Assembly: GCA_945881875.1 (NCBI GenBank)
Contig: CAMCVH010000001.1
Location: 248,001-312,000, forward strand
DNA: 64,000 nt
Reading direction: 5' to 3'
Source: Polynucleobacter meluiroseus
GTDB taxonomy: Bacteria; Pseudomonadota; Gammaproteobacteria; Burkholderiales; Burkholderiaceae
The position numbers were made by a program, and so were the translations under genes. Of this stretch, positions 1 to 64,000 are shown piece after piece. Within the stretch, counting starts at the first letter, position 1. Each line of letters starts with the position of its first letter. The notes beneath the pieces are model-generated. The model worked only from the letters and a program-made list of their open reading frames with translations, was not told the origin of the DNA and did no database searches.

Positions 1-728
<728 letters not shown>

Positions 729-744
729 CTATTAAGAATGAGTC

Positions 745-1578
745 TTAATCGCGTAACAAATCATTGATAGCAGTTTTTGCTCTGGTTTGAGCATCCACTT
801 TTTTAACAATGATGGCTGCATAAAGACTGTATTTACCGCAAGCTGAAGGTAGTGATCCAGGAACCACTACTGAACCTGCGGGAACACGACCGTAATGAAC
901 TTCACCTGTTTCGCGATCGTAAATCTTGGTACTCTGACCAATGTAAACGCCCATGGATAAAACGGCGTTTTCTTCAATAACAACACCCTCAACAACTTCA
1001 GAGCGAGCACCAATGAAGCAGTTATCTTCAATAATCACTGGCCCGGCTTGAACAGGTTCTAAAACACCGCCGATACCAACACCGCCTGACAAGTGAACGT
1101 TTTTACCGATTTGTGCACATGAGCCAACAGTTGCCCAAGTATCAACCATGGAGCCTTCGTCAACATAAGCACCAATATTCACATAAGAGGGCATTAAAAC
1201 GACGTTTTTACCGATAAATGATCCACGACGGGCTGTTGCAGGAGGAACTACACGAAAACCACCCTTAGCAAAATCGGATGCTGTGTAATCGGCAAATTTG
1301 GTTGGAACCTTATCGTAGAACTGAGGGAAGCCGCCTTGACCGTTAGCTGACATGACTCGGTTGTCCTCCAAGCGGAAAGAAATTAAAACTGCTTTCTTAA
1401 CCCATTGATTTACATGCCATTTTCCTACAGACTCGCGCTCAGCAACCCTGATAGAGCCATCATTAAGGCCAGCTAAAACAGTGGAAACTGCCTCGCGAAC
1501 ATCAGCTGGAGCGGCTGATGGAGATAGGTTGGCACGATCTTCCCAAGCTTGGTCGATAACGTTTTGTAGTGATGCCAT
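745..1578 (-). CDS. dapD: 2,3,4,5-tetrahydropyridine-2,6-dicarboxylate N-succinyltransferase
   Basis: Transfers succinyl from succinyl-CoA to tetrahydrodipicolinate in the succinylase branch of diaminopimelate and lysine synthesis. The middle of the protein has the hexapeptide-repeat pattern of a left-handed beta helix (for example [20 protein letters not shown]), and the C-terminal part has the family signature around [16 protein letters not shown]. The track begins 9 codons earlier (MLFLKEKRF). I prefer the ATG at 1578 ([12 protein letters not shown]) because AAGGA lies upstream of it and the resulting 277 residues fit the family length of about 275. It is followed directly by dapE. The divergent smc gene starts 122 nt away, so 1579-1700 must hold promoters for both directions. 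Confidence 0.96.
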
Positions 1579-1700
1579 AAATCTTTTTTCCTTTAAAAAT
1601 AACAACTATTAAGGTTTGATTATATCGGTGAGGGCTGAGAAGTGCTCCATATCACTCTGCCCTTGGTATCATCTATAAATTCCATTAAAAGAAGTTAGCC

Positions 1701-4700
1701 GTGCGACTTAAATCAATCAAACTTTCGGGCTTTAAATCCTTTGTAGACCCTACTCATTTTGAGCTTCCGGGCCAATTAATCGGTGTTGTAGGTCCCAATG
1801 GTTGCGGTAAATCCAACATCATTGACGCGGTACGATGGGTTTTAGGCGAATCAAGAGCCAGTGAATTGCGTGGGGAGTCCATGCAGGACGTTATTTTTAA
1901 TGGCTCTGGACTAAGAAAACCTGCGGGTCGATCTAGTGTTGAATTGATTTTTGATAACACAGACGGTCGTGCATCTGGTCAATGGAGCACGTTTGCTGAA
2001 CTCTCTGTCAAACGTACCTTAACGCGTGATGGCTCTTCGAGCTACTTTATAAATAATCAAGTTGTTCGCCGTAAAGATATTCATGACATGTTCATGGGTA
2101 CGGGTTTAGGTCCAAGAGCCTACGCCATCATTGGTCAAGGCATGATTTCAAGAATCATTGAAGCTAAACCAGAAGAGTTACGAATCTTTTTGGAGGAGGC
2201 TGCCGGTGTTTCTAAGTATAAAGAGCGTCGTAAAGAAACTGAATCTCGTCTAGAAGATACTCGTGAGAACTTAACACGTGTTGAAGACATTCTGCGCGAA
2301 TTAAATCAAAATTTAACTAAGCTTGAGGGTCAAGCCGAAGTTGCAGAAAAGTACATACTATTGAATACCCAGATGACTGAGCAACAACAGTTGTTGTGGT
2401 TGGTCAGGCAAACCGATGCTGGTAAAGAGCAAGAGCGCCATACCAATGCCATTCGTGATGCACAAGTTCAGCTTGAAGAGCAAACAGCAAAATTACGGCA
2501 CGCAGAAGCTGAGTTAGAAGAGCTTAGATCTTCTCATTACGCTGCACAAGATTTAGTTTCAACTGCTCAAGGTGAGCTGTACAAAGTTAATGCTGAAGTA
2601 GGTATTCTAGAAAATGAGATTCGTTATGTACAAGAATCACGCGCCCGCTTGCAGCAACAAATTTCTGATCTGCAAGCCCAGTTATCTCGTTGGTCTTCTC
2701 AAGAGTTATCAGCTGCTGATGCTTTAAGACAAACAACTATTGATCTTGAGGCAGCCAGTGAGAATGAAGAGCGCTACTTAGAGGTTTTGCATGATGTTCA
2801 AGAAAAAATACCAGCGCATGAGGTCACTTTTTTAGAAGCTCAAAAAGCTCTTGATATAGCAAGGCAGGCTGTTTCTTCAACGGATCAGCGTTTAGCGAGC
2901 TTAGCAGAGCGTGTTTTAGCAGCTGGTCGCCAATTAGATCAAATGCACCAAAGACAAGAGCGCTTGAAAGCTGACTTGGCAACTTTAGTTCGTCCTGATG
3001 CTGAGGCTTTGAGTCTTGCTACTGATCGCCAAACAATGGCTCAGCGTAAGGCAGATGAAGCTCAACAAATATCTCAAGATGCTCAATCTAAAGTTCCAGA
3101 AACTGATGCGTCTAGAGCTAGCGCACAACAAACTTTACAAGAGTCCTCTGCGGCTTTTAACCAAACACAAGCAAAGCTAAGCGCTTTACAGGCGCTTCAA
3201 GAAAAAGTTCAATCTCAAACCAAGGTTGGTCCTTGGCTTGAGAAAAAAGGGCTGAATAAAAAACAGCGCTTATGGCAAGACATACAAGTAGAGAAAGGCT
3301 GGGAAACCGCTCTTGAATCTGTTCTGCGTGAGCGTGTTACAGCATTACAAGCTACAGATCTGGTTGAAGCTATTCGCTTGGCTCAAGATGCACCGCCATC
3401 CCGTTTGGCTTTTTATTCTGGTCAATCAGTCCTCAATTCTGATGCTGGTGTAACTGGGTTAACCAGCTTGATGAGCCGTGTACAAATAAAAGATAGCAAC
3501 ATCAAGACCGTTGTCCAAGAGTGGTTAGGTCATGTTTTTATCGCTGATAACCTAGATGATGCAATGCGCCGCAGAGATCAGTTGCCACAAGGTGGTGTAT
3601 TAGTTGTCAAGGACGGTCACATTGTTAGTCGTGTTAGCTTGCAGTTATATGCAGAAGATTCTGAGCAAGCTGGACTCCTAGCTCGCGCTCAAGAGATTGA
3701 TAACTTAGATCTGCAGCTCAAAGCTCAACAGTTAATTTTGGATGAGGCACAAAGTTCAGCATCGCATACACAATATGCTTATCAACAAGCTCAGCAATTA
3801 GCGCAATCAGCTAGACAAACAGCAGAGCAGGCTGTGCGTGAAGCTCATAACTTAGAAGTTGGGCGTTTGCAATTGGCTCAAGCTGATGAGAAATACAGGA
3901 CACGTGCAGATCAAATTACGCATGAGTTGACTGAGTTAACTCAGCAATTAGATGAAATTCAATCTATTCGTGACGAGGGTCAAGGTCAGTTAAACCAAGC
4001 GCAAGATGAAAAAGGTATTCATAGTGATAGCTTAGCTAATGCCCAAGACACCTATCAAGCTGCCCAACATGCACTTGAGCAGGCTCGTGAATCCCTAAGA
4101 TTAGCAGAGCGTGAAGCTAATGAAGCGTCTTACACCTTAAGAACTCTTACTCAACGCATCAGTGATTTAACGCGTGATCAGCAATCTGCGCAGCAACAAG
4201 TTTCAGATATTCAGGTTAGTTTGAGTAATTCTCAAGAAGAGTTAAGCACTTTGTCAGATGAAATTGCTCAAGAATCTCTACAAGGCTTATTGATTCAAAG
4301 AAGTGCGAAAGAAGCGGCTCTAGCTAATGCCAGAACTGAAATGGATGCCATTTCACATCGTCTTCGTGAAGGTGATGAAGTGCGATTAACTCTTGAGCGT
4401 AGTTTGCAACCTCTGCGTGACAGAGCTATGGAGCTTCAACTTAAAGAGCAGGCAGCTCGTCTAAATGTCGAGCAATTTGCAACGATGCTGATGGATGCAG
4501 ATGCGAATATCGAAGAATTGAAAGCACGCTTATCACCTGATATGAAAGTCAGTGGTTTGCAAGCTGAAGTGAATAAGCTTAATTCTGAAATTCAAAATCT
4601 TGGCCCAGTTAATATGGCTGCTTTGGAGGAATTATCTAGTGCACAAGAGCGTAAGTCATTCTTAGATGCACAATCTGCTGACTTAAATGAAGCGATCAAC

Positions 4701-5216
4701 ACTTTAACAGCAGCCATTCAGCAAATTGATGGTGAGACAAGACAGTTATTACAAGGCACATTTGATCAAGTCAATGAACACTTCGCTAAGTTATTCCCGG
4801 ACTTATTCGGTGGTGGTAATGCTAAATTAGTGATGACTGGTGAAGAAATTCTTGATTCAGGTGTTCAAGTGATGGCTCAACCGCCAGGTAAAAAGAATTC
4901 AACCATCCACTTGCTATCAGGCGGTGAAAAAGCTTTAACAGCGATTGCATTGGTATTCTCATTATTCCAACTCAATCCGGCTCCCTTCTGTTTGCTTGAT
5001 GAGGTCGATGCAGCTTTGGATGATGCCAACACAGGTCGTTATGCTGATATGGTTTCTCGCATGGCAAAAAATACACAATTTGTATTTATCTCTCATAATA
5101 AGATCACCATGGAAATTGCTCATCAATTGATCGGTGTCACGATGCAAGAGCAGGGTGTCTCAAGAATCGTTGCTGTTGACTTAGAGGCTGCAGCCAATTT
5201 GGTGGAGGCTGCTTAA
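1701..5216 (+). CDS. smc: Chromosome partition protein Smc
   Basis: Condensin ATPase that organises and segregates the chromosome. The 1171-residue protein has the full family architecture: an N-terminal Walker A at about residue 31 (GPNGCGKSN), long heptad-rich coiled coils at roughly 165-500 and 650-980, a hinge around 505-640, and a C-terminal head with the ABC signature LLSGGEKALTA and Walker B FCLLDEVDAALDD. Translation starts at a GTG codon. The stop overlaps the start of zipA (TAATG), which suggests translational coupling. Having smc next to zipA and ligA is common in Burkholderiales. No scpA or scpB partner is encoded nearby. Confidence 0.98.
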   Translation: MRLKSIKLSGFKSFVDPTHFELPGQLIGVVGPNGCGKSNIIDAVRWVLGESRASELRGESMQDVIFNGSGLRKPAGRSSVELIFDNTDGRASGQWSTFAELSVKRTLTRDGSSSYFINNQVVRRKDIHDMFMGTGLGPRAYAIIGQGMISRIIEAKPEELRIFLEEAAGVSKYKERRKETESRLEDTRENLTRVEDILRELNQNLTKLEGQAEVAEKYILLNTQMTEQQQLLWLVRQTDAGKEQERHTNAIRDAQVQLEEQTAKLRHAEAELEELRSSHYAAQDLVSTAQGELYKVNAEVGILENEIRYVQESRARLQQQISDLQAQLSRWSSQELSAADALRQTTIDLEAASENEERYLEVLHDVQEKIPAHEVTFLEAQKALDIARQAVSSTDQRLASLAERVLAAGRQLDQMHQRQERLKADLATLVRPDAEALSLATDRQTMAQRKADEAQQISQDAQSKVPETDASRASAQQTLQESSAAFNQTQAKLSALQALQEKVQSQTKVGPWLEKKGLNKKQRLWQDIQVEKGWETALESVLRERVTALQATDLVEAIRLAQDAPPSRLAFYSGQSVLNSDAGVTGLTSLMSRVQIKDSNIKTVVQEWLGHVFIADNLDDAMRRRDQLPQGGVLVVKDGHIVSRVSLQLYAEDSEQAGLLARAQEIDNLDLQLKAQQLILDEAQSSASHTQYAYQQAQQLAQSARQTAEQAVREAHNLEVGRLQLAQADEKYRTRADQITHELTELTQQLDEIQSIRDEGQGQLNQAQDEKGIHSDSLANAQDTYQAAQHALEQARESLRLAEREANEASYTLRTLTQRISDLTRDQQSAQQQVSDIQVSLSNSQEELSTLSDEIAQESLQGLLIQRSAKEAALANARTEMDAISHRLREGDEVRLTLERSLQPLRDRAMELQLKEQAARLNVEQFATMLMDADANIEELKARLSPDMKVSGLQAEVNKLNSEIQNLGPVNMAALEELSSAQERKSFLDAQSADLNEAINTLTAAIQQIDGETRQLLQGTFDQVNEHFAKLFPDLFGGGNAKLVMTGEEILDSGVQVMAQPPGKKNSTIHLLSGGEKALTAIALVFSLFQLNPAPFCLLDEVDAALDDANTGRYADMVSRMAKNTQFVFISHNKITMEIAHQLIGVTMQEQGVSRIVAVDLEAAANLVEAA

Positions 5217-6307
5217 TGTCTCGATTTGCTGAATTTGCTGCTTCCATTGGTTTGTCAGAGCTTCAGCTATCCCTTGGCTTGATCGGTTTTTCTTTACTGT
5301 TAGTGTTGATGATTTACAACGCTCTACGAATTCGTAAAGCCGAAGTTGAAGAATCTAATGATATTAATGAGCAAAGTGAGTATCGAGATACTCCTCATAG
5401 TTTTGAACAAAACAATGGCGATGTTAGATCTGAACCCACACTTAATATGACATCGTCCTCATCGCCAGCCATTGTCTCTTCGGCTGAAAAAATTGATTCA
5501 TTAATTGATTGTGTTATCGCCTTACGTTTTTCACAAGGCATTAGTGGTCAAGAAATATTAATGGCACTTGAATCTTGGCCTAAAAACATGCCACATATTT
5601 GGTTGTGCGAAGGATTGGTTTTGCAGGAAGCTGATTCACAAGAAATTTGGCAAGCGCCTCAACATGATGGAAGTTACATTGAGTTGCAATTGGCTATTCA
5701 ATTTGCTAATCGTTCAGGCCCTATTGGTGTTGTGGATCTCTCTGATTTTGCTTCAAGAGCTCAAGCTCTAGCAAATACGCTTGATGCAGAAATCGATTTA
5801 CCCCCAATTAATGAAATTTTGGAAGAGGCAAAAGCTATTGATTCTTTTGCCGCCGAAAGTGACATCCAGTTAGGTATTACGATTCAGCCAAAATCAGACC
5901 GTTGGACTTTAGCTGAAATTAAAAGTGCTGTTTCTAAAGCAGGCTTTCAATTATCTAGAGATGGTCGCGAATATAACCGTATTGTTAGCGGCTTAAATAT
6001 CTATAAGTTGATCACTGAACAATATAATTTCTTACGTGATGACTTATCTAAGCCTGATATTTCATCAATCATATTATTGTTAGATTTACCAAAAGTCCCA
6101 CAAGAAATCGAACCTTTCAAATTAATGCTCAATGATGCTCATTTATTAGCTGAATCATTGACTGGTCAATTGGTTGATGATGCTGGTCGTCCTTTGGTTG
6201 ATGATGCGGTTATAACGATTCAGGCGCAGCTCGATCAAATTTACCAATCCATGTTGAGGCATGGCATTCCTGCAGGCAGTGCAACTGCAAGCAGACTTTT
6301 TTCTTAA
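5216..6307 (+). CDS. zipA: Cell division protein ZipA homologue with C-terminal FtsZ-binding domain
   Basis: Membrane anchor for the FtsZ ring. The 363-residue protein has one N-terminal transmembrane segment (about residues 16-34, LSLGLIGFSLLLVLMIY), a basic/acidic linker and a globular C-terminal part. The C-terminal part includes two ZipA-domain-like stretches, ITIQPKSDRWTLAEIKSA and IILLLDLPKVPQE. The start codon overlaps the smc stop by one base and ligA follows after 11 nt, so smc-zipA-ligA looks like one transcription unit. Sequence conservation in this family is low outside the FtsZ-binding domain. The call therefore rests on the topology, the C-terminal domain pattern and the standard smc-zipA-ligA context. 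Confidence 0.85.
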   Translation: MSRFAEFAASIGLSELQLSLGLIGFSLLLVLMIYNALRIRKAEVEESNDINEQSEYRDTPHSFEQNNGDVRSEPTLNMTSSSSPAIVSSAEKIDSLIDCVIALRFSQGISGQEILMALESWPKNMPHIWLCEGLVLQEADSQEIWQAPQHDGSYIELQLAIQFANRSGPIGVVDLSDFASRAQALANTLDAEIDLPPINEILEEAKAIDSFAAESDIQLGITIQPKSDRWTLAEIKSAVSKAGFQLSRDGREYNRIVSGLNIYKLITEQYNFLRDDLSKPDISSIILLLDLPKVPQEIEPFKLMLNDAHLLAESLTGQLVDDAGRPLVDDAVITIQAQLDQIYQSMLRHGIPAGSATASRLFS

Positions 6308-6315
6308 AGGTCTGA

Positions 6316-8319
<2,004 letters not shown>

Positions 8320-8323
8320 TAAG

Positions 8324-10888
8324 TTAAATCGCTAAAGCATCAAGCAATTCTGTCTCTAGTTTGATTTGTAGCTTGGGATCGCTATTCAAATGATGAGCCG
8401 TTAGCAAGAACACGTCTTCGATTCTTTCACCTAAGGTATTGACCCTAGCGGTGTGTAATGAGATGTGATGTTCGGCCAGTATTTTGGCGACTGTGTAAAG
8501 TAAACCGGCTCTATCACTTGCTGATATTGATAAAACAAAACGTTGCCCACGCTCATCAGGTCTAAGACTGACTCGAGGCTGAATTGGGAAGCTACGTGAT
8601 TGTCGGGACAATCTTCCTTGATTAGGGGCAGGTAAGGGATTATGTGTTTTCAATAACTCCGTCAAGCCATGCTCTACTAATTGAATGATGTCTCGATAGT
8701 GACCACCTTCGCGCAATAAGTTAGTGCCAGATATTTGGAAAGTATCTAATGCATAGCCGTGTTGTGTTGTATGAATTTTGGCATCCAAAATAGAGAAACC
8801 ATGTTGATCAAAATAAGAACAGATTTTGGCAAATAGATCAGTTTCATCTTTGTTATATACAGCTACCTGTAAGCCTTCACCAATAGGAGAGAGTCTTACT
8901 CTAACAATAGGGTCTTTTGAATCAATGCGACTGTATAAATGTTTAGTGAGCCATGCAATATCACTTGGCTCATGTTTTAAAAAGAAAGAAATATCTAATT
9001 GTTGCCATAAGTTCTCATGAGCAGCAGCTTGGAGACCGAATAAACGTAGTAGTTTCTTGGCCTCATTCTGATGTTGTTCTAGCTCTGAGCTCAGGTCATG
9101 TTCGTCTCCACCAATTACCCTTAAGGTGAGCTTATAGAGATCCTCTAAGAGCTTTCCTTTCCAGGCGTTCCAAACCTTAGGACTAGTCCCTCTGACGTCC
9201 GCAACAGTTAGCAGATATAAAGCAGTGAGACGTTGTTCCGTTTTAACGCGTTTAGCAAATGCTTTAATGACATCAGGATCGCCAATATCTTGTTTTTGTG
9301 CGACTTGGCTCATAGTGAGATGCTCGCTTACCAACCAAACGATTAACTCTGTTTCATCTTTGTCTAGACCATGACTCTTTGCAAAAAGACGCGCATCTTG
9401 TTTGCCTAATTCTGAATGATCACCACCACGGCCTTTAGCAATGTCATGGAAAAGAGCGGCAAGTATCAATAACCAAGGTTTTTCAAAATTGGCAGCTAAT
9501 TGGCTACAAAACGGAAATTCATGAGTATGCTCAACAAGCAAAAACCTTCTCACGTTACGCAAGACCATCAATATGTGTTGATCAACCGTATAGACATGGA
9601 ATAAATCGTGTTGCATCTGCCCAACAATTTTTCTAAACACGGGTAAGTAACGTCCTAGAACGCTGGTTTGATTCATGAGACGAAATGCGTTGGTGACACC
9701 CTCAGGCTGTTTAACAATCTCCATAAAACAAGCTTTATTTTGAGGATCTTTTCGCCATTGAGCATTCATCAAATTTCTGGCGTTATAAAGACCTCGCAGA
9801 ATTTGGGCTGAAAAGCCTTTGACCCCTGGAGTTTTTGTAAAGAGTAAAAAAGCTTTAAGGATCTGATCGGGATGCTTTTCGAATAATAGGGGATCAACAA
9901 TATCTAGGACATCTTGCTTCTCAACAAAGTGCTCTGATACGGGTCTAGTACCACTGGACTCCTTAGGGAAAAGAATGGCCTCAATGTTTTGCAGAAGGAT
10001 TTCATTGAGTTGCGTCACTGCTTTAGCGGCCCAATAGTAACGACGCATGATTTTTTCACTAGCACGATGACCATCATCAGACTCAAGTCCAAATGATTCA
10101 GCTAATTGAGTTTGTAAATCAAATACCAAAACATCTTGCCGACGTTTTGCAATTAAATGTAATTGCGTTCTTAAAGTTTGTAAGAATTTAAGATTACGAT
10201 TAATTTCAAGAGACTCACGTTTAGTGAGTAATCCCTTTTTCTGTAAATCAGCGAAGCTATGACCTAACTTGGCCGCCTTAGTCATCCAAAGGATGACTTG
10301 AAGATCTCTCAATCCTCCAGGACTCTCTTTACAGTTAGGTTCTAAAGAATAGGGCGTGTCATTATATTTATGATGTCTTTGGCGAAGTTCTAGTAGCTTT
10401 GCTTGGTAAAAAGCTTTTGCATCCATCGCTGCATCAAACTGCACCAAGAAATCGCGATAGACTTTTTTATTTCCACCAATCCATCGAGATTCAAGTAAAG
10501 AGGTTCGAACTGTAATATCTGCTGCAGCTTCACTTAAGCATTCATCAGTGCTTCTAACAGCTGAACCGATCTCTATGCCAAGGTCCCAGCATCGTGTAAT
10601 AAAACTCTCAATCTTAGGATTGATGATCAGGAGTTCAGACTCTGTGAGCTTATTAGATAGCAGTACCAGAATATCAACATCTGAATAAGGGAAGAGTTCT
10701 ACGCGTCCAAATCCTCCCACGCCAATGAGAGATGCTTGATTGCTTAAATCACTTTCATGCCAAGCAATTAAAAGTTGTTGATCAGTCAGCTCGCAACTTG
10801 ATTTTGTCAGCTTGGTGACATTGAGGTCACTTTTAAACTGAGTAAATAGGGCTTCCCTTTGCATTTTTAATTGGGCAAGGGTATCCAT
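8324..10888 (-). CDS. glnD: Bifunctional uridylyltransferase/uridylyl-removing enzyme GlnD
   Basis: Nitrogen sensor that uridylylates PII proteins when glutamine is low and deuridylylates them when it is high. The 854-residue protein has the nucleotidyltransferase motif [15 protein letters not shown] at 58-72, which carries the metal-binding Asp pair. A central HD phosphohydrolase domain contains [18 protein letters not shown], and two ACT domains lie at the C-terminus (about residues 660-740 and 780-854). Length and domain order are normal for the family. It lies 8 nt downstream of map on the same strand, so the two are probably co-transcribed. Confidence 0.97.
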
Positions 10889-10896
10889 AAGTAGTC

Positions 10897-11745
10897 TTAT
10901 GGTCTAAATTTCAGTCCAGCAACACAGTCAGGCGGTGGCGGGCTACCTGCTGAATAAGTTAGCACCTCAACTCCGGTCGCCGTTACTAAGCAAGTATGTT
11001 CCCACTGAGCGGATAAGCTGCGATCTTTAGTTTTTACTGTCCACTGATCAGGCATGGTTCTAATGTCTCTTTTACCTGCATTGATCATTGGTTCGATGGT
11101 GAAGGTCATGCCTTCATGAATCTTTTGACCCGTGCCAGGTTTACCGTAATGAACAATTTGAGGATCGTCATGGAAAATTTGACCAATGCCATGACCGCAG
11201 TATTCTCTAACTACTGAGTACCCAGCATTTTCTGCATGTGTTTGGATGGCGTGACCGATGTCACCCAAAGTACAGTTGGGTTTAACTTGAGCAATACCTA
11301 GCCACATACATTCATAGGTCACTTGAGTTAAGCGCTTGGTCAAAATAGAGGGTTCACCAATCAAGAACATCCGACTGGTATCGCCAAAGAAGCCTGTTGG
11401 GGTAATCACCGTAATGTCTAAATTCACGCTATCACCATCTTTTAGGATTCTATCCCCAGGGATACCATGACAGATGACATCATTGACAGAGGTGCAGATC
11501 GCCTTCGGATACGGCGGGTAGCCAGGCGGCTGGTAATTAAGGGGGGCTGGGATGGTATTTTGAACATTCACCATATATTCATGGCAAATACGGTCGATTT
11601 CACCTGTACTTACCCCAGCTTTAACAAAAGGGCTTACGTGGTCGATCACCTCGCTGGCTAAACGGCCAGCTTCGCGCATTCCGGCGATGAATTCTTGAGT
11701 GCTTGGTTTTTTAGTTTCAGTCAACATAACTTGATTATCCAGCAT
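10897..11745 (-). CDS. map: Methionine aminopeptidase, type I
   Basis: Removes the initiator methionine from nascent proteins. The five metal ligands of the pita-bread fold are recognisable: the two Asp residues in [20 protein letters not shown], His in [11 protein letters not shown], Glu in TFTIEPMIN and Glu in WEHTCLVT. The substrate-binding His sits in DVICHGIPG. The 282-residue ORF may start at the first ATG or at the second ATG six codons later (MLTETKK). The second has GGA at a reasonable distance, so the N-terminus is uncertain. The gene is divergent from rpsB and upstream of glnD, a common arrangement in beta- and gammaproteobacteria. Confidence 0.96.
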
Positions 11746-11829
11746 AAACTCAATGTTTTCATGGCTTTGTTCCTAATCTTGGGTTAGAATATAGCTACTC
11801 ATTCAGAGTTTCTGGATCAGAATAGCGAG

Positions 11830-11880
11830 CCAAGCCGTCCAGGGTGGCACTTTTTAGTGCAGTCAGGACTTGGTTCTAGA
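11830..11880 (+). promoter_or_regulatory. Structured 5' leader of rpsB-tsf
   Basis: The RNA just upstream of rpsB can fold into a two-level stem. CCAA (11830-11833) and GTCC (11837-11840) can pair with GGAC (11866-11869) and TTGG (11870-11873). They enclose an inner hairpin, GCAC (11847-11850) with GTGC (11857-11860) around a T-rich loop. Ribosomal protein S2 represses its own operon through the leader in enterobacteria, so this could serve the same role. That function is inferred, and the fold was only paired by eye. Confidence 0.35.
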
Positions 11881-11901
11881 CCTAACCCTCAGGAGATTTA
11901 C

Positions 11902-12651
11902 ATGTCAGTAACTATGCGTCAAATGATAGAAGCCGGGTGCCACTTTGGCCACCAAACGCGCTTCTGGTCACCAAAGATGGCCCCTTATATTTTCGGTCAT
12001 CGCAACAAAATTCATATTATTAACCTCGAAAAAACGCTTCCAATGTATTTGGATGCGCTTAAATTTGTTCGTCAAATCGCGGCAAACCGCGGAACAATTA
12101 TGTTCGTAGGTACAAAACGCCAGTCTAAAGAGATCATTGCTGAAGAAGCGACTCGTGCTGGAATGCCTTATGTTGATGCACGCTGGTTGGGCGGTACATT
12201 GACTAACTTTAAAACAGTTAAAGGTTCTATCAAGCGCCTTAAAGATATGACAGCTGCTCGTGAAAACGGCGACTGGGAGCGTTTATCAAAGAAAGAGGCT
12301 TTGACTACTAGCCGTGATATTGAAAAGCTAGAAAAATCATTAGGCGGTATTCAAGATATGACTGGTTCTCCTGATGCGATTTTTATCGTTGACGTTGGTT
12401 ACCACAAGATTGCTATTACTGAAGCTAAGAAATTAGGTATTCCAGTGATTGCTGTTGTTGATACAAACCACTCACCTGAAGGTGTTGATTACATCATTCC
12501 GGGTAACGATGACTCAAGCAAAGCTGTTGCACTTTACGTGCGCGGTATGGCTGATGCGATCCTCGAAGGTAAAGCAACTGCTGTTCAGCAGGTATTAGAA
12601 GCTGTTAAAGGTGATGCTGAAGAGTTCGTTGAAGAAGGAAAGGGCGAGTAA
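11902..12651 (+). CDS. rpsB: 30S ribosomal protein S2
   Basis: Structural protein of the small ribosomal subunit. The family signature near the start ([21 protein letters not shown]) and the central segment [13 protein letters not shown] are unmistakable. The track ORF starts 15 codons too early. The ATG at 11902 ([12 protein letters not shown]) has a strong AGGAG seven bases upstream and gives 249 residues, the normal length. The stop codon overlaps the tsf start (TAATG), so rpsB and tsf are translationally coupled, as in most bacteria. Confidence 0.98.
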
Positions 12652-13532
12652 TGGCTGCTGTAACTGCTGCAATGGTTGGCGAATTACGCGCCAAAACTGA
12701 TGCTCCAATGATGGAGTGTAAAAAAGCTCTCACTGAAGCCGATGGCGATATGGCCAAAGCGGAAGAAATTTTGCGTGTTAAGTTGGGAAGTAAAGCTGGT
12801 AAAGCAGCTTCTCGTGTCACTGCTGAAGGTGTGATCACTGCTTTCATTAACGGTACAACGGGTGCTTTACTTGAAATCAACTGTGAAACTGACTTTGTTT
12901 CAAAGAATGATGACTTCCTAGCTCTCAGTAATGCGTGTGCCAAGTTAGTTGCTGAGAACAATCCTGCTGACGTTGTTGCTTTATCTGCTTTGCCATACGC
13001 TGGCAAGACAGTTGAAGAGCTTCGTGCAGAGTTGATTGGCCGAATTGGTGAAAACATGTCTTTGCGTCGTTTTACGCGTTTTGCGGGTGATAGTAAATTG
13101 GTTTCATACTTGCACGGCACTCGTATCGGCGTCATGGTTGAGTACACCGGTGATGAAATGGCTGCTAAAGATGTAGCAATGCACATTGCCGCAATGAAGC
13201 CAGTTGCTTTATCTGCTGCAGATGTTCCTGCTGACAAGATTGCCACTGAAAAGAGTGTTGCTGAGCTTAAGGCTGCTGAATCTGGCAAGCCACCTGAGAT
13301 CGTTGCAAAAATGGTTGAAGGTTCAATCCAGAAATACTTAAAAGAAGTTTCTTTGTTAAATCAAACTTTCGTTAAAAATGACAAGCAGACTGTAGAGCAA
13401 ATGTTGAAAGAAAAAAATACAACAATTAAGAGCTTTACGATGTATGTTGTTGGTGAAGGTATTGAGAAGCGTCAAGATGACTTCGCAGCTGAAGTAGCTG
13501 CACAAGTAGCTGCTGCAAAAGCCACGGCCTAA
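12651..13532 (+). CDS. tsf: Translation elongation factor Ts
   Basis: Nucleotide exchange factor that regenerates EF-Tu-GTP. The N-terminal UBA-like domain is visible ([20 protein letters not shown]), followed by the dimerisation core with [17 protein letters not shown]. At 293 residues it matches the family. Its start overlaps the rpsB stop. A rho-independent terminator follows it, so rpsB-tsf forms its own unit separate from pyrH. Confidence 0.98.
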
Positions 13533-13552
13533 GTAGTACATGTAGTTCGACA

Positions 13553-13592
13553 AGGGCACGGGGTTAAAACCTTCGTGCCCTTTATATTTTTT
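13553..13592 (+). terminator. Rho-independent terminator after tsf
   Basis: The 8-bp stem AGGGCACG/CGTGCCCT starts 20 nt after the tsf stop codon and is followed by TTATATTTTTT. It probably separates the abundant rpsB-tsf mRNA from the downstream pyrH-frr genes. Confidence 0.85.
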
Positions 13593-13628
13593 GAACTTAA
13601 GATTCATCGCTATTGAGAGATAAATAAG

Positions 13629-14339
13629 ATGCCAGCATATCAACGAGTGTTATTAAAACTATCAGGTGAAGCCTTAATGGGTGATGACTCTTATGGCATT
13701 AACCCAACAACCATTGATACCATGGTGAAGGATATTGCTGAAGTCGTTGCTAGTGGCGTTCAGCTTGCTATCGTGATTGGTGGCGGTAATATTTTTAGAG
13801 GTGTTGCTGGTGGTGCTGCTGGTATGGATCGTGCTACAGCAGATTACATGGGTATGTTGGCTACGATGATGAATGCTTTAGCGTTACAGGATGCCTTACG
13901 TCAAAAGAATGTTGAAGCAAGGGTTCAATCAGCCTTGCGGATGGATCAAGTCGTGGAGCCTTACATTCGTCCTAAAGCTATTCGTCATATGGAAGAGGGT
14001 AAGGTAGTAATTTTCGCTGCCGGTACTGGAAACCCATTTTTTACAACCGACACAGCTGCAGCTCTTCGTGGGGCAGAAATGGGCGTTGAAATTGTTCTAA
14101 AGGCCACTAAGGTTGATGGTATTTACACCAGCGATCCAAAGAAAGATCCAAGTGCTACAAGATATGAAACCATTACTTTTGATGAGGCGATCATCAAAAA
14201 TTTACAGGTCATGGATGCAACTGCTTTTGCACTATGCCGCGATAGAAAGTTACCAATCAAGGTATTTTCTATTTTGAAGCAAGGTGCGCTGAAACGCGTT
14301 GTGATGGGTGAAGGTGAAGGTACTTTGGTACATGTTTAA
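13629..14339 (+). CDS. pyrH: Uridylate kinase
   Basis: Phosphorylates UMP to UDP in pyrimidine nucleotide synthesis. It belongs to the amino acid kinase family and has [13 protein letters not shown] at the N-terminus, the glycine-rich [10 protein letters not shown] loop and the conserved [20 protein letters not shown] region. The 236 residues are typical. It heads a tightly packed plus-strand run. frr follows after 20 nt, the usual order in proteobacteria. Confidence 0.98.
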
Positions 14340-14359
14340 GAAATGAAAGGGGAAAGATC

Positions 14360-14920
14360 ATGCCTGCAATGGAGATCAAAAAAAATACAGAACAAAAAAT
14401 GACAAAATCAATTGAGTCATTAAAGGCTAATTTGCAAAAAATTAGAACGGGTCGTGCGCATCCGGGCATCTTGGAACAAATTTACGTAGATTACTACGGT
14501 AATCCAACCCCTTTGGCTCAAGTAGCTAATCTAGGTTTAGCTGATGCAAGAACATTAACTGTTCAGCCTTATGAAAAGACAATGATGGGGGCAGTTGAAA
14601 AAGCAATTCGTGAGTCTGATTTGGGTTTGAACCCAGCAACTCAAGGAACAATTATTCGCGTACCAATGCCGGCATTGACTGAAGAGCGTCGAAGAGAATT
14701 AACAAAAGTAGTAAAGGGTGAAGGTGAAGATGCAAAGATTGCAGTTCGTAATTTGCGCCGTGATGCTAACGAAGCATTAAAAAAATTAGCAAAAGACAAA
14801 GATATCTCTGAAGACGAAGAGCGTCGTTCTCAAGATGATGTACAAAAAATGACTGATCGTTTTGTCACAGAAATCGATAAGATTGTTGTCGATAAAGAGA
14901 AAGAGATTATGACTGTTTAG
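14360..14920 (+). CDS. frr: Ribosome recycling factor
   Basis: Splits post-termination ribosomes together with EF-G. The 186-residue, helix-rich protein contains the family signatures [17 protein letters not shown] and [18 protein letters not shown]. The start ATG has AAAGGGGAAAG upstream. It lies between pyrH and uppS in a compact operon. Confidence 0.98.
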
Positions 14921-14944
14921 GCTTTAAACCTTGATAGTTCATTT

Positions 14945-15778
14945 ATGACACAGTCACCTCAACCCAAGGAACCAAAGCAAGTCAAGCACACCAGCTCCAC
15001 GCAGGATGTGCCTGAGGTTGCTGGTATCCCAAAACATATTGTCATCATCATGGATGGTAACGGTCGTTGGGCTACTAAACGTTTCTTGCCAAGAGTTGCT
15101 GGTCACTCGCAAGGTTTAGATGCGGTCAGAGATATCGTTAAGGCTTGTGGTGACCTAGAGGTTGAGTACCTCACTTTATTTGCATTTAGTTCGGAAAATT
15201 GGCGCAGACCTGCAGAAGAGGTAGGTTTTTTGATGAAGTTATTTTTGAATTCATTGGAAAAAGAAATTTCACGTTTACATCGTAATAATGTTTGTTTACG
15301 TTTGGTTGGTGATCTCAGTCGCTTTGACCCCGCCATTCAAGAAAGAGTAAAAATAGCGGTTGAACAAACTTCCAATAACACTGGTTTGAACTTAACGATT
15401 GCGGCCAACTATGGTGGTCGTTGGGATGTTATACAGGGCATTCAATCGTGCTTGAAACAACATCCTGGTCTTAACCCAGATGATCTCACTGCGGAGTTAT
15501 TGACTCCTCATTTATCAATGTCTTATGCACCAGAGCCTGACTTATTTATACGTACAGGTGGTGAGCAACGAATTAGTAACTTCTTGTTATGGCAATTGGC
15601 TTACACAGAACTCTACTTTACGGATGTTCTTTGGCCAGATTTTGATACAAAAGAATTAGCGAAGTCTTTTGCTTGGTACCGAGATCGTGAAAGACGCTTT
15701 GGAAGAACTAGTGCGCAAGTTTCTTCTGCCGACAGTGGCAGTGAAACATCCGACAACTCTCACAAGATGAATATTTAG
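14945..15778 (+). CDS. uppS: Polyprenyl (undecaprenyl) diphosphate synthase
   Basis: Cis-prenyltransferase that makes the C55 lipid carrier for peptidoglycan and surface polysaccharide assembly. The signature [13 protein letters not shown] carries the catalytic Asp. The second signature, [15 protein letters not shown], is complete. About 25 polar residues precede the catalytic domain and a short Ser-rich tail follows it, giving 277 residues, slightly longer than E. coli UppS. It is followed by cdsA after 6 nt. Confidence 0.96.
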
Positions 15779-15784
15779 GGTCAC

Positions 15785-16630
15785 ATGCTCAAAGCACGAG
15801 TAATGACTGCATTAGTTTTATTGGGTATTTTCCTATCAGTCCTCTGGTTGGCCCCTTTAATATGGTTGGGTATTCTTTTAGCTTTAGTTATCACGCTTGC
15901 TTCTTGGGAATGGTGGCGCCTACTTTTTCCAAGTAATGAAAGAAGAGCTATTTCTTACGCTGGAATTTGTCTACTTAATTTAGCAGTCTGGGTCATGTAT
16001 GCAGACATGAATGCCGTTGTTGTATTGCTTTGTATGACAGTCGCTTTTTGGGTTTTGATAGTGCCTCTCATCATGAAGCAATCTTTGGAGTTTGATCTCA
16101 CTAAATGGAAATGGCCCCTAGCCATTTCGGGTCTGTTGATATTGCCGGCATGTTGGTTTGCCTTGATGCATTTACGTGCAATCAGCATGACCTTATTCCT
16201 CTCAGTATTGATCTTAGTTTGGACTGCTGACATTGGTGCTTATTTCGTAGGTAAATCTTTTGGAAAAAATAAATTAGCGATTAGATTAAGTCCTGGCAAG
16301 TCGATCGAGGGTGCTATAGGAGGTGGTGTTTTAGTTTTGATAGTTGCGCTCTTAGGAAGCTTTGTAGTTGATGATATGAAACTTTTCCAATTGAACTTTT
16401 TTGACTTTCTCAATCAAAGTATTGGTTGGCTTGGCATGATTGCAGTCACCATCATTTGTGTTCTTATGAGTATCCAAGGTGATTTGTTCGAGTCTCAACT
16501 AAAGAGAATTGCTGGTGTAAAAGATAGTAGTAATCTCTTACCCGGTCACGGTGGATTCTTGGACCGTATTGATGCTTTATTACCAGTACTGCCTCTTGCT
16601 GGTTTGATCGTCATTCTGATTACTCAATAA
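15785..16630 (+). CDS. cdsA: Phosphatidate cytidylyltransferase
   Basis: Integral membrane enzyme that forms CDP-diacylglycerol, the branch point for all phospholipids. The 281-residue sequence contains several hydrophobic helices. The C-terminal CdsA signature appears as SIQGDLFESQLKRIAGVKDSSNLLPGHGGFLDRID. The TADIGAYFVGKSFGKNK segment is also typical. It sits between uppS and dxr, its standard position in this gene cluster. Confidence 0.97.
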   Translation: MLKARVMTALVLLGIFLSVLWLAPLIWLGILLALVITLASWEWWRLLFPSNERRAISYAGICLLNLAVWVMYADMNAVVVLLCMTVAFWVLIVPLIMKQSLEFDLTKWKWPLAISGLLILPACWFALMHLRAISMTLFLSVLILVWTADIGAYFVGKSFGKNKLAIRLSPGKSIEGAIGGGVLVLIVALLGSFVVDDMKLFQLNFFDFLNQSIGWLGMIAVTIICVLMSIQGDLFESQLKRIAGVKDSSNLLPGHGGFLDRIDALLPVLPLAGLIVILITQ

Positions 16631-16634
16631 AGAA

Positions 16635-17888
16635 ATGACTCAATTAATTAAAATAAATTCAGATGCCCGATTAGACTCTCATGTCATGAGAAATATTTGT
16701 GTCTTGGGTTCAACCGGTTCAATCGGCGTTAATACACTTAATGTGGTGCGCCAATATCCTAACTTATTTTCGATCAAAACTTTAACAGCACATAGTCAAA
16801 TCAATTTATTGGCGGAGCAGTGCGCAGAGTTTCATCCAGAATTAGTTGTTGTTGGTAGTGCTGCGGCTGCACAAGAGTTAGAAAAACTATTACTGAATAA
16901 GCGGATAAAAACGCAGGTGCTCTATGGGCCCGCAGCTTTAGTCACTGCAGCAACACTTCCATCAATTAATACGGTCATGGCAGCGATTGTGGGTGCGGCA
17001 GGTTTATTGCCAACTATTGAAGCAGCTAAGGCTGGCAAAAGAATTTTGCTAGCTAACAAAGAGGCATTGGTGATGTCTGGTGATATTTTTATGAAAGCCA
17101 TTGCGACAAGTGGCGCAGAGTTATTACCTATTGATAGCGAACATAATGCGATCTATCAATGTTTGCCTGATGCCAATACATCCAATGGTGGTGCAAGAGG
17201 CGCCTATAGCCAATTTGGAGTAAAAGAGGTCTTATTGACAGCTTCAGGGGGACCTTTTAGGACAATCGCTCTTTCCGATTTATCCCATGTCACTTCCGAT
17301 CAAGCGTGTGCTCATCCTAATTGGGTGATGGGTCGAAAAATATCAGTTGATTCGGCGACCATGATGAATAAAGGTTTGGAATTGATTGAGGCCCATTATT
17401 TATTCGGTTTAGCTGCAAAACATATTCAAGTCTTGATACATCCCCAGAGTGTGGTGCATTCCATGGTGAGGTATGTTGACGGTTCAGTGATCGCTCAATT
17501 GGGTCAGCCTGATATGAAAACCCCGATAGCTTATGGGTTAGCTTGGCCTCGTCGAATTGATGCTGGAGTCAAAGAATTAGATTTTATGAGCTTAAAAGGG
17601 TTAAGCTTTGAAGAGGTCGATGCAGGTCGCTTCCCATGTTTAGGTCTGGCATACGATGCACTGGTTGCAGGTGGCTTGATGCCAACAGCATTGAATGCAG
17701 CCAACGAAGTAGCAGTGCAAGCTTTTTTAGAGGGCCAATTGAAGTTCACAGATATAGCTAACTTAGTAGAAAAAACTTTGAATCGCTCGCAATTAGCGCA
17801 GCTAGGAAGAGCAGATAGTTTAGAACTAGTTTTACAGGCAGATCTGGAGTCCAGGCAAATTGCCCAACTTATTTTGAAGGATTTTTAA
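16635..17888 (+). CDS. dxr: 1-deoxy-D-xylulose 5-phosphate reductoisomerase
   Basis: Second enzyme of the MEP pathway; converts DXP to MEP with NADPH. The Rossmann motif is VLGSTGSIGVNTL. The metal and substrate site lies in PIDSEHNAIYQCL, and NWVMGRKISVDSATMMNKGLE is diagnostic. The ORF has about 17 residues before the Rossmann fold, so the start could instead be the ATG at 16686 (MRNICVLG). Neither start has a strong ribosome binding site. It acts in the same pathway as ispD and ispF, which lie at 52.6-53.9 kb. Confidence 0.97.
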   Translation: MTQLIKINSDARLDSHVMRNICVLGSTGSIGVNTLNVVRQYPNLFSIKTLTAHSQINLLAEQCAEFHPELVVVGSAAAAQELEKLLLNKRIKTQVLYGPAALVTAATLPSINTVMAAIVGAAGLLPTIEAAKAGKRILLANKEALVMSGDIFMKAIATSGAELLPIDSEHNAIYQCLPDANTSNGGARGAYSQFGVKEVLLTASGGPFRTIALSDLSHVTSDQACAHPNWVMGRKISVDSATMMNKGLELIEAHYLFGLAAKHIQVLIHPQSVVHSMVRYVDGSVIAQLGQPDMKTPIAYGLAWPRRIDAGVKELDFMSLKGLSFEEVDAGRFPCLGLAYDALVAGGLMPTALNAANEVAVQAFLEGQLKFTDIANLVEKTLNRSQLAQLGRADSLELVLQADLESRQIAQLILKDF

Positions 17889-17890
17889 GT

Positions 17891-18961
17891 ATGGATGCTA
17901 TTTGGAGTTTGTTAGCTTTTTTAGTCGCCATTGGAATTTTGGTGAGCTTTCATGAGTTTGGGCACTATTCTGCGGCAAAGTTTTGTGGCGTTAAGGTTTT
18001 AACCTTTTCAGTTGGTTTTGGTAAGTCCATATGGTCCTATCAGAAGAATAAAGATTCAACCGAATGGTCTTTAGGTAGCTTGCCTCTGGGTGGTTACGTG
18101 AAGATGGATGAGGAATCTTTTAGGTCAAAAAAACTTTGGCAACGTTCTTTTATAGTTGCCGCTGGCCCTTTAGCCAACTTTTTATTAGCCATTCTCTTTC
18201 TTTCGGTGCTTTTTGCTTCAGGAGTTCCTCAATTACCAGCCAAGATGGCGGAGCCGGCAAAGGATTCTGTTGCTTATCAAGCCGGTATTTTGGGTGGTGA
18301 TCAGGTAATAGGTTGGAAGCAGGCTGGAAATACAGAGTTTCGTCCCATCGCTAGTTGGAATCAGTTGCGCTGGCGCCTAATGGATGCCGCAACAGCCAAA
18401 GAAAGCTTTTCTTTACTGGTAAAAGACTCTAAGAGTGAAGAGCAAGTCATTGTTTTTAATAATGAAAAGTTTAAAAAGCTGACTCCTGAGACCGATCCCT
18501 TGTCTTCCTTGGGTTTAAGACCAGATATATCGGAGCCTATTGCATGGTTTCAGCTCCAATTGGGCCCCTTTAGCTCTGTTTTAGTGGCTTCTGAGCGTGT
18601 TTGGGATGTTAGCGTTGTGTCAGTCAGGATGCTTGCAGGTATCTTTACCGGTGAATCATCTGTCAAGCAGCTCGGTGGACCCCTGAGTATTGCTGATATG
18701 GCCGGAAAATCTGCTCAGGTTGGCTGGCAGTCATATTTAGGCTTCTTGGCCCTCATCAGTATCAGCTTGGGGATCTTAAATTTGATCCCTTTACCCATGC
18801 TTGATGGTGGTCAGCTAATGTATGATGTGTGGGAGTTAATAACGGGGCGAAGGGTTGCTGAGTCCTGGCAAAATGTATTGCAAAGAGTTGGAATGGCTGG
18901 CCTGATGACAATAACGATTCTGGCTTTGTTTAATGATATTTCTAGATTGTTTTTACGTTGA
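17891..18961 (+). CDS. rseP: RIP metalloprotease RseP, short form with one PDZ domain
   Basis: Membrane site-2 protease that cleaves anti-sigma factors and remnant signal peptides. The zinc site HEFGH is at residues 21-25. The third zinc ligand is in the C-terminal PLPMLDGGQLMYD motif, and hydrophobic helices are in place. At 356 residues it is about 95 shorter than E. coli RseP. Compared from memory, the first PDZ region (about 100-210) is present. The sequence then goes from SSLGLRPDISEPIAW straight to the GPFSSVLVASERVWD helix, so the second PDZ domain is absent. The reading frame is intact and the gene is coupled to bamA, so it looks functional. Confidence 0.93.
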   Translation: MDAIWSLLAFLVAIGILVSFHEFGHYSAAKFCGVKVLTFSVGFGKSIWSYQKNKDSTEWSLGSLPLGGYVKMDEESFRSKKLWQRSFIVAAGPLANFLLAILFLSVLFASGVPQLPAKMAEPAKDSVAYQAGILGGDQVIGWKQAGNTEFRPIASWNQLRWRLMDAATAKESFSLLVKDSKSEEQVIVFNNEKFKKLTPETDPLSSLGLRPDISEPIAWFQLQLGPFSSVLVASERVWDVSVVSVRMLAGIFTGESSVKQLGGPLSIADMAGKSAQVGWQSYLGFLALISISLGILNLIPLPMLDGGQLMYDVWELITGRRVAESWQNVLQRVGMAGLMTITILALFNDISRLFLR

Positions 18962-21264
18962 AACTAAGTAAAAAATTACTACTGACCCCTCTAGCTGCTA
19001 TTGCAGTGAGTCTTTTATCTGGCCAAGTACTTGCTGCTGATCCGTTTATCGTTAAAGATATTCGCGTTGAGGGTTTACAACGTGTCGAGCCTGGAACTGT
19101 ATTTAGTTATTTGCCCGTTCGTGTAGGTGAAACTTTTACAGATGACAAAGGTGCTGACGCTATCAGAGCTCTTTACAACACAGGCTTTTTTAAAGACGTC
19201 AAAGTTGAATCAGAAAATCAAGTTTTAGTGATCACCGTTGAGGAGCGTCCAGCCATATCTTTGGTTGATTTCACAGGTCTCAAAGAGTTTGATAAAGAGG
19301 GAATGAAAAAATCTTTGAAGGCAGCGGGTATTACAGATGGCCGCTATTACGATAAGTCGATCATTGACAAAGCTGAACAAGAGCTGAAGAAACAATACAT
19401 CTCACGCGGATTCTATGGCGCTGATATTAAAACCACTGTAACACCAGTTGATCGTAATCGTGTTGCCATTCTTTTCAATGTGGAAGAGGGTACAGTTTCT
19501 AAAATTAAACTCATCAATATTAACGGTGCCAAGGCATTTAAAGAATCAGTCTTGCGTGAAGAAATGCAACTATCTTCAGGCAATTGGTTATCTTGGTATA
19601 CCAAAAATAATTTGTACTCAAAGCAAAAGTTAGTGGCTGACCTTGAGTCAATTAGATCTTTCTATTTAAGCCGTGGATATCTGGAGTTTGTGATTGAATC
19701 AACTCAGGTTTCTATTTCATCTGACAAAACTGAAATGTATTTGAGTATTAATATTAAAGAGGGTGTTCAGTACAAAGTTTCTAGCGTTAAATTGGCTGGT
19801 GAGTTACTTGGGAAAGAAGCTGAATTAAGTAAGCTACTTCAGCTTAAGCCGGGCGAAATTTTCTCATCAAGTAAATTAACCGCATCGACAACGGCAATTG
19901 CTGATAAGTTAGGTGCCTATGGTTATGCATTTGCATCCACAACGCCTACTAATGCCCTCAATCGTGAAAAGCAACTGGTTGATTTAACTTTAACAATTGA
20001 TCCAGGTAAACGCACCTATGTTCGCAAGGTGAACGTCGTCGGTAACGTTAAAACACGTGATGAAGTGATTCGTCGTGAAATCAGACAGCTTGAAAGCTCT
20101 TGGTATGACAGTGAAAAGCTCAAGCTTTCTAAAGATCGTGTGAATAGAACTGGTTACTTTACAGAGGTAGATATCTCTAATGAGGAAGTACCCAACACAA
20201 CTGACCAGATTGATGTGAATATGAAAGTGGTTGAGAAGCCAACCGGTTCATTAAGTTTGGGCGCGGGTTTTTCATCAACTGATAAGTTAATCCTGAGTGC
20301 TGGTATTTCTCAAGAGAATGCATTTGGAACTGGAACAAATATTGGTTTAAATATCAATACTGGTAAAACAAATAGAACCATCGCAATTTCTAACTACGAT
20401 CCATACTTTACAGAAGATGGAATTAGCCGTTTTACAGAACTTTACACAAGAAACACCATGCCGCTTTATTACACAGGTGATACTGAATACAAAATTCAAA
20501 CCACTGGCGGAAGCTTTAAGTTAGGTGTGCCTTATTCTGAGATTGATCGTGTGTTCTTTGGGCTTGGTATTGAGCAGTTAAAGATGTCAACCAGCGTGAA
20601 TACACCGCAGGCTTATATCAATTACAAAAATGAATATAGTGGTAACACTCTCAATATACCTGCAACGGTTGGTTGGTCAAGAGATAGTCGTGATAGCGCG
20701 TTGATACCTTCACGCGGCGTGTATCAGCAAGTAAGTTTTGAACTCGGCACTGCTTTAGGAGAACTTCAATACTATCGTGGTTATTACCAGCATCAGTATT
20801 TCTACCCATTATTAAAAGGTAATGTAATCTCATTAAATGGTGAGATTGGTTATGGCGATACCTATAATGGCAAGGCTTTCCCGATTACTAAGAACTATTA
20901 CGTTGGTGGTATTGGTTCTGTAAGAGGTTTTGAGCCAGGCTCAATAGGTCCTCAGACTCTAAATACGACAACTGGTCTTTATAGTCCAACTGGCGGATCA
21001 TCCAAGTTAATCGCTAATGCTGAATATACCTTCCCTATTCCAGGTTCAGGAGTTGATAAGACCCTAAGATTATTTGGCTTCTTTGATGCTGGTAATGTTT
21101 TTGACAGCACAATTAGTTTATCTGAATTACGTAAATCTTATGGTTTTGGTCTTTCTTGGATATCACCACTTGGTCCGTTAAAATTCAGCTATGGTATTCC
21201 TATGAGCACCAAGTCCGATGATCGTTTGCAGCGTTTTCAGTTCCAAATTGGTACTGCGTTCTAA
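18958..21264 (+). CDS. bamA: Outer membrane protein assembly factor BamA
   Basis: Central pore of the BAM complex, which inserts beta-barrel proteins into the outer membrane. The 768 residues comprise a signal peptide (about residues 1-26, ending SGQVLAA), five POTRA domains (about 27-420) and a 16-strand barrel. The barrel carries the conserved VRGFEPGSIGP loop motif (the VRGF lid-lock element) and a C-terminal beta signature ending in QFQIGTAF. Translation starts at TTG, which overlaps the rseP stop (TTGA). An in-frame TAG 15 bases upstream rules out an earlier ATG. skp follows, as usual. Confidence 0.97.
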   Translation: MKLSKKLLLTPLAAIAVSLLSGQVLAADPFIVKDIRVEGLQRVEPGTVFSYLPVRVGETFTDDKGADAIRALYNTGFFKDVKVESENQVLVITVEERPAISLVDFTGLKEFDKEGMKKSLKAAGITDGRYYDKSIIDKAEQELKKQYISRGFYGADIKTTVTPVDRNRVAILFNVEEGTVSKIKLININGAKAFKESVLREEMQLSSGNWLSWYTKNNLYSKQKLVADLESIRSFYLSRGYLEFVIESTQVSISSDKTEMYLSINIKEGVQYKVSSVKLAGELLGKEAELSKLLQLKPGEIFSSSKLTASTTAIADKLGAYGYAFASTTPTNALNREKQLVDLTLTIDPGKRTYVRKVNVVGNVKTRDEVIRREIRQLESSWYDSEKLKLSKDRVNRTGYFTEVDISNEEVPNTTDQIDVNMKVVEKPTGSLSLGAGFSSTDKLILSAGISQENAFGTGTNIGLNINTGKTNRTIAISNYDPYFTEDGISRFTELYTRNTMPLYYTGDTEYKIQTTGGSFKLGVPYSEIDRVFFGLGIEQLKMSTSVNTPQAYINYKNEYSGNTLNIPATVGWSRDSRDSALIPSRGVYQQVSFELGTALGELQYYRGYYQHQYFYPLLKGNVISLNGEIGYGDTYNGKAFPITKNYYVGGIGSVRGFEPGSIGPQTLNTTTGLYSPTGGSSKLIANAEYTFPIPGSGVDKTLRLFGFFDAGNVFDSTISLSELRKSYGFGLSWISPLGPLKFSYGIPMSTKSDDRLQRFQFQIGTAF

Positions 21265-21282
21265 TTTCTTAAAGGTAGAGGT

Positions 21283-21816
21283 ATGAATCATTTTATGAAT
21301 CGTTTAAATATAAGCTTAGTTACTTTACTAGTCTCAACTAGTTTTGTTGGTTCAGTTTTTGCGGCTGACGAAAAAGACTTTAGCAGCAAAATTGGGGTTG
21401 TTAATTCTGAGCGTATTTTCAAAGAATCTAACATGGCTAAAGCTAGTCAGGCTAAATTACAAAGTGACTTTGCTAAGCGTGAAAAAGATTTGCGTGATGA
21501 TGCTCAAAAGATTAAATCTGCAGCTGAGAAGTTAGATAAAGAAGCTGCAGTGATGTCAGATACTGATCGAGTTCGTAGACAACGCGAGTTAGCTGATGCG
21601 GACCGTGAATTACAACGTAAACAACGTGAATTCACAGAAGATGTGAATCAACGAAGCTTTGAGGAGCGTTCAAAAATTGCTCAAAAAGCTAATCAAGCTC
21701 TTAAATCAGTTGCTGAGCGTTACAAATTAGATTTTATTGCTCAGGAAGCAGCTTACGTTAACCCTCGCATTGATGTTACTGATGATGTGATTAAAGCCTT
21801 AAACAGCTTACGTTAA
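21283..21816 (+). CDS. skp: Periplasmic chaperone Skp/OmpH
   Basis: Holds unfolded outer-membrane proteins in the periplasm for delivery to BamA. It has a signal peptide ending around VGSVFAA, then the family N-terminus IGVVNSERIFKES and a long charged coiled coil (about residues 55-140). The length of 177 residues is normal. Two in-frame ATGs lie four codons apart, and AGAGG sits just before the first. Its position between bamA and lpxD is the conserved one. Confidence 0.93.
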   Translation: MNHFMNRLNISLVTLLVSTSFVGSVFAADEKDFSSKIGVVNSERIFKESNMAKASQAKLQSDFAKREKDLRDDAQKIKSAAEKLDKEAAVMSDTDRVRRQRELADADRELQRKQREFTEDVNQRSFEERSKIAQKANQALKSVAERYKLDFIAQEAAYVNPRIDVTDDVIKALNSLR

Positions 21817-21843
21817 ACTTAAGCAAGATTTACGGGATACCTA

Positions 21844-22902
21844 ATGCCATCTATCGCTGAGCTAGCTGCGCAGTATTCGGCTCGCTTAGTGGGCGATGGC
21901 CATGCGAAGGTAACAGGATTAGCACCTCTAAGTGAGGCTTCTACTCATGAGTTAGCTTTTCTCGCCAATCCGCTATACAGAAAAGAAGCTTTAAATAGTC
22001 GAGCAGGATGTCTGATTGTTTCTGAAGCTGATTATGAGTTTTTGAGCAATTCAGAAAGTCCCTGCAAATCCAAAAACTTTTTGGTAACTCAAAATCCGTA
22101 CGCTTTGTTTGCCAGAATTTCTCAAGGCTTTGAAAAGAAATCGACTCCTTCTTTTTCAGCTGGTATTCATCCTAGTGCACTGATTGAAGAGGGCGCTATT
22201 GTTGCAAAAAGTGCTTGCATTGGACCTTTTTGCCATATTGGTAAAAACGTCAAAGTGGGTGCCAATACAAACTTAAAGGGACATGTCTCAATAGGTGATG
22301 GCGCATCAATTGGCGATGGTGCATTGATCTACCCGAATGTTACGATCTATCACGACTGTCATTTAGGTGACCGAGCCATTATTCATAGTGGTGCTGTAAT
22401 TGGTTCGGATGGTTTTGGATTTGCTCCAGACTTAGCAGCTGGTGAATGGGTGAAAGTTCCTCAAATTGGTAAGGTTATCATTGGTCACGATGTTGAGATT
22501 GGCTCAAATACCTCTGTTGATCGTGGCGCTTTGGCTGACACTGTTATTGAAGATGGTTGCAAGATTGATAATCTTGTTCAAATCGCTCATAACGTTCACA
22601 TTGGTTCATTGACAGTCATTGCTGGCAATACTGCTATTGCTGGAAGTACTCGCATCGGAAAGATGTGCATGATTGGTGGATCCTCAAGCTTCTCTGGACA
22701 TTTAACGATTGCTGATCGAACGACTATTTCTGGTGGTACCACCATCATTCGTTCAATTGACCAACCTGGTCAACACTACACCAGTATTTTCCCCATGTTG
22801 CCGCACGCTGATTGGGAAAAGAATGCCGCTATCTTACGTAGCTTAGATAAAATGAGAACTCGTGTTAAAGAATTAGAACAACAGCTTAAGTTAATTAAGT
22901 AA
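21844..22902 (+). CDS. lpxD: UDP-3-O-(3-hydroxyacyl)glucosamine N-acyltransferase
   Basis: Adds the second acyl chain in lipid A synthesis. The N-terminal uridine-binding domain (about residues 1-110) is followed by a left-handed beta helix of hexapeptide repeats. The catalytic-region motif [22 protein letters not shown] includes the expected His. The C-terminal helix ([18 protein letters not shown]) completes 352 residues. It belongs to the lpxD-fabZ-lpxA-lpxB cluster. Confidence 0.97.
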
Positions 22903-22915
22903 TCAAGGACTTGTC

Positions 22916-23365
22916 ATGACTGAATTAGTAAATTTTGATATCAACCAAATTTTAAAGATGCTCCCGCATCGTTATCCATTTCTTTTGGTTGATCGAGTTC
23001 TTGAATTAGAAGCAAATAAGCGTGTCAAGGCACTTAAAAATGTAACGATGAATGAGCCTCACTTTACAGGGCACTTTCCAGATTTTCCTGTCATGCCAGG
23101 TGTATTGATTTTGGAAGCACTAGCTCAAACTGCCGCACTACTCACGTTTGGCGGTGATGCTGTTGATGATTCAGTCTACTTCTTTGTGGGTGTTGATAAT
23201 GCTCGCTTTAAAAAACCAGTGACTCCTGGTGACCAACTTATTTTAAATGCTTCAATTGAGCGTTTTAAAGGTGGTATTTGGAAGTTCAAAACATTTGCTA
23301 CCGTAAATGATGTGATCGTTACTGAAGCTGACTTGATGTGCACCATTCGAAAAAAGGAAGCTTGA
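22916..23365 (+). CDS. fabZ: 3-hydroxyacyl-ACP dehydratase FabZ
   Basis: Hot-dog-fold dehydratase of fatty acid elongation. The catalytic motifs [13 protein letters not shown] (His) and [19 protein letters not shown] (Glu) are intact and the length of 149 residues is standard. It lies between lpxD and lpxA. There it competes for the same 3-hydroxyacyl-ACP that the lipid A acyltransferases use. Confidence 0.98.
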
Positions 23366-23366
23366 A

Positions 23367-24167
23367 ATGTCCTTGATTCATGCAACTGCGATCATTGACC
23401 CAAAAGCTGAAGTTGCTGATGGTGTTGAGATCGGCCCTTATGCAGTTGTTGGACCTCATGTCAAGATTGGGAAAAATACTAAGATTGGTGCACATACTGT
23501 TGTAGAAGGTTGTACAACGATCGGTATAGATAACAAGATTGGGCACTTTGCTTCAGTAGGTGGTGCGCCTCAAGATATGAAGTATCGCAATGAATCAACT
23601 CAATTAATTATTGGGGATCGTAATGTCATTCGCGAATTTACAACCTTGCATACCGGCACAATTCAGGATGCAGGAATAACAAAAATTGGTAATGACAACT
23701 GGATCATGGCTTATGTGCACATCGCCCATGATTGTGTTGTTGGTAACAATACTATTTTCTCGAACAATGCTCAAATTGCAGGCCATGTTCATGTAGGTGA
23801 TTGGGCTATTTTGGGTGGTATGTCAGGCGTGCACCAGTTTGTTCGTATTGGTGAGCACTCTATGATTGGTGGCGCATCCAAACTAGTACAAGACTTGCCA
23901 CCCTATGTGATTGCATCTGGCGCTATCGCAGAACCTCATGGTGTTAATGCCGAGGGATTGAAGCGTCGTGGTTTTACACCAGAGTCAATCACGGCCCTTC
24001 GCCAAGTTTATAAATTGCTTTACAAGCAAAACCTTAGTTTTGAGGAAGCTAAACAGGCGATTGATGATCTAGCAATAGAGAAACAATCATCAGAGCCAGA
24101 TACGGCTCAGAAAATTAGACTATTCCATGATTTCATCGCCGCTTCACAGCGCGGCATTGCCCGCTAA
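23367..24167 (+). CDS. lpxA: UDP-N-acetylglucosamine O-acyltransferase
   Basis: First enzyme of lipid A synthesis. It has hexapeptide repeats from the N-terminus ([20 protein letters not shown]), the catalytic region [16 protein letters not shown] with its His, and the C-terminal helical domain ([17 protein letters not shown]). At 266 residues it matches the family. It follows fabZ by one base, and its last 41 nt overlap the start of lpxB. Confidence 0.98.
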
Positions 24168-25338
24168 TTTGTCTCAGGGCTATCTAGCTTGTGCAGCTGG
24201 AGAACCCTCAGGAGACATGCTTGCTGCTAGCGTATTAGCTGGCATGAAAGATGTCCCGGCGATTGCTAATCTACCAACGCGTGGTGTCGGTGGCCCTAAG
24301 ATGATCGCAGAGGGTTTTGATGCGAAGTGGCCTATGGAGACCTTGGCTGTTCGTGGTTACGTTGAAGCAATCAAACAATTACCTTCGATTCTGTCACTGA
24401 GACGTGCTTTAGTTAAAGATTTACTTGAACATCGCCCCAAAGCATTTTTGGGCATTGATGCACCCGACTTTAATTTAGGTGTTGAGAAGCAACTAAAAGC
24501 TTCTGGTATACCAACGATCCATTTCATTAGCCCATCCATTTGGGCATGGCGTGGAGATCGTATCAAAGGTATTCAAGAATCAGTTGATCGAATATTATGT
24601 ATTTTTCCATTTGAACCTGAGATTTATCACAAGGTGGGTATGTCAGCCACTTATGTAGGACATCCATTGGCTTCACAGATTCCGATGGTTCCAAATACGC
24701 CAGCTGCAAAATTAAAGCTGGGAGTGGGTTCAGATAAAGCGTTAGTTGCCATCATGCCCGGTAGTCGTCAATCAGAAGTTAGGATGATTTCTCCAGGCTT
24801 CCTTAGAGCTATGGTACTGATGTATCAGCAATTTGGTAGCGATATAGAATTTGTTTTACCCGTTGCAACCCCCGCATTAAAGCCACAAATTTTGGACTTG
24901 CTTCAACCTATCAACCAGCAATTTCCTGATATCAAGATTCATTTATTAGATGGCCAAGCAAGTTTGGCACTTGAAGCTTGTGATGTCGTCTTAATAGCAA
25001 GTGGTACTGCTACATTAGAAGCTGCTCTTTGGAAGAAGCCGATGGTGATTTCTTATCAGGTGCCAGCCATTACAGCTTGGATCATGAGAAGGCAAGCTTA
25101 TTTGCCATATGTTGGCTTACCCAATATATTAGCCGGTAAGTTCATCGTTCCTGAGTTGCTCCAAGAGCAGGGTAGCCCGGAGGCTCTAGCTAAAGCAACA
25201 TTGGCATTACTCGATAAAAATACTCAAGTAGCTCAACTGATCGAACGTTTCACTAAGATGCATCACACACTTAATTTACCCACTGGGAAGTTAGTTGCAG
25301 AAGTGATCGCTGAGATAATCGAGGGTTCTCATGCCTGA
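24127..25338 (+). CDS. lpxB: Lipid-A-disaccharide synthase
   Basis: GT19 glycosyltransferase that condenses UDP-2,3-diacylglucosamine with lipid X. The family motifs are [15 protein letters not shown] near the N-terminus, [36 protein letters not shown] and [17 protein letters not shown]. The 403-residue ORF begins inside lpxA (41-nt overlap). A later start such as the TTG at 24169 would shorten the overlap, so the exact N-terminus is open. Its stop overlaps the start of rnhB by 8 nt. Confidence 0.96.
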
Positions 25339-25930
25339 TTCAATGGAGTGGATCTGTGGTGTTGACGAAGCTGGAAGAGGGCCTTTAGCTGGATCGGTGG
25401 TGGCCGCTGCTGTCATTCTTGATCCAAGCCGTCCCATCGTTGGATTAAATGATTCCAAAAAATTAAGTGCCAAGGTTCGTGAGGAACTTTTTGTCATTAT
25501 TGTTAGAGATGCAAAAGCTTGGTGCATTGCTGAGGCAAGCCCCACTGAAATTGATTCTATTAACATTCTTCAAGCGACTATGTTAGCCATGAAAAGAGCA
25601 ATTGAAGGTTTAGAGAAAACTCTTGGAAGAATGCCGGATGGTGCTCTTATCGACGGTAACCGCTGTCCTAAAGTAGATATTCCGATGGAAGCCATCATTA
25701 AAGGTGATAGCAAGGTTCAAGCTATTTCAGCCGCATCGATTTTGGCAAAAGTAACACGTGACAGAGATATGCAAATACTGCATGATCAGTTTCCTATGTA
25801 TGGGTTCAATCAACATATGGGTTATCCAACACCATTTCATTTTGCAAGGCTCAAAGAGTACGGCCCTTGCCCTTCGCACAGACGTTCTTTTTCTCCAGTG
25901 AGAGAAGTGATGGAGCAATCATTATTATGA
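25331..25930 (+). CDS. rnhB: Ribonuclease HII
   Basis: Removes ribonucleotides from DNA and the RNA part of RNA-DNA hybrids. The catalytic carboxylates are in [17 protein letters not shown] (DE pair), in ALIDGNRCP and in the [13 protein letters not shown]-like stretch [12 protein letters not shown]. The length of 199 residues is typical. It overlaps lpxB upstream and shares ATGA with the following methyltransferase gene. Confidence 0.97.
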
Positions 25931-26736
25931 AATCTCCAAAACTGATAAGTTCATTGGACAACCCCTTATTCAAAAGAGTCAAGACTCTTTTAGAGGGTGG
26001 AGTTAAAGCCAATAAATTTCGAGCAGAGTTGGGGTTAGCTGTTGCAGAAGGTACTCATTTAGCGCAATCTTGGTTAGGTAGTGAAGATCTAGTTGAAATA
26101 CTGACCACTGAAGCGGGCTTAGCTTTGCCTGAAATTGCTGCTGTGGTTGATATGCAATTAGCCTTGGTTCCTGAAACTGATTTGTATATTCTTGATGAAG
26201 TTCTATGGAAGAAGTTATCTGATCTTGGCAATGCACCTCCAATCGTTATCACGATCAAGATTCCAGAAAGAGAATTTCCAACTCATCTGAGTGGTGATGT
26301 TTTGATCCTAGATGGCGTGCAAGATGCTGGTAATGTTGGTTCCATGATGAGAACAGCTGCTGGCGCGGGACTGCAATATATTATCTGTATGAAGGGTAGT
26401 GCCCAAGCTTGGTCACCGAAAGTTTTAAGATCTGCCATGGGTGCTCATCGTCATCTAAAGATCTTTGAGTCTTGGTCTCTTAATCAGGTACGTGAAAAAA
26501 TCACTATACCTATTTATTCAACTTGCCTGAACGCAGAGCAAGAGTTATACGATTTAGAAGATGCTCTTAAAGAGCCGCATGCTTGGGTATTTGGTAATGA
26601 GGGCGCTGGCATCAGTCCTGAGTTCTCCACCTTTTCAAAAGGTGTTTCTATTCCGCAGGACCCCTGTATTGAATCTCTCAATGTAGGTGCAGCAACCGCT
26701 ATCTGTTTGTTTGAAGCTAAGAGAATTCGAAGGTGA
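25927..26736 (+). CDS. TrmH/SpoU-family RNA 2'-O-methyltransferase
   Basis: SPOUT-class methyltransferase that probably modifies rRNA or tRNA ribose. The three SpoU motifs are visible: [31 protein letters not shown] and [22 protein letters not shown]. An N-terminal substrate-binding domain (about residues 5-95) precedes them. I place the start at the ATG at 25927 ([18 protein letters not shown]), which overlaps the rnhB stop (ATGA), not at the track start 20 codons earlier inside rnhB. Substrate identity (23S rRNA, as in RlmB, or another site) cannot be decided from the sequence alone. Confidence 0.93.
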
Positions 26737-26766
26737 AATCAAACTCGCCAGCCATTAAGAATCAAA

Positions 26767-27591
26767 TCAGTAATTACTTCTTTGAGGTTTGATTTCTTGA
26801 AGTATTGTGGTGGCAATTTCTTCAATTGATTTATTGGTTGTTGAAAGCCATGGAATACTATTTTTACGCATCATGGCTTCAGCTTCGCTAACTTCATAGC
26901 GACAGTTTTCGATTTTTGCGTAATTACTGCCAGGACGACGTTCATTACGTATTTCAGATAAGCGCATTGGGTCGATGGTTAAGCCAAATAACTTTTTACG
27001 ATGTGGCTGAATATCTACAGGCATTTGATTGCGTTCAAAGTCATCCGGAATTAAAGGGTAGTTGGCAGATTTCAAGCCGTATTGCATGGCTAAGTAGAGG
27101 CTCGTTGGAGTCTTACCGCTTCTAGAGACGCCTACAAGGATCACATCAGCATCCGCTAAATTTTGATTGGATTGACCATCATCGTGAGCGAGCGAAAAAT
27201 TGATTGCCTCAATACGATTTTTATAAGATTCTGTATCGGCATTGTTATGGAATCGTCCAATGGCATGATTAGATTTAACGCCTAAGGATTCCTCTAATGG
27301 TGCAATGAAGGTTTGGAACATATCCATCATCAAGCCTTTAGCAGCAGTGACAATCGCATTAACCTCTGGATTAACAAGCGTTGTGAAGACGATCGGTTGT
27401 TGACCTGATTTTTCAGAATATTCATTAATTTCACGAACCGCTTGATGTGCTTTATCTACGGTATCGATAAAGGGAAGTCTGACTTGCCTAAAAGGGAGTT
27501 CAAATTGAGCCAAGATTGACTGACTAAAGGTCTCAGCAGTAATGCCGGTACCATCAGAAACAATAAAAACAATACGTGGTTTTGAGCTCAT
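26767..27591 (-). CDS. ppsR: PEP synthetase regulatory protein (kinase/pyrophosphorylase)
   Basis: DUF299-family bifunctional enzyme that switches PEP synthase off by ADP-dependent phosphorylation and on by Pi-dependent dephosphorylation. The N-terminal VSDGTGITAETF motif and the P-loop GVSRSGKTPTSLYLA (about residue 150) are diagnostic, and the length of 274 residues is normal. It is divergent from its target ppsA, with a 128-nt shared intergenic region. Confidence 0.96.
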   Translation of the reverse strand: MSSKPRIVFIVSDGTGITAETFSQSILAQFELPFRQVRLPFIDTVDKAHQAVREINEYSEKSGQQPIVFTTLVNPEVNAIVTAAKGLMMDMFQTFIAPLEESLGVKSNHAIGRFHNNADTESYKNRIEAINFSLAHDDGQSNQNLADADVILVGVSRSGKTPTSLYLAMQYGLKSANYPLIPDDFERNQMPVDIQPHRKKLFGLTIDPMRLSEIRNERRPGSNYAKIENCRYEVSEAEAMMRKNSIPWLSTTNKSIEEIATTILQEIKPQRSNY

Positions 27592-27609
27592 AAATAGGTC
27601 AACTAGTAA

Positions 27610-27639
27610 TTAAATGGGCTGCTATGTAGCAGTTATAAT
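27610..27639 (+). promoter_or_regulatory. Putative sigma70 promoter of ppsA with palindromic spacer
   Basis: TTAAAT (27610-27615) and TATAAT (27634-27639) are 18 bp apart. The spacer carries the perfect palindrome CTGCTATGTAGCAG (27619-27632), well placed for a regulator to block RNA polymerase. The palindrome lies between the divergent ppsR and ppsA genes. Function is inferred from layout only. Confidence 0.5.
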
Positions 27640-27719
27640 TAGGCCATATAGCGCTAATGACTCAAATTTAACCTAAGTCTTTAGCCGCAGTGCAGATTTT
27701 CCATTTCTTGAGAGTTCTT

Positions 27720-30101
27720 ATGACTAACCCTAACCATGCAAATGCATATGTTCTATCCTTTGAAGAGTTACGCATGTCTGACGTTGAGTCAGTCGGTGGC
27801 AAAAATTCTTCATTAGGGGAAATGATTTCACAGCTGAATGCAACTGGTGTTCGAGTCCCAACTGGTTTCGCAACAACCGCTTTGGCTTTCAGAGAGTTTT
27901 TGGTTCACAACAAGTTAACTGAGCGTATTAATCAGCGTTTAGATACTTTGAACGTTGACGATGTCAAAGCGTTAGCAGTTGCCGGTGCCGAAATTCGTGG
28001 TTGGGTGGAGCAAGCTCCTTTTCAAGAGCGTCTCGAGAAAGAAGTTCGTGAAGCTTTTAAAGTACTTGATGCTGACGGTAAGGGTTCATTCGCTGTGCGT
28101 TCATCAGCGACTGCTGAAGATTTGCCGGATGCTTCATTTGCAGGTCAGCAAGAATCTTTCTTGAACGTTGTCGGTATTGATGATGTTTTGCATCGTATTC
28201 GTGAGGTATTTGCATCTTTGTATAACGACCGTGCGATTTCTTACCGTGTTCACAAAGGCTTTGCTCATGCCGAAGTAGCCCTATCCGCGGGTATCCAGCG
28301 TATGGTTCGTTCAGATAAAGCTTCATCTGGTGTGATGTTTACACTAGATACGGAGTCTGGCTTTAAAGATGCCGTATTTATTACTTCTAGCTATGGTTTA
28401 GGTGAAACAATTGTTCAGGGTGCGGTTAATCCGGATGAATTTTATGTTTTCAAGCCAACCTTAGCTGCTGGCAAGTACGCAATTATTCGTAGAAGCTTAG
28501 GTTCTAAATTAATTCAGATGCAATTCACGTCCCCTGGTGAACCTGGTCGCGTTAAAACAGTGGATGTGCCTTTAGAGCAACGTAATCGTTACTCAATTAC
28601 TGATGAAGACGTTGCTGAGTTGGCAAGATACGCCATGATCATCGAGAAACATTACGATCGCCCCATGGATATTGAGTGGGGTAAGGATGGCATTGATGGC
28701 AAGATCTATATTCTCCAGGCGCGTCCTGAGACGGTAAAGAGCCAATCTCAAGGTCAAGTTGAGATGCGTTATAAGCTTAAAGGCCATTCAACAGTCTTAA
28801 CAACTGGTCGTGCGATTGGTCAAAAGATTGGTACTGGTACTGTGCGTGTAGTGAAAGATGCCAGCGAAATGGATCGTGTTCAGCCGGGTGATGTCTTAGT
28901 TGCTGACATGACGGATCCTAACTGGGAGCCTGTAATGAAACGTGCTGCAGCGATTGTGACCAATCGAGGTGGTCGTACTTGTCACGCAGCGATTATTGCT
29001 CGTGAATTAGGTGTACCAGCTGTGGTGGGTTGTGCCAATGCAACCGATGTTTTAAAGGACGGCGCAGTTGTGACTGTTTCTTGTGCTGAAGGTGATGAAG
29101 GTCGCATCTATGACGGTCCAATTGAAACGGAAGTGACTGAAGTTAGTCGTGGCGTATTACCTGATATTCTTCTTAAGATCATGATGAACGTCGGTAACCC
29201 ACAGTTAGCTTTTGACTTCTGTCAGATCCCGAATGGTGGTGTTGGCTTGGCTCGTTTAGAGTTCATCATCAATAACAATATTGGTGTTCATCCAAAAGCC
29301 ATTTTGGAATATCCAAATATTGATTTAGATTTGAAGAAGGCTGTTGAGAGCGTTGCTCGTGGCCATGCAAGTCCTAAAGCGTTTTATGTAGATAAACTAG
29401 CTGAGGGTATTGCTACGATTGCTGCCGCTTTTTATCCAAAGCCAGTCATTGTTCGTATGTCTGATTTCAAATCAAACGAATATAAGAAATTAATTGGTGG
29501 ATCAAGATACGAGCCGGATGAAGAGAATCCAATGCTTGGTTTCCGTGGTGCATCTCGTTATATTTCAGAAGATTTTTCTGAAGCCTTTGCGATGGAATGC
29601 GAAGCGATGAAACGCGTTCGTAATGACATGGGATTAACGAACGTTGAAATCATGATTCCATTTGTTCGTACCGTCAAGCAAGCTGAGAAGGTCATTGGCT
29701 TGCTAGGCCAGCAGGGCTTGAAGCGTGGTGAGAATGGTTTGCGCGTCATCATGATGTGTGAGGTTCCTTCTAATGCGATTCTTGCTGAAGAGTTCTTAGA
29801 GCATTTCGATGGATTCTCAATTGGTTCTAATGACTTGACTCAGTTGACTCTTGGTCTTGATCGAGATTCGGGTATGGAATTATTGGCGATCGATTTTGAT
29901 GAGCGCGATCCAGCAGTTGAGTTCTTAATTGCTCGTGCGATTGAAACTTGTCTTGCTAAGGGTAAGTACATCGGCATCTGTGGTCAGGGACCTTCAGATC
30001 ATCCTGACTTTGCTCAATGGTTAATGAGTAAAGGTATCAAATCTATTTCGTTAAATCCAGATAGCGTGATTGATACTTGGACTTTATTAGCTAAGAAGTA
30101 A
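27720..30101 (+). CDS. ppsA: Phosphoenolpyruvate synthase
   Basis: Converts pyruvate to PEP with ATP during gluconeogenic growth. The order is an N-terminal ATP-grasp domain ([15 protein letters not shown] ... [23 protein letters not shown]), a central swivelling phosphohistidine domain with [15 protein letters not shown] (catalytic His), and a C-terminal PEP/pyruvate barrel ([19 protein letters not shown] and [14 protein letters not shown] with the catalytic Cys). I start at the ATG at 27720 ([11 protein letters not shown]) because GAGAG lies upstream, giving 793 residues; the track start is 10 codons earlier. Activity is probably set by the divergent ppsR. Confidence 0.97.
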
Positions 30102-30560
30102 TTACTGTCCCAACTTAGAGCCCGAACGCATAATTCGGGCTTTTTCTATTTGCCAGTCACGATCTTTAGTGGCTTCACGTTTGTCATGTTGCTTCTTACC
30201 GCGACCTAGACCGATTTCACATTTCACGCGGCCTTTGCTGAAATGCAGATTAATTGGTACGAGGGTGTAACCACGTTGCTCAACTTTACCAATCAGCTTT
30301 TTAATCTCTATGGCATTCAAGAGTAATTTGCGCGTGCGACCGGGGTCAGCCAGAACATGAGTTGAAGCTGAGATAAGAGGACTGATATGACAGCCGATCA
30401 GATATATCTCTGCATCTCTCACAACAACATAAGCTTCTTTGATTTGGGCGCGACCTTCCCGGATGGCTTTAACTTCCCATCCTTGTAGGACCATACCTGC
30501 CTCAAAGCGCTCTTCAACGAAGTAGTCGAAGAAAGCTTTTTTGTTATCAATGATGCTCAT
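30102..30560 (-). CDS. smpB: SsrA-binding protein SmpB
   Basis: Binds tmRNA and brings it to stalled ribosomes. The OB-fold core shows [37 protein letters not shown], and the basic tail has [23 protein letters not shown]. The length of 152 residues is normal. The stop codon directly abuts the ppsA stop on the opposite strand. It is divergent from ratA. The tmRNA gene itself is not in this window. Confidence 0.98.
30119..30146 (+). terminator. ppsA terminator located inside the convergent smpB coding sequence
   Basis: The 8-bp stem AGCCCGAA/TTCGGGCT with a 7-nt loop is followed by TTTTC, starting 17 nt after the ppsA stop. The same bases encode the C-terminal residues of SmpB on the other strand, so the sequence carries both messages. 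Confidence 0.75.
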
Positions 30561-30581
30561 ATAAGTTTTTCGTTAGAATGC

Positions 30582-31022
30582 ATGATTATGGCAGACGTAT
30601 TTAAGACAGTACTCATTCAGCACTCCGCAGAGCGGATGTATCACCTAGTCACAGATGTGTCTAAGTATCCAGAATTCCTCCCTTGGTGCGGTGGAACCGA
30701 GATCTATGAGCAGACAGATGAGATTTTGGATGCCAAGATACATATCAAATTTAAGGGTTTAAAGCAGTTTTTTCATACTCGTAACACCAATACAAAGCCA
30801 ACATCGATTGATATGGTTTTTGTTGATGGTCCATTTAAGAAGTTTCATGGGCACTGGAAGTTCATACCGCTCCGTGAAGATGCCTGCAAAGTCGAGTTTT
30901 CACTTCATTACGAATTCGAAAGCCTTATTCTTGAGAAAGTGATTGGTCCTGTATTTGGGATGATTGCAGGTACGTTTGTGGATGGCTTTGTGAAGAGGGC
31001 TGATCAGATTTATGGGCAATAA
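30582..31022 (+). CDS. ratA: Type II toxin-antitoxin RatA-family / START-like protein
   Basis: Member of the START/Bet v1-like polyketide cyclase family; the E. coli homologue RatA binds 50S subunits and others act as coenzyme Q chaperones. Family features are the N-terminus VFKTVLIQHSAERMYHLVTDVSKYPEFLPWC and the C-terminal FGMIAGTFVDGFVKRADQIYG. The start may be the ATG at 30582 or the one two codons later (MADVFKT). It overlaps the next gene, rnfH, by 11 nt. This pair next to smpB is highly conserved in proteobacteria, although a real toxin role in this lineage is not established. Confidence 0.9.
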   Translation: MIMADVFKTVLIQHSAERMYHLVTDVSKYPEFLPWCGGTEIYEQTDEILDAKIHIKFKGLKQFFHTRNTNTKPTSIDMVFVDGPFKKFHGHWKFIPLREDACKVEFSLHYEFESLILEKVIGPVFGMIAGTFVDGFVKRADQIYGQ

Positions 31023-31362
31023 GATTCAACTTTCAGTCTGTGATGCTCGTCAAGGTGACCCTGTGATGAGTGATTTCACATGGGAACTTGCTGGGGCCGA
31101 GTCAACAGTCGGTAATGCGTTGAAGGCATTAGGGATTGCAGACTCTGCCAACGACCCCCGAATTGCCAGAAAAGGCTGCTACGGCGTATTTGGTAAGCGT
31201 AAGGATTGGGACGCCCCAATCTATGATGGTGATCGCTTAGAGCTTTACAGTGAACTATTAATTGACCCCATTGTGGGTCGTCGAAAGAAGGCCAATAAAG
31301 ACCAAGATGCAAGGCTTCAGGCCAAAGCAGCAGTCAAAAAAGGGCGTTTTTCAGGCAAATAG
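31012..31362 (+). CDS. rnfH: RnfH-family ubiquitin-like protein (UPF0125)
   Basis: Small beta-grasp protein of unknown biochemical role that is usually paired with ratA. The 116 residues show the family pattern: a beta-strand start (IQLSVCDARQGD), a STVGNALKALGI helix and a KRKDWDAPIYDGDRLELYSELLIDPIVGRRKKA end. The family signature DGDRLEIYRPL...DP is recognisable in slightly changed form. It overlaps ratA and precedes guaB by 43 nt. Confidence 0.85.
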   Translation: MGNKIQLSVCDARQGDPVMSDFTWELAGAESTVGNALKALGIADSANDPRIARKGCYGVFGKRKDWDAPIYDGDRLELYSELLIDPIVGRRKKANKDQDARLQAKAAVKKGRFSGK

Positions 31363-31374
31363 CTATAAAACCTC

Positions 31375-31380
31375 TATAAT
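31375..31380 (+). promoter_or_regulatory. Candidate -10 element upstream of guaB
   Basis: A perfect TATAAT lies 26 bp before the guaB start codon. No good -35 is present at 16-18 bp (AGGCAA is the closest), so this may be a weak or activator-dependent promoter separating guaBA from ratA-rnfH. Confidence 0.4.
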
Positions 31381-31396
31381 TTGCTTTTGCGCATAG

Positions 31397-32869
<1,473 letters not shown>

Positions 32870-32893
32870 TTAGTCAATTTATTTAGGACTGCT

Positions 32894-34501
32894 GTGCACG
32901 ATAAGATTTTAATTTTGGATTTTGGGTCACAAGTGACCCAGCTCATTGCTAGACGTGTGAGAGATGCACGCGTTTATTCAGAAATTCATCCCTATGATGT
33001 TGATGCTAGTTTGATTGAGAAGCTTGTCAAAGAGGGTGGTTGTAAAGGTATCATTCTATCTGGCGGTCCTAGCTCTGTGACCGATGGCGACACGCCAAGA
33101 GCTCCTGATATTGTTTTTAAATTAGATGTTCCTGTCTTAGGCATTTGTTACGGTATGCAAACGATGGCTGCGCAGTTGGGTGGGCAAGTTGCAACAGCTG
33201 AATCTTTAGGTAAGTCACGTGAGTTTGGTTACGCTGAAGTTCGTGCACGTGGCCACACCAAGTTATTTGAAAATATTCAAGACTTTGTAACACCAGAGGG
33301 TCATGGCATTCTGAAAGTGTGGATGAGTCATGGTGATTCAGTGACCGTGATGCCGGCAGGCTTCAAGTTAATGGCCTCTACCGACTCATGTCCGATTGCT
33401 GGTATGGCCGATGAAGATCGACATTTTTATGCAGTTCAATTTCACCCGGAAGTAACACATACAGTTTTAGGTACTGCCATCCTTGAGCGTTTTGTTCATG
33501 AGATCTGTGCGTGTGGCACGGATTGGGTGATGGGTGACTACATCGCTGAAGCAGTTGCCTCGATTCGCCAGCAGGTAGGTACTGATGAAGTGATATTAGG
33601 TTTGTCTGGTGGTGTTGATTCCAGTGTTGCTGCTGCTCTGATCCATAAAGCGATTGGCAAGCAATTAACTTGTGTTTTTGTTGACCATGGTTTGCTTCGT
33701 TTCGACGAAGGTAAGATGGTGATGGAAATGTTTGGCAAGAACTTGGGCGTGAAAGTCATTCATGTTGATGCGACAACTGAATTCATGGGTGCTTTGACAG
33801 GTGTTTCAGATCCAGAAGCCAAACGTAAAATTATTGGTAAAGAATTTGTTGAAGTATTCCAGCGCGAGTCTGCCAAGATTGAAAATGCCAAATGGCTAGC
33901 CCAAGGTACTATTTATCCTGACGTGATTGAGTCTGCTGGCAAAGGTAAAAAGGGCGCTCATACGATCAAGAGCCACCACAACGTCGGTGGTCTTCCTGAT
34001 GATATGAAGCTTAAGCTGCTAGAACCTCTGCGCGAGTTGTTCAAAGATGAAGTTCGTGCATTGGGTGTTGAGTTAGGTTTACCTCATGAGATGGTGTATC
34101 GCCATCCGTTCCCGGGTCCAGGTCTTGGTGTCCGCATTTTGGGTGAAGTGAAAAAAGACTTTGCTGACTTACTGCGTCGTGCAGATGCTATCTTCATTGA
34201 AGAGTTGCGTTCAACAATTGATGCGCCAACGGGCAAGTCTTGGTATGAGTTAACCAGTCAGGCTTTCGCAGTATTCCTCCCAGTAAAGTCGGTGGGGGTG
34301 ATGGGTGATGGTCGAACTTATGAATACGTTGTTGCTTTGCGAGCTGTTCAAACGCAAGACTTCATGACGGCTCACTGGGCTCATTTGCCTCATGAGTTAC
34401 TAGGCAGAGTGTCAAATCGAATCATCAATGAAGTTCGTGGCATCAACAGAGTTGTTTACGATATCAGTGGCAAGCCACCTGCAACCATTGAGTGGGAGTA
34501 G
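32894..34501 (+). CDS. guaA: GMP synthase (glutamine-hydrolysing), 3' end used as integration site
   Basis: Aminates XMP to GMP. The N-terminal class I glutamine amidotransferase domain shows the nucleophile elbow GICYGMQTM and HPEVTHT. The ATP-pyrophosphatase domain has the P-loop [15 protein letters not shown], and the C-terminal dimerisation domain ends [10 protein letters not shown]. Translation starts at GTG. The last codons (ATT GAG TGG GAG TAG) form the left copy of a 14-bp repeat found again at 40783-40796, so a mobile island has integrated here and restored the C-terminus. In the ancestral arrangement the stop would be TAA. Confidence 0.98.
34487..34500 (+). repeat. Left attachment core (attL), inside guaA
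   Basis: ATTGAGTGGGAGTA spans the last four sense codons of guaA and the first two bases of its TAG stop. It is identical to 40783-40796. Confidence 0.9.
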
Positions 34502-34512
34502 AAACTCTAACG

Positions 34513-34582
34513 TAAGTTGTTGATTTATATAAGTTTTGTAGTTACACAAAACAGACACACGCCCAACTAAGTTGTTGATTTA
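34513..34582 (+). repeat. 15-bp direct repeat pair at the left end of the island
   Basis: TAAGTTGTTGATTTA occurs at 34513-34527 and 34568-34582, exactly 55 bp apart. Together with GTTACAC motifs nearby these may be arm-type binding sites for the integrase. Confidence 0.45.
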
Positions 34583-34590
34583 GTTGGGCG
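34560..34590 (+). terminator. Perfect hairpin between guaA and the integrase gene
   Basis: CGCCCAACTAA and TTAGTTGGGCG form an 11-bp perfect stem with a 9-nt loop, 58 nt after the guaA stop. No U tract follows, so this may be a rho-independent-like brake on guaA read-through or part of the attachment region; it is not a canonical terminator. Confidence 0.4.
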
Positions 34591-34661
34591 TTGGCATTAA
34601 AGTTACACGTAAAGCTACACAACGCTGTAGCCGTTCAAAAACGTAGTCACCCAAAGCACAT

Positions 34662-35951
34662 ATGCCGCTAAAAAAACAAACTTTTACTGCTGACGAAATA
34701 GAAATATACGACGAAGCTGTTGTGTATAAGCGCGGCGAGTATTGGCAAATGCGTATGTGGTTGGGTAAGGAAAAGAAATACGCACGTTTTAGCTTACGCA
34801 CACGCAACAGAGATACAGCAATAGACAAAGCAAAAAAATACTATCACGAACTAATGGCACAGCAGTTAGCAGGTAAAACTTATTTTTCCAAAACAACAAA
34901 GCAAGGTGTTGAAGAATATTTGAAGCAACGTGCGCTTGACGTAGAAGCTGAACTAATAGTTAAAGGGCGATATGGAACGATTAAAACGCACTTAGAGCAT
35001 TGGCTTGATTTTATTGGACGAGATACAAAGCTAAAAGAACTTGAACGCACTGATTGCGAAAACTATCTACATTCGCGCACTAAAACAAAAAAGAAAATCA
35101 ACGTAAGTCAAACAACGGTAGCAAATGAACAAAGCACTATCAACGCTATGCTTAGTTGGTTGTATAGACGAAATGAAACATACATTGAAGCATTTGATTT
35201 TAAGCCGCTAAAACGTATTGATAGAGGTGACGAAGCATTACGGCGCAGCACATTTACTGACGAAGAGGTTATCGTAATAAAACAAGAGCTTGAAAAATAT
35301 ATAACTGAAGCAAAGGGTAACGTTGATGAAGAAGGCAATATGAGCAAAGTAATAAATGGTTACTATTTGCTCATATCAATCATTACAGGCTTGCGACGAG
35401 GTGAACAGCTACAACTAAAGTGGAGCGATATTAAATGGCTTGAGAAAAACGTAAAAGGACAAGCTGAGGATGACACTTATAGTCTTGTAAAAATAACGGT
35501 GCGAGCTGAAACAACTAAGGTAAGAAAAACAAGGCACTTTGTCGTTAAAGATTGGGAATATTTTGACGAGTTGTTTAAGCTCTTACAGCCGCGCTACGTA
35601 AAGGCAAACAAAGAGAATAAAAAGATAAAAGCATTTGGCGATACATTCGTGTTTAGCGCAAATGGAATGTCAATGCTAACGCCTCGTGCTATTGGATATC
35701 ACTTTGACAAAATGGTTGAGTTGGCTGAAATAAAAGATACAGACACACGTGATTTAGTGCCATACAGCTTCCGTCATTACTTTATTACAGACAGAATAAA
35801 CAGAGGCGCAACGCCAACACAAGTTGCGGAAACGTGTGGCACAAGCACAGCGCAGATTGAAAAAACTTACTACCATACAAGCGAGGCGAAAATGATTACT
35901 AATGCGCTGCCGCAGTTTGAGTATAAGGGTGGCTTGCTTATTCCTAAGTAG
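34662..35951 (+). CDS. Tyrosine-type site-specific integrase of the guaA island
   Basis: Probably catalyses integration at and excision from the guaA 3' end. The 429-residue protein has an N-terminal DNA-binding part, a SAM-like core-binding domain (about residues 85-170) and a C-terminal catalytic domain. The catalytic Arg is in ITGLRRGEQLQLKWSDI. The second Arg and a His are in VPYSFRHYFIT, where Tyr takes the place of the usual first His of the HxxR box, as in several phage-type integrases. The nucleophile Tyr is in QIEKTYYHT. It lies directly beside attL and is transcribed away from guaA, the usual position for an island integrase. Confidence 0.93.
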   Translation: MPLKKQTFTADEIEIYDEAVVYKRGEYWQMRMWLGKEKKYARFSLRTRNRDTAIDKAKKYYHELMAQQLAGKTYFSKTTKQGVEEYLKQRALDVEAELIVKGRYGTIKTHLEHWLDFIGRDTKLKELERTDCENYLHSRTKTKKKINVSQTTVANEQSTINAMLSWLYRRNETYIEAFDFKPLKRIDRGDEALRRSTFTDEEVIVIKQELEKYITEAKGNVDEEGNMSKVINGYYLLISIITGLRRGEQLQLKWSDIKWLEKNVKGQAEDDTYSLVKITVRAETTKVRKTRHFVVKDWEYFDELFKLLQPRYVKANKENKKIKAFGDTFVFSANGMSMLTPRAIGYHFDKMVELAEIKDTDTRDLVPYSFRHYFITDRINRGATPTQVAETCGTSTAQIEKTYYHTSEAKMITNALPQFEYKGGLLIPK

Positions 35952-36000
35952 CCGTAACCATTTTAGCTATGCCTGTCGTCCGTTCAATCGTGTTTTTTAT

Positions 36001-36492
36001 TTACGCACGTTTGAACGCCGTAACACCCTTCTTTTGCGTCAATAAAGCATTTTTGGTTGGCAATGTTGGCACACGTTGAGACTGAGTGGGTTGTGCTAAC
36101 GCCGCGTCGTTGTCGTCAACGTCGCTTACTTGTTTAGCTACATTGGCAACTTTTACGTTGGGGGTGGCAGCTGTTGTTGGAGGGTATGGCACTTTTGCTT
36201 GTGGGTTGAGGTGAGGGTTGGCATTTAGCTGTGTGGGGGTGGCAGCTTTTTGTATGGGTGGCTGCTTTGGTTTAGTAGTTGGCATTGGCACTTTGGGTGG
36301 GGGTAGTGACACAGACATACTGCGCTTACTAATACGCTTAGTGCTGCGCTTAGCTTTCTTCTGCTGCTGTGCTGCTACTTTCTGTTTCGCTTGTTCGCGC
36401 TGCTGCGTTTGTATCGCAGTCCATACGCTGTCGTTTACAAGTTTCCAAAGCGCAAGTTGTGCTTCTGCGTCTGCTATTTCAAATATTCTCAT
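36001..36492 (-). CDS. Proline- and lysine-rich hypothetical protein of the island
   Basis: I do not recognise this 163-residue protein. The first 30 residues form a predicted helix (IFEIADAEAQLALWKLVNDSVWTAI). A basic stretch follows (KQKVAAQQQKKAKRSTKRISKRS), and then a long low-complexity Pro/Thr/Gln/Asn-rich tail without predicted order. An AGGA sequence lies 8 nt before the start codon, which supports this strand over the 107-residue plus-strand ORF that overlaps it. A TTGAACAGAAAA motif copy lies 31 nt upstream of the start. The basic tail could bind nucleic acid, but that is a guess. Confidence 0.6.
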   Translation of the reverse strand: MRIFEIADAEAQLALWKLVNDSVWTAIQTQQREQAKQKVAAQQQKKAKRSTKRISKRSMSVSLPPPKVPMPTTKPKQPPIQKAATPTQLNANPHLNPQAKVPYPPTTAATPNVKVANVAKQVSDVDDNDAALAQPTQSQRVPTLPTKNALLTQKKGVTAFKRA

Positions 36493-36571
36493 ACGTTATG
36501 TTCCTATGTTGCTAACGTATTTATTGAACAGAAAAAGTTAGTAGCGCAAAGAAGCACAAGCAGCAAAACAC

Positions 36572-37021
36572 TTATTTTGTAAAAGCAGAACGTAGCTTTG
36601 TGCTTGCTGCTTCCATTGCTGCGTCAAGTTCGCCTCCGTTTACTGCTGCGCTGATAGTTTCTAAAGTCGCAACAAGTTCTTTTGTTGAAGCAAGTTCAAC
36701 AGCAGTCTTGCCTTTTCCCAAATCCAATACACGTGCGCCATAACGCACGTTGACACACAGCTTGCCGTTGTCTGCGTTAAACGTCCAACTTTTGACACGC
36801 TTAGCAACAGCAACTTGTTTGCGTTCGCCTGTTTCTACGTCTGTAATGCTGCGTAGCTTTGTTGGCGCATATGTGCTGCCGTTTTGTGCTGCTTTGGCAA
36901 GTTCAATCTGTTCTGCTAAACGTTTTACAAGTTTTGTGCGGCGCTGAACAACAGCAGAAAGTTGTGTAGCTTTTTTAGCGGTAGTAAGTTTCAAGTTAGC
37001 AAGTGTCATAGCGTTTTCCAT
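36572..37021 (-). CDS. Conserved hypothetical protein of the island (DUF6641-like, from memory)
   Basis: A 149-residue protein from the ATG at 37021 (MENAMTLANLK); the ORF track extends it 30 codons through a Cys-rich stretch that is unlikely to be coding. A second ATG at 37009 is equally possible. It has a basic N-terminal helix (VVQRRTKLVKRLAEQIELAK), a short beta-rich middle (SWTFNADNGKLCVNVRYGARVLDLGKGKTAVEL) and a C-terminal helix ending ELDAAMEAASTKLRSAF. It resembles small proteins of Burkholderiales mobile elements that I recall as DUF6641, but I cannot verify this. It is divergent from the HUH gene, so the two may share a control region. Confidence 0.65.
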   Translation of the reverse strand: MENAMTLANLKLTTAKKATQLSAVVQRRTKLVKRLAEQIELAKAAQNGSTYAPTKLRSITDVETGERKQVAVAKRVKSWTFNADNGKLCVNVRYGARVLDLGKGKTAVELASTKELVATLETISAAVNGGELDAAMEAASTKLRSAFTK

Positions 37022-37180
37022 TCTGTTTAGGTTGCTGTTAGGTTGCGTTATTTGTGCTGTTTTTGACGCAGCGCAGCAATAACAATAAGCTCGCAAAGCG
37101 TTGTAGGACAAGGCTTTTGAGGCATATGAACATACTTGGACAAAATATTTAGCTTTTTCTGTTCAAAGCTAAATAAAGGT

Positions 37181-37732
37181 ATGAACAATGAACAGCAAAA
37201 CACGCACAAAAAAGCATACGTAGCAGCGCAAACAGACTATTTAGACAAGTTGGCACAGCATTGCGACTTCGCACTTACGCTACAAACAAACTTGCCAACT
37301 TACGGCATAAGCGCAGCAACTATGGAAAAGAGGTTGGACGCAACACGCAACTGCTTACACAAGTTCCGTATGCGTTTTAATCGTTTACTGACAGGTAACG
37401 GACACAGACGCAACAATGATTACTTGCCTATTTTTATTGCTGCGATTGAAGGCACGCAAAACACATACGACAAAAACAGAACGCTACACATACACATAGC
37501 ACTTGGTAACTTACCATCAGCAGCAACACAAGAAATATTAGAAGACGGCATTAGGCAAATATGGGCAGCAACAGACGTAGGCACAACAGACATAAAGTTG
37601 GACAGACTAACGAAAGGCACTGAACAGCGTTGGAACAACTACATAGGCAAAGAAGCACATTACAAAAACAACAGCGAAGTGATTGACTACAGCAATACAC
37701 AAGCGCCGAACAAAATATTGGCAACTATTTAA
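37181..37732 (+). CDS. Small single-domain HUH (Rep/relaxase-type) nuclease
   Basis: This 183-residue protein has three motifs in the order and spacing of rolling-circle Rep proteins: motif I CDFALTLQTN (about residue 28), motif II RTLHIHIALGN with the metal-binding His-x-His pair (about 107), and motif III WNNYIGKEAHY, where Y-I-G-K fits the single catalytic Tyr form YxxK. No helicase domain follows. Such enzymes nick one strand at a hairpin origin and stay bound to the 5' end. I place the start at the ATG at 37181 (MNNEQQNTHKK); the track start is a TTG 45 nt upstream. The assignment rests on motifs alone. Confidence 0.7.
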   Translation: MNNEQQNTHKKAYVAAQTDYLDKLAQHCDFALTLQTNLPTYGISAATMEKRLDATRNCLHKFRMRFNRLLTGNGHRRNNDYLPIFIAAIEGTQNTYDKNRTLHIHIALGNLPSAATQEILEDGIRQIWAATDVGTTDIKLDRLTKGTEQRWNNYIGKEAHYKNNSEVIDYSNTQAPNKILATI

Positions 37733-37753
37733 TAAACAAACTTAGGCATAGCA

Positions 37754-37785
37754 GCTTGTCGTTTGACGCAGCGTTGACGACAAGC
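37754..37785 (+). repeat. 9-bp perfect inverted repeat just downstream of the HUH gene
   Basis: GCTTGTCGT and ACGACAAGC flank a 14-nt loop containing TTGACGCAGCG, 21 nt after the HUH stop codon. There is no U tract, which argues against a simple terminator. The position next to the gene of a hairpin-nicking enzyme suggests an origin. Confidence 0.5.
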
Positions 37786-38383
37786 AAAACGGATTGAACA
37801 ACTTGGAAGGACATTGGCTGACACTGAATGAAGTGTTAGTAGTCTTACTATTGTCTAAACACTTTGAAGCAATCAAAACACACACAGAAGAATAAAGACA
37901 CACAAAAGAACGACACTGAAACACAACGAAGCACACATACTGACGGTAACGTGATTTATAGGCAAAGTATGTTTGTTATACAAAGCAGCAAACGTAGGTA
38001 GGGGTGTAAAAATCACCAACCCAAAAGGAAATGGGTATGTGCTGAAAATAGCAGCGCAAAAAAATAAAGATAGCAAACTGAAAAATGGGCAACACGCTGA
38101 CACAGCTACAAACGCTGCGTTAGCGTGTTTTAGCTTCTACAAGCGTTTAACAAGCACAAGTGAATAGCAACGCAGCAAACGAAGTTGCTAAGTAGCTTGT
38201 AGGGCTTGTATGCGTGTTTTTAAGCGCATTGCTACGTGTGGCTTATTGACTACGAAATAACAGCGCAACGCACAAGTAGCAGCTAAATATGAATGAACAG
38301 AAAATACACAAAATATGTTCAAACAAAAAATCTTCTTCAAATTCAACGTGGTTTTGGATGGCAATTAAGGGTAGGAATTATTT

Positions 38384-38399
38384 TGAACAGAAAATACAC
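38384..38399 (+). repeat. Copies of the TTGAACAGAAAA motif in control regions of the island
   Basis: TGAACAGAAAATACAC occurs at about 38293-38308 and 38384-38399. A related TTGAACAGAAAAAG lies at about 36524-36537, and its reverse complement at 37153-37166, inside the palindrome-like AGCTTTTTCTGTTCAAAGCT. Each copy lies roughly 15-150 bp upstream of an island gene (the 163-residue protein, HUH and recombinase), which fits an operator or iteron. Confidence 0.5.
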
Positions 38400-38439
38400 T
38401 ATACGTAACAAAACAGCACGAAAGCAAGAGGGTTACGTA

Positions 38440-39006
38440 ATGACACAAGCGGCGACACTGACACAGCAACAATTACAGCGTGTATTGGATTATTTGCGCA
38501 CACGCAGACACTACAAGCGCAATAGAGCAATTATTTTGCTTACGCACTACGCAATGCTGAGAATTGGCGAAGTTGCGGCGCTACGTTATTGCGACGTAGT
38601 TGGCGAAGACGGCGAAATACGTGCTGAAACAACGCTAAGTGCGGCGCAAACTAAGGGCAACAAAGCGCGGACAATATGGTTTGCTGAAAAAGCACGTGTT
38701 GAATTGGCGGCGTATATAGCAACGCATAAACCCAAAACTCCAACGCAACCACTGTTTTACACGCAACGCAGTGACGGCTTTACAGCAAACACGCTGACGC
38801 ACATTGTGAACGGCATTTACAAAAACGCGGGAATTAGTGGCGCAACGTCACACAGTGGTAGACGCACTGGACTTACGAATTTAAGTGAACGCGGAGTGGG
38901 CGTGCGAACACTTATGGCAATTGCGGGGCACGCAAATATGTCAACTACACAGCGTTACATTGATATGCGTCCAAGCGTTATACGTGCGGCTGTGGAGTTG
39001 GTTTAA
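38440..39006 (+). CDS. Catalytic-domain-only tyrosine recombinase
   Basis: A 188-residue protein that is almost only the catalytic domain, as in the FimB/FimE invertase type. The catalytic set is complete: Arg in AMLRIGEVAALRY, Lys in AAQTKGNKARTIW, His-x-x-Arg in TSHSGRRTGL, His in AIAGHANMSTTQ and the nucleophile Tyr in QRYIDMRPS. I start at the ATG at 38440 (MTQAATLTQQQ) because GAGGG lies upstream; the track start is 49 codons earlier in a repeat-bearing leader. It meets the cargo gene tail to tail with 6 nt between them. It may resolve element dimers or invert DNA; the substrate is unknown. Confidence 0.85.
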   Translation: MTQAATLTQQQLQRVLDYLRTRRHYKRNRAIILLTHYAMLRIGEVAALRYCDVVGEDGEIRAETTLSAAQTKGNKARTIWFAEKARVELAAYIATHKPKTPTQPLFYTQRSDGFTANTLTHIVNGIYKNAGISGATSHSGRRTGLTNLSERGVGVRTLMAIAGHANMSTTQRYIDMRPSVIRAAVELV

Positions 39007-39012
39007 TAAAAA

Positions 39013-40510
<1,498 letters not shown>

Positions 40511-40673
40511 AGCTTGTCCAATTTAGTTGTTTAACTTAGAGGTAATTTTACTTGTCACAGCTGTCCGCGCATAGCAAAATTAGGAGTGTTATGGCATTCA
40601 CTTTAGCTTGTATAAGTTACGCCACACGACGTGTAACAGCTAAACGTGTAGACTGTTGAAATTGAAAAGACAT

Positions 40674-40703
40674 TTGACTACAGTAAACGCAGTAAACTAC
40701 AAT
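40674..40703 (+). promoter_or_regulatory. Outward sigma70-like promoter at the right end of the island
   Basis: TTGACT (40674-40679) and TACAAT (40698-40703) are 18 bp apart and point out of the island, about 115 nt before the radical SAM start codon. It may replace the transcription these genes lost when the insertion separated them from guaBA. Confidence 0.55.
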
Positions 40704-40782
40704 AAAACTAACACAAAACTTACACATTACAATTGAAATCACGCAAAGTATTGATAATAAACACTATTTTATCAACGTTACT

Positions 40783-40796
40783 ATTGAGTGGGAGTA
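40783..40796 (+). repeat. Right attachment core (attR)
   Basis: Second copy of ATTGAGTGGGAGTA, followed by A instead of G. Joining the guaA body to this copy would recreate guaA with a TAA stop and place the radical SAM gene 27 nt downstream. Confidence 0.9.
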
Positions 40797-40797
40797 A

Positions 40798-40816
40798 GCG
40801 GGGGATTTTTCCCCGC
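40798..40816 (+). terminator. GC-rich hairpin after the restored guaA stop
   Basis: GCGGGG and CCCCGC pair around GATTTTT, starting 2 nt after the TAA of attR. It has no trailing U tract. In the uninterrupted chromosome it would sit directly after guaA and 8 nt before the radical SAM start codon, so it may be a partial terminator or a block on ribosome access. Confidence 0.4.
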
Positions 40817-40824
40817 ACATTGGC

Positions 40825-42726
40825 ATGAGGATACTCAGTCTCATCCCGCCGATGACTCAGTTAAATACGCCGTATCCATCAACGGCTTACTTAACCGGAT
40901 TTCTTCGTTCTAGAGGGATTGACGCTGTTCAAGATGACTTAGCCTTATCTCTTGTCCTAAGCTTCTTTACCCCTGAAGGTCTTTCTGAAATCCATACCAA
41001 AGTACTAGAAGTTCCAGAGGAGTATCGTAGCGCTACGCTTAACTATTTCTTAGATTACTTCGAAGATTACAGGGCTACGATTGCGCACACCATTCGTTAC
41101 TTGCAGGGCAAGGATAAAACACTGAGCCATCGGATTAATAGCCGTGGCTTTTTACCAGAGGGTCCTCGTTTTGCTGTTTTGGAAACTTATGGTAATGATG
41201 AGGTAGAAGATCCATTAGCTTGGGCCTTTGGTGCTTTAGGTTCTGACGATAAAGCCCGACATCTAGCAACTCTTTATTTGAATGATTTATCCGACGTTCT
41301 TCGTGATGCTGTTGATGATCGTTTTGAATTTGTTCGCTATGCGGAGTCTTTAGCAGGGAGCCAAGCATCTTTTGATCCATTGGCTGATGCTCTTGCGGCT
41401 AAGCCTACCTTGATGGATGAGCATCTCCGCCAACTGACTTTAGCAACCGTTACTAAGCATCAACCTAACTTAGTTCTTTTATCAGTGCCATTCCCAGGAG
41501 CTGTCTATGCTGCTTTAAGGATTGCACAGACTATCAAGTCATTAGATCCTTCGATCAAAATTGGTTTAGGTGGTGGTTTCGTTAATACAGAACTGCGTGA
41601 GTTAAGTGACCCAAGAGTATTTGATTTTGTTGATTATGTAACGCTTGATTCTGGTGAGGCGCCATTGTTGGCTTTACTAGACCATCTGTGCGGTAAGAGA
41701 TTCTCTAGTAGATTAATAAGAACATTTATTAGAAATACTAAAGGTGTTGTTGAGTACATCAATTGGCCTGAGCCAGATGTGCCATTTGAAGAGGTAGGTA
41801 CTGCAACTTGGGATGGTCTACCTTTAGATTCTTATTTGTCATTACTTGATATGTTGAATCCAATGCATCGCTTATGGAGTGATGGTCGTTGGAATAAGTT
41901 AACAGTTGCCCATGGTTGCTACTGGAAGAAATGTAGCTTCTGTGATGTGAGTTTGGACTATATCTCTCGTTATGAGACTGCATCAGCAAGCTTGTTAGTA
42001 GATCGTATCGAGCAAATTATTGCTGAGACAGGACAGACTGGCTTTCATTTTGTGGATGAAGCGGCACCACCAAAAATACTTAAAGCACTAGCAGAAGAAT
42101 TGATTCGTCGAGAAGTAACGATTTCTTGGTGGGGTAATATTCGTTTTGAAAAAACATTTACACCAGAGTTAGCGGAGTTACTAGCGCAAAGCGGTTGTAT
42201 TGCTATGTCAGGTGGCTTGGAAGTGGCATCAGATCGTTTGCTAAATTTAATGCAAAAGGGTGTTTCTGTTGTGCAAGTAGCGCATGTTACTAAGAGCTTC
42301 TCAGATGTCGGTATCTTGGTTCATGCCTATTTAATGTACGGTTTTCCAACCCAAACAGTTCAAGAAACAGTCGATTCCTTAGAATATGTACGACAGTTAT
42401 TTGAAAATGGCTGCATACAAAGTGGTTTCTTTCACAGGTTCACATGCACCGTTCACTCACCTGTCGGCAAAGACCCTAAAGCTTATGGAATTGAATTAGT
42501 GCCATTGCCGCCAGTTACATTTGCTAAAAATGATATTGCTTTCATCGACCCGACGGGAACAGATCACGATAGTTTGGGGCATGGTCTTAAAAAGGCGATC
42601 TATAACTACATGCATGGTATTGCCTTAGACCAAGATGTGAAAACTTGGTTTGATCTGCCGGGGCTAAAAACCCCAAAAACGACGATTTCTCGTCAAGCCA
42701 TTGCTAAAGCACTGAAGTTACAATGA
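40825..42726 (+). CDS. B12-binding-fold radical SAM protein
   Basis: A 633-residue protein. The N-terminal half resembles a cobalamin-binding Rossmann domain (LVLLSVPFPGAVYAALRIAQTIKSLDPSIKIGLGGGFVN), although I see no DxHxxG cobalt-ligand motif. The radical SAM core has the cluster motif GCYWKKCSFCD (Cx3Cx2C) and later GGLEVASDRLLNLMQKGV. Function is unknown; it sits directly before queE and queD (29 nt). The start (MRILSLIPP) has no clear ribosome binding site and lies just after the hairpin. Without the island it would follow guaA closely. Confidence 0.85.
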   Translation: MRILSLIPPMTQLNTPYPSTAYLTGFLRSRGIDAVQDDLALSLVLSFFTPEGLSEIHTKVLEVPEEYRSATLNYFLDYFEDYRATIAHTIRYLQGKDKTLSHRINSRGFLPEGPRFAVLETYGNDEVEDPLAWAFGALGSDDKARHLATLYLNDLSDVLRDAVDDRFEFVRYAESLAGSQASFDPLADALAAKPTLMDEHLRQLTLATVTKHQPNLVLLSVPFPGAVYAALRIAQTIKSLDPSIKIGLGGGFVNTELRELSDPRVFDFVDYVTLDSGEAPLLALLDHLCGKRFSSRLIRTFIRNTKGVVEYINWPEPDVPFEEVGTATWDGLPLDSYLSLLDMLNPMHRLWSDGRWNKLTVAHGCYWKKCSFCDVSLDYISRYETASASLLVDRIEQIIAETGQTGFHFVDEAAPPKILKALAEELIRREVTISWWGNIRFEKTFTPELAELLAQSGCIAMSGGLEVASDRLLNLMQKGVSVVQVAHVTKSFSDVGILVHAYLMYGFPTQTVQETVDSLEYVRQLFENGCIQSGFFHRFTCTVHSPVGKDPKAYGIELVPLPPVTFAKNDIAFIDPTGTDHDSLGHGLKKAIYNYMHGIALDQDVKTWFDLPGLKTPKTTISRQAIAKALKLQ

Positions 42727-42754
42727 TGCTTATCCATAATGATCGCGGAATGAC

Positions 42755-43408
42755 ATGACCTACAGCGTTAAAGAACTCTTTCTGACCCTCCAGGGCGAAG
42801 GTGCGCATGCAGGTCGTGCCGCGGTATTCTGTCGTTTTTCTGGTTGTAATCTATGGTCAGGTCGTGAAGAAGATCGTGCAACTTCCATTTGTCAATTTTG
42901 CGACACGGATTTTGTTGGGACAGATGGTGAGGGCGGTGGCAAGTTTGAAACCCCGGAATCACTAGCTGAAAGAATCAATTCTTTTTGGGGAGATGGTGAT
43001 CCGCATCATAAATATGTGGTGTTTACCGGTGGCGAACCATTATTACAATTAGATGATGCTTTGATTAAGGCCCTCAAAGGACAAGGTTTTGAAATTGGGA
43101 TTGAGACCAATGGCACGATCAGAGCGCCTCAGGGCATTGATTGGATCTGTGTCAGTCCTAAATTCGGCTCAGAATTGGTTCAAGTCCAAGGTGATGAAAT
43201 CAAGTTAGTGATTCCGCAGTTAGGTCATCAAGATAACTTGCAACAAATACTCATTCGTTTTGAGAAGATGTCTTTTAAGCACCATTACTTGCAAGCCTTA
43301 GATGGCCCCAATTTAGATGCCAACAGAGCCTTAGCGATTAAGATTTGTCAAAAGCGCCCCTTGTGGCGTTTAAGTACCCAAACCCACAAGCTATTGGGCA
43401 TTAGATAG
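42755..43408 (+). CDS. queE: 7-carboxy-7-deazaguanine synthase
   Basis: Radical SAM enzyme that makes the deazaguanine core on the way to queuosine in tRNA. The cluster motif is CNLWSGREEDRATSICQFC, a Cx14Cx2C spacing instead of the classical Cx3Cx2C. This is the variant known from Burkholderia QueE. Downstream are VFTGGEPLLQ and GIETNGTI. The length of 217 residues is normal for the family. It is followed by queD after 5 nt. Confidence 0.95.
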   Translation: MTYSVKELFLTLQGEGAHAGRAAVFCRFSGCNLWSGREEDRATSICQFCDTDFVGTDGEGGGKFETPESLAERINSFWGDGDPHHKYVVFTGGEPLLQLDDALIKALKGQGFEIGIETNGTIRAPQGIDWICVSPKFGSELVQVQGDEIKLVIPQLGHQDNLQQILIRFEKMSFKHHYLQALDGPNLDANRALAIKICQKRPLWRLSTQTHKLLGIR

Positions 43409-43413
43409 GCTTT

Positions 43414-43866
43414 ATGAATAAGAAAACTGAAATTACTCGTCGCTTAGAATTTGATGCAGGTCACCGTATTCCGCATCATGGCGGTCACTGCAAACACATT
43501 CATGGCCATCGCTATGTGATTGAAGTGACTGTATCGGGTGATGTTTTAAATCACCAGGGTCATAGTGATGACGGTATGGTGCTAGATTTTGGTGATATTA
43601 AAAAAATAACGAATGAATTGATCGTTGAGAAATGGGATCATGCTTTTTTAGTTGCTAAAGAAGATGAGGTTTTGGTTAATTTCTTGGCAACGATTCCTGG
43701 ACATAAAACAATTGTTTTGGATTGCATTCCAACTGTTGAGAATTTAGCTCAAACTGCTTTTAAGATTTTGGAGCCCGTATTTAAAGAGTGCTTTCATGGT
43801 CGCTTGAATTTAGGCCGCTTGCGTATTTATGAAACACCTAATTGTTGGGCTGATGTTCATGCCTAA
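43414..43866 (+). CDS. queD: 6-carboxytetrahydropterin synthase
   Basis: Makes 6-carboxytetrahydropterin, the substrate of QueE, from dihydroneopterin triphosphate. The zinc-binding histidines are in FDAGHRIPHHGGHCKHIHGHRY, the catalytic-site Cys lies in HCKHIHGH, and the C-terminal Glu is in LRIYETPNCWADV. At 150 residues it is slightly longer than E. coli QueD. Together with queE it gives two consecutive steps of queuosine synthesis. Confidence 0.95.
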   Translation: MNKKTEITRRLEFDAGHRIPHHGGHCKHIHGHRYVIEVTVSGDVLNHQGHSDDGMVLDFGDIKKITNELIVEKWDHAFLVAKEDEVLVNFLATIPGHKTIVLDCIPTVENLAQTAFKILEPVFKECFHGRLNLGRLRIYETPNCWADVHA

Positions 43867-44335
43867 CTCCAGTCATCCACGAGATGCTGAGTTCATGCAA
43901 TTAGCATTAGCTCAGGCGGAATTGGCTCGTGCGGCAGGTGAGGTTCCAGTGGGTGCTGTCTTAGTGTTCAATGATGAAGTAATTGCTGTAGGTCATAACC
44001 AACCAATCAGTCAGAATGATCCAAGCAGTCACGCAGAGATGGTAGTTCTTCGATCAGCAGGGCAAAAGCTGAGTAACTATCGATTACCGGACACAACGCT
44101 TTATGTGACTTTAGAGCCTTGCATGATGTGTTCGGGCGCTATCATGCATGCACGTGTTTCACGATTAGTTTATGGTGCCAAAGATCCCAAGACGGGATGT
44201 GTCCATAGCGCTTTAAATCTGTTTGACCATGAGCAATTAAATCACCATACAATAGTTGAAGATGGCGTATTAGAAGAATCTTGCGCCCAGGTATTAAAAG
44301 ATTTCTTTAAAGAGCGTCGTACTCAAAATTCATGA
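43859..44335 (+). CDS. tadA: tRNA-specific adenosine deaminase
   Basis: Converts A34 to inosine in the tRNA-Arg anticodon. The catalytic HAE motif is in SSHAEMVVLRSAG and the zinc Cys pair is in LEPCMMCSGAIMHARVSRLVYGA. I prefer the ATG at 43859 (MPNSSHPRDAEFM), overlapping the queD stop by 8 nt; the track start is 10 codons earlier. Its stop overlaps the ldcA start (ATGA). With queE and queD nearby, the cluster concentrates on anticodon wobble-base modification. Confidence 0.95.
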   Translation: MPNSSHPRDAEFMQLALAQAELARAAGEVPVGAVLVFNDEVIAVGHNQPISQNDPSSHAEMVVLRSAGQKLSNYRLPDTTLYVTLEPCMMCSGAIMHARVSRLVYGAKDPKTGCVHSALNLFDHEQLNHHTIVEDGVLEESCAQVLKDFFKERRTQNS

Positions 44336-45249
44336 ACTTACACCTTATAGCTCCTTCAGGATGTTTACCCGATCCAACGGTTGTTGATCAGGGTATTGCT
44401 TGGCTAAAAGGTAAGGGTGTAAATGTTCAAAATATTTCATGTACTCAACGACAATTCCAACGCTTTGCAGGAACAGATATTGAACGATTGGAAGATATCA
44501 ATGCGATAGCTCACCTATCCAACACCGTGGTGATGTCACTGCGTGGTGGTTATGGTTTGAGTCGGTTGATGAATGATATCCAATGGCAGGCTATTGGTAA
44601 TCAAGTCCATAAAGGTCTGCAGATTGTGGGCCACAGTGATTTCACAGCATTTAATTTAGGCTTATTCGCTAAAACTGGCGCGCCAAGTTTTGCAGGCCCT
44701 ATGTTTAGTTATGATTTTTGTGGGGATGTTTCATCATTTACCTGGAAGCACTTCAACCAAGTTATATCACATAGCACTCTAGAGGTAGAGGTTTTATCGC
44801 CACAAAGTATTGAAAAACCCATTGGTATTGATTTGAGTGACCAGGCGGTTTTATGGGGTGGCAATCTCACCATGCTGACCAGTCTTTTGGGCACAGATTA
44901 CATGCCAAGTCACGAGCAGGTGAAGGGCGGTATTTTGTTCCTCGAGGATGTTAACGAGCATCCCTATCGATTAGAGCGCATGCTTTACCAATTGATTGAT
45001 GCTGGGTATTTAGCTGAGCAAAGAGCCATCCTGATCGGCGAGATCTCTGCCTATAAATTGAGTGAGACTGATCGAGGCTATGATTTAGATCAAGCACTTG
45101 GTGCTATCAGGCAAAGATTGAATTGCCAAGTTCCTGTTTTAACTGATCTGCCATTTGGGCATTGTGCAGATAAGTTAACTCTCCCAATCGGCCGTTTTGC
45201 GAGCATTTCTGCCAGCCAAACTGGCTACATTCTTAAATCTAACTGGTAA
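44332..45249 (+). CDS. ldcA: LD-carboxypeptidase (peptidase S66)
   Basis: Cytoplasmic serine peptidase that removes the terminal D-Ala from recycled murein tetrapeptides. The family features are LHLIAPSGCLPDP at the N-terminus, SLRGGYGLSRLM, the nucleophile elbow IVGHSDFTAFNLGL and the C-terminal PFGHCADKLTLPIG with the catalytic His. The length of 305 residues is normal. The start overlaps the tadA stop. I see no signal peptide, as expected for the cytoplasmic form. Confidence 0.93.
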   Translation: MNLHLIAPSGCLPDPTVVDQGIAWLKGKGVNVQNISCTQRQFQRFAGTDIERLEDINAIAHLSNTVVMSLRGGYGLSRLMNDIQWQAIGNQVHKGLQIVGHSDFTAFNLGLFAKTGAPSFAGPMFSYDFCGDVSSFTWKHFNQVISHSTLEVEVLSPQSIEKPIGIDLSDQAVLWGGNLTMLTSLLGTDYMPSHEQVKGGILFLEDVNEHPYRLERMLYQLIDAGYLAEQRAILIGEISAYKLSETDRGYDLDQALGAIRQRLNCQVPVLTDLPFGHCADKLTLPIGRFASISASQTGYILKSNW

Positions 45250-45332
45250 TTTTTAAGCTTTCTGAGTATTAACTAGTTGGTTTGGTTAAAATAGAAGGCT
45301 TTTGTTACCTCACACTTTTACAGGCAAATAAC

Positions 45333-46940
45333 GTGCTTTCAGCTGCAAATATCACCATGCAATTCGGGGCTAAGCCCTTATTCGAAAATATCTCCGTTAA
45401 ATTCGGTGGCGGTAATCGCTACGGTTTGATCGGTGCGAATGGTTGCGGTAAATCAACTTTTATGAAGATCCTGGGTTCAGATCTAGAGCCAACAGCAGGA
45501 AACGTTTCATTAGAGCCGAACATCCGTTTAGGTAAACTGCGTCAAGATCAATTTGCTTACGAAGATAAACGTGTTCTAGATGTGGTGATGATGGGTCACG
45601 AAGATATGTGGAATGCTGCAGCGGAGCGTGATGCTTTGTATGCTAATCCAGATGCCACCGATGAAGACTACATGCGCGCTGCGGAGTTAGAGACAAAATT
45701 TGCAGAATATGGTGGCTATACAGCAGGTGCTAGAGCAGGTGAGTTGCTATTAGGTATTGGTATTCCTACTGAACAACATAATGGACTGATGAGTGAAGTA
45801 GCTCCGGGTTGGAAGTTACGTGTTTTGTTAGCCCAAGCATTATTTTCAGATCCAGATGTTTTATTACTTGATGAGCCAACTAACAACTTAGATATTCACT
45901 CGATTCATTGGTTAGAAGATATTCTGAATGCTCGTAACAGCACGATGATTATTATTTCCCATGATCGCCACTTTTTAAATGCTGTTTGCTCACATATGGC
46001 AGACATGGACTTTGGAACATTGACTGTTTACCCAGGCAACTATGACTCGTATATGTTGGCTTCTATGCAAGCGCGTACACAGCAATTAGCTAACAACACA
46101 AAAGCTAAAGAGAAGATTGAAGAGTTACAAGCCTTCGTGAGACGATTCTCTGCAAATGCTTCTAAGGCCAGTCAAGCTACTTCAAGACAGCGTCAGTTAG
46201 AAAAGATTGAAGTGGTTGAAATTAAACCTTCTTCACGTCAAAACCCATTTATTCGTTTTGAGTACGATAAGAAGTTACATAACATCGTGATGGAGTGCGA
46301 TGCTTTAACCAAAACTTATGACCGCGATATCTTCAAGAATTTTAAATTGATGATTCGTCCCGGCGAAAAAGTAGCCATCATTGGTGAGAATGGTGCCGGT
46401 AAAACGACGCTTCTCAAGTCAATCTTAAGCGAACGCTTTGGCGGTATTGCAACCGACTCTGGCACGGTGAAGTGGTCTGAAAATGCAGACGTAGGTTACA
46501 TGCCTCAAGATACCAGCGAGTGTTTCCCGGTTGATACAGTATTGCTTGAGTGGATGGGGCAGTGGGGTAAGCCAGGTGATGATGATCAAGTAATTCGTGG
46601 CACCTTGGGACGTTTACTGTTCTCTGGTAACGATATCGGTAAGTCTGTTCGGGTCATCTCTGGTGGTGAAAAAGGTCGAATGATCTGGGGTAAGTTGATG
46701 CTTCAAAAGCACAACGTTTTAGCTATGGATGAGCCAACCAATCACATGGATATGGAATCTATTGAGAGTCTACAAACTTCATTAGAGAGATATGACGGTA
46801 CTGTGATTTTTGTTTCTCATGACCGTGAATTTATTACAGGTTTGGCAACTAGAATCTTAGAAGTTCGCAATGATGGAACAGTGACAGATTTTGAAGGTAG
46901 CTACGAAGAGTACTTGGTGAGTCAGTCGATCGAAGGTTAA
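45333..46940 (+). CDS. ybiT: ABC-F family ATPase, YbiT type
   Basis: Soluble ATPase with two ABC domains, which in this family acts on ribosomes and not in transport. Walker A motifs are GANGCGKST and GENGAGKTT, signatures occur around [15 protein letters not shown] and [13 protein letters not shown], and the Walker B sites are [11 protein letters not shown] and [11 protein letters not shown]. The sequence closely follows YbiT, including YPGNYDSYM in the linker and [11 protein letters not shown] place the start at the GTG at 45333 ([12 protein letters not shown]), which fits the family N-terminus; the track start is 17 codons earlier. No membrane segments. Confidence 0.93.
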
Positions 46941-47176
46941 CTCTTTCTTGTAAAACGCATAGCAGTGGCCTCATGGGTAATGCGCGTCCAAACAACGTGC
47001 TTTTCCTCTGGGGTCATGAAAACCCAGTTACAAACCTCTAGGGCAGTTCGGCCACAACCTTTACAGATATCATCAAATAAAGTGGAGCAAACTCCAACAC
47101 AAGGTGAGTCAGCATTCTCTTCATTAATGATCAAAGGTACTTGAGATGTTGCATTAATGTTGTTAGGGTTTGTCAT
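46937..47176 (-). CDS. DUF1289-family small protein
   Basis: A 79-residue protein with the DUF1289 cysteine pattern [25 protein letters not shown] followed by W...[10 protein letters not shown]. The four cysteines suggest a small metal or Fe-S site; no function is established for the family. The start is probably the ATG at 47176 (MTNPNN), four codons inside the track ORF. It overlaps the lipoprotein gene upstream by 4 nt and the ybiT stop by 4 nt. Confidence 0.85.
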
Positions 47177-47484
47177 AAAGATATGCAAGTTAGAGTTTGG
47201 GAACCTTTTGTCCAGGCGCCGGTTTTAGATGAAAAAGATATAGCGGATTGTTCTGCAGTACCTGAGCAGTTTAAGTCAAAATAACTAGTCGGACCTAAAC
47301 TTCCGCAAAATTTGTACTGATCCCTATCAACACTCATGATGGAGCCTTCCAGAATCATCCGTAAAGGTTTTTCATCAGCATTGCTGGGGTCAACTTTACA
47401 ATGCCATGTAACGTAATCGTTTCTGTCACAGCCCAATAAAATAAATGGCAAAAGTATTAATAAAGGTAATTTTTTTAAAAACAT
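47173..47484 (-). CDS. Small putative lipoprotein
   Basis: A 103-residue protein with a lipoprotein signal peptide: charged MFLKK, a hydrophobic stretch and the lipobox LLGC (Cys at about residue 20). The mature part has three or four further cysteines (WHCK, FCGS, NCSG, TCIS), probably forming disulfides in the periplasm. I do not recognise the family. The ATG at 47484 overlaps the ATG of the divergent SprT-like gene in the palindrome CATG; the track adds two codons to a GTG. Confidence 0.7.
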   Translation of the reverse strand: MFLKKLPLLILLPFILLGCDRNDYVTWHCKVDPSNADEKPLRMILEGSIMSVDRDQYKFCGSLGPTSYFDLNCSGTAEQSAISFSSKTGAWTKGSQTLTCISL

Positions 47485-48145
47485 GTCCACGAATATAGCT
47501 CAATCTCATACAACGCGTGAATCTTGGTTACAAGCAGCCGTTCATTCCTTAGAACCTACTTTTTCAAAGGCTGGATTTGCGATTCCCCCTGTGAAAGTTT
47601 CTTGTGGCTGGCCCGCATCAAGTTCTCCCCGAACCACATTAGGGCAATGTTGGCCTCGTGAGCGTTCGGGTGATATGGTTAATGAGATCTTTGTATCCCC
47701 TAAATTAGAGGACCCTGTGGAGGTCCTAGATACTCTGGTACATGAGCTTTGTCATGCGATTGATGATTGTCACAGTGGGCATGGTGAGGACTTTAAAGAT
47801 ATCGCTCAGTGTGTTGGACTAGAAGGACCAGCACGCAGCGCTCATGCTACTGAAGAGCTTAAAGTAAGTTTGATGATGATTGCTGATAGATTAGGGCAGT
47901 ATCCTCATAAAGCGATTATTTTCCCGCCACCCAGAGCCAATAATACCCAGCGTGCTAAAGCCAAATGTGGCCAATGTGGCTATGAGGTCAGCCTATTAAA
48001 GAAATGGGCCTCGATGGGTGCGCCCATTTGTCCTAAAGACAATATACGCATGGAAGAAGTTGTTTCAGACCTTCTTGAAGAAACAGCTGAAGAAGAAAAA
48101 ACTCGTAAAGATAAAGAAAAAGAAATTAAGAGAGCAGTTTGTTAA
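47483..48145 (+). CDS. SprT-like zinc metallopeptidase-fold protein
   Basis: The HExxH zinc site is in TLVHELCHAIDDCHSGHGEDF, where the downstream His is a likely third ligand. A zinc ribbon near the C-terminus has CGQCGYEV and PICPKDN. Human Spartan and other SprT-domain proteases cleave DNA-protein crosslinks, and the bacterial role is unclear. The protein has 220 residues with an acidic-basic C-terminal tail (EETAEEEKTRKDKEKEIKR). It is divergent from the small lipoprotein gene with overlapping start codons. Confidence 0.85.
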   Translation: MSTNIAQSHTTRESWLQAAVHSLEPTFSKAGFAIPPVKVSCGWPASSSPRTTLGQCWPRERSGDMVNEIFVSPKLEDPVEVLDTLVHELCHAIDDCHSGHGEDFKDIAQCVGLEGPARSAHATEELKVSLMMIADRLGQYPHKAIIFPPPRANNTQRAKAKCGQCGYEVSLLKKWASMGAPICPKDNIRMEEVVSDLLEETAEEEKTRKDKEKEIKRAVC

Positions 48146-48177
48146 TTTAGTAAAAGGGTTTACAACAAGAATCTTTT

Positions 48178-49026
48178 TTACAAAAGATCTAAGCAAGCAT
48201 CTAAGCCCACATGATCAAAAGCCATATCTGCTTTCTCTTTCACAATCGGTTTGGCACGATAACCAATCGATAGCCCTGAACCTTGCATCATGAGCAAATC
48301 ATTCGAGCCGTCACCCATTGTGACAGCAGCATGTTTATTGATCCCAAGACTCAAGCAACGCGCGTCAACGTAAGCGGCTTTAGCTGCGCCATCAACGATA
48401 TTACCGAGCACTTGGCCGGTTAATACGCCATCAATGATTTCTAACTGGTTAGCGTGAGTCCCCGAGAGATTCAATTCTGCTTGTAGCTTGTGTGTGAAGA
48501 AGGTAAAGCCACCAGAAACCAATAAAGTATGGATACCTTTGGCGTGAGCACCAGCAATCAGTTCTTTCGCACCAAGGTTGAGACGTAAGCGATCTTTAAA
48601 AACCCCTTCAAGTGCCTTCTCAGGTACTCCTTTCAGAAGAGCGACGCGACGTCGCAGGCACTCACTGAAATCATTGATCTCACCACGCATGGCTGCTTCT
48701 GTGATTTCAGAAACTTCTTTCTTTTTACCCACTGCATCGGCAATTTCATCAATGCACTCAATATTGATGAGGGTGGAATCCATATCCATGGCTAATACTT
48801 TGATTTGGCTCGGGTCAAAATGCCTCGGTAAAAATCCAATATCAGTGTCATGCAAGGCGCAAAGATTGCGTAAGTGAGTTCTTTGCTCAAGACTTAAGTT
48901 CTCGCTTAATTCAAGAACTGTTGTTTTCACTGTTTTAGGAATAAATGATTGAACAGTATGAGCCGCCCCAATCTTTATGATTAATTGAGGATCAATTGCG
49001 CTAGCGTGGAATAGTGCTATTTGCAT
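48178..49026 (-). CDS. serB: Phosphoserine phosphatase
   Basis: Last step of serine synthesis. The HAD motif I is VLAMDMDSTLINIECIDEIA with the nucleophile Asp, motif II is in LLVSGGFTFF and motif III in AVTMGDGSNDLLMMQGSGLSIG. An N-terminal regulatory-like part of about 75 residues precedes it, as in E. coli SerB. The length of 282 residues is normal. It lies 9 nt downstream of mfd on the same strand. Confidence 0.96.
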   Translation of the reverse strand: MQIALFHASAIDPQLIIKIGAAHTVQSFIPKTVKTTVLELSENLSLEQRTHLRNLCALHDTDIGFLPRHFDPSQIKVLAMDMDSTLINIECIDEIADAVGKKKEVSEITEAAMRGEINDFSECLRRRVALLKGVPEKALEGVFKDRLRLNLGAKELIAGAHAKGIHTLLVSGGFTFFTHKLQAELNLSGTHANQLEIIDGVLTGQVLGNIVDGAAKAAYVDARCLSLGINKHAAVTMGDGSNDLLMMQGSGLSIGYRAKPIVKEKADMAFDHVGLDACLDLL

Positions 49027-49035
49027 AATTAACTC

Positions 49036-52000
49036 TTATTTTATCTCTTTGACTACAGTATCGCCTAAGTGCTTAAACAACTGGCGAATCGCCTCTAAAC
49101 GCTGAGCAAAAGTAATAAAAGCTTCCTTATCAGCAGGAAGAATCTTCAGTTTATCTTGCCCGTTCAATTGCACGCGCTTATTGGTTTGAACCAACTGAAT
49201 GATCTTGATCGGATCAATCGGCGGATTAGGTATAAATTGAATGGTGATCTGAACGGGATTAGCATCAATCTTCTTAATTCCTAATCGAGCCATATTGAGT
49301 CTTAAGCGATGAGTTTCAAATAAAGACAAGGCTTGTTCTGGTAATTCACCAAAACGATCAACCAATTCCTCACGGATATCAATCAGCTTTTCATGAGTTT
49401 CAACACTGGCTAAACGTTTATATAAAGACAAACGCTCATGAACGTCTGGACAGTAATTATTGGTGAGTAGAGCAGGAACTCCCAATGTAATATCAGTGAT
49501 GATTTCCATGGGAGCCATCAAGTCGGGCTCTTTGCCACTCTTGAGAGATTTAACAGCTTTATTCAACATTTCCGTATATAGCTGAAATCCAATCTCAGAA
49601 ATATCACCCGATTGCTTATCGCCTAATACTTCACCCGCGCCACGAATCTCTAAGTCATGCATGGCTAAATAAAAACCAGAGCCTAATTCTTCCATGGCCT
49701 GAATGGCGTCCAGTCTTAACTTGGCCTGTTTCGTCAAAGCCTCTGGGTCAGGAACTGTCAGGTAAGCATAGGCTTGATGGTGAGAGCGACCTACGCGGCC
49801 ACGTAACTGATGTAACTGCGCCAAACCAAACTTATCAGCTCGGTGCATGATGATCGTATTGGCCGTTGGAACGTCAATACCCGTTTCAATAATGGTGGTA
49901 CATAACAAAACATTGGAGCGCTGCGTTACAAAGTCACGCATGACACGCTCTAGATCTCGCTCATGCATTTGTCCATGAGCAACAACGATACGAGCTTCAG
50001 GTAAGAGCTTCTCTAAAGACTGTCTGCGATTTTCAATCGTATCGACTTCATTATGTAAGAAGTAAACCTGTCCACCTCGTTTGATTTCTCGGAGGACTGC
50101 TTCTCGAATAATCCCATCGCTCTCGCGTCTCACAAAAGTCTTAATCGCTAACCGCTTCTGAGGTGCAGTCGCTATTACAGAGAAGTCTCTTAAACCTTCT
50201 AAAGCCATACCCAAGGTTCTTGGAATAGGAGTAGCAGTGAGCATCAAAATATCCACCTCAGCACGCAATGTTTTGAGTGCTTCTTTTTGGCGAACACCAA
50301 AGCGATGTTCTTCGTCGATGATCACCAAACCTAATCTTGGGAACTTCACATCGGCTGAAAATAACTTATGTGTACCAATGACAATATCTGCATCACCTTT
50401 AGCCATCGCATCAAGAGCCGCTTTGACTTCTTTAGCAGTTTTAAAACGTGATAGCTCTACAATTTTCACAGGCCAGTCAGCAAAGCGATCTTTCCAAGTT
50501 TCTGCATGTTGTTCGGCAAGTAGGGTGGTAGGAGCCAATATGGCTACTTGCTTACCACCCATCACAGCTAGGAAGCTAGCTCGCAGAGCGACTTCTGTTT
50601 TACCAAAGCCCACATCACCACATATGAGGCGATCCATTGGTTTGTCGCTGGTCATATCTTGAATCACAGCTGCAATCGCCGCTGTTTGGTCAGCAGTTTC
50701 TTCAAAACCAAAGCCATCGGCAAATGCTTCATAGTCATGTGCCGAAAATTCAAAAGCGTGACCTTTACGAAGAGCTCTTGCAGCATAAAGATTAAGTAAC
50801 TCAGCAGCAGTATCTCTAATTTGTTGAGCAGCCTTGCGCTTGGCTTTTTCCCATTGACCTGAACCCAGTTGATGCAATGGCGCTGTGTCTGGATCCGAGC
50901 CTGCGTATCTAGAAATTAACTGTAACTGTTGGACTGGCACATACAGAGCAGCGGCATGAGCGTAAAGGAGATGCAAATATTCTTCTTCGCCATGACCCAC
51001 GTCTAACAAAATCAAACCTTGGTAGCGACCGATACCATGCTCTGCATGAACGACGGGATCACCGACTTTTAATTCAGAAAGATCGCGTACGAGTGTGTCA
51101 ACGTTACTCGCTTCTTTATCTTTACCCTTACGTCTTACCCTGGCACTTGCCGCAAATAATTCAGTTTCGGTAATGATGATAAGTTGCGCTGCTGTTGAAA
51201 CAAAGCCATCATGGATTGTGCTGTGAGTGATCCCTAGTGGACTATCTGATATCAGAAAATCGGCCAAGCTATCAGCTTGATGTACGTGAAGACCATTTTC
51301 TTCTAGCAACTGACGAACGGTTTCACGACGACCAGCACTATCAGTACTAATTAATATTCTTGAATTTGTTGTTGATGCCAAATGTTTGAGTTTGACAATC
51401 GGATCAGCTTCTTTGCGATTAACTGCAATGTCAGGCAGATGTAAAAAAGCAATATCAGTAACGAGCTCTTCTGATGAAGCATCATTTCCAACATTTTTAT
51501 CTGACCCAATATTTTGTAATTGCAATCTTGCAAAAGGTTTCAATAAGCTAAACAACTCATCGTTTTGTAAATAAAGTTGTTTAGGATCTAAAACAGGTCT
51601 GGCTGAATCATGCTTTAAGAAGTTATAGCGTTGCTGTGTATCTTGCCAAAAACCTCGGACATTAGTTTCTAAATCACCATGGATACCCAGCCAAACAGGA
51701 CCTTTACTTAAAGGTAAGTAGTCAAAGACTGTGGCACTACCTTCAAAAAAGAGAGGTAAGTAAGACTCGATACCAGCACTTGGGATGCCTAAACCGATAT
51801 CTTTATAAATACTGCAGCGTGTTGGATCGCCATCAAAGACCTCACGCCAGCGCCCACGGAATGCTGTTCTAGATTCTTCATCCATCGGAAATTCATGGCC
51901 AGGGAGTAAACGTACTTCTTGCACCGGAAATAAACTTCTTTGTGTATCTGGATCAAATGATCGGATCTGATCAATCTCATCACCAAACAAATCGATGCGA

Positions 52001-52587
52001 TACGGCAATGCCGATCCCATTGGGAACAAATCAATCAAGCCGCCGCGAAGACTGTATTCGCCGGGGCGAACAACGGCACTGACAGGGTCATAGCCAGCTT
52101 GCTGTAATTGAAGTCTCAAAGCTTTCTCATCAAGCTTGTCACCTTTTTTAAAGAAAAAGGTATGAGCGGCTAAAAAGCTGGGTGGGCCTAGTTTTTGAAT
52201 TGCCGTGGTTACCGGCATTAGAACAATATCGCAGGCACCAATTAAAAGTTCATGCAATGTGGCTAAACGCTCTGATACCAAATCTTGGTGTGGTGAGAAA
52301 GCGTCATACGGGAGGATTTCCCAATCAGGGAGCAGGCGCACAGTTAAGTGGGGTGCAAATACCGGAATCTCTTCTTGGAGGCGCGCTGCATCTAAAGCAT
52401 TGGCACAAAGTACGATCATGACAGAGAAGGAAGTTCTATGCGCTAGGGCTTGCTGGGCAATCACAGCGGCATCTGCAGAGCCAATCAGCTGTGAAACGGT
52501 TAAGCGCTGCCCAACCCGGGGTCCCGGGAGGGGGGGTGACCATGTCACCTGACTCGTGGCCTCTAAATCAGCCGATAACTTCTGCAT
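49036..52587 (-). CDS. mfd: Transcription-repair coupling factor Mfd
   Basis: Displaces stalled RNA polymerase and recruits UvrA. The order is a UvrB-homology N-terminus (IPVFAPHLTVRLLPDWEILPYDAFSPHQDLVSERLATL), an RNA polymerase-interaction domain around LKVGDPVVHAEHGIGRYQG, a RecG-like helicase with Walker A GDVGFGKTEVALRA, DEEH box IIDEEHRFG and motif VI QLRGRVGRSHHQAYAYL, and the C-terminal autoregulatory domain. I start at the ATG at 52587 (MQKLSADLEATSQ), which avoids overlap with ispD; the track start at 52614 is also possible. The length of about 1183 residues is normal. Confidence 0.97.
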   Translation of the reverse strand: MQKLSADLEATSQVTWSPPLPGPRVGQRLTVSQLIGSADAAVIAQQALAHRTSFSVMIVLCANALDAARLQEEIPVFAPHLTVRLLPDWEILPYDAFSPHQDLVSERLATLHELLIGACDIVLMPVTTAIQKLGPPSFLAAHTFFFKKGDKLDEKALRLQLQQAGYDPVSAVVRPGEYSLRGGLIDLFPMGSALPYRIDLFGDEIDQIRSFDPDTQRSLFPVQEVRLLPGHEFPMDEESRTAFRGRWREVFDGDPTRCSIYKDIGLGIPSAGIESYLPLFFEGSATVFDYLPLSKGPVWLGIHGDLETNVRGFWQDTQQRYNFLKHDSARPVLDPKQLYLQNDELFSLLKPFARLQLQNIGSDKNVGNDASSEELVTDIAFLHLPDIAVNRKEADPIVKLKHLASTTNSRILISTDSAGRRETVRQLLEENGLHVHQADSLADFLISDSPLGITHSTIHDGFVSTAAQLIIITETELFAASARVRRKGKDKEASNVDTLVRDLSELKVGDPVVHAEHGIGRYQGLILLDVGHGEEEYLHLLYAHAAALYVPVQQLQLISRYAGSDPDTAPLHQLGSGQWEKAKRKAAQQIRDTAAELLNLYAARALRKGHAFEFSAHDYEAFADGFGFEETADQTAAIAAVIQDMTSDKPMDRLICGDVGFGKTEVALRASFLAVMGGKQVAILAPTTLLAEQHAETWKDRFADWPVKIVELSRFKTAKEVKAALDAMAKGDADIVIGTHKLFSADVKFPRLGLVIIDEEHRFGVRQKEALKTLRAEVDILMLTATPIPRTLGMALEGLRDFSVIATAPQKRLAIKTFVRRESDGIIREAVLREIKRGGQVYFLHNEVDTIENRRQSLEKLLPEARIVVAHGQMHERDLERVMRDFVTQRSNVLLCTTIIETGIDVPTANTIIMHRADKFGLAQLHQLRGRVGRSHHQAYAYLTVPDPEALTKQAKLRLDAIQAMEELGSGFYLAMHDLEIRGAGEVLGDKQSGDISEIGFQLYTEMLNKAVKSLKSGKEPDLMAPMEIITDITLGVPALLTNNYCPDVHERLSLYKRLASVETHEKLIDIREELVDRFGELPEQALSLFETHRLRLNMARLGIKKIDANPVQITIQFIPNPPIDPIKIIQLVQTNKRVQLNGQDKLKILPADKEAFITFAQRLEAIRQLFKHLGDTVVKEIK

Positions 52588-52612
52588 AAGCGTCTCATTA
52601 TAGAATTGAGGC

Positions 52613-53380
52613 ATGAATCCTGCTCAAATACCTTTAGACAAGACATTTTCTTTGCATGTGCTCATACCTTGTGCAGGAACAGGCAGTCGCATGGGGCTGC
52701 CAATTCAGCAAGTCCCAAAGCAATTCCAACAGCTAGCAGGCAAGCCAATGGTGATGCACTCTGTGCAAACATTCTTGGATATGCCAGAGATAAATAGTCT
52801 TTGGGTGGGTGTAACGCCAGATCTTAATAATTTAGAAGAATTCATTTCATCGAATGATCCACGTCTTAAGATCAGTTCAACTGGCGGCGACAGTCGTCAT
52901 GAGACTGTTCTTCAAACTTTGAAGGCAATGTTAGAAGCGGGCATATCTGCTGATGACTGGGTCTTGGTGCATGATGCTGCCAGACCTGGTTTAACGATTG
53001 AAGCAGCTAGACGATTAATTCAAGCAGTGACCGAGCAGGGCTTTGTTTCAGGTGGCATCTTAGCAATGCCAATGGCCGACACGTTGAAGCTAGTTTCTCC
53101 ATCGAACCCTGACTGTATTGGTAAGACATTGCCTCGTGATGGCTTATGGTTAGCTCAAACTCCTCAAATGTTCCGCCTCCAAGCTCTCAGTGAAGCTTTG
53201 CAAGAGGCTCTAAATACCAAATCTGAAGTCACTGATGAAGCCAGTGCTATGGAGCGAGCAGGTTGTGAGCCCTTATTAGTTCCTGGTGAGTGGCGCAATT
53301 TAAAAGTGACATATCCACAAGATTGGTCTTTAATGGATGATCTACTTAGTTTGAAAAATACTTTGAAAAAAACATCATGA
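52613..53380 (+). CDS. ispD: 2-C-methyl-D-erythritol 4-phosphate cytidylyltransferase
   Basis: Third step of the MEP isoprenoid pathway. The CTP-binding motif is [12 protein letters not shown], followed by [20 protein letters not shown] and [11 protein letters not shown] are the other family signatures. The length of 255 residues includes about 12 extra N-terminal residues. The stop overlaps the ispF start (ATGA). The start is in a 25-nt divergent gap with, or overlap with, mfd. Confidence 0.96.
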
Positions 53381-53871
53381 GCGTTTCATCATTCCCATAC
53401 CGTATTGGCCAAGGCTACGATATTCATGCTTTAGTTCTTGATCGCGACTTAATCTTGGGCGGCGTGAAAGTTCCTCACACGCACGGTCTATTAGGTCATT
53501 CCGATGCCGATGCGTTATTGCATGCTATTACAGACGCTTTATTGGGAGCTGCTGCTTTAGGCGATATTGGTCGCCATTTCCCAGACACTGACGCTAAGTA
53601 TAAAGATGCTGATAGCCGCGTATTACTTAAATCAACTGCATCACTGATTCAGGCTGCCGGTTATCAAGTCGGTAATGTTGATGCGACGATCATTTGTCAG
53701 GCCCCGAAGATGGCTCCTCATATTCCAGCGATGGTCATGAATATTGCAAAAGACCTAGGCATTGATCCTAGTCAAGTAAACGTCAAAGCTAAAACCAATG
53801 AAGGCTTAGGTTATTTAGGTCGAGGTGAGGGGATTGCAGTGCAATCAATAGTGATGCTCTACAAGAACTAA
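53377..53871 (+). CDS. ispF: 2-C-methyl-D-erythritol 2,4-cyclodiphosphate synthase
   Basis: Fifth enzyme of the MEP pathway. Zinc ligands are in [12 protein letters not shown] and [28 protein letters not shown]; the C-terminal [18 protein letters not shown] is the family end. The length of 164 residues is normal. It is translationally coupled to ispD, with dxr elsewhere in the window. Confidence 0.98.
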
Positions 53872-53899
53872 ATTCTTTTTCTGAGATAAGTATCAAAAT

Positions 53900-53929
53900 A
53901 AAAAAGCGCTCTAATTCAGAGCGCTTTTT
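53900..53929. terminator. Bidirectional rho-independent terminator between ispF and the FKBP gene
   Basis: AAAAAGCGCTCT and AGAGCGCTTTTT pair perfectly around a 5-nt loop. The U tracts on both strands suit termination of ispF and of the convergent FKBP gene. Confidence 0.9.
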
Positions 53930-53949
53930 ACTTACTTGCTTAATGGTCC

Positions 53950-54297
53950 TTAAACAGCTAATAACTCAACTTCAAAAAGAAGTGTGGCATTAGGTGGAAT
54001 CACGCCACCAGCACCAGAAGCGCCATAGCCTAATTCTGAAGGAATCACCAAGCGCCGTGTGCCACCGATTTTCATGCCCTGAACACCTTCATCCCAACCA
54101 CGAATAACCATGCCGCCACCCAAAGGAAACTCAAATGGATCATTACGATCTTTGCTTGAGTCAAACTTTTGACCCTGTTGTTCGTTCTCATAGAGCCAGC
54201 CTGTGTAGTGAACTGAAACGTAATTGCCTTTTTTAGCTTCTTCGCCAGAACCAATCACTGTATCTTCGTATTGCAAACCTGATGGAGTCGTAATCAT
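53950..54297 (-). CDS. FKBP-type peptidyl-prolyl cis-trans isomerase
   Basis: A single FKBP domain of 115 residues with no signal peptide, so probably cytoplasmic. The fold signatures are SVHYTGWLYENEQQGQKFDSSKDRNDPFEFPLGGGMVIRGWDEGVQGMKIG and the end GVIPPNATLLFEVELLAV; the conserved Tyr, Phe, Asp and Trp active-site positions are present. It lies 9 nt downstream of mscL on the minus strand. Confidence 0.95.
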   Translation of the reverse strand: MITTPSGLQYEDTVIGSGEEAKKGNYVSVHYTGWLYENEQQGQKFDSSKDRNDPFEFPLGGGMVIRGWDEGVQGMKIGGTRRLVIPSELGYGASGAGGVIPPNATLLFEVELLAV

Positions 54298-54306
54298 TTG
54301 TTTCCC

Positions 54307-54741
54307 TTATTTTTTAAGACTATCTCTAATTTCTCTGAGCAACTGAATATCTTCTGGAGTTGGTGGAACTTCAGTAGCTGCTTCAGCTTCATCCTGAAGT
54401 TTAATGCGATTAATGATTTTGACCATTTGAAAAATAATGAAGGCCAAGATAACAAAGTTCAAAGTGATCGTTAAAAAGTTGCCATAAGCAAATAATGGAA
54501 CACCAGCCTTTTTAAGAGCATCGATGGTGTGGGGAACATTGTCAGGAGCTGTGCCAAGGACAATAAACAAGTTAGAAAAATCTAATTTGCCACCAATTAA
54601 CCAAGCAACAAAGGGCATAAACACGTCGCCTACAACGGAATCAACGATTTTGCCAAAAGCTCCACCAATGATGACACCCACTGCTAGGTCAATGACATTG
54701 CCACGAACGGCGAATGCGCGGAATTCTTGAATCATTTTCAT
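54307..54741 (-). CDS. mscL: Large-conductance mechanosensitive channel
   Basis: Pressure-release valve that opens on hypo-osmotic shock. It has the N-terminal amphipathic [35 protein letters not shown] with the gate glycines, a periplasmic loop, a second membrane helix ([26 protein letters not shown]) and the short cytoplasmic helix [17 protein letters not shown]. The length of 144 residues is typical. It is divergent from tig across 286 bp. Confidence 0.97.
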
Positions 54742-55027
54742 GGGGTTAACCTTAAGCTTGAATATTGGAAAACCTTATTTTGACATCATAAAGCCCAATA
54801 GCTAGCAAGCTCTTAGGTTAATCGGCTTTAATGAATGCACCATTCATGACATTTTCATGAAGGCGTCCCGGTTCTAAGTCATTGATTTATCAGGAATAGG
54901 GCAAACGGCAATGCCTCAAATTGGTCGCTCTCATGTAGAATAGTGAGCTTTTGTGAAGTACTACTGAAGGTGGCAGGCCAAAACAAGGACTTGCCCCTAT
55001 TTTAATTAGCTTAAACGGGATACCAGC
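54742..55027. other. 286-bp divergent region between mscL and tig
   Basis: No gene seen. It must contain the promoters of mscL (minus) and tig (plus). TAGAAT at 54936-54941 is a possible -10 for tig, but no good -35 precedes it. A GC-rich leader with GGCAGG and CTTGCC (around 54972-54995) could form a hairpin ahead of tig. Confidence 0.4.
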
Positions 55028-56362
55028 ATGTCTGTAACGATTGAAAACCTCGGCAACTTAGACCGCAAACTAACGATCAGCTTTCCAAAGGCTGATACAG
55101 CAAAAGCCCGCACTGCGCGCTTACAAAAATTATCAAAGACAGTCAAAATGGCTGGCTTTCGTCCTGGCAAAGTTCCCATGAAAATGGTTGAGGCTCAGTA
55201 CGGTATGCAAGTTGACTTCGAAGCTCAATTTGATCATGCAACGAATCTCTTTTATGACATCGTTAAAAAACAAGAATTAAAGATTGCTGGTCAACCTAGT
55301 CTTGAGCCAAAGAGCGACATGACAGCAGACCCAGTTCTATACGACGCAAAATTTGAAGTTTTCCCAGAAGTAAAAATGGGCGACTTAACAAAGGCAGAAA
55401 TCACTCGTTATTCAACAGAAGTTAGCGAAGCCGAAATTGATAAAACATTAGAGGTGCTTCGTAAGCAACGCGTTCATTACCATGCACGTGGTGAAGAGGG
55501 TGAACACGGTAATGGTGGCGCTAATACAGCAGCACAAACGGGCGACCAAGTCACAGTGGACTTCGTAGGTAAGATCGACGGCGTTGAATTCTCTGGTGGT
55601 AAAGCCGAGAACTTCACTTTTGTATTGGGCGAAGGCCGCATGTTGCCTGAGTTTGAAACAGCTTCATTAGGTCTTAAAGCAGGCGAGTCTAAGGTTTTCC
55701 CGTTAGCTTTCCCGGCTGATTACCACGGTAAAGACGTCGCTGGTAAGACTGCAGATTTCACAGTAACAGTGAAAAAAGTGGAGTGGCCACATTTGCCAGA
55801 AGTGAATGATGAGTTTGCTAAATCATTGGGAGTTACTGATGGCGTTGCCAAAATGCGTGAAGAAGTTCGTACGAACTTAACGCGTGAAGTGAAGCGTCGC
55901 ACTCAAACTCTATTGAAGAGCCAAGTAATGGAGTCTTTAACTAAGATTTGTGAGTTAGATGTGCCTAAAGGTTTGGCAGCACAAGAACAAGAGCGTTTGA
56001 TTGCAAATGCTCGCCAAGATTTGGCAGCTCGTGGTATTCCAAACGCTAAAGATGCACCGATTCCTGCAGAATTGTTTACAGCGCAAGCTGAGCAACGTGT
56101 GAAATTGGGCTTGATCTTGAATGAATTGGTGAAGAAAGAGAAATTAGAAGCTAAACCAGATCAAATCAAGGCTGAGATTGAAGAACAATCATCTAGCTAC
56201 GAAGATCCAAAAGAAGTGATGCGCTGGTATTACAGTGATCCTAAGCGTTTGGCCGATGTTGAGGCGCTTATTCTCGAGAATAACGTTGTGGCTTACGTGA
56301 GTGGATTAGCCAAGGTGACTGAAAAAGCAGTAAGCTTTGAAGAATTGAGTCAGATTCAATAA
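55028..56362 (+). CDS. tig: Trigger factor
   Basis: Ribosome-bound chaperone that receives nascent chains at the exit tunnel. The ribosome-binding signature is [17 protein letters not shown] (residues about 42-58). A FKBP-like isomerase domain covers about 160-250 ([39 protein letters not shown]), and the C-terminal helical chaperone domain follows. The length of 444 residues is normal. It heads the tig-clpP-clpX-lon protein-quality cluster. Confidence 0.98.
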
Positions 56363-56412
56363 GTGTTAAAAGTACTGAATCAAACCAACGAATCCTAGGA
56401 AAAGATAAATAT

Positions 56413-57033
56413 ATGAACAACACTAATAACAACGTACTGGACACTCAAGCTTTGGGTATGGTTCCCATGGTTGTAGAAACATCTGGTCGTGGTGAGCGCG
56501 CTTATGATATTTATTCACGCTTATTAAAAGAACGCGTTGTTTTCTTGGTAGGTGAAGTAAATGATCAAACTGCCAACGTGGTGATTGCTCAATTACTTTT
56601 CTTAGAAAGCGAAAACCCAGACAAAGATATTTCTTTGTACATTAACTCTCCTGGTGGTTCTGTTTCTGCTGGTTTAGCAATCTACGACACGATGCAATTC
56701 ATCAAACCTGATGTGAGTACTTTGTGTATGGGTATGGCTGCCAGTATGGGCGCATTCCTATTAGCTGCAGGCGCTAAAGGGAAGCGTTTCTCATTGCCTA
56801 ATTCACGTGTGATGATTCACCAGCCTTTAGGTGGTGCACGTGGTCAAGCCTCTGATATCGAAATTCAAGCACGTGAGATTCTTTACTTGCGCGAGCGTTT
56901 GAACAAGATTTTGTCAGAGCGCACGGGTCAAACTATTGAAACGATTGCTAAAGATACTGATCGTGATAACTTCATGTCAGCTGAGATGGCCAAAGAGTAT
57001 GGCTTGATCGATCAAGTGATTGAAAAGCGTTAA
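56413..57033 (+). CDS. clpP: ATP-dependent Clp protease proteolytic subunit
   Basis: Serine peptidase of the ClpXP and ClpAP machines. The nucleophile Ser is in [16 protein letters not shown] and the catalytic His in [18 protein letters not shown]; the Asp is in [20 protein letters not shown]. The length of 206 residues is normal. It lies between tig and its partner clpX. Confidence 0.98.
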
Positions 57034-57079
57034 TCAAAAGTCATTAGAAAAATAACATCAATAATAAAAACAAACAGCT

Positions 57080-58369
57080 ATGAGCGAAACAACTACTGCA
57101 ACCGACAAGCCACTCTTTTGTTCTTTCTGTGGCAAAAATCAGCACGAAGTTAAAAAGCTTATTGCTGGACCTAATGTTTTTATTTGTGATGAATGTATTG
57201 ATCTATGTACGGACATCATTACGGAAGAAGCTGGTAAGGCTGTCAAAGAGGGTGTGCGTGAAGGTTTGCCAACACCCCATGAGATTCGTGCCAGTTTGGA
57301 TCAATATGTGATTGGTCAAGATCACGCTAAGAAACAACTCGCTGTTGCTGTTTATAACCACTACAAGCGTCTTAAGCATATTGAGACAACGGGTGCTGGC
57401 AAAAACAAAAAGACTGTTCACAACGGTATTGAATTAGCTAAAAGTAATATTCTTTTAATCGGTCCAACGGGATCCGGTAAAACTTTATTGGCTCAAACAT
57501 TAGCAAGATTATTGGATGTGCCATTTGTGATTGCAGATGCAACCACCTTAACTGAAGCTGGTTATGTGGGTGAAGACGTTGAAGCGATCATTCAGAAGTT
57601 ATTGCAAGCTTGTGACTACGATAAAGAAAAAGCGCAGCGCGGTATTGTTTATATCGACGAGATCGACAAGATCTCTCGTAAGTCAGATAACCCATCGATT
57701 ACGCGCGACGTATCGGGCGAGGGCGTTCAGCAAGCATTACTTAAACTAGTTGAAGGTACGATGGCGTCTGTGCCGCCACAGGGTGGTCGTAAACATCCTA
57801 ATCAAGATTTCTTGCAAGTCGATACGACCAACATTCTATTTATCTGCGGTGGCGCTTTTGATGGTTTAGAAAAAGTCATTCAGCAACGTACAGTTACTGC
57901 CGGTATCGGTTTTGGTGCTCAGGTGCGTGGTAAAGATGATCGTTCTATCTCAGAGCTATTAAAAGAAGTTCAGACAGAAGACTTGATCAAGTTTGGTTTG
58001 ATTCCAGAATTGATTGGTCGTTTGCCAGTGGTTGCGACATTAACGCAATTAGATGAAGCAGCTTTGATCCAAATCTTGACTGAACCTAATAATGCTCTTG
58101 TAAAGCAGTACCAAGCTTTACTCGATATGGAAGGTGTTGAGCTTGAGATTCGTGAAAATGCTTTAGGTGCTATTGCTAAAAAAGCGATTGCTCGTAAAAC
58201 GGGTGCCCGTGGTCTACGTTCTATCATTGAACATGCCTTGATGGATGTGATGTATGACTTACCAAGTCTTGAGAACGTGAAGCGTGTCGTGATTGATGAG
58301 AACACCATCAACGGTGACGGTAAACCTTTGATGCTTTATCAAGAAGCTTCGGAGAAGCTAGCTTCTTAA
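57080..58369 (+). CDS. clpX: ATP-dependent Clp protease ATP-binding subunit ClpX
   Basis: AAA+ unfoldase that feeds substrates to ClpP. The N-terminal zinc finger is [30 protein letters not shown]. The Walker A motif is [12 protein letters not shown], Walker B is [12 protein letters not shown], the ClpP-docking IGF loop is in [12 protein letters not shown], and sensor 2 is in [10 protein letters not shown]. The length of 429 residues is standard. A rho-independent terminator follows at 58431. Confidence 0.98.
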
Positions 58370-58430
58370 TAGAAACTATAATTAGTTCAAATACTGCAAT
58401 ATTGACTCAGAAATACCCAAAAAATTATTA

Positions 58431-58456
58431 AAAAACTCCTAAATCAGGAGTTTTTT
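58431..58456 (+). terminator. Rho-independent terminator after clpX
   Basis: AAAAACTCCT and AGGAGTTTTTT pair around AAATC, ending in a T run. It separates tig-clpP-clpX from lon, which must have its own promoter. Confidence 0.9.
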
Positions 58457-58541
58457 GGTTTCTGAGCCATAGTTATTGGGTAATGAATATTCATTAATTC
58501 GCTAAAAATAGCATTTTTTACTAAATTTCTTCACTTTTACC

Positions 58542-58570
58542 CTTGTTTTTGAGCAAAACAGACCCAAATT
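58542..58570 (+). promoter_or_regulatory. Possible sigma32 (heat-shock) promoter of lon
   Basis: CTTGTTT (58542-58548), a 14-bp spacer and CCCAAATT (58563-58570) resemble the enterobacterial RpoH consensus CTTGAAA-N(11-16)-CCCCATNT, about 50 nt before the lon start. lon is a classical heat-shock gene. The match is imperfect and was judged by eye. Confidence 0.45.
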
Positions 58571-58621
58571 AGATGTATTCTTACCTTGTAGGAAATTACA
58601 AACACAATTTGGAGATTAACC

Positions 58622-61048
58622 ATGCCTGGTGACTTGTTACTTCCTTCTGAACCCATCCAACTGCCATTGTTGCCGTTGAGAGATGTGGTGGTATTCCCGC
58701 ACATGGTCATTCCATTGTTTGTGGGTAGACCAAAATCTATTAAAGCTCTTGAAGCTGCCATGGAAAGTGGCAAAAGCGTTCTATTGGTCGCTCAAAAAAC
58801 TGCTGCTAAGGATGAGCCTGAAGTAGAAGATTTGTATACGGTAGGTTGTATTGCAAAGATTTTACAAATGCTCAAACTACCAGACGGTACTGTGAAGGTC
58901 CTTGTTGAAGGTACCCAGCGTGCTGATGTGAGCGATGTTGAGGATAGCTTAGAGTATTTCATGTGCGAAGCCATGCCACATGAATCAGTTTCAACAGATG
59001 TTCCTGAGATTGAGGCCTTGCGTCGTGCTGTGGTTTCTCAATTTGACCAATACGTCAAACTCAATAAAAAAATTCCTCAAGAAGTCTTAGCGACTTTGCA
59101 AGGCATTGATGATGCTGCTCGTTTAGCAGACACCATCTGTTCACACTTACCGATCAAGCTTGATCAAAAACAACGCTTATTGGAACTAGCAACTGTCGTT
59201 GAACGCTTAGAAGCCATCTTGGCCCATCTTGAGAGCGAAATCGACATTCTTCAAGTTGAAAAACGCATCCGTGGTCGCGTGAAGCGTCAGATGGAAAAGA
59301 GTCAGCGTGAGTACTATTTGAATGAGCAAGTTAAAGCTATTCAAAAAGAACTAGGTGAAGGTGAAGATGGTGCGGATATCGAAGAACTCGAGAAACGTAT
59401 CAAAGCTGCCAAGATGCCTAAAGAAGCTCAAAAGAAAGTTGATGGCGAAATGAAGAAGTTGAAGTTGATGTCACCGATGTCAGCAGAAGCTTCTGTGGTT
59501 CGTAATTACATTGAGACTTTGACTAACTTGCCTTGGAGAAAAAAGAGCAAAGTTAATAGTGACTTGACTCATGCTGAGAAGGTTCTTAATGAAGACCACT
59601 ATGGTCTTGATAAAGTTAAAGAGCGTATCTTGGAATATCTCGCGGTTCAACAACGCGTAGATAAAGTCAAAGCTCCTATCCTTTGTTTGGTTGGCCCTCC
59701 AGGTGTTGGTAAGACATCCCTAGGTCAATCAATTGCACGAGCCACCAATCGTAAGTTCGTGCGTATGGCTTTGGGTGGTGTGCGTGATGAATCTGAGATC
59801 CGTGGTCACCGCCGTACTTACATCGGTTCGATGCCAGGCAAGATATTGACCAGCTTGACCAAGGTGGGCGTGCGTAATCCATTGTTCTTATTGGATGAGA
59901 TCGATAAGATGGGTACAGACTTCCGCGGCGATCCAGCAAGTGCGATGCTTGAAGTATTAGATCCAGAACAAAATCATACTTTCCAAGATCACTACGTTGA
60001 GGTGGATTACGACCTATCTGACGTGATGTTCGTGGCAACATCTAATTCATTAAATATTCCAGGTCCGTTATTAGATCGTATGGAAGTGATTCGTTTGGCG
60101 GGTTACACCGAAGACGAAAAAACACATATTGCAATGAGTTATTTAATGCCTAAACAGATCAAAGGTAATGGTTTGAAAGCTGGCGAGATCGTCATCGAAG
60201 AATCTGCTATTCGCGACATTATTCGTTACTACACTCGCGAGGCAGGTGTGCGTTCTTTAGAAAGAGAAATCAGCAAGATCTGCCGTAAGGTCGTCAAGCT
60301 ATTGCTCTTGAAAAAAGAAGCGGCACCGATCAAAGTCGATGGCTCGAATCTTGATAAGTTCTTATCTGTGCGCCGTTATGACTTCGGTTTGGCAGCTAAA
60401 GAAAATCAAGTAGGGCAAGTGACTGGTTTAGCTTGGACTGAAGTAGGTGGCGATCTATTAACGATTGAAGCTGCTGTGATGCCTGGTAAAGGCAACACCA
60501 TCCGTACCGGTTCTTTAGGTGATGTGATGAAAGAATCTGTTGAAGCTGCTCGCTCTGTAGTTCGTGCACGTGGCCGTAAATTAGGTATTTCTGAAGAAGC
60601 GTTTGAGAAGAAAGATCTTCACATTCACTTCCCAGAAGGTGCTACTCCTAAAGATGGGCCATCGGCAGGTATTGCGATTACAACTGCTTTAGTTTCTGTT
60701 ATTACAGGCATTCCGGTTCGTGCTGATGTTGCGATGACTGGTGAGATTACATTGCGCGGTGAAGTTCTTCCTATCGGTGGATTAAAAGAAAAACTCCTTG
60801 CTGCCCATCGCGGTGGTATCAAGTTAGTCTTGATTCCTGAAGAGAACGTCAAAGATCTGTCTGATATTCCAGATAATGTCAAAAACGGAATTGAAATAAG
60901 ACCTGTGCGCTGGATTGATCAAGTGTTGGAATTGGCATTAGAGAAAATGCCTGAGCCACTACCTGAGCTGACGGCTGAAGAAATTGCTAAAGCTGCTGAA
61001 GCTATTAAAGCTACAGCAACATCTAGCAGTGAGATTCTGAAGCACTAA
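58622..61048 (+). CDS. lon: ATP-dependent protease Lon
   Basis: Degrades misfolded and regulatory proteins. The N-terminal substrate-binding domain begins at [23 protein letters not shown]. The AAA+ module has Walker [13 protein letters not shown] and Walker [12 protein letters not shown]. The C-terminal peptidase domain has the catalytic Ser in [10 protein letters not shown] and the Lys in the [14 protein letters not shown] region. The length of 808 residues is normal. A clear GGAGA ribosome binding site precedes the ATG. Confidence 0.98.
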
Positions 61049-61069
61049 GGTATTAAATAAGTATCAAGA

Positions 61070-61118
61070 CCTCTTGGTTATGAGCAACATAACTAAGAGG
61101 AATGTTATTAACCAAGAG
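61070..61118 (+). other. Two mutually exclusive hairpins between lon and tRNA-Val
   Basis: CCTCTTGGTTATG (61070-61082) can pair with CATAACTAAGAGG (13 bp with one G-T pair, 5-nt loop). Alternatively, CTCTTGGTTA (61071-61080) can pair perfectly over 10 bp with TAACCAAGAG (61109-61118). The two folds share the same 5' arm, as in attenuator-like switches, but there is no U tract. It may simply end or protect lon mRNA. Confidence 0.45.
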
Positions 61119-61129
61119 TTTGAATAAAT

Positions 61130-61158
61130 TTGCAGCAGTGGTGAAGGTACTGTATAAT
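61130..61158 (+). promoter_or_regulatory. Promoter of the tRNA-Val gene
   Basis: TTGCAG (61130-61135) and TATAAT (61153-61158) have the ideal 17-bp spacing, 14 bp before the mature tRNA 5' end. Confidence 0.75.
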
Positions 61159-61172
61159 TCCGTCTTCTCTGT

Positions 61173-61248
61173 GGGTGCTTAGCTCAGTTGGTAGAGCGTC
61201 GCCCTTACAAGGCGAATGTCGGCGGTTCGACCCCGTCAGCACCCACCA
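61173..61248 (+). tRNA. tRNA-Val, anticodon TAC
   Basis: A 76-nt cloverleaf: acceptor GGGTGCT pairs with AGCACCC, the D-loop holds AGCTCAGTTGGTAGAGC, the anticodon loop CTTACAA reads valine GTA (and wobble) codons, and the T-arm contains GGTTCGACC. The CCA end is encoded. It stands alone between lon and the PpiD-like gene with its own promoter; no other tRNA lies in the window. Confidence 0.97.
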
Positions 61249-61289
61249 CAGATTTCTTCTGACCTTTCTTCGTCAAATCATTAAAACCC

Positions 61290-62741
61290 ATGCTTGAATC
61301 GATTCGTAAGTACCAAAAAATACTGATGGGCATTCTGTTGCTCCTCATCCTCCCATCTTTTGTATTTTTGGGGGTTGAGAGTTACATGGGTGATATCGGC
61401 AAAGACACGACAATAGTCAAAATTGATGGCGCAAATATTACACGTCAAGAGTTAGACAATGCTGTTAAAAACAGAGCTGATAGACTTCAGCAACAAGGTA
61501 GAAAGTTAGATTCTGCCATGTTGAACAGCGTGCCATTTAAACAAACTGTTTTAAGTGAAATAATTGAGCAACGCTTACTAGCCTATGAGATCAAATCACT
61601 GAAGTTGCAAGTAACTCCAGAGGCACTTGCTAAAGATCTAACCCAAATTCCAGAAATACGTTCTTTATACAAAGATGGCCAGTTTGATGCAGCCCGCTAT
61701 AAACAGCTATTAGCTAGTAATCAAATGACGATTGATCAATTTGAAAACGGTCGTCGTTATGAGCTGTTAAGTCGTCAAGTTTTAACTTCAGTCTTAGCCA
61801 CAGGTATTTCTTCTAGAAAAGTAGCTGAAAAGATTTCTCAAGCATTTGAAGTAGAGCGTGAAGTACAGGTGCTGCGCTTTTCACCATCTGACTTTATCTC
61901 CAAGGTCAAACCTACACCAGAAGAATTAGATGCTTTTTATCAAGCGAACATTTCTGCATTCCAATCTCCAGAAATGGTTGATGTTGAATTAGTTCTTTTA
62001 GTTGCTAATGCCAAAGATGATCCAAAAGACTTTGCTGAAAAAGCGGACTTATTTGCCAACCTGGCTTATGAGCAGCCAGATAGCTTAAAACCGGTTGCTG
62101 ATCGTTTGAAGTTAATTATTCAAACTGTGAAAGGCATTACTCGTGCTGGAGCTAAAGGCTTACCTGCCGATCATCCTTTGAATAGTCCAAAATTACTCGC
62201 TAGTGTTTTCAATAGTGATGCCATTAAGAGCCGTCGTAATATCGAAGCTCAAGAAATATCACCTGGCAAGATTGTTGTGGCCCGTGTTGCTAACCATCAA
62301 GCCCAGACAGCGCTACCATTGAGTGCTGTTCAAGCTGAAGTCAACAAGCAAGTCAGTATTCGTTTGGCTGGAGAGTTAGCTAGCAAATCAGCTCAAGAAA
62401 AATTAGAGTCTGCCAAAAAGTCTCCTCAAGATGCGGCGGGATTTTCACCAGCTAAATTAGTTTCTCGTAATAAGCCGACTGATTTAAATGCCCAAGCTAT
62501 GGATGCCGTTATGTCACTGGATGTTGCTCAGTTACCGGCAGTAGTGAGTGCACCGATTAATGGTGGTGGCATGGCGATCTATCGAGTGACTAAAATTCAG
62601 CAGCCATTGAAGGTTGACCCTAAGTTGCGTGCTGAGCAAGCTCAACAAATTGCCCAGCTATCAGCTCAGGCTGAAGGCGCTATTTACTTTGATTCTGTTA
62701 GAGTTAACTCTGGTTTGAAGCAAGTTAATCAAGTTAAATAA
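61290..62741 (+). CDS. PpiD-like periplasmic chaperone lacking the parvulin domain
   Basis: Inner-membrane-anchored chaperone of the SurA-N/PpiD family facing the periplasm. The N-terminal membrane anchor (ILMGILLLLILPSFVFLGVES, residues 11-31) and the SurA-like chaperone domain (about 45-215) are present. PpiD proteins are usually about 620 residues with a parvulin isomerase domain in the middle. Here the sequence passes from QSPEMVDVELVLLVANAKDDPKD straight to FAEKADLFANLAYEQPDSLKPVADRLKL, a region that normally follows the isomerase domain. The 483-residue length fits loss of that domain with the rest intact, so it is probably a chaperone only. lon-tRNA-ppiD order is typical. Confidence 0.88.
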   Translation: MLESIRKYQKILMGILLLLILPSFVFLGVESYMGDIGKDTTIVKIDGANITRQELDNAVKNRADRLQQQGRKLDSAMLNSVPFKQTVLSEIIEQRLLAYEIKSLKLQVTPEALAKDLTQIPEIRSLYKDGQFDAARYKQLLASNQMTIDQFENGRRYELLSRQVLTSVLATGISSRKVAEKISQAFEVEREVQVLRFSPSDFISKVKPTPEELDAFYQANISAFQSPEMVDVELVLLVANAKDDPKDFAEKADLFANLAYEQPDSLKPVADRLKLIIQTVKGITRAGAKGLPADHPLNSPKLLASVFNSDAIKSRRNIEAQEISPGKIVVARVANHQAQTALPLSAVQAEVNKQVSIRLAGELASKSAQEKLESAKKSPQDAAGFSPAKLVSRNKPTDLNAQAMDAVMSLDVAQLPAVVSAPINGGGMAIYRVTKIQQPLKVDPKLRAEQAQQIAQLSAQAEGAIYFDSVRVNSGLKQVNQVK

Positions 62742-62770
62742 AATCACTTCAATCTTGAACCCTTAAAAAA

Positions 62771-63463
62771 CTAAGGTTTTAATAGTGGTAGCAGCTTAGG
62801 TAATACATTGTCCAGCAAAACAGGCTGGGCTTTTTCATTTGGGTGGATACGATCTGCTTGGAACAACTCCATTTTTGTAGCGACTCCATCTAAGAAAAAT
62901 GGTACATGTGCCACATTTTCAGATTGGGCCAACTTTCCAAACAAGTTAAAAAATTGCGTTGTGTATTCCTGTCCGTAATTAGGCGGGATACGCATACCTA
63001 AAACTAATACTTTTGCACCAATATTCTTTGACGCTTGGATCATTGATTGGAGATTTTTCTCCGTTGCTTTTAGCTGTAAACCGCGTAATGCATCGTTAGC
63101 ACCTAATTCAATAACGACAACCTTAGGTTGGTGTACTTTTAATAACTGTGCCAATCGTGTTTGACCGCCTGCCGTTGTTTCCCCACTGATGCTAGCGTTA
63201 ACAACTTTCCAAGAGGATTGATCACTCTGAAGCTTTTTCTCTAAAAGAGCTACCCATCCAGTGCCTCTTGCAAGACCATACTCGGCAGATAGGCTATCAC
63301 CTAGGATGAGTATGCTGGGGGCAGATGGGTTAGAAGAGGCAGCTGTCTTTTGTGCGAAGACTGGTGCAGATATCAAAGCACTGGCCATAACAGTTAGGCA
63401 AGCAAGGGTAAAGACCATTACTATGTATGAGGTTATTGATTTTATTGAAGCCAACTGATTCAA
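62771..63463 (-). CDS. TesA-like SGNH/GDSL esterase (lysophospholipase/arylesterase)
   Basis: Periplasmic or secreted hydrolase. It has an N-terminal signal peptide (ending about APVFAQ) and the four SGNH blocks: ILGDSLSAEYG (Ser), SISGETTAGG (Gly), IELGANDALRG (Asn) and DRIHPNEKAQP (Asp and His). It starts at TTG with GGTGAG at a good distance; an internal ATG at 63418 would shorten the signal peptide. It is divergent from the ABC ATPase gene, the same pairing as tesA and ybbA in E. coli. Confidence 0.9.
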   Translation of the reverse strand: MNQLASIKSITSYIVMVFTLACLTVMASALISAPVFAQKTAASSNPSAPSILILGDSLSAEYGLARGTGWVALLEKKLQSDQSSWKVVNASISGETTAGGQTRLAQLLKVHQPKVVVIELGANDALRGLQLKATEKNLQSMIQASKNIGAKVLVLGMRIPPNYGQEYTTQFFNLFGKLAQSENVAHVPFFLDGVATKMELFQADRIHPNEKAQPVLLDNVLPKLLPLLKP

Positions 63464-63510
63464 AATATACTCACCATTCTATTTAAACGACTTTTTAAAC
63501 CATATATCTA

Positions 63511-64000
63511 ATGCCCACTGATTCAAATCGATCTGTCCTAACTGCTTCTCACCTAGCTAAATCCGTTCAGACCGTTGATGGACCTTTAACTATTTTGCAC
63601 GATATCAGCTTCTCTGTTGCAGAAAGCGAAAGTCTGGCGATTGTTGGTGCGAGCGGTTCAGGTAAAAGTACGCTTTTAGGATTGTTAGCAGGCTTAGATA
63701 CGCCGTCTTCAGGTCAAGTCCATTTAATGGACGAGGATATTTCAGCGGCTAATGAAGATCAGCGTGCCCAAATCCGATCTCAGCATGTGGGTTTTGTATT
63801 CCAGTCTTTTCAGCTAATTGACCACTTAAGCGCCCTAGAAAATGTTCAATTGCCTCTAGAGCTCAAAGGTATGCCAAGGCATGAGGCTGCAGCAAAAGCA
63901 AAAGTTTGGTTAGAGAAAGTAGGTTTGGGGGAGCGTTTGAATCATCGCCCCAAAACTTTGTCTGGTGGAGAGCAGCAACGCGTTGCCTTAGCGAGAGCCT
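63511..64000 (+). CDS. ABC transporter ATPase, YbbA/LolD-like, cut by window edge
   Basis: The first 163 residues are visible. They include Walker A (IVGASGSGKSTLLGLLAGL), the Q-loop (VGFVFQSFQLIDHLSALENVQLPLEL) and the signature LSGGEQQRVALARA; Walker B is beyond the window. The FQSF and LSALENV pattern is that of the LolD/MacB/YbbA subfamily. In E. coli, ybbA is divergent from tesA and precedes the permease gene ybbP, so a large permease gene is expected next. The ORF track omits it because it is open at the end. Confidence 0.9.
   Translation, partial: MPTDSNRSVLTASHLAKSVQTVDGPLTILHDISFSVAESESLAIVGASGSGKSTLLGLLAGLDTPSSGQVHLMDEDISAANEDQRAQIRSQHVGFVFQSFQLIDHLSALENVQLPLELKGMPRHEAAAKAKVWLEKVGLGERLNHRPKTLSGGEQQRVALARA

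Follow-up and report, generated by a model that had tools for sequence, protein, structure and literature searches.

A stand-alone HUH protein as the putative rolling-circle replication initiator of a small integrative element in Polynucleobacter meluiroseus

Introduction

Integrated rolling-circle plasmids with HUH Reps, among them the pCRESS groups, carry an HUH Rep gene and att direct repeats, lack virus structural genes, and encode viral-like Reps with a helicase domain (PMC6668415). AICEs of Actinobacteria, e.g. pSAM2, combine a tyrosine integrase that inserts into tRNA 3′ ends with a rolling-circle Rep, and exchange modules (PMC3218068). For the archaeal virus SNJ2, an integrated element that excises, a conserved hairpin and a second inverted repeat downstream of rep are experimentally supported as the origin; its initiator, Rep-Arvir, has a Rep_trans-like fold (PMC13107129). 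Two tyrosine recombinases occur in the strand-biased circularizing integrative elements (SE) and in GInt, and SE are further marked by an intA-tfp-intB-srap operon at one end, inverted-repeat ends and no HUH gene (PMC10214605). MobK of pIGRK is a small tyrosine recombinase reduced to the catalytic domain, and the intergenic region upstream of it is notable (PMC8152469).

Here we analyzed a 64,000-nucleotide stretch of the P. meluiroseus genome (assembly GCA_945881875.1, contig CAMCVH010000001.1, positions 248,001 to 312,000; hereafter the window), which holds a short HUH gene in an integrated element with traits of each of these systems. The HUH Rep gene, att direct repeats and lack of virus structural genes are those of the pCRESS-type plasmids, whereas the Reps of those plasmids belong to other sequence groups and the window family is set apart by a single-domain Rep, frequent HxN, a second recombinase and DUF6641. 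As in AICEs, an integrase is found together with a putative rolling-circle Rep (assigned here by family and predicted fold), and family members sit at tRNA 3′ ends and exchange modules. The Rep family and the hosts differ, however, and an FtsK-like Tra transfer protein, an AICE trait, was not found among the Pfam-scanned genes of the window element. A hairpin and a further inverted repeat behind rep are shared with SNJ2, whose Rep is not of the HUH type. In contrast to SE and GInt, the window element has its recombinases at both ends of the core, direct-repeat ends and an HUH gene. Its small second recombinase resembles MobK in domain content and in the conserved non-coding DNA upstream. No description of this element type was found in the literature searched.

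Results

The element spans window positions 34484–40796 (~6.3 kb) and is inserted at the 3′ end of guaA. Its left border, attL (34484–34500, + strand), is formed by the last 17 nt of guaA (ACCATTGAGTGGGAGTA). This sequence recurs as a direct repeat with 16 of 17 positions matching at the right border, attR (40780–40796, +). A relative (L054) retains the empty site, with guaA joined directly to the gene that lies at 40825 in the window, which identifies 34501–40796 as an insertion. Repeats and empty site bear out the view of an initial annotation of this DNA that the HUH gene belongs to an integrated element.

At the left end lies a 429-aa tyrosine integrase (34662–35951, +; Pfam Phage_integrase 42.9 bits, cut-off 27.1; PHROG integrase). 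A homologue occupies the left end of most family elements, and the protein is likely the enzyme of excision and integration. Two genes on the reverse strand follow. One encodes a small Pro/Ala-rich protein of 163 aa (36001–36492, −) common to the window and its closest relative only; in other elements its slot holds an unrelated short gene. The other encodes a 148-aa DUF6641 protein (36572–37018, −; PF20346 49.4 bits, cut-off 27), is divergent from the HUH gene and adjoins it in 22 loci. A search for DUF6641 in wider genomes returned little. Toward the right end, a SAM-dependent methyltransferase (39013–40023, −; PF08241 40.5 bits) is a passenger gene, replaced by other genes in relatives.

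Just 5′ of the HUH start codon, a perfect 11-bp inverted repeat with an 8-nt loop was read from the sequence (TATTTAGCTTT / AAAGCTAAATA; 37146–37175, +), which may serve as an operator or be bound by Rep. At most loci of the family, a TAAATA element stands ahead of rep. The motif TGAACAGAAAA occurs in both orientations at 36524–36540, 37150–37166, 38294–38309 and 38384–38399, upstream of three element genes, and could possibly be the site of a shared regulator.

The HUH gene (37181–37732, +) encodes a stand-alone HUH endonuclease and putative rolling-circle replication initiator (Rep), as judged from motifs, alignment, predicted fold and the Pfam matches of relatives. The reading frame runs from an ATG at 37181 to a stop codon at 37730–37732 and gives 183 residues, the coordinates and length annotated initially; an alternative in-frame TTG at 37136 would extend the protein to 198 aa. 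By the motif definition of the HUH Rep superfamily (PMC6668415), motif I (UUTU) is present as FALTLQ (residues 30–35), motif II (His-U-His) as HIHIALGN (103–110) and motif III (YxxK), C-terminal to motif II, as YIGKE (154–158). The trio singled out in the initial annotation (FALTLQ, HIHIALGN, NYIGK) thus stands in the order of HUH Reps, and it is conserved among 22 family members. H103 and Y154 were kept in all 22 aligned homologues, and K157, E158 and E90 in 21 each, so the motifs are not chance occurrences. Conservation of the His-x-His and Tyr-x-x-Lys residues, on which the initial assignment leaned, accordingly held for the first histidine, the tyrosine and the lysine. It failed for the second histidine: residue 105, initially treated as defining, is His in 12 homologues and Asn in the remaining 10, nearly half of the family. 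Comparison with close relatives gave dN/dS values of 0.15–0.27, which indicate purifying selection on the gene.

Neither the HUH protein nor the scanned neighboring genes matched a helicase in Pfam or PHROG, consistent with the earlier remark that nothing helicase-like accompanies it. Searched alone, the window protein had no credible match in Pfam, PHROG, NCBIfam or PDB sequences; apparent PDB sequence matches fell on unrelated proteins or on generic RNA-recognition folds, and we dismissed them. A six-frame search recovered homologues in 23 of 200 related genomes, nearly all within the genus Polynucleobacter. Contig names in GTDB added Limnohabitans, Methylibium, Rubrivivax and others, some of them single-contig bins whose organism label is unsafe. 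No relative was found in plasmids or phages (tblastn) or in IMG/VR (pattern scans), so a free circular form did not come to light.

A second, distant HUH copy of the HxN type (27% identical) is present in the same genome on contig C6 (L046:8764–9306), accompanied by DUF6641, a small recombinase and a strong post-rep hairpin. At two other loci (L036 and L050) the family HUH gene stands in another context, with a different recombinase and no DUF6641, and at L036 a tandem AGTCCATAACTACGTCC repeat lies behind rep.

An AlphaFold2 model computed from the window protein and its GTDB relatives (pLDDT 83.7, pTM 0.80) contained five predicted strands (residues 28–39, 84–90, 101–109, 134–142 and 168–174), the third carrying the HxH motif, and placed Tyr154 at a helix end. 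This predicted layout is that of the five-stranded HUH Rep fold, in line with the single-domain HUH nuclease initially proposed. Foldseek comparison with viral models (BFVD) returned many replication proteins of small phages at a probability of ~1.00, the best matches including proteins named ORF2/G2P and Microvirus (Microviridae-type) replication initiators. Against solved PDB structures nothing fell below an E-value of 0.001. The best HUH-type matches there were weak, namely the REP-associated transposase 4er8 (E 0.058, probability 0.80) and a viral NS1 nuclease. The fold comparison suggested with the initial annotation therefore led to replication proteins among viral models and to weak matches among solved structures.

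Family assignment runs through the relatives. Four of them, 22–24% identical to the window protein, passed the cut-off (27.8 bits) of the phage Rep family PF23343 REP_ORF2-G2P with 27.9–30.5 bits, and three family members matched a PHROG 'replication initiation protein' (best E 4.5e-4). These scores and the fold matches link the family to PF23343. The window protein itself, however, had no match to it, and the window element is chromosomally integrated and free of phage genes. By motif and predicted fold, the window protein belongs to the HUH superfamily and is of the Rep type.

Most rep genes in the family were followed by a hairpin within ~130 nt 3′ of the stop codon; two members (L043, L091) lacked one. 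The best post-rep stems were stronger than those in random segments of the same loci, with a p-value that is only indicative because the loci are related. Covariation was counted clade by clade (HxN clade; window clade), since a global MAFFT alignment misplaced the 3′ arms of hairpins with different loop lengths. In the HxN clade the stem of the hairpin counts 12 pairs; 95.5% of cells are paired, and four pairs are changed on both sides. Covariation was 0.27 compared with 0.16 in shuffles, and sliding the partner reduced pairing to 25–44%. A covariance model of this hairpin found a single strong site in each element, immediately after rep, at 15 loci of the clade (training loci included). Across the window's genome it scored strongly only at the site of the second HUH copy, and it missed the window-clade site. 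The post-rep hairpin is likely to be the replication origin.

Two hairpins follow rep in the window, both kept in the window clade (for hairpin A in L026, L027, L095, L096 and L098). Hairpin A (GCTTGTCGTTTGACGCAGCGTTGACGACAAGC; 37754–37785, +) is a candidate Rep-binding or nick element. It folds as single-stranded DNA at −10.8 kcal/mol (z −2.4), its inner TTTGACG.AGCGTT is nearly invariant, and three outer-stem pairs were changed on both sides among six related loci. The hairpin pointed out initially is thus supported by folding and compensatory changes, within the HUH gene's own clade. Hairpin B (GCTGACACT-GAATGA-AGTGTTAGT; 37817–37840, +) is a candidate double-strand-origin hairpin. As single-stranded DNA it folds weakly on its own (z −0.9), and its equivalence to the post-rep hairpin of other clades rests on position and matching by eye, as the HxN model misses the window site. 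It is followed by a candidate nick region (ACTATTGTCTAAA; 37847–37859, +) resembling RCTwTGnyTAAA, a motif found after the post-rep hairpin in many family members; the window copy is a loose fit only. The strict form, CT[AT]TG..TAAA, was present behind the rep stop codon at 16 of the 40 loci, a number that includes several duplicates; the background is 0.07 per kb per strand. We rejected an intrinsic-terminator reading of hairpins A and B because neither is followed by a T-run. Rfam gave only sub-threshold matches on the element.

The right end of the conserved core is formed by a small tyrosine recombinase of 188 aa (38440–39006, +; Pfam Phage_integrase 98.9 bits). The domain spans the whole protein, leaving no arm- or core-binding domain, as is also the case in ordinary small recombinases. 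The family keeps R, HxxR, H and Y, and its nearest solved relatives are XerC, XerA and XerD. Upstream of the gene lies a conserved non-coding block (GGTAGGAA...AGAAAATACACTA; 38370–38402, +). Its elements AGGTAGGAA and AAGAAAACA were each present in 14 of 19 regions, and the block is possibly a recombination site, an oriT or a promoter. Probable roles of the enzyme are the resolution of multimers or the handling of passenger genes. Alternatively it may, like MobK (PMC8152469), act as a relaxase on the block upstream of its own gene.

About 15 loci showed the same order: a tyrosine integrase, a short gene and DUF6641 on the reverse strand, the HUH gene, variable genes, and the small tyrosine recombinase. 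They lie mostly at tRNA-Lys, tRNA-Met or tRNA-Phe genes, and several are bounded by 45–49-bp repeats of the 3′ ends of these tRNAs. Delimited elements were mostly 5.5–9.5 kb long, with one of 13.7 kb. Among the passengers between rep and the small recombinase, or beyond the latter, are a MOSC protein, a cation-efflux protein and a restriction-modification pair of type II. The element of 13.7 kb, the largest, has genes for a type II restriction enzyme and a cytosine methyltransferase paired at the right end (L045:309–2534), and another type II restriction enzyme/methyltransferase pair is present at L028. Two successive tRNA-Lys att repeats to the right of one element (L029:9839 and 11761) suggest a second inserted segment side by side with it.

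Sequence identity varied along the elements. Compared with two relatives it was mostly 93–97% over DUF6641 and rep, 87–95% in the post-rep DNA and 75–79% in the small recombinase, a drop that points to module exchange. In a Hydrogenophaga bin (L095) the core DNA was 91% identical, and the left integrase region and the right end differed. Of 131 sampled Polynucleobacter genomes, 69 had relatives of the small recombinase, frequently several in one genome. In a sample of these loci, many also had the integrase and DUF6641 and an unrelated short gene in the HUH slot, so that the HUH protein is one module in an exchangeable slot, present in a subset of elements. At three loci (L131, L132, L139) the slot between DUF6641 and the small recombinase held similar proteins of 150–195 aa (FGKGL..NGT..KYLVDF) with no database match, possibly alternative replication or maintenance proteins. 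At three others (L130, L134, L140) a different short protein of 100–130 aa had no convincing match. An Azospirillum plasmid has the same gene order beside tRNA-Phe. Its HUH-like protein is reduced (AVYLTF, LHFGG, YNTKE), and the likeness comes from motifs and position, the profile match being weak (E 0.02).

Discussion

The element is most probably an integrated rolling-circle replicon, a known kind of element, and involves no new mechanism. Taking protein family, motifs, predicted fold, borders, empty site, gene order, covarying hairpins and purifying selection together, we consider it probable that the HUH protein is the stand-alone Rep of a 6.3-kb capsid-less integrative element. We infer the following cycle from sequence. 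The left-end integrase would release the element as a circle from its site at the guaA 3′ end. Rep would then bind and nick one strand in the hairpin region behind its own gene (37754–37859), becoming attached via Tyr154 to the 5′ end of the nicked strand. The free 3′ end would be extended by host helicase and polymerase to give rolling-circle copies, and these could reintegrate.

The initial annotation, which recognized neither the recurrent element with its two tyrosine recombinases nor the post-rep hairpin shared by most of the family, had offered three roles for a protein of this size: replication initiator, mobilization relaxase or Y1-type transposase. The first is favored. A relaxase would share the superfamily and the mobile-element location, and small relaxases exist, yet the protein has its HUH motif before the tyrosine, against the permuted Tyr-before-HUH order of Mob relaxases (PMC6668415), and its relatives match a replication family; we regard this role as very improbable. 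Equally improbable is a Y1 or REP-associated transposase acting on hairpins. Its single tyrosine, the adjoining hairpin and 4er8 as the best HUH match in the PDB would fit such an enzyme, but the element ends in integrase att direct repeats at guaA or tRNA genes rather than in hairpins on either side of the HUH gene. The gene order with two recombinases is also fixed, and the modelled clade has a single strong hairpin site per element with none comparable elsewhere in the host genome.

Mobilization could instead fall to the other end of the core. The element would then be integrative and mobilizable, with the small recombinase as a MobK/TcpM/MpsA-like relaxase nicking the block upstream of its own gene and the HUH protein as its replication partner. 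Arm- and core-binding domains are missing from MobK, TcpM and MpsA, and mobK is immediately preceded by the MobK oriT (PMC8152469); the 188-aa recombinase likewise consists of the catalytic domain only and has a conserved non-coding block ahead of its gene. An N-terminal domain is missing from many ordinary recombinases too, however, the nearest solved relatives are Xer enzymes, and VirB4-type T4SS genes occurred in only 4 of 131 genomes of the genus. We judge this arrangement unlikely, though less so than the other rival readings. The resemblance of Rep to G2P and Microviridae initiators, and the 5.5–9.5 kb size of most members, would also suit a satellite that relies on an inovirus-like helper ssDNA phage for packaging, with Rep making the ssDNA. 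Zot was not found in the 131 genus genomes, nor Rep relatives in IMG/VR and phage records, and no morphogenesis gene was recognized, all of which leaves a satellite scarcely credible.

Beyond the rolling-circle replicon proposed for the window, the recurrence of its parts tentatively suggests, at somewhat less than even probability, an unnamed and abundant class of capsid-less integrative elements in freshwater Burkholderiales, with a relative in Azospirillum. Such a class would be built from an integrase, DUF6641 and a small catalytic-only tyrosine recombinase around an exchangeable slot, filled in one branch by an HUH Rep with a co-inherited hairpin origin. The single-domain Rep family would tolerate Asn in place of the second metal-binding His, and the second recombinase would have a job beyond integration, as relaxase, resolvase or in cargo exchange.

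The rep gene and its hairpin are small enough for a direct replicon test, and the natural His-to-Asn change in nearly half of the family offers a way to test whether the second metal ligand is required. Polynucleobacter is widespread in lakes, and few of its mobile elements are described in the literature searched. A compact element of this kind, with its small recombinase in more than half of the genomes sampled and with restriction-modification, metal-efflux and other genes as passengers, would be a main route of gene gain in the genus.
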